DNA of 21,021 bases from a virus. Location of the stretch: the IMG/VR virus record IMGVR_UViG_3300037485_000411, positions 1 through 21,021 of that record; one strand, 5' to 3'. The notes below the pieces were generated by a model. It ran no database searches and was not told the origin of the DNA. It was given only the letters and a program-made list of their open reading frames with translations. The position numbers were made by a program, and so were the translations under genes. Numbering within the stretch: the first letter of the stretch is position 1; the number at the start of each line of letters is the position of its first letter. Shown here one piece after another: positions 1 through 21,021 of the stretch.

Positions 1-447
1 ATAGTATTATTACTAAGTGATGTTTTAAATTCTAATCCTACACTAGTAAAAACTTTTAAGTATAAAGATATTGATTTTGGATTTATTCCTAAACTAGATT
101 CTATTACAGGTGGCGAATTTATAGATTTAGAAAACTATATGAAAGAGCCTGAAACGTGGCATAAAGCTATGAGCATTTTATACCGACCAATAACGCAAAG
201 AAAAAAGAATTGGTTTGATAAAAGCGAACACGATTTTTACGACATCGAACCATATCAAGAGGCACACGATTTTTTTATAGATGCTCCTGCAGAATATTAT
301 TTAGGTGCAACGGTTTTTTTTTACAATTTAGGGAACGACTTATTAAACGCCATGACGGATTATTCACAGAAAATTTTGAAGAAACATCAACAGTCGAAAG
401 CAACTTTAATAAGAAATGGAGTTGGTTCGTTAGCCTTAGAGCCTTAG
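1..447 (+). CDS. Tail assembly chaperone-like protein, N-terminal frame (5' end outside window)
   Basis: The frame is open from base 1, so the true start lies upstream; the ATG at 139 is internal. The visible product has FGFIPKLDSITGGEFIDL early, then a segment on cell age HKAMSILYRPI, then a hydrophobic stretch YYLGATVFFYNLGNDLL. I recognise this arrangement from tail-assembly/tube-chaperone-like genes located upstream of tail genes in Bacteroidota siphoviruses; this is a family impression, not a search result. The frame ends at 447 with a low-complexity tail that looks non-native, while the -1 frame (see 372-569) carries a more convincing continuation. Such genes are often expressed as a short form and a frameshifted long form that coat the tape measure protein before tail tube polymerisation. 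The next gene starts four bases before the end of the -1 frame. Confidence 0.6.
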   Translation: MVLLLSDVLNSNPTLVKTFKYKDIDFGFIPKLDSITGGEFIDLENYMKEPETWHKAMSILYRPITQRKKNWFDKSEHDFYDIEPYQEAHDFFIDAPAEYYLGATVFFYNLGNDLLNAMTDYSQKILKKHQQSKATLIRNGVGSLALEP

Positions 448-569
448 CAGAATTAGAACACAAACGGACAAACGAAATATTAGAATATTCAATAAGTGAA
501 ATTTATACTTTGTTAGAATTTGAAAAAGATAAAGCAAATGTTTCAAAACAATTAATGAAAAGACAATGA
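372..569 (+). other. -1 frame extension of the tail assembly chaperone (programmed frameshift or lesion)
   Basis: In the frame one base back from the upstream gene, an open stretch runs to a TGA at 567-569 and overlaps the next ATG at 566 (ATGA). It reads ESNFNKKWSWFVSLRALAEL near 396-455, followed by a charged helix and a FEKDKANVSKQL motif. This resembles the downstream half of chaperones of this type (NFNKKWxW...LA). It has no plausible start codon of its own; the only ATG in frame is at 555. The protein-like reading therefore switches frame somewhere around 363-395. No perfect slippery heptamer lies in that interval. Two perfect T_TTT_TTT sites in the zero frame lie earlier (270-276, 315-321), but slipping there would discard zero-frame sequence that still looks genuine. 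Confidence 0.5.
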
Positions 570-1021
570 GAGAATTTTATACCGTAATAGATTTTTTAAA
601 GAGTTTACTTCAAGAGGATATTAACGTACATACTATTTTGCACGGACTTAAATCTACAATGGATATAAACAAAAAAAATATATTTCCTATAGCACATATT
701 CAAGTAACTAACTCAACTATTCAAACAGGGTATGTAGGTTTTACTTTTGAGATAGTAGCTGTAGATTTAAGAAACGTATCTAAGCAAATGATAACGGATA
801 AATGGTTGGGTAATGATAACGAATTAGACAACTTAAACACTACACACGCTATCTTAAATCGATTATTAACTAAATTACGTAATACAAGAAACGATTTTCA
901 AATAGAGCTTAATAACGAGCCTACGTGCCAGCCTATAATATTTGAAGAAACTAATTTATTAGATGGTTGGAGAACTGAAATAGAGTTAATAATACCTAAC
1001 AATGAGATAAATGTATGCTAA
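566..1021 (+). CDS. Putative tail completion/terminator-type protein
   Basis: A 151-residue protein with no signal peptide or membrane segment. It has a mixed alpha/beta look: an N-terminal helix, then strands with HIQVTNSTIQTG, a central helix around DNELDNLNTTHAILNRLLTK, and a C-terminal NLLDGWRTEIELIIPN strand. This general shape and the position between a chaperone-like gene and an HK97-gp10-like gene fit small neck or tail-terminator proteins of siphoviruses, which cap the tail and join it to the head. The start overlaps the TGA of the upstream -1 frame by ATGA, and the end overlaps the next gene by 11 bases, so translation is probably coupled. The specific role is inferred from context. 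A conserved structural protein of unknown role is the fallback. Confidence 0.55.
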   Translation: MREFYTVIDFLKSLLQEDINVHTILHGLKSTMDINKKNIFPIAHIQVTNSTIQTGYVGFTFEIVAVDLRNVSKQMITDKWLGNDNELDNLNTTHAILNRLLTKLRNTRNDFQIELNNEPTCQPIIFEETNLLDGWRTEIELIIPNNEINVC

Positions 1022-1538
1022 TTTAGACAAGGCATTGAACTTATTTACTAGCTATGTAGTCGATAAGTCAAAGGCAAATCTAAACAGACTTAAAAAGAAT
1101 GCATCTGGTAACTTAAATAAGTCTATAAAAGGCTATTATAAAGTATCAAAGAATAGTTTTCAGTTGAGTTTTGAGATGGAAGACTACGGTACGTTTCAAG
1201 ATTTAGGAGTAAAGGGAAGTAAATCGAGTAGAAAAGCACCCAACTCACCTTATAAAATGGGTACGGGATCAGCTCCAAAAGGAATTTTTAAGACTGCTAT
1301 CAATGCGTGGGTAGTTAGAAAAGGAATAGCACCAAGAGATGCGCAAGGAAAGTTTATAGATAGAAAGCAATTAAATTATAGAATAAGAAAGTCGATTTAT
1401 GAAACGGGATTGAAAACTACTAACTTTTTTACAGAACCTTTTGAAACAGCATTTAAAAGATTACCTGATGAAGTTGTAGAAGCTTATGGTTTAGATATTG
1501 AAAGTTTATTAAAAACAAGTATAAAAAATGGCAAATAG
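1011..1538 (+). CDS. HK97 gp10-like head-tail/neck protein
   Basis: A basic 175-residue protein. An N-terminal helical part is rich in Lys/Asn, followed by FEMEDYGTFQDLGVKGSKSS near residues 54-73, a Ser/Pro/Gly-rich flexible loop, and a C-terminal half with helices ending in the FETAFKRLPDEVVEAYGLDI region. The 'YG.FQD.GV.G' element followed by a flexible loop is typical of the HK97-gp10/virion-morphogenesis family, whose members sit at the head-tail interface. It overlaps both neighbours (11 bases each side) and so belongs to one cotranslated tail operon. Family assignment is by pattern memory. The protein may be shifted in role in Bacteroidota phages, where similar proteins are often annotated only as structural. 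Confidence 0.6.
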   Translation: MYANLDKALNLFTSYVVDKSKANLNRLKKNASGNLNKSIKGYYKVSKNSFQLSFEMEDYGTFQDLGVKGSKSSRKAPNSPYKMGTGSAPKGIFKTAINAWVVRKGIAPRDAQGKFIDRKQLNYRIRKSIYETGLKTTNFFTEPFETAFKRLPDEVVEAYGLDIESLLKTSIKNGK

Positions 1539-2937
1539 TAAAATAGTTTTACAGTTCGGTGATATTCCAAATGTCGATGAATATATTAAATTTCAAGTTA
1601 ATGGAGTTGAACTTATTGAAACTTTTAAAACAATAAGAACTACAAACTTTGAAGTAACAAGAAGTGTATCAGATTATACTGATAATGCTATTAATTATTT
1701 TAATGCTTTTACATTAGATTATAATACAACAGGCGATTTTTTAATGTTAGGTTATGCATCAGGTGCCTTTCATATTGTAGAAATCAGAAGCACAAGCGAA
1801 ACAGTTAATTTTTCAGATTTTGAAACTACAACAAATGTAACAGCGACAATAACAAACACATACATACCGCCAGCACCTCCAACAATATTTACACCACAAT
1901 TGGCACAAGTGCGTTCAACTTATTCGCTTAGAGTAGTTCCTAATTTACCTTTTATAACTTGTGATTTGTTAGTGTATGCGTGGGCAGGAGATAAGAATGC
2001 ACCGCCAACTTTACCAGTTTATTCATTCTCAAAACAAGTTGTACAATTAGGGCAAACAGCAGTATCTTTTGATATTAATCACATCGCAAAAGAATATATT
2101 AACAACTCGATAGGAAATTATACCTTAGATGGTGTTCAAGATGTATTACCAGATTCAAATGTATGGTTGCAATATTTTGCAAGTTGTGATACTACACCAG
2201 TTTATGAAACAGAGGGTTTATTATTAGCAACCTACGGAGCAGGATATTGGCAAGATGGTTACAATCCGTTACCAACTACAAAAGCACTTATTACGGGTAA
2301 TAAATTTACAATTTACAAAGATCAAGATTATCGGGTTTATTTTCAAACAACAGGATTAACAGCGATTTATGTAAACGAGGTTGAAGTACCGTATGATTTT
2401 AGCACAGATTTAAACTATCAAATGATAGCAAGTATAAATTTAAAAGAATATACAACAGAGCCAACAATTACTTTGGAATTACAATATTCAGATGTACCAG
2501 ATGAAACTTTAATTTTCAATGTAAAAGAGGAGTGCTTTTATGATATTGTAAATTGTGTTTTTATAAATAAATACGGTTATCCTCAAACCTTTTCACTAAC
2601 AAAAGTTTCAAAACCTAGCATAGATATAGAGGGTCAAGATTATAGAGGGTTGGTTTCAAACTTTGGAGTTTATAGTACAACTTCACATCAAACGGTATCG
2701 TTTAACATTAACGGAACTAATAAAATAAAATGTAATACTGATTACTTAAACGAAGATGAAAACAATATTATTCAAGAAATGTTATTGAGTGAATCGATAT
2801 GGCTAATTGAAAACGGTGTTATTAATCCTGCAGTATTAGAAACTAAATCACTAGACTACAAACAGACAAAAGTAGAGCGATTAATACAATACGAGTTTGG
2901 ATTTAAGTACGCATTTAATACATTGAACAAAGTATGA
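1528..2937 (+). CDS. Large tail/baseplate-associated structural protein
   Basis: A 469-residue beta-rich protein without a signal peptide. The N-terminal third (about 1-110) has many short strands, then a proline hinge (YIPPAPPTIF, around residue 112). The middle part has SYSLRVVPNLPFI-like strands. The C-terminal part around residues 400-469 contains an EMLLSESIWLIENG element and ends in a strand-rich KYAFNTL segment. I recognise this as a recurring large structural protein next to the following 782-residue gene in Flavobacteriia phages, but no enzymatic motif is visible and I cannot name a fold. The start overlaps the previous gene and the stop overlaps the next start (ATGA at 2934). Its place upstream of the tape measure gene suggests a distal tail or baseplate component. 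Confidence 0.6.
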   Translation: MANSKIVLQFGDIPNVDEYIKFQVNGVELIETFKTIRTTNFEVTRSVSDYTDNAINYFNAFTLDYNTTGDFLMLGYASGAFHIVEIRSTSETVNFSDFETTTNVTATITNTYIPPAPPTIFTPQLAQVRSTYSLRVVPNLPFITCDLLVYAWAGDKNAPPTLPVYSFSKQVVQLGQTAVSFDINHIAKEYINNSIGNYTLDGVQDVLPDSNVWLQYFASCDTTPVYETEGLLLATYGAGYWQDGYNPLPTTKALITGNKFTIYKDQDYRVYFQTTGLTAIYVNEVEVPYDFSTDLNYQMIASINLKEYTTEPTITLELQYSDVPDETLIFNVKEECFYDIVNCVFINKYGYPQTFSLTKVSKPSIDIEGQDYRGLVSNFGVYSTTSHQTVSFNINGTNKIKCNTDYLNEDENNIIQEMLLSESIWLIENGVINPAVLETKSLDYKQTKVERLIQYEFGFKYAFNTLNKV

Positions 2938-5282
2938 TAAATACAGACTTATACATTCAGGATATTAGACAAGATACAGATCCTATTTCTTATATTAAAG
3001 TAGATTTATTTAAAGATGAGAATATAGAGTTAAATTCTAGTATTCAAAATGTAAATGATATTAGTAAAACATTTAGTGATTTTAGTCAGTCGTTTACTAT
3101 TCCTGCAAGTGATAAAAATAACGGTGTATTTCAACACTATTACAATACTGATATAGATGGAACATTCAACCCTAATATAAGAATTAGAGGTTATATTGAA
3201 TGTGGTTCTTTGCCTTTCAAGTATGGTGTAATTCAATTAGAAGATGTAAAGCTAAAAGATATGCAACCCGATAGTTATACGGTGCGATTCTTTTCAGCGA
3301 GTGTAAATTTATCAGATAGGTTTGGTGATGACGATTTAACTACTTTAGATTTAAGCGAGTTTGACCACCAATATAATAGTGATATATTCGATGCAACTTA
3401 TTCCAATAGTTTAGGCGAAGATTTATACTATCCATTAGTAACAAGTGCAAGACCGTATCAAATAGGCACAGCCGATGTTAATGATATTACAAACGTTTCA
3501 GGACAATTACAATTTACAGAATTAAGACCAGCTTTAAAATTGATTCGTATTATTGAAGCGATTGAAACTAAATACAATTTTACTTTTGATAGGGAGTTTT
3601 TAGGTCGTGCGGTGTTTGGTAATTTGCATATGTGGGTGTTTAATAATTTAGGGTTTTCTGTAGATGCTTTAAATGGAGCAGTAGTTGATTTTACAACAAA
3701 AGGAAATTTAGAAGATATAACAGGAGTTACAGTTGATTTAACTAATAATTATTTTATAACAGCTGCTACAGTAGGTTCCCAAATAACAGTAACACCATCA
3801 GTAGGTTATGAAACACAGCCTTACACACTTATAAGATATTTAGATGGGGAATCTTGGACTACTTTTACAGGTGTAGGGACTAGGGTTTTTCCGTTAAGAA
3901 CCGATGCTGATTTAAAACAACATTCTTTTAAAATTTTTGTTGAGGGTACTTTTAAATTTACTTTTAAAATTGTGATGTCTAATATTTTAGTTGGTGCAAA
4001 ATCAGCTACAATGGCAGAGCAAACAGTTAATTTAAATATTTCCATTTCCGCTAATATGCCTAAAATAAAAGTTAGAGATTTTATAACATCACTAATCAAA
4101 ATGTTTAACCTTGCTTTAGTTCCATTAAATGCAAACGGTTTCAGATTGTTACCGCTTGATGACTGGTATTTTCAAGGTAATCTAATAGACTTAACAAAGT
4201 ACATAGATAGCAAAGATGTAAATTTTAAAAGACCTAAATTATTTAAAGATATTTTATTTCAACATCAAAAGTCAGGGCAGTTTTTAAACGAACAATTTAG
4301 AAACAATCAAGGCGGTATTTTAGGTTATGGAGATTTGCAAGCAATTTACCAAATAGATGGAGGACAATTAAAAGTACAAACCGAAGTTGAAAATTTAATG
4401 TTTTCAAGATTGAGTAATATTGCTACAGGCGATGTTACTAACGTTCAAGTTGGTTTATCATTAGATAAAAATACAAAGCCTTACATCGGCAAGCCTTACA
4501 TATTTTACAAATGCGGTTTTCAGAATTATGCTACACCAATAAAAGCAAACGGACACGCAGACATAGATTATACTTATTTAACCTCAACTGAAAACGATTT
4601 TATTTTAGAGCAAGTTTCTAATAGTGTAAATTATTCAACTGATATAAGTACATTTTTATTTAGTGAAATACCTAGAAATTTATATTCTAATTATTGGAGT
4701 GATTACATTTCTGATTTATACTCAACTAAGCGAAGATTATCAAACTGGAAAGCTAATTTACCTATTGGAATAATTATTAGATTAAAGCTAAACGATAGGA
4801 TAGTTATTGATGATAAAACCTATATTATTAATTCGATGAAAACGAACCTGAGTACAGGCGATGTAGATTTAGAATTATTAAATTATATCGGTTTGCCTTT
4901 TACTTCGGTAAATTCAAACATACCATTAACAGCCGATACAATAGACTATTCAGCAGATACTACTCTATTAAGTGCGGATATGACTTATATCTATTTAGCG
5001 GATTTATCACCTATTCCAAACGGTGTTGAATATGAAACTTTATTAGTCAGTTATGCTAGGCAAGATTTTGACTGTAAAATTAGTGCAAATTCGCCTTATT
5101 TAGTTGAAAAAGTAAATACAGGCGATGGCACAAGCTGGATTAATTTAGAAAACGAACTAGGACAAATAACTAACTATTTATTAATTAAAGTTGATGAAAG
5201 TACAACGGATCGAAGTATGGATTTAGAAGTAACTATTGGAGCTGATTCATTTACAATAACTATAACACAACAACAATTATGA
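2934..5282 (+). CDS. Large baseplate/tail protein with BACON-like C-terminal domain
   Basis: A 782-residue protein. The N-terminal region (about 1-140) contains DISKTFSDFSQSFTIPAS and IRGYIECGSLPFKYGVIQLE, a pattern I associate with large tail/baseplate proteins of Bacteroidota siphoviruses. The middle (about 180-650) is beta-rich, with a SLIKMFNLALVPLNANGFRL stretch like those in tail hub or baseplate proteins. The last 85 residues (698-782) form a compact strand-rich module with a GTSWINL core, a Gly turn, a DRSMDLEV strand and a terminal SFTITITQQQ. This matches the BACON/Ig-like layout (W after G, 'R...I/V' strand, final 'I.Q'). BACON domains are thought to bind glycans or mucin, which suggests a surface-binding end. 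The stop overlaps the next small ORF by ATGA. Confidence 0.6.
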   Translation: MINTDLYIQDIRQDTDPISYIKVDLFKDENIELNSSIQNVNDISKTFSDFSQSFTIPASDKNNGVFQHYYNTDIDGTFNPNIRIRGYIECGSLPFKYGVIQLEDVKLKDMQPDSYTVRFFSASVNLSDRFGDDDLTTLDLSEFDHQYNSDIFDATYSNSLGEDLYYPLVTSARPYQIGTADVNDITNVSGQLQFTELRPALKLIRIIEAIETKYNFTFDREFLGRAVFGNLHMWVFNNLGFSVDALNGAVVDFTTKGNLEDITGVTVDLTNNYFITAATVGSQITVTPSVGYETQPYTLIRYLDGESWTTFTGVGTRVFPLRTDADLKQHSFKIFVEGTFKFTFKIVMSNILVGAKSATMAEQTVNLNISISANMPKIKVRDFITSLIKMFNLALVPLNANGFRLLPLDDWYFQGNLIDLTKYIDSKDVNFKRPKLFKDILFQHQKSGQFLNEQFRNNQGGILGYGDLQAIYQIDGGQLKVQTEVENLMFSRLSNIATGDVTNVQVGLSLDKNTKPYIGKPYIFYKCGFQNYATPIKANGHADIDYTYLTSTENDFILEQVSNSVNYSTDISTFLFSEIPRNLYSNYWSDYISDLYSTKRRLSNWKANLPIGIIIRLKLNDRIVIDDKTYIINSMKTNLSTGDVDLELLNYIGLPFTSVNSNIPLTADTIDYSADTTLLSADMTYIYLADLSPIPNGVEYETLLVSYARQDFDCKISANSPYLVEKVNTGDGTSWINLENELGQITNYLLIKVDESTTDRSMDLEVTIGADSFTITITQQQL

Positions 5283-5428
5283 TAAGGGATATAATAGAAT
5301 TATTACAGTTTCAAGAGTGGCATAACACGACTGAAAACATACATATTGCAAAGGGAGGTTATAGATTTCCAAGAACGTTTAAAGAATTATTTAAAAACTC
5401 ATACAGATGGCTATTACCAAGACTATAG
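5279..5428 (+). CDS. Small hypothetical protein (49 aa) between baseplate and tape measure genes
   Basis: An ATG at 5279 overlaps the TGA of the 782-residue gene (ATGA). The frame runs 49 codons to a TAG at 5426-5428, overlapping the tape measure start by 22 bases. The product begins MIRDIIELLQFQEWHNTTEN and ends with a basic, aromatic stretch (KELFKNSYRWLLPRL). There is no signal peptide or membrane segment. It fills what would otherwise be an unexplained 124-base gap in a tightly packed operon, which is the main argument for it being real. Small proteins before the tape measure gene are frequent in siphoviruses, but no function can be read from the sequence. Confidence 0.5.
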   Translation: MIRDIIELLQFQEWHNTTENIHIAKGGYRFPRTFKELFKNSYRWLLPRL

Positions 5429-7308
5429 AGATTGATGTTATTGCACCAAACGCACAACAAAATATTAATGCTGTTACTACTTCGCTAAACAATGCGAGTA
5501 AGAGTAGTGATAATTTAAATAATACTTTAAACACCGATAAAGGCGGTAACAAGTTTACAGGTTTAAAAGATTCAATAGGTGGGTTAATCCCTGGCTTTGA
5601 TAAAGCAAGTAATGGAGCAAGTGCATTTAATAAACAGTTATTAGTATTGTTGGCAAATCCTATAGGTTTGGTTATAGCTGGTATTGTTTTAGCCTTAACA
5701 GCTTTGTTTAAAGCTTTTCAATCTTCAGATGAAGGAGCTGATAAACTAGAGCAAGTAATGGCTGGTTTAAGTGCAACTTTAGTAGTTGTAAGAGATAGGG
5801 TTTTAAAAGTAGGTGGTGCAATAGTTAAATTCTTTTCAGGAGATTTTAAAGGAGCTTTAAAAGATGGAAAAGATGCAGTAAGTGGTTTTGGTGACGATGT
5901 AGTAAATGAATTTAAAAAAGCAAGTGAAGCTACAAAACTACTTCAAGAGGTTGAAGATGGAATGGTAAGTTTAGGAGTTCAAAGAGCAAAACTAAATAAA
6001 AATTTAGCAGAATCAAAAGAGCTTTTAACAGATGAAAATGCTACTTATGCTCAAAAGAAAAAAGCTATTGAGGACCTTAGAAAAGGGGAGGGTAAATTTA
6101 CAGATGATGCAATAGGGTTTGCTAAAAAAAGATTATTAGCTGCACAGTTAGAAAAAAAATTATCTACAGATGAAAGAACAAAAGCAATAGCGGAGGCGCA
6201 AACTGCACTTATAGATTTAGAAACTGAAAGTGCAAATATTAAAAGGTCAGCAAATAAGCAACAAAAGCAATTAGAAAAAGAAAGAGTATCAAACCAGCAA
6301 GAAGCTATTAATGCACAAAAAACAGCATTAAAAGAAGCACAAGATGCTGAAAAAGCTATAATAGATGAAAAGTTAAAAGATAGTCAATTATCATTCCAAC
6401 AACAAAGAGATTTAGTTAATAATGATAATAAGTTAGCTATTAAAGATAAAAAAGAATTTCTTAAAAAGATAAATGAAGAAGAAAGTAAATCTATTGAAGA
6501 GCATAATAAAGCAATAGCGGATTTAAACAAAAAGTATGATGATGAAAAAGCAAATCGATTAGCTGATACTGCAGTTAAAAAAGAGGAGCTAGAATATAGC
6601 AGACAGTTAAAAGAAATTGAAAACATAGCTAAAACAGAAACTGAAAAAAATACTTTAATTGAAAAGTTAGACGCGGAGCATAAAGTTAGAATGGGTATTG
6701 CTGCTAAAACTGATGCAGAAAAAACAGCAGCAGACCAAAAAATTATTGATGACAAAAAAATAGCCGATGAAAAAACTGTAGCCGATGCTAAACTTGCTAT
6801 TCAACAAGGAGCCTTAGACGCATTAGGTGGCTTAGTAGATTTGGCTAAATCTATTGGTGAAAAAAATAAAGGAATACAAAGAGCTGGATTAGTTGCAGAA
6901 AGTGCAGTAGGAATTGCAAAGATTATTTTAAATACTCAAACAGCAAATGCAGTTGCATTAGCCAGTCCTATAAATGCATTAGATCCTACTTATGGAACAC
7001 GTACTAGTTTAATAAATAAAATAAGTGCAGCAATAGGAATAGCAGCAAACATAGCAGCAACTGCAAAAGGCTTAAGTGCTTTAGGTGGTGGCGGTGCTGC
7101 ATCGGGTGGAGGTTCAAATCCTGCAGGTGGCGGTGGCAGTTCAGCACCTCAATTTAACATAGTAGGGCAAAGTTCAACAAATCAACTATCTCAAACAATA
7201 GCAAACCAACAAAAGCAACCTATTAAAACTTATGTAGTAGCTGGCGATGTTACAACTCAACAAAGCTTAGATAGAAATGCGGTGCAAACAAGTACGTTTG
7301 GCGGATGA
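5407..7308 (+). CDS. Tail tape measure protein
   Basis: A 633-residue protein with the classic tape measure layout. An N-terminal polar region is rich in Asn/Ser. A hydrophobic segment lies at about 77-103 (LLVLLANPIGLVIAGIVLAL). A long Lys/Glu/Gln/Ala-rich coiled coil spans about 170-470. A second Ala-rich apolar helix region lies around 480-560. A Gly/Ser/Ala-rich linker (565-590) precedes a Gln/Thr-rich C-terminus. Tape measures fill the tail tube, set its length and are ejected with DNA. At the usual 1.5 angstrom per residue the tail would be about 95 nm, an inference that assumes no processing. No lytic transglycosylase or peptidase domain is apparent. It is the last gene before a terminator hairpin, so it closes the tail transcription unit. 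Confidence 0.85.
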   Translation: MAITKTIEIDVIAPNAQQNINAVTTSLNNASKSSDNLNNTLNTDKGGNKFTGLKDSIGGLIPGFDKASNGASAFNKQLLVLLANPIGLVIAGIVLALTALFKAFQSSDEGADKLEQVMAGLSATLVVVRDRVLKVGGAIVKFFSGDFKGALKDGKDAVSGFGDDVVNEFKKASEATKLLQEVEDGMVSLGVQRAKLNKNLAESKELLTDENATYAQKKKAIEDLRKGEGKFTDDAIGFAKKRLLAAQLEKKLSTDERTKAIAEAQTALIDLETESANIKRSANKQQKQLEKERVSNQQEAINAQKTALKEAQDAEKAIIDEKLKDSQLSFQQQRDLVNNDNKLAIKDKKEFLKKINEEESKSIEEHNKAIADLNKKYDDEKANRLADTAVKKEELEYSRQLKEIENIAKTETEKNTLIEKLDAEHKVRMGIAAKTDAEKTAADQKIIDDKKIADEKTVADAKLAIQQGALDALGGLVDLAKSIGEKNKGIQRAGLVAESAVGIAKIILNTQTANAVALASPINALDPTYGTRTSLINKISAAIGIAANIAATAKGLSALGGGGAASGGGSNPAGGGGSSAPQFNIVGQSSTNQLSQTIANQQKQPIKTYVVAGDVTTQQSLDRNAVQTSTFGG

Positions 7309-7316
7309 TAAATAAA

Positions 7317-7344
7317 AAAACCGCTAATATCAGTTAGCGGTTTT
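7317..7344. terminator. Bidirectional intrinsic terminator after the tape measure gene
   Basis: A perfect 7-base stem CCGCTAA (7321-7327) / TTAGCGG (7334-7340) is extended to 11 pairs by AAAA/TTTT, with a 6-base loop. On the + strand only four T follow the GC part. On the - strand there are seven (the A-run 7314-7320), so the hairpin is the better terminator for minus-strand transcripts, although all genes here are on the + strand. Confidence 0.8.
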
Positions 7345-7434
7345 AACTTAATCCACACTTTAAAAGATGGTCGTAAGCACAAAGGTTTACAAATATACAA
7401 AAAAATATGTAAAAATTTATATGACGATATATTA

Positions 7435-7452
7435 TTTATACGTTATAGTAGT
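7435..7452 (+). promoter_or_regulatory. 18-base start-abutting motif, copy 1
   Basis: TTTATACGTTATAGTAGT ends exactly at the base before the protease ATG. A copy with 17 of 18 bases identical ends exactly before the ATG at 10141. Both are preceded by ACGATAT (here five extra bases separate the two parts) and both follow an intrinsic terminator, so each needs its own promoter. The motif could be a phage late promoter giving a leaderless or very short leader mRNA, or a translation-initiation element. It does not contain the host TAnnTTTG box. Confidence 0.5.
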
Positions 7453-8559
7453 ATGAAACTATATGAATTAATATTATCGGATGAAGAAGTACAAGGAATT
7501 GATGCTATTTCTGTAGTAGGCAGTCCCGCAATGGAAAGTCAGTTTATTATGCTTTCAGAAGAAAAAAGAGTTTCATTTGCAAAGATTGACAACGAAAAAC
7601 AAATCTTATTAGGGGTTGCAATGATCCCTGAAAAAAAGATTTACAGATTTGATGAAGATACACAAGAGGAGTTTAATGTTTTCTTTTCAAAAGAAACTAT
7701 AAAAAGAGCATCTGAATTATATCTTAAAAAAGGGAATCAAAGCAACGCAAATTTAGAACATTCTAAACTAGCTTTAAGCGGTACAATAGTAGAGAGCTGG
7801 ATAGTTGAAGATTTACAAAAAGACAAAACAGCCTTATACGGTATCGATGCACCTATAGGAAGTTGGGTTGTAGCTATGAAGATTGAAGATAAGGAACAAT
7901 GGGAACTTTGTAAAGAAAACGGTACAGGATTTAGTATCGAGGGAATGTTTAACGAGAAAGTAATATTAACTAAAAACGAGAATAATATGGATTTTAAACA
8001 AATGAAAGACGATTTACTAAACGAGTTCAAAACTCTTTTAGGTAAACAAGTCAAACTAGCGCAATGGAAGTCAGCAGATGGAACATTAACACTAGAAACT
8101 GAAACTGATATGCCTGAAGTGGGTGGAACTATTACACTTGTAACACCTGATGGAAATGTACCAGCACCGATTGGAGAATATACTCTTGCCGATGGTATTG
8201 TTATTTCAGTTGCTGAAGTTGGTGTTATTTCTGAAATTTCAACAATCGAAGAGGAAGAAGTAATTGCACCAGTTGAGGAATTAAGTACAGGAAATTCTAT
8301 TCCTGATGTAGCAGAATTGAAAAATGCAATTAGTTCTATGCTAATTAAATTTAGCGAGGATTTAAATGTAAGATTTACAGCTATTGAAACTAAACTTTCA
8401 GAGCAAAGTAAAGAAAACGAAACTTTAAAAACAGAATTGTCAGCTACTCCAGCAGTTTTAAAAACTACAGTAGCACCGACATCAAAAAATATCGAAGCTC
8501 CAAAAACAATGAGAGGTCGATTAGCACTATCATTAACCGATTTAAAAAATAAAAACTAA
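7453..8559 (+). CDS. Prohead protease, XkdF/S78_2-like, with scaffold-like C-terminus
   Basis: A 368-residue protein. Residues 1-35 contain ELILSDEEVQGIDAISVVGS, the usual start of XkdF-type phage proteases. Residues about 50-165 form the protease core, with NLEHSKLA around His103, a VESW strand and GTGFSIEG around Ser161. His103 and Ser161 are the likely catalytic pair of the S78-type serine proteases that mature HK97-fold capsids. After residue 200 there is a Thr/Gly-rich beta segment, then a Glu/Lys-rich helical part (about 270-340) and a basic tail. This layout resembles an internal scaffold that would be removed on maturation. The major capsid gene follows after only two bases, as expected. 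The start is the ATG immediately after the 18-base motif. Confidence 0.8.
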   Translation: MKLYELILSDEEVQGIDAISVVGSPAMESQFIMLSEEKRVSFAKIDNEKQILLGVAMIPEKKIYRFDEDTQEEFNVFFSKETIKRASELYLKKGNQSNANLEHSKLALSGTIVESWIVEDLQKDKTALYGIDAPIGSWVVAMKIEDKEQWELCKENGTGFSIEGMFNEKVILTKNENNMDFKQMKDDLLNEFKTLLGKQVKLAQWKSADGTLTLETETDMPEVGGTITLVTPDGNVPAPIGEYTLADGIVISVAEVGVISEISTIEEEEVIAPVEELSTGNSIPDVAELKNAISSMLIKFSEDLNVRFTAIETKLSEQSKENETLKTELSATPAVLKTTVAPTSKNIEAPKTMRGRLALSLTDLKNKN

Positions 8560-8561
8560 CA

Positions 8562-9470
8562 ATGGCAACAACAACAACAGTAAACAGTTCCTACGCTGGA
8601 ACGGTAGCAGGGGACATTATAGGAAAAGCTTTTAAAGAAGCGGATACTATTCAAAGAAATTTAGTAACAGTATTGGTAAACATTCCTGTTAAACAAGTAA
8701 TTCGTAAAATCGATTACGGAAATGGTAGAACAGATTATTCTTGCGGATTTACTCCAGCGGGATCTGTTACTATCGGTGAGGTTATCTTAGAGCCTAAGAA
8801 AATCAAAAACGAAGCTGAACTTTGTAAAGAAGATTTCAGAAATGTTTGGGATACGGCTTCTATGGGTTTTTCAGCTCACAACGACAATATGCCAGTAGAT
8901 GAAGAAAGTGCTTTATTAGTTGAAATCTTAGCGGATACAGCTCAAGCAACTGATTCAGATATATGGGTAGGTGATGCTACAGATGATGGGCATTTTGATG
9001 GATTCATTCCTAAATTTTTACTAGATGCTACAGTAATTGACGTTACAGCGGTTGCAGTAACTAAAGCAAATGTAATATCTAAAATAGAGGCGGTTATGGC
9101 AGCAGTTCCTGTAGCTTTGAGAAGAAAACAAGATTTAGTATTTGCAGTATCTAACGATGTGGCTTTGTTTTACCAACAAGCTTTAGTAAGTGCGGGTATT
9201 TCTAACGGTGTTGGTGGTAATGACTTCCAATTAAGATACGGAAACTATGTACTAGAAATAGTAAACGGTTTACCTGATTCAACTATGGTAGTTTACCAAA
9301 AGAAAAATCTTTACTTTGGTACAGGTTTGTTAAGCGACCACAATGAAGTTCGTATTAAAGATATGGATGATACAGATTTGAGCGGTACAGTACGCTACAA
9401 AATGGTTTATACTGCAGGAATTCAGTATGTAAGAGGTGCAGAGATTGTGTTATACACAACTTTCGTATAG
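8562..9470 (+). CDS. Major capsid protein (HK97-fold, inferred)
   Basis: A 302-residue protein directly downstream of the prohead protease (two-base gap). It begins MATTTTVNSSYAGTVAGDII, continues with a KAFKEADTIQRNLVTVLVNI helix/strand region, and carries KIDYGNGRTDYSCGFTPAGS and LCKEDFRNVWDTASMGFSAH. The mid-part has a VPVALRRKQDLVFAVSNDVA segment and the C-terminal half GTVRYKMVYTAGIQYVRGAE. These elements recur in major capsid proteins of Bacteroidota siphoviruses. The protein would polymerise into the capsid shell. It is followed by a GC-rich hairpin and more strongly biased to high-expression-like codons (GGT, GAA, AAA) than its neighbours, though I judged this only by eye. Confidence 0.75.
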   Translation: MATTTTVNSSYAGTVAGDIIGKAFKEADTIQRNLVTVLVNIPVKQVIRKIDYGNGRTDYSCGFTPAGSVTIGEVILEPKKIKNEAELCKEDFRNVWDTASMGFSAHNDNMPVDEESALLVEILADTAQATDSDIWVGDATDDGHFDGFIPKFLLDATVIDVTAVAVTKANVISKIEAVMAAVPVALRRKQDLVFAVSNDVALFYQQALVSAGISNGVGGNDFQLRYGNYVLEIVNGLPDSTMVVYQKKNLYFGTGLLSDHNEVRIKDMDDTDLSGTVRYKMVYTAGIQYVRGAEIVLYTTFV

Positions 9471-9481
9471 TAGTAAATAAC

Positions 9482-9504
9482 AAGGCGGTTGAAAATACCG
9501 CCTT
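9482..9504 (+). terminator. Hairpin between capsid and tail-tube genes (weak terminator or mRNA stabiliser)
   Basis: An 8-base perfect stem AAGGCGGT / ACCGCCTT encloses the 7-base loop TGAAAAT. Only a weak T-tract follows (TTAATTT), so full termination is doubtful. No promoter-like motif lies between it and the next ATG at 9523, which favours partial attenuation or 3'-end protection of the capsid message with read-through. Confidence 0.6.
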
Positions 9505-9522
9505 AATTTAAAATATATAATT

Positions 9523-10056
9523 ATGGCTTGTGAATTTATTACTAGCGGTCGTTTACTTGAATGTGTAAATAACACTTCAGGTTTAAGAAACGCTTACTTT
9601 GCAAAATGGTTAGACTACGAGTTTGTAGTTGCTGCATCAGAGCTTACAAGTATAGGAACTTTAGCTGAGGTTTTTAAATTTGAACTTAAAAACGTTGGAA
9701 ATATTCCACTTGAAACAGAAACAAGTTCTGTAGATAACGGAACTGTTTTTTACGATGCGAAAATTGATTTAGTTTTAACAGGATTGACTGCTCCTTTAGT
9801 TAATCAGGCTAAATTACTTTCAAGAGATAGAAGTGTTATCTTTATTGAGGATAATATGGGTAAATTCCATTTATTTGGAATTGCTAACGGTGCTAACAAA
9901 ACTACAGGAACTAGAGAAATAGGTGGCGATTTAGGAGGTTTTTACGGACTTAAAATGAGCTTTCAAACATTAGAGCCTGATACAGCTCCAATATTGAGTT
10001 CAAGTGCTGTAACTTCTTTACTAGCTATCGTTTCATCAGTTTATGTGAATGATTAA
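9523..10056 (+). CDS. Putative major tail (tube) protein
   Basis: A 177-residue protein. It starts MACEFITSGRLLECVNNTSG followed by NAYFAKWLDYEFV. The CxFITxGRxxxC opening and the following aromatic stretch occur in small structural proteins located just after the capsid gene in Flavobacteriia phages. A central set of strands is followed by GKFHLFGIANGANKTTGTRE, a GGDLGGFYGLKMSFQTLEPD segment and an Ala/Ser/Val-rich C-terminus. The size, beta-rich look and separate position with its own terminator (10078-10108) suit an abundantly made tail tube subunit. A second head protein (decoration or head completion) remains possible. The gene starts 19 bases after the hairpin that follows the capsid gene. 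Confidence 0.5.
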   Translation: MACEFITSGRLLECVNNTSGLRNAYFAKWLDYEFVVAASELTSIGTLAEVFKFELKNVGNIPLETETSSVDNGTVFYDAKIDLVLTGLTAPLVNQAKLLSRDRSVIFIEDNMGKFHLFGIANGANKTTGTREIGGDLGGFYGLKMSFQTLEPDTAPILSSSAVTSLLAIVSSVYVND

Positions 10057-10077
10057 TACTTTTTATTAAATAATATT

Positions 10078-10108
10078 AGCCTACTAATTAATTTTAGTAG
10101 GCTTTTTT
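10078..10108 (+). terminator. Intrinsic terminator after the putative tail tube gene
   Basis: A stem of 9 perfect pairs (AGCCTACTA 10078-10086 with TAGTAGGCT 10095-10103), extended by one A-T pair, has a 6-base loop and is followed by six T (10103-10108). This is a canonical Rho-independent terminator on the + strand. Confidence 0.85.
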
Positions 10109-10122
10109 ATTACAAAACGATA

Positions 10123-10140
10123 TTTATACGTTATATTAGT
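10123..10140 (+). promoter_or_regulatory. 18-base start-abutting motif, copy 2
   Basis: TTTATACGTTATATTAGT ends at the base before the ATG at 10141. It matches copy 1 (7435-7452) at 17 of 18 positions and is likewise preceded by ACGATAT. Lying directly behind a strong terminator, it is the only candidate visible for restarting transcription of the portal unit. Confidence 0.5.
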
Positions 10141-10434
10141 ATGGTAATATTAAAACCCTCAGAAGCTACTCATTCAATTACAATTATAGCTCGCAAAAAT
10201 GCGAGTGCTATTTCTATTGTAATAAAGAATGAAAGTAAGAATACAACTGAAACTATTGATGATATTTCAACTACTTATTCAAATGGCTATTTGACTTTTG
10301 AAATAACTAAAACTGTTTTAGAGCAAGAAAGTTTTGAGTATTCGGTTTACAATTTTTCAGATTCAGAATTATTATTTAGAGGAAAAGCATTTGCGACAAA
10401 TCAAACAGATTTGCAAAATTATAAAATAAATTAA
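10141..10434 (+). CDS. Small conserved phage protein upstream of portal
   Basis: A 97-residue protein, MVILKPSEATHSITIIARKN onward, with alternating polar/apolar residues that suggest an all-beta fold. The C-terminal part contains LLFRGKAFATNQTDLQNYKI. I recall similar small proteins ('ILKPS...' start, 'YRGK.F.TdQTD...Y' end) near portal genes of Bacteroidota phages, where they have no assigned role. There is no signal peptide or membrane segment. It starts immediately after the 18-base motif and ends one base before the portal start, so it leads the portal transcription unit. A minor head or connector component is the best contextual guess. Confidence 0.6.
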   Translation: MVILKPSEATHSITIIARKNASAISIVIKNESKNTTETIDDISTTYSNGYLTFEITKTVLEQESFEYSVYNFSDSELLFRGKAFATNQTDLQNYKIN

Positions 10435-10435
10435 A

Positions 10436-12124
10436 ATGGGAGATGTTAGAGCAATTAGTTTGAGTTCACACATAACAGAAGTATTTCAAGAATTTAAACC
10501 TAGTGGTAAAACTTATATTTTAAATGGTAAAAATAACGTTGGTTATGATTACGTTATTGACAGATATAAATATTCACCAACAAACTCAGCAATTTTAGAT
10601 TCTTACTATTCTTATATTTATGGGCGTGGATTAACTGCTAATTATACAGTTAATCAGGCAAATCAAATGGCTGTTATTCAAAAGCTATTCTCAAAAGATA
10701 ATGTAAAAAAAATAGTTAAAGATTTTGCATTATTTCACGAGGCTAGTTTTGAAATTATATTGGGGAAAACAGGAAACGAAATAGCGCAAATAAATCACTT
10801 GCCTAAAAATAAAGTTGTACCTACAGAGGCAAACGAATTCGGTAAAATTCCATCTTATTGGTATTCTTATAACTGGAATGATTTACGTAAATATCCTGCT
10901 ATTGAAATACCAGCTTTCACACAAGGCACCACAGAAAAAAAGACAATATTTGTAATTAAAGAGTATACTATTGATGACTTCTATTTTGCAAGACCATCTT
11001 ACTATTCAGGATTAAACTATGCAGAATTAGAAGAACAAATATCAATATATTGCATAAACCACATTAAAAACGGTTTGAGTGCTGGTTATATTATTAATGT
11101 AAATGAGGGTATAACAGACGATGAGGTTAAAGATGCATTTGAAAGAAATGTGATTAAAAAATTTACAGGATCAGAAAACGCAAATAAGTTCATCTTATCA
11201 TTTAACTCAAATAAAGATAGTGCAACAACTTTAGAAGCGGTACAAGTTGCAGACGCACATCAGCAATATCAATTTTTAACAGAAGAAGCAAGAAAGCAAT
11301 TATTAACAGCGCATAAAGTTGTTAGTGGTGCAATTTTAGGAATACAAACAGCAACAGGTTTCAGTAGCAATGCAGACGAAATAGAAACTGCATTCAATGA
11401 AACGATGTTAAACGTTATAAAGCCATTACAGGACACTTTAACCGATGGATTTGAATATGTATTAGGACAAAATAATATCACGTTACAACTGTATTTTGAG
11501 CCTTTAAGACCTAAAATAATTCAAGCTCCTGTAGTTAAGATGTCAAGCGAAAAAAAAAAGATTGAAGATTTTGGAAGCGATATAGATTTGAATGTTTGGG
11601 AATTAGTAGATAGCATTCCTGTAGATTATGAAAAAGAAGATGAATTAGATATTGAAGTTTTAAAGCTAAATAATAGATATGAATTTGCAAATGTTTCTAC
11701 AGGAGTAGCAAAGACAAAAAGCAAATCGGAGCAAGATACAGATTTGTATATTACACGTTATAGATATTCAGGGAATCAAAATCCTGAAAGAGAATTTTGC
11801 AAAAAAATGATGGGTGCTAAAAAACTTTATAGAAAAGAAGATATAGAAGCGATGAGCAATCAAAATGTAAATCCGGGCTTTGGAATGAGACCAAACCCGA
11901 ATGAGCCTTATAATATATTTCTTTGGAAAGGTGGCGGTTTATTAAGTGATGAATTTCCAAATGGAACTTGTCGCCATTTTTGGGTACGTGAAATGTACAG
12001 AAAAATAGGAACGGGTAAAAATACAGCAGCAACGCCATCAACACCAGCACAAGTTAGAAAAGCGGGAGAAATTCCTCCAACAAATAATCCAAAAGTGTAT
12101 ATTGCACCACACGATATGAAATAA
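10436..12124 (+). CDS. Portal protein with additional C-terminal domain
   Basis: A 562-residue protein. Residues about 1-370 look like a portal. They include DRYKYSPTNSAILDSYYSYI, a KIVKDFALFHEASFEIILGK region, a basic NHLPKNKVVPTEANEFGKIP turn, an AELEEQISIYCINHIKNGLS helix and the HKVVSGAILGIQTATGFSSN-to-LQDTL wing/stem helices. The portal forms the 12-mer DNA channel and binds the packaging motor. From about residue 435 to 525 there is a separate module with REFCKKMMGAKKLYRKEDIE, VNPGFG, IFLWKGGG and GTCRHFWVREMY. This Cys/His/Trp-rich module is familiar to me from the C-termini of head-assembly proteins of Bacteroidota phages. The extreme C-terminus is Pro/Thr-rich. A connector gene follows after two bases. 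Confidence 0.7.
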   Translation: MGDVRAISLSSHITEVFQEFKPSGKTYILNGKNNVGYDYVIDRYKYSPTNSAILDSYYSYIYGRGLTANYTVNQANQMAVIQKLFSKDNVKKIVKDFALFHEASFEIILGKTGNEIAQINHLPKNKVVPTEANEFGKIPSYWYSYNWNDLRKYPAIEIPAFTQGTTEKKTIFVIKEYTIDDFYFARPSYYSGLNYAELEEQISIYCINHIKNGLSAGYIINVNEGITDDEVKDAFERNVIKKFTGSENANKFILSFNSNKDSATTLEAVQVADAHQQYQFLTEEARKQLLTAHKVVSGAILGIQTATGFSSNADEIETAFNETMLNVIKPLQDTLTDGFEYVLGQNNITLQLYFEPLRPKIIQAPVVKMSSEKKKIEDFGSDIDLNVWELVDSIPVDYEKEDELDIEVLKLNNRYEFANVSTGVAKTKSKSEQDTDLYITRYRYSGNQNPEREFCKKMMGAKKLYRKEDIEAMSNQNVNPGFGMRPNPNEPYNIFLWKGGGLLSDEFPNGTCRHFWVREMYRKIGTGKNTAATPSTPAQVRKAGEIPPTNNPKVYIAPHDMK

Positions 12125-12126
12125 TT

Positions 12127-12654
12127 ATGATACTACTAATCACACCACAGCAAGTAATAGACAAAACACCATTTAATGGTAATATTGACTATGATAAATT
12201 AGTTCCATGTATTGAAGATGCACAAGTAGCAGACTTAGAACCTTTGTTAGGACAAATTTTATTTGATAAGATTTTAGATGACTATGAGGCTGAAACTTTA
12301 AGCGGTTTGTACTTAGATTTGTACAATAAATTTTTAGTAGATTATTTGATTCGTGCAAGTGCAAAGAATTATTTTTTAATAGGTGCTTATCAAGTTGCTA
12401 ACGGTGGTATTTACAAACATAGTGCGGAAAATGCTGAAACAATTAGCAAAGAAGAAGTAGATTATATGATGGTTCAACAACGTACTAAAATGGAAGTTTA
12501 CGGTACACGAATGAAACGATGGTTAGTTTATAATAGATTGCCTGAATATTTACAACACTCTGAAATTATAAACGCTAAACCTATAAATGTAAGTTCGTGG
12601 TGGTTTGGTGGCAGAAATTGTACGGAACAAATTGATACTTGGAACAATGAATAA
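12127..12654 (+). CDS. Head-tail connector (adaptor) protein
   Basis: A 175-residue, mainly helical protein. It starts with LLITPQQVIDKTPFNGNIDY, then DAQVADLEPLLGQILFDKIL, a LYLDLYNKFLVDYLIRASAK helix and a C-terminal helix through the VDYMMVQQRTKMEVYGTRMK region. The pattern 'ITP..V...T...GNiD..kl...I..aq......lLG' is common in the gp6-like head completion proteins of Bacteroidota phages, which bind under the portal. The position directly after the portal gene (two-base gap) supports this. The last residues include a WWFGGRNC turn. The stop overlaps a short following ORF by 8 bases. The assignment is by family memory and context. Confidence 0.65.
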   Translation: MILLITPQQVIDKTPFNGNIDYDKLVPCIEDAQVADLEPLLGQILFDKILDDYEAETLSGLYLDLYNKFLVDYLIRASAKNYFLIGAYQVANGGIYKHSAENAETISKEEVDYMMVQQRTKMEVYGTRMKRWLVYNRLPEYLQHSEIINAKPINVSSWWFGGRNCTEQIDTWNNE

Positions 12655-12760
12655 AGATAAAAAGCCAAATATAGCAAGGGTAAAAAACGAAGAAAAATTA
12701 CGAAAATATTTATTAAGTAAAGAACAAAATGGCAAAGCAAGTAATAAACGTAGGGACTAG
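12647..12760 (+). CDS. Very small basic protein (37 aa), doubtful
   Basis: An ATG at 12647, inside the end of the connector gene, opens a 37-codon frame ending TAG at 12758-12760, 32 bases into the tail fibre gene. The product is extremely rich in Lys, Asn and Arg (starting [20 protein letters not shown]) and has no hydrophobic part. It would account for the 74-base gap between two otherwise closely packed genes. The composition also fits a chance reading of A-rich DNA, so the call is tentative. Confidence 0.35.
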
Positions 12761-15071
12761 CGCAAACGATGGTACAGGCGATAAAATTAGGGTAGCTTTT
12801 CAAAAGACTAACGCTAATTTTACTGAATTGTATGATGGTAAAATAGATTCAGTTGTAGCTGGTACAAATGTAACTGTAGATAATACTGATCCTTTAAATC
12901 CTATTGTTAGTGCAACGGGTGGAGGCGGTTCTCAAAACTTACAACAAGTAACAGATGTAGGGGATACAACAACAAATCAAATCAATTTATATAATTGGAT
13001 AAGTCAAAATGATGAACAAGCGGTTGGTGGTTTTATAGACTTAAATACAAATAAAAGTTTATCTTTTCAAACTGCACCATTAACTGATAATCGCTTTCAA
13101 GTATATCAAGATGCAAGTGGTACTTTAGCTTTAACAACTGATGTAACTGATATATTAACAACTACTATTACCGATGGCGATACAACACACGCTCCTGATG
13201 GGAATGCTGTTTTTGATGCTTTGGCTACTAAAGAACCTACAATAACAGCAGGTACTACTTCTCAATATTGGAGAGGGGATAAAACTTGGCAAACTTTACC
13301 TAGTAACGCATCAGGTGGAAATACTGTTAATTACTATTTGAATGGAAGTGTTGCTGCGAGCGTTGCAACTTATAAGCAGATGTCAAACACTGCAATAATT
13401 GGAACAGGTACTGACTTTGCAATAACAGGTAATGGATTAATAGCACAGTTTTTAACAGATGTAGGTAATCCAAATAGACTTGAAATACCTAGCGGAGCGT
13501 GGAACTTTGAGATGTTTTTTTCAATGTCTTCAGGTGGAGGAAGTCCTAAGTTTTATGTTGAACTTTTAAAATATAATGGTGCTACATTTACAAGTATTGC
13601 ATCAAGCGGTGCAACACCTGAAACAATAAGTGGAGGTACTCCAATTGATTTATATTTAACATCTTTAGCAGTGCCTACAACAGCGTTATTAGTTACGGAT
13701 AGACTTGCTATTAGAGTTTATATAGTTGATAATTCAGGTGGTAGAACAGCTACATTACATACTGAAGATAGTCATTTATGTGAAATCATTACTACATTTG
13801 CTGGAGGAGTTACTTCATTAAATGGATTAACCGCTAACACTCAATATTTTGATGAAGGTACAAGTGGAACAGATTTTAATATATCTTCTACAACTGATAC
13901 TCATACCTTTAATTTACCTGATGCAAGTGCAACAGCAAGAGGTGTAATTACAACAGGAGCGCAAACAATAGCAGGAGAAAAAACATTTACAGAAACAGTA
14001 ATAGCAAGTAATATAAACGGAGGTAGTACTTCAGGTGGTTCTTTAAATATTGAGTCAACAAGTAACGCTACTAAAGGAGTTGTTAAAGTTTCTGTTTTAG
14101 GTGCTGGCGCAACATCAGGAGGTTTTTCGGTTGGAACAGCTAATCCTAATTTAAATAAAATTCCAGGTGATACAGATCATATGGTAAATATTGTAAATAA
14201 TGGAACTGCTTTACAATCGGTACAGCTTTATACTTATGGAAGTGCAGGATTAGCGGGACAAAATAATGTTCACTTTAATAGATTAAGAGGCACAGAGGCA
14301 AGTCCTTCAGCTGTATTATCAGGTGATACTGGTGTAAGTTTTGGTATTAGATATAGAGATAACGTAGCTTTAGGACAAAGTTCATCATCATTTGCAAATG
14401 TAGCTACTGAAAATCATACAACTACTGCTCACGGTTCTGAGTGGAGATTTGGAGCAACACCAAACGGAAGTATTACAAGAGCGCACGTTTTAACAGTTAA
14501 AAGTAATGCTTTACATATTTCACCAAACAATGCATTAACGCCTTATAGAACTACAACAAATTTAGTGCTAGATGGTGCAGCAAGTGGATATACTGGAGAT
14601 TTTAGAGTATTAATACAATCAGATACTACTAATGGGGCTGGAATTATATTAGGAAATTCAACAACACAAGAATCCTATATTGTACGTTATGGATCTTCAT
14701 ATTCAGGTAATTTTGCAGGCACTTCAGTTGCATTTGCTTCTGTTTTATCCTTACGTTCTGGACCAACAGCAAATCAAAATTTTGTACAATCAGGTGCAAA
14801 TATTGTCAATTTAATTGGTGCAACTTCTACAAATTTAGCTACTCGATTAAATAATGCAGGTTTTAAAATTGGAACTTTAGCGGATGCACATACAGATGGA
14901 ACAGCTTATTTACACATATCAAAAGCAGGAACAGCAACAGCAGGAACAGCACCTTTAAAATTAACATCAGGAACTAATTTAACAACTCCAGAAAATGGAG
15001 CTTTTGAGTTTGATGGTACAAATTTATATTTTACAGTTGGAGGAGTTAGAAAAACAGTAACATTAATATAA
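12729..15071 (+). CDS. Tail fibre / tail spike-like protein
   Basis: A 780-residue protein of low-complexity fibre composition (Thr, Gly, Asn, Ala, Ser). Residues 1-40 form the [20 protein letters not shown]...NFTELYDGK module that commonly opens phage fibre proteins and links them to the tail. It then has repeats of Thr/Asp/Asn-rich strands, a [13 protein letters not shown] motif typical of fibre shafts, a Gly/Ser-rich segment, and a C-terminal [20 protein letters not shown] ending seen in many fibre tips. A 15-base near-tandem repeat at 14924-14953 encodes AGTATAGTA. No S74 chaperone domain or hydrolase motif is visible. The protein probably forms a trimeric receptor-binding fibre. Its C-terminal half is the likely host-range determinant. 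Confidence 0.75.
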
Positions 15072-15073
15072 TT

Positions 15074-15208
15074 ATGGAAGAATTACAAATAATTATTCAG
15101 GCTTTAGAAGTTTCAACTCAAAGAGGAGTTTTCACAATGGCAGACGTTGTTAAATTAAATGAATGTATTGAAAAATTAAAAATAAAATTAAGTACAAAAA
15201 ATGAGTAA
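15074..15208 (+). CDS. Small helical protein (44 aa) after the tail fibre gene
   Basis: An ATG two bases after the fibre stop opens a 44-codon frame ending TAA at 15206-15208, overlapping the next start by 8 bases. The product begins MEELQIIIQALEVSTQRGVF, continues with TMADVVKLNECIEKL and looks like two amphipathic helices. The 'QAL..S...GVF......' pattern is one I have seen in tiny proteins next to fibre or lysis genes of Flavobacteriia phages. No function is known to me. Tight packing on both sides supports expression. Confidence 0.6.
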   Translation: MEELQIIIQALEVSTQRGVFTMADVVKLNECIEKLKIKLSTKNE

Positions 15209-15554
15209 ATTTATTACATCACGATACTACCTACATTTAATCGTAGGGTATTGCATAGGGTACAATTTAACAAGCCTAACTGACTTTTACAAATATTCTA
15301 TTATTAATAAAGTGGCTGGAGTTTACGCTATTACTTTTATTACTTTTTGTTGTGGTTTCTTTTGGGAGTGGTTACAGTCTAAATTCTTTGAGGGCAAAAC
15401 TGATTGGAATGATATACGCTGGAGCGGAATCGGTGGATTGCTTGGTTCTATAATATGCTTTATGTTTTGGAATAATAACTATGTGTTTTATACAAATATT
15501 GCATTGATTTTGTTTTTTATCGGTAAAGAAATCTATACACAATTAAAAAAATAA
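15201..15554 (+). CDS. Polytopic membrane protein, lysis-cassette member
   Basis: A 117-residue, very hydrophobic protein. Four probable membrane segments lie at about 9-23, 34-58 (GVYAITFITFCCGFFWEW), 73-89 (a GIGGLLGSI glycine-rich helix) and 93-111, with a cytosolic basic C-terminus (KEIYTQLKK). Between segments 2 and 3 it has FFEGKTDWNDIRW, similar to the 'DW.DI..s.iGg..G' element of small membrane proteins of phages and bacteria sometimes grouped near VanZ-like or periplasmic-lipoprotein-like families. The position four genes upstream of lysozyme makes a holin or lysis-associated role possible. Two other small membrane proteins nearby compete for that role, so I leave it as a membrane protein. 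Confidence 0.6.
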   Translation: MSKFITSRYYLHLIVGYCIGYNLTSLTDFYKYSIINKVAGVYAITFITFCCGFFWEWLQSKFFEGKTDWNDIRWSGIGGLLGSIICFMFWNNNYVFYTNIALILFFIGKEIYTQLKK

Positions 15555-15562
15555 TATATTTG
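15555..15562 (+). promoter_or_regulatory. Possible Bacteroidota-type -7 box before the lysis genes
   Basis: TATATTTG matches TAnnTTTG and is placed 39 bases before the ATG at 15601. No good TTG lies at the -33 position, so this is weaker than the promoters of the early region. The leader that follows contains a near direct repeat (CCACAATAAT 15581-15590, CCACAAATAAT 15592-15602) ending at the start codon. Confidence 0.4.
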
Positions 15563-15600
15563 TAAGGTATCAATAAAATGCCACAATAATACCACAAATA

Positions 15601-15903
15601 ATGCCTGAAAATAAAAAACTAATGGAAGAAAAAATAGACCGCTTAGAAAATCATTTTAAAGTTTACAAAGACGATATGCAAGATGTAAAAGCCTTGCTTA
15701 AAAAAGTAGAAATATGCCTAGCTGGTTCTGATATAAACGGAAATAAAGGATTAGTAAAGCTAATCGATACTATTGATGACCGAGTAAACGAAATGGAAAA
15801 GCAACACATACTTTTAAAAGATGCTTTAGAAGCCTATAAATGGGGTATTAGAGCAGTTACATTAGGAGTAGTTGGGTTATTTTTTTGGTGGGTTAAAAAA
15901 TGA
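15601..15903 (+). CDS. XhlA-like coiled-coil protein with C-terminal membrane anchor
   Basis: A 100-residue protein. Residues 1-75 form an amphipathic coiled coil (KIDRLENHFKVYKDDMQDVK, then DDRVNEMEKQHILLKDAL). Residues about 79-97 are a single membrane segment (WGIRAVTLGVVGLFFWW) with a Lys-Lys end. The layout of a soluble coiled coil plus a C-terminal transmembrane helix is that of XhlA/hemolysin-type proteins that assist phage holins. It overlaps the next gene by four bases (ATGA at 15900). The lysozyme lies two genes down. The exact role (holin partner, or a pinholin-like factor) cannot be told. Confidence 0.6.
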   Translation: MPENKKLMEEKIDRLENHFKVYKDDMQDVKALLKKVEICLAGSDINGNKGLVKLIDTIDDRVNEMEKQHILLKDALEAYKWGIRAVTLGVVGLFFWWVKK

Positions 15904-16151
15904 AACTAATAAACGACACATTAAAGATTAACGGACGTTATGCTCACAAGAGAATAATGGCTTTTGTATCGTTTCACGCTATGATTATTTATGTATTTTT
16001 ACCTATATTATTTCCTTTAATCGATGTAAAAGAGTTTGTAGTTTGTTTCTTTTTAGGATATTCAGCTGCTTGTTTAGGAATAGATTTACAACAACAAATA
16101 AAAAGTAACAGTTATACAAATTTACCAACTAATAAAGAGGAGCAGTTATGA
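15900..16151 (+). CDS. Small two-helix membrane protein, holin candidate
   Basis: An 83-residue protein. A basic N-terminus (NGRYAHKRIM) precedes two membrane segments, about 20-41 (AFVSFHAMIIYVFLPILFPL) and 46-63 (FVVCFFLGYSAACLGIDL), with a polar C-terminus. Two membrane helices with a short loop, under 100 residues, directly upstream of and overlapping the endolysin gene by four bases, is the layout of class II holins. I consider it the best holin candidate of the three membrane proteins here. No family motif is recognised. Confidence 0.6.
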   Translation: MKLINDTLKINGRYAHKRIMAFVSFHAMIIYVFLPILFPLIDVKEFVVCFFLGYSAACLGIDLQQQIKSNSYTNLPTNKEEQL

Positions 16152-16624
16152 AACTAGATAATAAAGGTTATTTGTTAATTTGTGAGTTTGAGGGCTTAAG
16201 ATTAAAGCCTTATTTGTGTAGCGCTGGAGTACCTACTATTGGCTACGGAAACACTTTTTACCCTAGTGGTCGTAAAGTTACAATGCGAGATCCAGCCATA
16301 ACACAAGGAACTGCATTTGCTATGTTAAAAGTAGTTGCTGATATGTTTGCAAAAGATGTAGATTCTTTAGTAACTTCAACTATAAATCAAAATCAATTTA
16401 ATGCTTTGGTATCGTTTGCTTTCAATTTAGGTAGTGATATAGATGCCGATAATATTCCAGAGGGTTTAGGCGATTCAAGATTGCTAAGATTTGTAAATTC
16501 AAATCCTAACGATGGGAATATAGCAAAAGAGTTTATTAAGTGGAATAAAGCAGGCGGTCATGTATTAGATGGCTTAACTAAACGACGTATTAAAGAAAGT
16601 CAGTTGTACTTTACCAAAGAGTAA
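16148..16624 (+). CDS. Endolysin, GH24 lysozyme (T4 lysozyme-like)
   Basis: A 158-residue muramidase. The active-site signature is clear: EFEGLRLKPYLCSAGVPTIG, with Glu15, Cys24 and Thr30 at the spacing of T4 lysozyme Glu11/Asp20/Thr26. The usual Asp is therefore Cys, as in a known minority of GH24 phage endolysins (the family signature allows Asp or Cys). Further matches are the NQNQFNALVSFAFNLGS helix and the terminal HVLDGLTKRRIKESQLY region. The protein cleaves the MurNAc-GlcNAc bond in peptidoglycan. No signal peptide or SAR anchor is present, so it needs a holin to reach the wall. A GAGGAG-containing stretch, AAAGAGGAGCAGTT, lies just before its ATG and is one of the few Shine-Dalgarno-like sites in the window. 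Confidence 0.9.
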   Translation: MKLDNKGYLLICEFEGLRLKPYLCSAGVPTIGYGNTFYPSGRKVTMRDPAITQGTAFAMLKVVADMFAKDVDSLVTSTINQNQFNALVSFAFNLGSDIDADNIPEGLGDSRLLRFVNSNPNDGNIAKEFIKWNKAGGHVLDGLTKRRIKESQLYFTKE

Positions 16625-16776
16625 TGTACATCAAACTATTTGAGCGAGTATATTTCGACAAATACGGTAGGGAATGGCACAAAATAGGGTATTATTATGT
16701 TCGAGTAAGAATGCAATCGGAAGTAAAATTGAAAAAACCTCCTCAAAAATTAAAAACAAATGAAAACAAACCTTAA
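16624..16776 (+). CDS. Small basic protein (50 aa) in the lysis cassette
   Basis: The ATG at 16624 overlaps the TAA of the lysozyme gene by one base. The frame has 50 codons, ends TAA at 16774-16776 and overlaps the next gene by 17 bases. The product starts MYIKLFERVYFDKYGREWHK, carries YYYVRVRM and has a Lys/Pro-rich C-terminus. It is basic and aromatic, without a membrane segment or signal peptide. It fills the only gap between endolysin and spanin candidate. I do not recognise the family. Confidence 0.55.
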   Translation: MYIKLFERVYFDKYGREWHKIGYYYVRVRMQSEVKLKKPPQKLKTNENKP

Positions 16777-17374
16777 TTTTATTGAACGACATTCTTACTT
16801 AATTGTAGTTGGTATTTTATTCCTTTTTTTATTATTCGGTTGCTCGGCAAGGAACGTAAATAAATCAGATAGTAAAATAGATAGCGTTGCAACTACTAAA
16901 ATAGAAGTAGCAGTAAAAGAATTAGAAACTATAAAAGAAAGTACTAAAATAGATAGCCTTTCAGAAAAGAAAAGGCAAACTATTGTTAATGTTTTTACAG
17001 ATGAATTAGAATTAGAGCCGATTGATGAAAAAGAAATAAGCAGTTTCACAGATGAAAACGGTAAAACAAAGACTTTTAAAAACGTTCGTATAAGAACTAA
17101 TAAAAGAAAAGATAAGTCTATTATTGAAGAATCAGAAACAGTACGTAAAATAGAGCAAAAAGACGTTGAAATAGCAACTTTAAAAGATAGTGTTTCAAGT
17201 TTACACGATGAAATAGCAGTTAATAAAGAAATCATTAAAAAGTTGAGTGAAAAGGAGCAGTTTAACTGGAGTACTTTTGTGTTATCATTCTGGTATTTAT
17301 GGCTATTAATATTGATTGCTTTATATTTAGCATACAGATATTACAAAGGCTATCTTAAGTTTCCTATGCTTTAA
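16760..17374 (+). CDS. Unimolecular spanin candidate (lipoprotein plus C-terminal membrane anchor)
   Basis: A 204-residue protein with a membrane-targeting element at both ends. The N-terminus has a short positively charged part, a hydrophobic core (14-26) and the lipobox-like LFGC with Cys28. The region 29-168 is a Lys/Glu/Asp/Ser-rich periplasmic stretch with predicted coiled coil. Residues about 172-192 (FVLSFWYLWLLILIALYLAY) form a transmembrane helix, and a basic tail follows. An outer-membrane lipid anchor at the N-terminus plus an inner-membrane helix at the C-terminus is the defining layout of u-spanins such as T1 gp11, which fuse the two membranes at the end of lysis. The location after endolysin supports this. 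No acidic lipoprotein export signal follows the Cys, consistent with an inward-facing protein. Confidence 0.6.
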   Translation: MKTNLNFIERHSYLIVVGILFLFLLFGCSARNVNKSDSKIDSVATTKIEVAVKELETIKESTKIDSLSEKKRQTIVNVFTDELELEPIDEKEISSFTDENGKTKTFKNVRIRTNKRKDKSIIEESETVRKIEQKDVEIATLKDSVSSLHDEIAVNKEIIKKLSEKEQFNWSTFVLSFWYLWLLILIALYLAYRYYKGYLKFPML

Positions 17375-17376
17375 AA

Positions 17377-17428
17377 TACTATTTAGGGGGAATAGTAACT
17401 CGTTGCAATTACTGTAACGAGTTTTTTT
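17377..17428 (+). terminator. Tandem hairpin terminator closing the late region
   Basis: Hairpin A is TACTATT (17377-17383) / AATAGTA (17391-17397) with the loop TAGGGGG. Hairpin B follows at once: AACTCGTTGCA (17397-17407) / TGTAACGAGTT (17413-17423), 11 pairs including one G-U, loop ATTAC, then a T-run to 17428. Hairpin B with its T-run is a strong intrinsic terminator between the lysis genes and the early region. Hairpin A with its G5 loop is not needed for termination and may have a separate role. Confidence 0.8.
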
Positions 17429-17461
17429 ATTCATAAATGTATTTAATTTAATTAAATTTAT

Positions 17462-17469
17462 TATCTTTG
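17462..17469 (+). promoter_or_regulatory. Promoter -7 box (TATCTTTG)
   Basis: TATCTTTG fits TAnnTTTG, 22 bases before the ATG at 17492 and just downstream of the late terminator. The region around -33 is TTTAATTTAATTAAATTT without a TTG, so the -33 part is not recognisable. Confidence 0.55.
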
Positions 17470-17491
17470 TAGAAATTTAAAACTAAATAAA

Positions 17492-17632
17492 ATGAAAAAT
17501 CCAAAAGGAGCAGGCGCAAAAAAGAAGTACAAAACAGGAACGGTAGTTAAACGGATTCATCCGATTATACCAGTAGTTTGTCAAGATGATATACTTAAAA
17601 GTATAGAGGAAATTACTAAGGAATATAGGTAA
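17492..17632 (+). CDS. Small basic protein (46 aa), possible ribbon-helix-helix type
   Basis: An ATG preceded by an A-rich leader (AACTAAATAAA) opens 46 codons, ending TAA at 17630-17632. The product starts MKNPKGAGAKKKYKTGTVVK and ends with DDILKSIEEITKEYR. A 'NPKGAGrKKK' start, followed by a strand (TVVKRI) and a helix, is common in tiny phage DNA-binding proteins of ribbon-helix-helix type, but a second helix is missing or very short. It is the first gene after the late terminator and has its own promoter, which would suit a regulator. The family call is only a suggestion. Confidence 0.5.
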   Translation: MKNPKGAGAKKKYKTGTVVKRIHPIIPVVCQDDILKSIEEITKEYR

Positions 17633-17664
17633 TAAAAAAATAATTTAAAAATAATTCATTTTAA

Positions 17665-17697
17665 TTGCATTTAATTAAATTAACTTTTATATATTTG
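17665..17697 (+). promoter_or_regulatory. Bacteroidota-type promoter (TTG - N22 - TATATTTG)
   Basis: A -33 TTG at 17665-17667 and a -7 box TATATTTG at 17690-17697 are separated by 22 bases, matching the Bacteroidota sigma-ABfr consensus. The predicted transcript would start near 17702-17704 with a leader of about 35 bases before the ATG at 17739. It would drive the run of small genes 17739-19969. Confidence 0.75.
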
Positions 17698-17738
17698 TAC
17701 CAGCAAAGAAGCTAAAACACAAAAAAATAAAAGTTATT

Positions 17739-17891
17739 ATGAAAACAGAATTAAATCAATCAAAACCTATTTTTTGGAAAGGTAAACTTTGCAAATTTAT
17801 TAAATGGGAAACCTTAAATTTTGGAGGTAAATTAAAAATTAAAATCGATAAAAAGTTTATCGAGGTTGATATTGACGAGTTAAAAAACTAA
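17739..17891 (+). CDS. Small hypothetical protein (50 aa)
   Basis: An ATG 42 bases after the -7 box, with the A-rich leader AAAAAAATAAAAGTTATT typical of Bacteroidota starts. It has 50 codons and a TAA at 17889-17891. The product starts MKTELNQSKPIFWKGKLCKF, then strand-like WETLNFGGKLKIKIDKKFIE and an acidic end. It looks like a tiny beta-strand protein and has no membrane segment. The following gene starts two bases later. Family unknown to me. Confidence 0.65.
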   Translation: MKTELNQSKPIFWKGKLCKFIKWETLNFGGKLKIKIDKKFIEVDIDELKN

Positions 17892-17893
17892 TT

Positions 17894-18148
17894 ATGGAAA
17901 TCACAATTAAAAAAACAGTCGAAGAAAAGGTACAAATTAGCTTACCAGCTTTCTTTAGAAGTAAAACACAACACTTTTACTACAAGGTGTATTCAGAAGA
18001 TTATTGCATACAGATTTACAATGAAGAAATAGGAATCAAACACGCTTCTATTTTTACAGTATTAGATTACGAGGTATGCACCGAATTAGAGTTTTTAAAT
18101 AAGTTTAACGAAGTAAATAATATATTATGTCAGCTAGCCACAGTATAA
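17894..18148 (+). CDS. Hypothetical protein (84 aa), early region
   Basis: An 84-residue protein: MEITIKKTVEEKVQISLPAF, then FYYKVYSEDYCIQIYNEEIG and a C-terminal helix ELEFLNKFNEVNNIL. It is strand-rich at first, then helical. I recall similar 'KK.VE....ISLP.F.k....yY.....' proteins in Flavobacteriia phage early regions, without function. It starts two bases after the previous stop and overlaps the next gene by 22 bases, so it is part of a compact operon driven by the promoter at 17665-17697. Confidence 0.65.
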   Translation: MEITIKKTVEEKVQISLPAFFRSKTQHFYYKVYSEDYCIQIYNEEIGIKHASIFTVLDYEVCTELEFLNKFNEVNNILCQLATV

Positions 18149-18348
18149 CCTACAAAGGTTTTGAGTTTGAGTTTAATTACAACTTTTCAAAAGGTTGTCC
18201 TGCTACTCACGAAGAGCCAGAAGAATACGATGAGTATGAGATTTATAACATTACCTTAAATGGTATTGATGCAACTGATTTATTAAATTGTCAGATTTAC
18301 GATTTTGAGGATGAATGTATAACAAACTTACAATCTTACAATGATTAA
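18127..18348 (+). CDS. Hypothetical acidic protein (73 aa), early region
   Basis: A 73-residue acidic protein: MSASHSITYKGFEFEFNYNF, KGCPATHEEPEEYDEYEIY, NGIDATDLL and a final DDE-rich helix. The 'f.v.f.y..G.PA....P.E..E.EI..i..nG.d.td' arrangement recurs in small proteins of temperate and lytic phages across Bacteroidota and Proteobacteria, with no known function. It begins 22 bases before the end of the previous gene and overlaps the following gene by eight bases. An ATG inside the upstream gene is used because the family-like sequence starts there. Confidence 0.65.
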   Translation: MSASHSITYKGFEFEFNYNFSKGCPATHEEPEEYDEYEIYNITLNGIDATDLLNCQIYDFEDECITNLQSYND

Positions 18349-18544
18349 CGAGAAATTAATGGAAATGGCTAAAACGATACCTTTGAAGCGTTTAGCCTTT
18401 GAACTGGATGAAATAAGTACTTTGCTTCACTACAACTTTCAGGAGTTGATTAGACTTGAAAATACTTATCATCTTACAATAGACCAACAAATAGAAAAAG
18501 CTAGGCTTATTGATACAATCGCAAAACTAATATTAAAACTTTAA
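18341..18544 (+). CDS. Small helical hypothetical protein (67 aa)
   Basis: A 67-residue protein predicted as nearly all helix: MINEKLMEMAKTIPLKRLAF, ELDEISTLLHYNFQELIRLE and a C-terminal QQIEKARLIDTIAKLILKL. Heptad-like Leu/Ile spacing suggests a short coiled coil. There is no signal peptide or metal-binding residues. The next gene follows after four bases. No family recognised. Confidence 0.6.
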   Translation: MINEKLMEMAKTIPLKRLAFELDEISTLLHYNFQELIRLENTYHLTIDQQIEKARLIDTIAKLILKL

Positions 18545-18548
18545 AACT

Positions 18549-18761
18549 ATGGAACAATTAAGAATACAATTAGTAAATGCACGCTGGACCGTAAATGGTC
18601 GCATTTATAGCGAAATGTCCTTTTTAGAACGTGAATTGCTGGATAAGGCAATTACAGGACTTCAAAAAGAAATCGAGCATTTTAAGTCGCTTGAAGATGC
18701 TAACTATAATCGTAAACTTTCAACGTTGGAGGTTAATGGTTATGAAATTATTACACCGTGA
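18549..18761 (+). CDS. Small helical hypothetical protein (70 aa)
   Basis: A 70-residue protein: MEQLRIQLVNARWTVNGRIY, SFLERELLDKAITGLQKEIE and a C-terminal strand LEVNGYEII. The 'R.tVNG..Y..Ms..Er...d......' pattern resembles short phage proteins seen in other Flavobacteriia early regions. No function is known. A second + strand frame at 18631-18837 overlaps its 3' half but looks non-coding. The gene ends with CCGTGA, where GTG begins the next very small gene. Confidence 0.65.
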   Translation: MEQLRIQLVNARWTVNGRIYSEMSFLERELLDKAITGLQKEIEHFKSLEDANYNRKLSTLEVNGYEIITP

Positions 18762-18865
18762 AAGAGTTAGAGCCATCAGTAGCAATAGGTTTAGGAATAT
18801 GTATATTCTTTACCATTGCAGGAATGTTAATCGTTAAATTTATATTCGATAAGTATAAGTTATGA
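18758..18865 (+). CDS. Very small membrane protein (35 aa) with GTG start
   Basis: GTG at 18758 overlaps the TGA of the previous gene (GTGA), and the TGA at 18863-18865 overlaps the next ATG (ATGA). Both junctions therefore have the four-base overlap of coupled genes. The product starts with KELEPSVAIGLGICIFFTIA after the initiator, continues GMLIVKFIF and ends DKYKL: one transmembrane helix (about 8-30) with a charged tail. A search limited to ATG starts or to proteins above 60 residues would miss it. Function unknown. Confidence 0.65.
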   Translation: MKELEPSVAIGLGICIFFTIAGMLIVKFIFDKYKL

Positions 18866-19053
18866 CACCAAAGCAAAAATTGAAATCATTAGAACGTAGA
18901 ATGGCTACTATTCAAAAGGATTATCCTGAAATAGATTTAGCAAGCTCAGTAAGATTTTTTGGTACACTTGAAAAGTACTTTAAGCTGAAACAAGAACATT
19001 TCTTTTTAGAATTTGAAATTAACCACTGCAATCAATGCGGTAAAAAACTTTAA
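18862..19053 (+). CDS. Small protein with C-terminal CxxC (63 aa)
   Basis: A 63-residue protein: MTPKQKLKSLERRMATIQKD, then FFGTLEKYFKLKQEHFFLEF and a C-terminal NHCNQCGKKL. One CxxC knuckle at the very end is half of a zinc-ribbon site; the protein could bind zinc as a dimer, or the motif may be vestigial. The rest looks helical. It starts four bases inside the GTG-start gene and is followed after three bases by the next gene. Confidence 0.65.
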   Translation: MTPKQKLKSLERRMATIQKDYPEIDLASSVRFFGTLEKYFKLKQEHFFLEFEINHCNQCGKKL

Positions 19054-19056
19054 TTT

Positions 19057-19251
19057 ATGAAAACAGCAGTAGAATGGTTAATAGAAAAACTTACACCATC
19101 AATAGCTTTGCAACAAAAGTATATTAATGAGTTAAAAGAACAAGCCAAAAAAATGGAAAAGCAACAGATAATTGATGCAGTAGAATGGAACTATAAATCA
19201 AATATGGGAGAAGTTTATTATAATGCAACTTTTAAACCTACTAAACTATGA
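19057..19251 (+). CDS. Conserved small phage protein (64 aa)
   Basis: A 64-residue protein: MKTAVEWLIEKLTPSIALQQ, YINELKEQAKKMEKQQII, DAVEWNYKS and a C-terminal YYNATFKP. The 'TAVEWL.e.l......q.....f..AK.mEk.Qii.A' pattern is very common in small proteins of Flavobacteriia phages and prophages, always without a function. It is helical and soluble. Its TGA overlaps the ATG of the next very small gene (ATGA at 19248). Confidence 0.75.
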   Translation: MKTAVEWLIEKLTPSIALQQKYINELKEQAKKMEKQQIIDAVEWNYKSNMGEVYYNATFKPTKL

Positions 19252-19343
19252 TATATCATTCAATAATAATCGGAACTTCAATAGGAGTTATTTTTACAGT
19301 AGTTTACGGAATCGTATCATTTATAAAAAATATGATGAGATGA
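19248..19343 (+). CDS. Very small membrane protein (31 aa)
   Basis: An ATG at 19248 overlaps the previous TGA, and its TGA at 19341-19343 overlaps the ATG at 19340 of the methyltransferase. The product, MIYHSIIIGTSIGVIFTVVY followed by GIVSFIKNMMR, is one transmembrane helix with a basic end. Overlap at both junctions argues strongly that it is translated. It is built like the 35-residue GTG-start protein at 18758. Function unknown. Confidence 0.65.
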   Translation: MIYHSIIIGTSIGVIFTVVYGIVSFIKNMMR

Positions 19344-19969
19344 AAGTATTAAATCTTTATGCCTGTTTAGGTGGCAATAGATATAAATGGACAGATTGTG
19401 AAGTTACAGCAGTTGAATTAGACCTAGAAGCTGCAAGATTATATCAAGAGCGTTTTCCTAATGATACAGTAATAATTGCAGATGCACACGAATATTTACT
19501 TAAAAATTATATGAATTTTGATTTTATTTGGAGTTCGCCACCTTGCCCAAGTCATTCGAGAGCAAGAAATTATAATACAACTTATGAGGCATTATATCCT
19601 GATATGAAGTTATACGAAGAAATCATACTACTCGAAACAAGATTTAAAGGAAAATATTGCGTAGAAAATGTAATTCCATATTATGAACCATTAATTAATG
19701 GAATAAAAAGAGGTAGGCACTTATACTGGACTAATTTTAATTTGCCAAATAATTTAAACGAAAGAAAAACTCCAGTATTTGGAAATGTAAAAAATGAATT
19801 ACAATTACTTTGTGATTTTCACGATTATGATTTTAGAAAATACAAAGGCAAACAATCAGTTACTAAAATGGCACGTAACCTAGTAGATTATGAAGCTGGA
19901 TTAACTATTTTTAATACAATGAGAGGAATAATAAACGAAACAAATATTTCACAAACTAAACTATTTTAA
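19340..19969 (+). CDS. Compact cytosine-5 DNA methyltransferase, orphan
   Basis: A 209-residue protein. A longer frame opens at 19223, but the family-like sequence begins at the ATG at 19340 (MKVLNLYACLGGNRYKW, motif I, binding AdoMet), which also has the ATGA overlap with the previous very small gene. Motif II-like AVELDLEAARLY follows. Motif IV is FIWSSPPCPSHS with the catalytic Cys69. Motif VI is CVENV (Glu109, Asn110). RGRHLYWTNF (126-133) sits where motif VIII is expected, and TKMARNLVDYEAG fits motif X. At 209 residues it is far shorter than bacterial C5 methyltransferases (over 300), so the target-recognition region is minimal. No restriction endonuclease is adjacent. Protection of phage DNA from host restriction is the likely role. 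Confidence 0.75.
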   Translation: MKVLNLYACLGGNRYKWTDCEVTAVELDLEAARLYQERFPNDTVIIADAHEYLLKNYMNFDFIWSSPPCPSHSRARNYNTTYEALYPDMKLYEEIILLETRFKGKYCVENVIPYYEPLINGIKRGRHLYWTNFNLPNNLNERKTPVFGNVKNELQLLCDFHDYDFRKYKGKQSVTKMARNLVDYEAGLTIFNTMRGIINETNISQTKLF

Positions 19970-19971
19970 CT

Positions 19972-20124
19972 ATGAACCAATCATTCCTAGAATTTTGCAA
20001 ATCCACAAGAGGCTATCAATTTTACAACAAGACAACACAACAGCAGGTATTTAAATATGAACTTTATTGGGCTGGATATACTTTATCAAAATGTTGGGAT
20101 AAATTTGATATTGTAAGGATTTAA
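19972..20124 (+). CDS. Small protein (50 aa) sharing a motif with the last gene of the window
   Basis: An ATG two bases after the methyltransferase stop opens 50 codons, ending TAA at 20122-20124. The product starts MNQSFLEFCKSTRGYQFYNK, continues TTQQQVFKYELYWAGY and ends KCWDKFDIVRI. The first 26 residues align without gaps to residues 19-40 of the protein starting at 20879 (see findings), so both may carry the same small module. It looks complete, with no upstream in-frame domain. Function unknown. Confidence 0.65.
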   Translation: MNQSFLEFCKSTRGYQFYNKTTQQQVFKYELYWAGYTLSKCWDKFDIVRI

Positions 20125-20136
20125 TTTATATATTTG
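20104..20136 (+). promoter_or_regulatory. Bacteroidota-type promoter (TTTG - N21 - TATATTTG)
   Basis: TTTG at 20104-20107 and TATATTTG at 20129-20136 are separated by 21 bases. The -33 part lies inside the end of the preceding small gene. A start about 5-7 bases after the box puts the 5' end of the RNA at about 20141-20143, exactly where the first stem of the kissing-loop candidate begins. Confidence 0.75.
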
Positions 20137-20142
20137 CACAAA

Positions 20143-20223
20143 CATAACGGTCAGGTTATGAAACAAAAACTTTATTTAGTCCTGACTATGCTCGTACTGA
20201 CCTACGAGATTTTAGTCAGGATT
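20143..20223 (+). ncRNA. Structured 5' leader with predicted kissing loops
   Basis: Hairpin 1 is CATAAC (20143-20148) / GTTATG (20155-20160), loop GGTCAG. Hairpin 2 is an outer stem of 8 perfect pairs CCTGACTA (20181-20188) / TAGTCAGG (20213-20220), extendable to 11 pairs with one G-U, and an inner stem CTCGT (20191-20195) / ACGAG (20204-20208) with loop ACTGACCT. The whole loop 1 is complementary to CTGACC (20197-20202) of loop 2, six perfect pairs. GTCAGG (20150-20155) can instead pair with CCTGAC (20181-20186), so alternative folds exist. The ATG at 20158-20160 lies in stem 1. Confidence 0.6.
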
Positions 20224-20244
20224 TTAAATTTTATAACAATATGA
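20158..20244 (+). CDS. Hydrophobic 28-residue peptide inside the structured RNA
   Basis: An ATG at 20158 opens 28 codons, TGA at 20242-20244, overlapping the next ATG by four bases (ATGA at 20241). The product starts MKQKLYLVLTMLVLTYEILV and ends RILNFITI: one transmembrane helix flanked by Lys. The start codon is inside stem 1 of the kissing-loop structure, so translation may depend on RNA refolding. The codons include CTG twice, CTC, ACC and GTC, which are unusual in this AT-rich genome and coincide with the paired bases. It could be a leader peptide, a small toxin-like membrane peptide or a superinfection factor. Confidence 0.5.
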   Translation: MKQKLYLVLTMLVLTYEILVRILNFITI

Positions 20245-20333
20245 GTGCATCAAATACACTTTGGCAACAAACAAGAGAAGAAGAAGAATTTAACCAATTA
20301 AACTTAGAAGATTATGAATATTTATCAAATTGA
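20241..20333 (+). CDS. Very small acidic protein (30 aa) before Gp157
   Basis: An ATG at 20241 overlaps the previous TGA. It has 30 codons and a TGA at 20331-20333, overlapping the Gp157 start by 20 bases. The product starts MSASNTLWQQTREEEEFNQL and ends NLEDYEYLSN. It is acidic and probably helical. Overlap on both sides suggests coupling, and the MSAS start is like that of the protein at 18127. A role other than passing ribosomes to the Gp157 gene is not visible. Confidence 0.5.
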   Translation: MSASNTLWQQTREEEEFNQLNLEDYEYLSN

Positions 20334-20799
20334 ACAGGAATACCTAGTATTGTCAAATGACATAATAGAAGCTGGTGGAGAAATTACTCCAGAATTAGAA
20401 ACTGCATTAGCAATTAATAAGGAGCAGTTACAAAATAAGGGCATAAACTACGGTTATGTGATAAAATCTTTAGAAAATGATATAACAGCTATCGAAGAAG
20501 AAATTAAGCGTTTAAATGCTCTTAAATCGAGCCGAACAAAAACAACTGAATTACTTAAATCTACGATTAAACAAGCTATGCAGTTATACGGAATCGAAGA
20601 ACTGAAAACACCAACACTAAAAATCAATTTTAGAAAGTCAGAATCGATTGAGGTTGATGATAGTGTTTTAGATGTAAATTATTTTAATCATAAAGTAGTA
20701 TCAACACCTAATAAAACTAGAATTAAAGAAGATATAAAAAGTGGAAAAGAAGTTGTTGGAGCAGTTTTAAATGTTAATTTTAATTTGCAGATTAAATAA
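20314..20799 (+). CDS. Gp157-family phage protein
   Basis: A 161-residue protein. Residues 1-100 are helical and coiled-coil-like (QIEQEYLVLSNDIIEAGGEI, then YVIKSLENDITAIEEEIKRL, LLKSTIKQAMQLYGIEELKT). The C-terminal part has KTPTLKINFRKSESIEVDD, VNYFNHKVVSTPNKTRIKED and KSGKEVVGAVL. This is the characteristic arrangement of the siphovirus Gp157 family, found in early regions near recombination and single-strand-binding genes; in Streptococcus phage it was linked to phage resistance when introduced in hosts. The biochemical role is not settled. It lies downstream of the kissing-loop promoter and is probably its main cistron. Confidence 0.85.
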   Translation: MNIYQIEQEYLVLSNDIIEAGGEITPELETALAINKEQLQNKGINYGYVIKSLENDITAIEEEIKRLNALKSSRTKTTELLKSTIKQAMQLYGIEELKTPTLKINFRKSESIEVDDSVLDVNYFNHKVVSTPNKTRIKEDIKSGKEVVGAVLNVNFNLQIK

Positions 20800-20815
20800 T
20801 AAAACCTTATATTTG
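20784..20815 (+). promoter_or_regulatory. Bacteroidota-type promoter (TTTG - N20 - TATATTTG)
   Basis: TTTG at 20784-20787 (inside the end of the Gp157 gene) and TATATTTG at 20808-20815 are separated by 20 bases, an excellent match to the Bacteroidota consensus. The RNA would start near 20820, giving a leader of about 60 bases before the ATG at 20879. Confidence 0.8.
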
Positions 20816-20830
20816 AAAATCATAATAACA

Positions 20831-20862
20831 GATGCAAGGCTTAGGCATCGTAATTTTAAGCC
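20831..20862 (+). ncRNA. Leader with predicted H-type pseudoknot
   Basis: Stem 1 is GATGC (20831-20835) / GCATC (20845-20849). Its loop contains GGCTTA (20838-20843), which is complementary to TAAGCC (20857-20862). Connectors are 2, 1 and 7 bases, the geometry of a small H-type pseudoknot. The ATG at 20879 is 16 bases downstream, close enough for an effect on translation initiation. Without stem 1, GGCTTA/TAAGCC could form a simple hairpin instead. Confidence 0.5.
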
Positions 20863-20878
20863 ATAAAAAATAAATATT

Positions 20879-21021
20879 ATGTCAAACAGAAAACAAGCCT
20901 TTGCTACTCCGCAAAGCAACCCAGCAACAAAGTTTATCGAGTGGAAATCAAATGACAAAGCGTTTGAGTATTACGATAAAGAAACACAAAAGAAAGTTGC
21001 AATCCCTTTACCTTTTAAATT
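20879..21021 (+). CDS. Conserved early phage protein, cut by window end
   Basis: An ATG after the A-rich leader AAAAAATAAATATT opens a frame that runs off the window after 47 codons. The visible part starts MSNRKQAFATPQSNPATKFI and continues EWKSNDKAFEYYDKETQKKV, IPLPFK. I recall proteins with this start ('ATP..NPA.kF..W......f.YydKe......ip.Pf') beside recombination or single-strand-binding genes in Bacteroidota phages, without an assigned function. It has its own promoter and a structured leader. Residues 19-40 resemble the N-terminal half of the small protein at 19972. Confidence 0.75.
   Translation, partial: MSNRKQAFATPQSNPATKFIEWKSNDKAFEYYDKETQKKVAIPLPFK

Follow-up and report, generated by a model that had tools for sequence, protein, structure and literature searches.

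A two-part element at the start codons of structural genes in Bacteroidota phages, a probable late promoter for a phage ECF-type sigma factor

We propose that a large group of tailed Bacteroidota phages transcribes its structural genes from a two-part late promoter that is read by a phage-encoded sigma factor and gives mostly leaderless mRNAs, a reading that the genome sequences make very probable. The element consists of a CAAAA box, a gap of 11 or 13 nt, and the core TWCGTTANWWTAGT, which is followed by an A. We describe it in a viral DNA of 21,021 nucleotides (IMG/VR record IMGVR_UViG_3300037485_000411; hereafter the window) and in related phages, where it is restricted to phage DNA, stands ahead of the same genes, varies in concert at different sites of one genome, and occurs together with a sigma factor gene. 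From these patterns we infer its dependence on the phage sigma, its exact start site, and the late timing of its use.

Two copies in the window and a bipartite architecture

Reading the letters of the window without database searches had drawn attention to two near-identical 18-base copies, and both are as described: TTTATACGTTATAGTAGT at 7435-7452 and TTTATACGTTATATTAGT at 10123-10140 agree at 17 of 18 bases, share the form TTTATACGTTATA(G/T)TAGT, and directly adjoin the ATGs at 7453 and 10141, respectively. The window holds no other match at up to 3 mismatches (mean in shuffled sequence, 0.17). That sequence-only reading was also right that each copy heads a structural unit, with protease and capsid-like genes behind the first and pre-portal and portal genes behind the second, and that neither gene is preceded on the + strand by the TAnnTTTG box of the host. 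The ORFs behind both copies are real genes. Two further features held up in part. The sequence ACGATAT does lie 5' of both copies, but at 7424-7430 and 10117-10123, which is 29 nt from the ATG at the first site and 24 nt at the second; out of register and not conserved in relatives, it was dropped as a shared element, and the conserved upstream box is instead CAAAA, to which site 1 of the window is a poor match (Table 1). Likewise, a strong terminator does precede the second copy, stopping ~30 nt 5' of its ATG and 3 nt before the upstream box, but ahead of 7453 there is only a hairpin ~90 nt upstream with a weak tail on the + strand. The leading TTT of the 18-mer is weakly conserved, leaving a conserved core of the 14 bases that adjoin the ATG. 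Hexamers of the sigma-70 type, considered as another candidate, were no commoner than in shuffles.

Table 1. Features of the window around the two sites
Feature	Position	Strand	Remarks
Terminator-like hairpin, bidirectional	7317..7344		Between tape-measure gene and first site; 4-T tail on +, better on -
Degenerate upstream box CGATA, at -28	7425..7429	+	Consensus CAAAA, present at this place in relative G001
Core promoter element TACGTTATAGTAGT, -14 to -1, protease/capsid unit (putative)	7439..7452	+	
Predicted transcription start, A of ATG, putatively leaderless	7453	+	
XkdF-like head maturation protease/scaffold, first gene of unit	7453..8559	+	PF14550, PHROG 24921/3017
Major-capsid-like gene, presumably co-transcribed	8562..9470	+	Own motif in none of 49 orthologues
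Third gene of protease/capsid unit	9523..10056	+	PHROG 19091; own motif in none of 51 orthologues
Intrinsic terminator closing capsid unit	10078..10109	+	Stem 10078-10103, T-rich tail
Upstream box CAAAA, C at -28	10113..10117	+	
Core promoter element TACGTTATATTAGT, -14 to -1, portal unit (putative)	10127..10140	+	
Predicted transcription start, A of ATG, putatively leaderless	10141	+	
Small pre-portal gene, first gene of unit	10141..10434	+	PHROG 31097 relative
Portal gene, second gene of unit	10436..12124	+	PHROG 33693

The architecture of the element emerges from 55 non-redundant sites that were chosen by the core alone, with up to 2 mismatches. Relative to the ATG, C-12 is present in 54 of these, and G-11 and T-10 in all 55; upstream, CAAA starts at exactly -30 in 20 sites and at -28 in 7, while no column of 1000 shuffles exceeded 5. 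Core matches that head no ORF mostly lack the CAAAA box, and with both boxes combined in one model, 20 records yield 43 sites that score above 18, where 0.7 would be expected. CAAAA at -28 or -30 has the character of an ECF-type upstream (-35) element at a defined spacing. In textbook ECF promoters the spacing between the boxes is longer than the 11 or 13 nt seen here. On the assumption behind the numbering, a start at the A of the ATG, CGT occupies -12 to -10, the place at which ECF sigma factors recognize the -10 box (PMC6372665), and a CGT box at -10 has been reported as ECF-type in F. psychrophilum (PMC9723704).

Other observations in the window concern its surroundings. On the - strand, a host-type box, TATATTTG, at 7390-7397 points away from the first late site, with the minus-strand terminator (7344-7317) ~50 nt beyond it, and a small antisense RNA could arise from this box. 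The window also encodes a phage lysozyme (16148-16624) and a C-5 cytosine methylase-like protein (19223-19969). Compared with phage records at the DNA level, the window had no match, and a portal search of GTDB genomes found no relative.

Conservation at fixed genes and restriction to phage

The sequence-only reading had staked itself on the motif recurring at the same genes in related phages, and it does so: dozens of contigs from Bacteroidota phages have the bipartite element 5' of these genes, as do two cultured Nonlabens phages, P12024S and P12024L, whose portal is 36% identical to that of the window. In a motif-blind comparison, with orthologues collected by protein similarity, starts taken from the alignment, and the motif unused in selection, GTTA occurs at -11 in 41 of 43 protease starts (24 distinct upstream sequences) and 43 of 46 pre-portal starts (30 distinct upstream sequences), or 84 of 89 together. 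Among ten other gene families, including capsid, portal and tape measure, it occurs at that position in 0 of 229 starts.

In some phages with a deviating element, the deviation is alike at both genes. One relative (L025) has CTGTATTATATA at both non-homologous sites, two others (L042 and L045) have TTGTTATTA-type variants at both, and P12024S and P12024L have TTCGTTANTATAGT at both. Such concerted change at two non-homologous sites is what a shared trans-acting reader predicts. The order of genes can be followed in G001, a 34.6 kb relative of the window phage: sigma, a terminase-like gene, site 1 (ahead of a 198 aa gene), tail genes, site 2 (protease and capsid region), and site 3 (pre-portal and portal). 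The G001 protease is 92% identical to that of the window, but another protein (MAISYSTAVDIRG...) stands at the capsid position (window 8562-9470), which suggests module exchange inside the unit behind the same promoter.

When 2.9 million viral contigs (IMG/VR) were scanned for TACGTTATANTAGTATG, 107 stretches had the exact motif followed by ATG, and all but ~12 of these head genuine phage ORFs. Three families account for most of the ORFs: the pre-portal protein, the protease, and a protein of ~200 aa whose gene follows the terminase-like gene in G001. The matches often lie ~30 nt downstream of a T-run. In 257 Gb of GTDB bacterial and archaeal genomes the same 17-mer occurs only 28 times, with a single occurrence of this kind, on a phage-like contig. 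Records covering the region of structural or late units carry 2-7 copies per genome. In P12024S, CGTTA lies at -12 of gp01, gp05, gp08, gp41, gp44 and gp45 and at -11 of gp35, so that it heads 7 of 59 genes; CGTTA/TAACG occurs 110 times in the 35.7 kb, a frequency that predicts ~0.1.

The genome of P12024S (L163) shows a further arrangement. Three short minus-strand ORFs, gp04 (2750-2980), gp07 (5123-5365) and gp40 (23811-23927), each with a host TAnnTTTG box, stand back-to-back with the putative late promoters of gp05, gp08 and gp41, and at these three pairs the host box either overlaps the upstream box of the late promoter or lies next to it. Possibly these pairs act as an early/late antisense switch.

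A candidate phage sigma factor and other possible readers

Most of the longer related records encode an ECF-type sigma factor of 148-185 aa with sigma2 and sigma4 regions, and gp33 of P12024S is annotated with Sigma-70 region 2. Pfam finds PF04542 in 17 of 24 motif-carrying or related records, and a profile search adds homologues in further records, including four of the seven that Pfam missed; the several records with no sigma match are fragments. The window is itself a fragment that stops short of the region concerned and has no sigma gene, and relatives indicate that its phage would carry the gene outside the sequenced part. A tblastn search of the sigma proteins against cultured phages found P12024S and P12024L only.

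The assignment to the ECF class draws on several comparisons. All 17 aligned proteins match NCBIfam sigma70-ECF, that of G001 falling below the curated cut-off, and D28, V30, Q31 and Y34 are invariant among them, in agreement with the sigma2 region 2 signature (D/E)D.VQ..(Y/F). Matches to PDB profiles are ECF sigmas across both domains, with SigL matching over 12-143, and the proteins have the domain make-up of ECF (group 4) factors, a C-terminal sigma4 with neither sigma1 nor sigma3, even if the Pfam sigma4 model gives a weak match in only 1 of 17 members. An AlphaFold model of the G001 protein (mean pLDDT 78, pTM 0.41, with domain placement uncertain) matches E. coli sigmaE, SigL, SigH and SigW, and one domain of the model matches region 4 of E. 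coli sigmaE (2h27; TM 0.75 by target, 2.1 A).

The co-occurrence of sigma gene and motif is by itself weak evidence, both being core features of the same phages. The spacing of the boxes varies with the clade of the sigma: the C of the upstream box lies at -28 in 16 of 17 sites of phages with clade I sigmas (50-97% identical to that of G001) and at -30/-31 in 25 of 30 sites of phages with clade II sigmas, a correspondence that is confounded with phylogenetic descent, and the spacing is common to non-homologous promoters within each genome. The sigma genes themselves have two peculiarities. In three of clade II, a motif-like TACGTTATATTAAG..ATG occurs inside the coding sequence (G010:C1:3227, G009:C1:5438 and G013:C1:21483), probably as a coding coincidence and possibly as an internal start, and one homologue (L258; G012:C1:11733-12251) has a single in-frame TGA, which is a disrupted gene or an assembly error.

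The same promoter might instead be read by a host factor, either a host ECF sigma or sigma-A acting on a degenerate -7 box with the help of a phage activator, but we regard this as unlikely. Host ECF promoters with a CGT box exist in Flavobacteria (PMC9723704), and TATAWTAG is like TAnnTTTG at several positions; against this, the motif is essentially absent from host genomes, and the box spacing follows the clade of the phage sigma. The sigma-A boxes of F. johnsoniae have T-12, A-11, T-8, T-7, T-6 and G-5 and exclude G at -10/-9 (PMC6847099), whereas C-12 and G-11 are near-invariant here. Moreover, TATAWTAG used as a -7 box would place the start inside the coding region, and the TAnnTTTG -7 box of Bacteroidota sigma-A, which does occur in the early region of the same phages, is unmatched at the late sites.

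A role in translation initiation or at the mRNA level, with the element recognized by a ribosome or an RNA-binding protein or serving as a processing site on transcripts from upstream, is improbable. It was raised as an alternative in the sequence-only reading, and the position of the element next to the ATG at most sites would fit it, as would A at -3, -6 and -13, positions where A is a positive determinant of translation in F. johnsoniae; C and G do not figure among the determinants there (PMC6847099). At 11 non-redundant sites, however, the bipartite unit lies 1, 4, 11, 12, 19 or 23 nt 5' of the ATG, mostly with the upstream box still at the same distance from the core, and in all 11 the core is followed by A. 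(A twelfth match, at distance 4, was left out because it falls within sigma coding sequence and its upstream box is poor.) That the unit can stand up to 23 nt from the ATG and is still followed by A every time argues for a promoter rather than a ribosome signal. Also against a translational role, neighbouring structural genes such as the capsid gene do without the element, and a terminator often lies directly upstream of it. The unit thus ends at a fixed A, usually but not necessarily that of the start codon; we infer that this A is the transcription start, and the position of the element together with A at +1 predicts leaderless mRNA.

A promoter for a single-subunit RNA polymerase of the T7 type, or for another phage polymerase, is highly improbable: a compact, highly conserved element ending at +1 recalls T7-type promoters, but no cognate polymerase was found as PF00940 in 18 records, where the same search recovered T7's own polymerase as a positive control and none in G001 or P12024S, and a two-box layout with CGT at -12 to -10 is in keeping with a sigma factor. 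Equally improbable is an operator or other regulator-bound repeat with no promoter function, as a multi-copy element in intergenic gaps might be, given that the element always points towards the gene, has a fixed place at the start codon and is not palindromic, and that the stretch from terminator to ATG at 10110-10140 has hardly room for another promoter.

A proposed late circuit and its relation to known systems

The phage-specific late promoter producing leaderless mRNA that was first suggested from the letters of the window fits all the computed evidence, "late" and "leaderless" being predictions from sequence. In the circuit that we propose, host sigma-A would transcribe the early region and the phage sigma gene from TAnnTTTG promoters. 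The phage ECF-type sigma (sigma2 and sigma4, about 150-185 aa) would then bind host core RNA polymerase, its sigma2 reading the CGTTA box and its sigma4 reading CAAAA, with (A)CAAAA at -30 (or -28) as one promoter half and the core at -14 to -1 as the -10 half. Transcription would begin at the A after the core, which in most units is the A of the start codon, to give leaderless structural mRNAs, with a leader of 1-23 nt in a minority of units; expression of the head and tail units would be the last step of the circuit. On the + strand of the window, intergenic TAnnTTTG boxes occur only at 15555, 17462, 17690, 20129 and 20808, all within what is presumably the early region; the structural units have none ahead of them. 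A host box lies close upstream of the sigma genes of G001, G016, G002 and G013; many other sigma genes have none directly upstream, and their transcription would have to begin further away.

Phage sigma factors with late promoters of their own are known from phiEco32 (gp36) and phage 7-11 (gp47), where, as we propose here, a sigma-like protein of the phage diverts host core RNA polymerase towards a few late promoters, early genes depend on host sigma, and, in 7-11, the promoters are bipartite (PMC8948821). The phages concerned are enterobacterial, their promoters (tAATGTAtA and GTAAtg-16-aCTA) have starts 6-9 nt away, and leaderless transcripts are unmentioned in that account (PMC8948821), whereas here we find an ECF-type CGT -10 element, a -28/-30 box and a predicted start at the start codon. 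The host ECF promoters of F. psychrophilum (motif SM6) control host genes, for example those for T9SS components (PMC9723704), while the phage motif is a longer one that host genomes practically lack. The two-box element and the sigma4 domain also set these phages apart from the T4 gp55 type, since T4 late promoters consist of a -10-like element only and require the sliding clamp. The proposed use of a phage sigma nonetheless has its counterpart in the late or middle sigma factors T4 gp55 and SPO1 gp28/gp34, which are essential for later gene classes (PMC9429907). Our literature searches for a late promoter or phage-sigma circuit in these Bacteroidota phages, and for the motif or leaderless late promoters in Bacteroidota phages, found nothing, and a start-codon-coupled, ECF-type version of the phage-sigma late promoter appears to be undescribed.

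The element allows late units, their strand and the starts of late genes to be called straight from metagenomic contigs, and it offers naturally diversified sigma-promoter pairs for the study of ECF specificity and suggests an orthogonal expression system for Flavobacteria. Leaderless host mRNAs are rare in F. psychrophilum (5.5%; PMC9723704), and the efficient leaderless translation of abundant phage proteins therefore needs explaining. We think it likely, with less assurance than we give the promoter itself, that across nearly all structural units of a phage in this large and mostly uncultured group, a single ECF-type phage sigma fixes +1 at the A that opens the start codon, and that promoters and their spacing have co-evolved with the sigma across clades. 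The virion proteins would then be translated from leaderless mRNAs, a kind that is rare in the hosts. Through the element, it becomes possible to test whether a phage can depend on leaderless translation for making its structural proteins.

Follow-up and report, generated by a model that had tools for sequence, protein, structure and literature searches.

What two hairpins with complementary loops do between a phage promoter and its first genes is the question raised by a short stretch near the end of the 21,021-nucleotide viral sequence analysed here (positions 1 to 21,021 of IMG/VR record IMGVR_UViG_3300037485_000411; hereafter, the window). A first-pass annotation had proposed that an early phage transcript opens with a kissing-loop RNA. 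Direct reading confirms the two hairpins, the six-base complementarity of their loops and the promoter, positions included (Table 1). The inner stem of the second hairpin (H2) is present but has 6 bp, not five, and the outer stem, for which at least eight perfect pairs had been claimed, has 11, one of them G-U. Transcription had been placed on the first base of stem 1; the start does fall beside that stem, but we predict it at about 20141, two bases upstream, so that the first hairpin (H1) would essentially form the 5' end of the transcript. A -7 box position of -12 to -5, with its consensus, is given for F. psychrophilum in the cited part of PMC9723704.

Table 1. Parts of the element in the window and the genes that follow it
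Feature	Position	Strand	Details
Bacteroidota-type promoter (predicted)	20104..20136	+	TTTG 20104-20107; sigma-A -7 box TATATTTG 20129-20136
Hairpin H1	20143..20160	+	CATAAC 20143-20148; loop GGTCAG (segment A) 20149-20154; GTTATG 20155-20160
AU-rich spacer, H1 to H2	20161..20177	+	read from sequence
Hairpin H2	20178..20223	+	outer stem, internal loop, inner stem, loop CTGACC
H2 outer stem	20178-20188 / 20213-20223	+	AGTCCTGACTA / TAGTCAGGATT; 11 pairs, one G-U
H2 inner stem	20191-20196 / 20203-20208	+	CTCGTA / TACGAG; 6 bp
H2 loop (segment A')	20197-20202	+	CTGACC; read from sequence
Loop-loop pairing (predicted)	20149-20154 with 20197-20202	+	6 bp; both six-base loops fully complementary
U-rich tail after H2	20221..20233	+	ATTTTAAATTTTA; U-run looks weak
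28-codon open frame	20158..20244	+	MKQKLYLVLTMLVLTYEILVRILNFITI; begins in 3' arm of H1, spans H2
Small gene, 30 aa, first after element	20241..20333	+	overlaps 28-codon frame by ATGA
Gp157 family gene	20314..20799	+	Sipho_Gp157, Pfam E 2.5e-28

The 81-nt stretch has a predicted minimum free energy of -28 kcal/mol (z = -5.60), and 0 of 200 shuffles folded as low. Between the promoter and the first start codon lie a hairpin and then a U-run, as in an attenuator, with a U-run that looks weak in the window; a terminator pattern scan flagged the inner hairpin (20191-20208) with the tail ATTTTAGTCA, and not H2 as a whole. The 28-codon frame may encode a leader peptide, perhaps a membrane peptide, and had no relative at an E-value better than 3.0 among the first 45 loci. 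Reading by eye, we also saw segment A directly before an ATG frame of about 20–30 codons running through H2 in L125, L120, L059, L084, L109 and the window; these frames, sometimes in frame with the next gene, are possible leader peptides.

We scanned for two hairpins with complementary loops in the window and in relatives that had been retrieved through Gp157 homology (88 non-redundant loci, 883 kb), with three shuffled sets as controls. At a kissing score of at least 60, and with homologous contigs included in the counts, there were 18 matches on the Gp157-gene strand, 0 on the opposite strand and 0.0 in the shuffles (none at a score of 60 in three sets of 883 kb, both strands); when promoter and ATG terms were added, the same threshold gave 42, 0 and 0.0, respectively. 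The window itself scored 63.5, or 72.5 with the added terms. Searches by sequence similarity gave a different picture. In a distant blastn search of a phage collection, none of the best 20 of 84 records covers the element, the best match being the region of a Gam-like gene; when a 221-base region was compared by BLAST with the first 45 loci, no match apart from the window itself improved on E 0.16; a pattern search for one of the loop pairs recovered just two contigs, both already in the set; and a scan of genome contigs yielded one locus.

The first-pass annotation had tied the leader to Gp157 genes, and this tie does not hold. Two close Gp157 relatives, L001 (73%) and L050 (74%), lack an element within 700 nt upstream of the Gp157 gene, and the contig of L001 carries elements before NUMOD4 genes instead. 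The 30-aa gene is weakly similar to L001 2934-3017 (E 0.023, among the first 45 loci), a locus where the kissing element is absent; the element therefore seems to be gained or lost independently of these genes. A leader specific to Gp157 was rejected, the genes downstream being diverse and unrelated: Gp157, small genes, two checked NUMOD4 + HNH_3 proteins, a fusion of helicase and DNA methylase, a protein whose N-terminal domain is BT4734-like, an AAA-like protein that falls short of the Pfam cut-off, and further proteins that match no family. Genes for NUMOD4-type endonucleases often have their own promoter and kissing element, as if gene and element travelled together (L149 at 12715 and 593, L151 at 16620 and 18721, and L156).

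The kissing hairpin belongs to a wider plan, of which it is the most frequent form: as read from these sequences, a predicted Bacteroidota promoter is followed by segment A, an AU-rich spacer, a terminator-like hairpin, a U-run and the first gene. Segment A often lies in a hairpin loop, and the loop of H2 carries its complement; in a second form, an open 5' segment without a hairpin pairs over about 8–12 bases with the H2 loop. A wide scan required a promoter, a leader segment A, a terminator-like hairpin bearing A' in its loop, and an ATG; over 11,907 promoter-like sites it gave 114 matches at a score of at least 34 (6.5 in shuffles) and 72 at a score of 36 (1.5 in shuffles), counts that include homologous contigs and overlapping promoter matches or stretches. 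At 31 or above, 101 matches were distinct, and several of the matches resemble false ones in coding sequence. The matches at 34 or above fall into 49 clusters, in which A has a median length of 7 nt (6 to 13), the spacer from A to H2 a median of 26 nt and the distance from H2 to the ATG a median of 17 nt. A stem surrounds A in 34 of the 49, the other 15 being below the cut-off for an H1 stem, and an ATG follows A within 8 nt in 12, the window among them. The alternative pairing of 20150-20155 with 20181-20186, in which the first-pass annotation had seen a switch between loop 1 and the 5' outer arm, does exist in the window but was found in only one of the 49 clusters, the window's own, and we have dropped it.

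A U-run follows H2 in 24 of the 31 best distinct kissing elements, which were picked without a U-run criterion, as against 18 of 72 shuffled matches, which were taken at a lower score; the other seven elements have no U-run by the test used. Among 14 phage contigs that are complete or almost so, 13 have a match at 34 or above, and 10 have two or more, counts in which a few matches look false (for example, L142 16379, L147 5798, L157 3439); the fourteenth, G005, has matches at 32.8 (coding-looking) and 31.2. One phage (G010) carries three elements with different loop pairs, and a 12.6-kb stretch (L113) carries four (5899, 8675, 9670 and 12385). By eye, we judged false AT-rich or coding-looking matches such as those in L091 (minus 1049), L114, L045 (minus 8647), L142 (16379) and L147 (5798).

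The kissing and wide scans both select for pairing, and the complementarity they report counts only against shuffles; the non-circular evidence comes from a pairing-blind test and from rows of a gene-family comparison that the scan had missed. Relatives share the layout with other loops: TGGTAG/CTACCA, GGCCAT/ATGGCC, TGTGGAAGA/TCTTCCACA, GTAGGAG/CTCCTAC, GTCGTCG/CGACGAC and others. Two relatives identical at 111 of 129 aligned columns carry TGTGGAAGA/TCTTCCACA and TGTAGGAGA/TCTCCTACA, respectively, and two elements of a single phage (G011), identical at 65 of 105 columns, carry GTGGAAG/CTTCCAC and GTGGACG/CGTCCAC. The gene-family comparison of upstream regions had 192 rows, and its family counts are from among the matches listed. 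Upstream of MEDITW/MENIKF genes, all seven regions listed kiss, with six different loop pairs, all of them perfect, and a constant H1 stem. Upstream of NUMOD4 genes, 6 of the 13 regions listed kiss by the scan, four (L109, L115, L122 and L144) have the open form and three (L018, L111 and L127) have neither; in the six kissing elements, which had been selected by the kissing scan, the loops are perfect over 7 bp, with up to four pair types per position. Upstream of the MIINKHY gene family, 8 of the 16 regions listed kiss by the scan and three (L022, L023 and L026) have no element directly upstream; in the five rows that the scan missed (L112, L114, L115, L122 and L144, the last being the contig of L117), reading and alignment revealed GTGAGAG paired with CTCTCAC.

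In the pairing-blind test, sites were picked by a strict promoter, a terminator-like hairpin with a U-run, and an ATG, pairing being ignored. This gave 230 sites in 170 clusters, of which 134 remained after limits on loop and stem. Strong pairing between leader and loop, weighted for G+C, was found in 27 of the 134, as against 0.79 expected from non-cognate partners and 1 when direct identity replaced complementarity. At a weaker cut-off, the figures were 43, 3.93 and 6, respectively; the 91 clusters that fell below it include many that resemble hairpins of coding sequence. An unweighted first version, counting pairings of at least 7 bases, was far less clear (0.224 cognate against 0.110 non-cognate), because AT-rich matches dominate it, and the G+C weighting and the limits on loop and stem were brought in after that result had been seen. 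None of 14 sites paired at the weaker cut-off in 256 kb of a Chitinophagaceae MAG of similar G+C, our whole-genome survey being of part of this one MAG, whereas 25 of 59 sites did so in 14 phage contigs, and 20 at the stronger cut-off; some sites are counted twice here, and the counts include homologous contigs and overlapping promoter matches or stretches. A wider scan of the MAG gave a single match, a tRNA-Arg gene.

MAFFT did not align the structure of diverse elements, and we therefore limited the structure counts to two groups that align easily; the MEDITW and NUMOD4 alignments were shifted in the loops and were left out. In the first group, all seven members of which had been found by the kissing scan itself, stems and loop pairing comprise standard pairs in 161 of 161 cells, and eight pairs changed on both sides, as compared with 4.5 in shuffles, only 1 of 500 of which was as high. 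In the second, 192 of 192 cells are standard pairs and five pairs changed on both sides, as compared with 3.4; 34 of 500 shuffles were as high, and the group is therefore weak by this measure, although 0 of 500 shuffles attained its covariation score. Further pair types are unremarkable in both groups (80 and 90 of 500 shuffles). The loop pairing is nearly invariant within each group, the GTGAGAG loop being constant in 8 of 8 members of the second, and varies between subfamilies and in the MEDITW/MENIKF and NUMOD4 gene-family sets. The stems contain G-U pairs, fitting RNA of this strand. The stems of the proposed kissing-loop RNA have evolutionary support from these two groups, and its loop complementarity from the gene-family comparison and the pairing-blind test.

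The element also occurs in cultured phages. Tenacibaculum phage Gundel_1 has two, and the ATG after each is an annotated gene start, at 16904 for a replication protein and at 34015 for an antirepressor; one element occurs in Flavobacterium phage 11b, again followed by an annotated start (33738). Each of these two phages has one doubtful match besides (31.5 and 32.2, respectively). In Polaribacter phage P12002L, an element precedes the replication protein (annotated start 34375); here the scan misassigned the stem arms and picked an ATG further downstream, and the hairpin resembling a terminator was identified by eye. The match accepted in Croceibacter phage P2559S (NC_018276, L181) scores only 31.2; a TATATTTG box, a U-run and hairpin H1 were the grounds for accepting it, two higher matches (33.0 and 35.5) being rejected. 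For gp48 of this phage, the annotated start (a TTG codon at 33955) falls within the element; the in-frame ATG that directly follows the element, at 34000, is a likelier start. Matches in Flavobacterium phage 6H and in LS06 are doubtful, and the stretches from Cellulophaga phi38:1 and phi12:1, crAss001 and Nonlabens P12024L contain no convincing element. The best named Gp157 match among those listed (48.8%) is in Rhodobacteraceae phage LS06-2018-MD05 (OP947161, L127), a sequence with some Bacteroidota-type TAnnTTTG-like boxes, whose host label may be wrong. The element is not peculiar to one window and, judging by its predicted promoters, stands at the start of many Bacteroidota-phage messages.

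As the first-pass annotation had suspected, no described RNA family in Rfam 15 fits. It gave 0 matches at gathering score in the window and 0 in 15 loci (139,188 bases), and Rfam classes were accordingly rejected; a permissive search of the window, L005 and L029 gave five matches, all below gathering score, those overlapping elements being NsiR1 (L005, E 0.7) and mir-554 (window, E 3.3). The RNAI and RNAII copy-control RNAs of plasmid ColE1 kiss, and Rop reads their shape. They resemble the elements here in having fully complementary loops of 6–7 bases whose sequence is free to change, but are two separate antisense RNAs, whereas here both loops lie on one transcript. The kissing leader is apparently an undescribed control of phage genes: among the papers listed on kissing loops, Bacteroidetes phages, antitermination, terminators and structured RNAs, no title describes it.

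In place and shape, the closest known system is the put RNA of phage HK022, and in plan the ANTAR leaders and the HMP-PP aptamer embedded in a terminator. The putRNAs are about 70 nt long with two stem-loops, putL lying just downstream of the early promoter PL (PMC9378689). Two stem-loops thus directly follow phage promoters, at two places in the HK022 genome, and two directly follow the promoter in the window. However, putL and putR are similar in sequence, whereas the elements here are nearly sequence-free, and the second hairpin here is terminator-like, unlike that of put as far as the cited part goes; the words 'kissing' and 'pseudoknot' appear 0 times in the main text (PMC9378689). In HK022, put binds the zinc-binding domain of the polymerase beta' subunit, and distant terminators are read through. 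ANTAR (EutV) leaders likewise consist of a pair of hairpins, each with a six-base loop, and the second of them overlaps a terminator ahead of the gene; position 1 of their loops is A and position 4 is G (excerpts of PMC3369931); GGUCAG and CUGACC lack this A1/G4 pattern, and they are complementary to each other, unlike the ANTAR loops as described there. The HMP-PP (thiS) riboswitch combines a functional intrinsic terminator tip with a possible pseudoknot, but has a conserved loop and serves thiamin-related genes (cited section of PMC6478431), whereas here the loops differ between relatives and the phage genes are unrelated.

What, then, does the element do? A terminator-like hairpin between promoter and gene is the mark of an attenuator, and here the RNA begins with a segment complementary to the hairpin loop; the pairing therefore most likely tunes the hairpin. 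Our preferred reading, to which we give a probability of about 0.58, is that the element would be a cis-acting leader of phage operons, a promoter-proximal transcription attenuator governed by loop pairing. RNA polymerase would start a few bases upstream of H1, which would display segment A; after the AU-rich spacer the terminator-like H2 would form with A' in its loop, and A and A' would pair as H2 emerges from the polymerase. The loop pairing would then set whether transcription stops at the U-run or reads through into the first gene, and its effect could be in either direction. Both the pairing of A with A' in the cell and the termination of transcription by H2 are inferred from sequence. 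In the hairpin form, A/A' and H2 could coexist as a kissing complex. For the 12-bp open form of L109, nested folding of a leader whose 3' arm is incomplete favours A/A' at the expense of H2, and the two may therefore compete.

A shape-reading factor, whether RNA polymerase or a phage or host protein, seems likely because only the shape is kept while the sequence is free. A bolder proposal, which we put forward tentatively, is that of a sequence-free RNA code, in which each operon would have its own orthogonal loop pair and a single shape-reading factor (polymerase, phage protein or host protein) would act on all of them. Such a code would be a counterpart of nut and put achieved by base pairing alone, and might be passed between genes, homing endonuclease genes included.

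The alternative that survives best, though we consider it rather unlikely, is that the two-hairpin leader is a put-like processive antiterminator that binds the elongating polymerase and, without any protein, lets it pass H2 and the terminators beyond. Two stem-loops right after promoters, more than once per phage, are found in HK022 as well (cited part of PMC9378689); yet H2 is itself terminator-like and adjoins the start codon, the H1 stem is below the cut-off in 15 of the 49 clusters, and the elements share little sequence, whereas putL and putR are similar in the part cited.

H1 and H2 could instead control access of the ribosome to the ATG or protect the 5' end. The short distance from H2 to the ATG, the closeness of the ATG to A in 12 of 49 clusters and the adjacency of the predicted 5' end to H1 in the window all suit this, but the enrichment of U-runs after H2 would be left unexplained, and we regard such a role in translation or stability as unlikely.

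Plasmid copy control and phage P4 provide models for pairing in trans, in which a terminated leader would be a small RNA that pairs with leaders of the same operon elsewhere, for autoregulation or immunity. The use of different loops by copies within one phage would be consistent with this, as would the leaders of MEDITW/MENIKF genes, in which varying loop pairs go with a constant H1 stem. However, loops are constant in other subfamilies (GTGAGAG, 8 of 8), and A and A' are about 50 nt apart on one transcript, so that cis pairing should win; trans kissing is, we believe, quite unlikely. A DNA-level operator, with palindromes arising from inverted copies of a GTCAG protein site, would fit the three copies of GTCAGG within 71 bases of the window but is very improbable, given that the loops of relatives are unrelated in sequence yet complementary, that the G-U pairs of the stems fit RNA of one strand, and that the extra copy in the outer arm is peculiar to the window (1 of 49).

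To our knowledge, little is known of gene timing in Bacteroidota phages. A leader RNA of the proposed kind, repeated at several promoters of a phage and carried by cultured phages too, would be a general control point, and a clean natural example of an element that conserves mainly the base pairing of one loop with another. It might also serve as a sequence-programmable switch in Bacteroidota hosts, the function of which would be testable by loop swaps.
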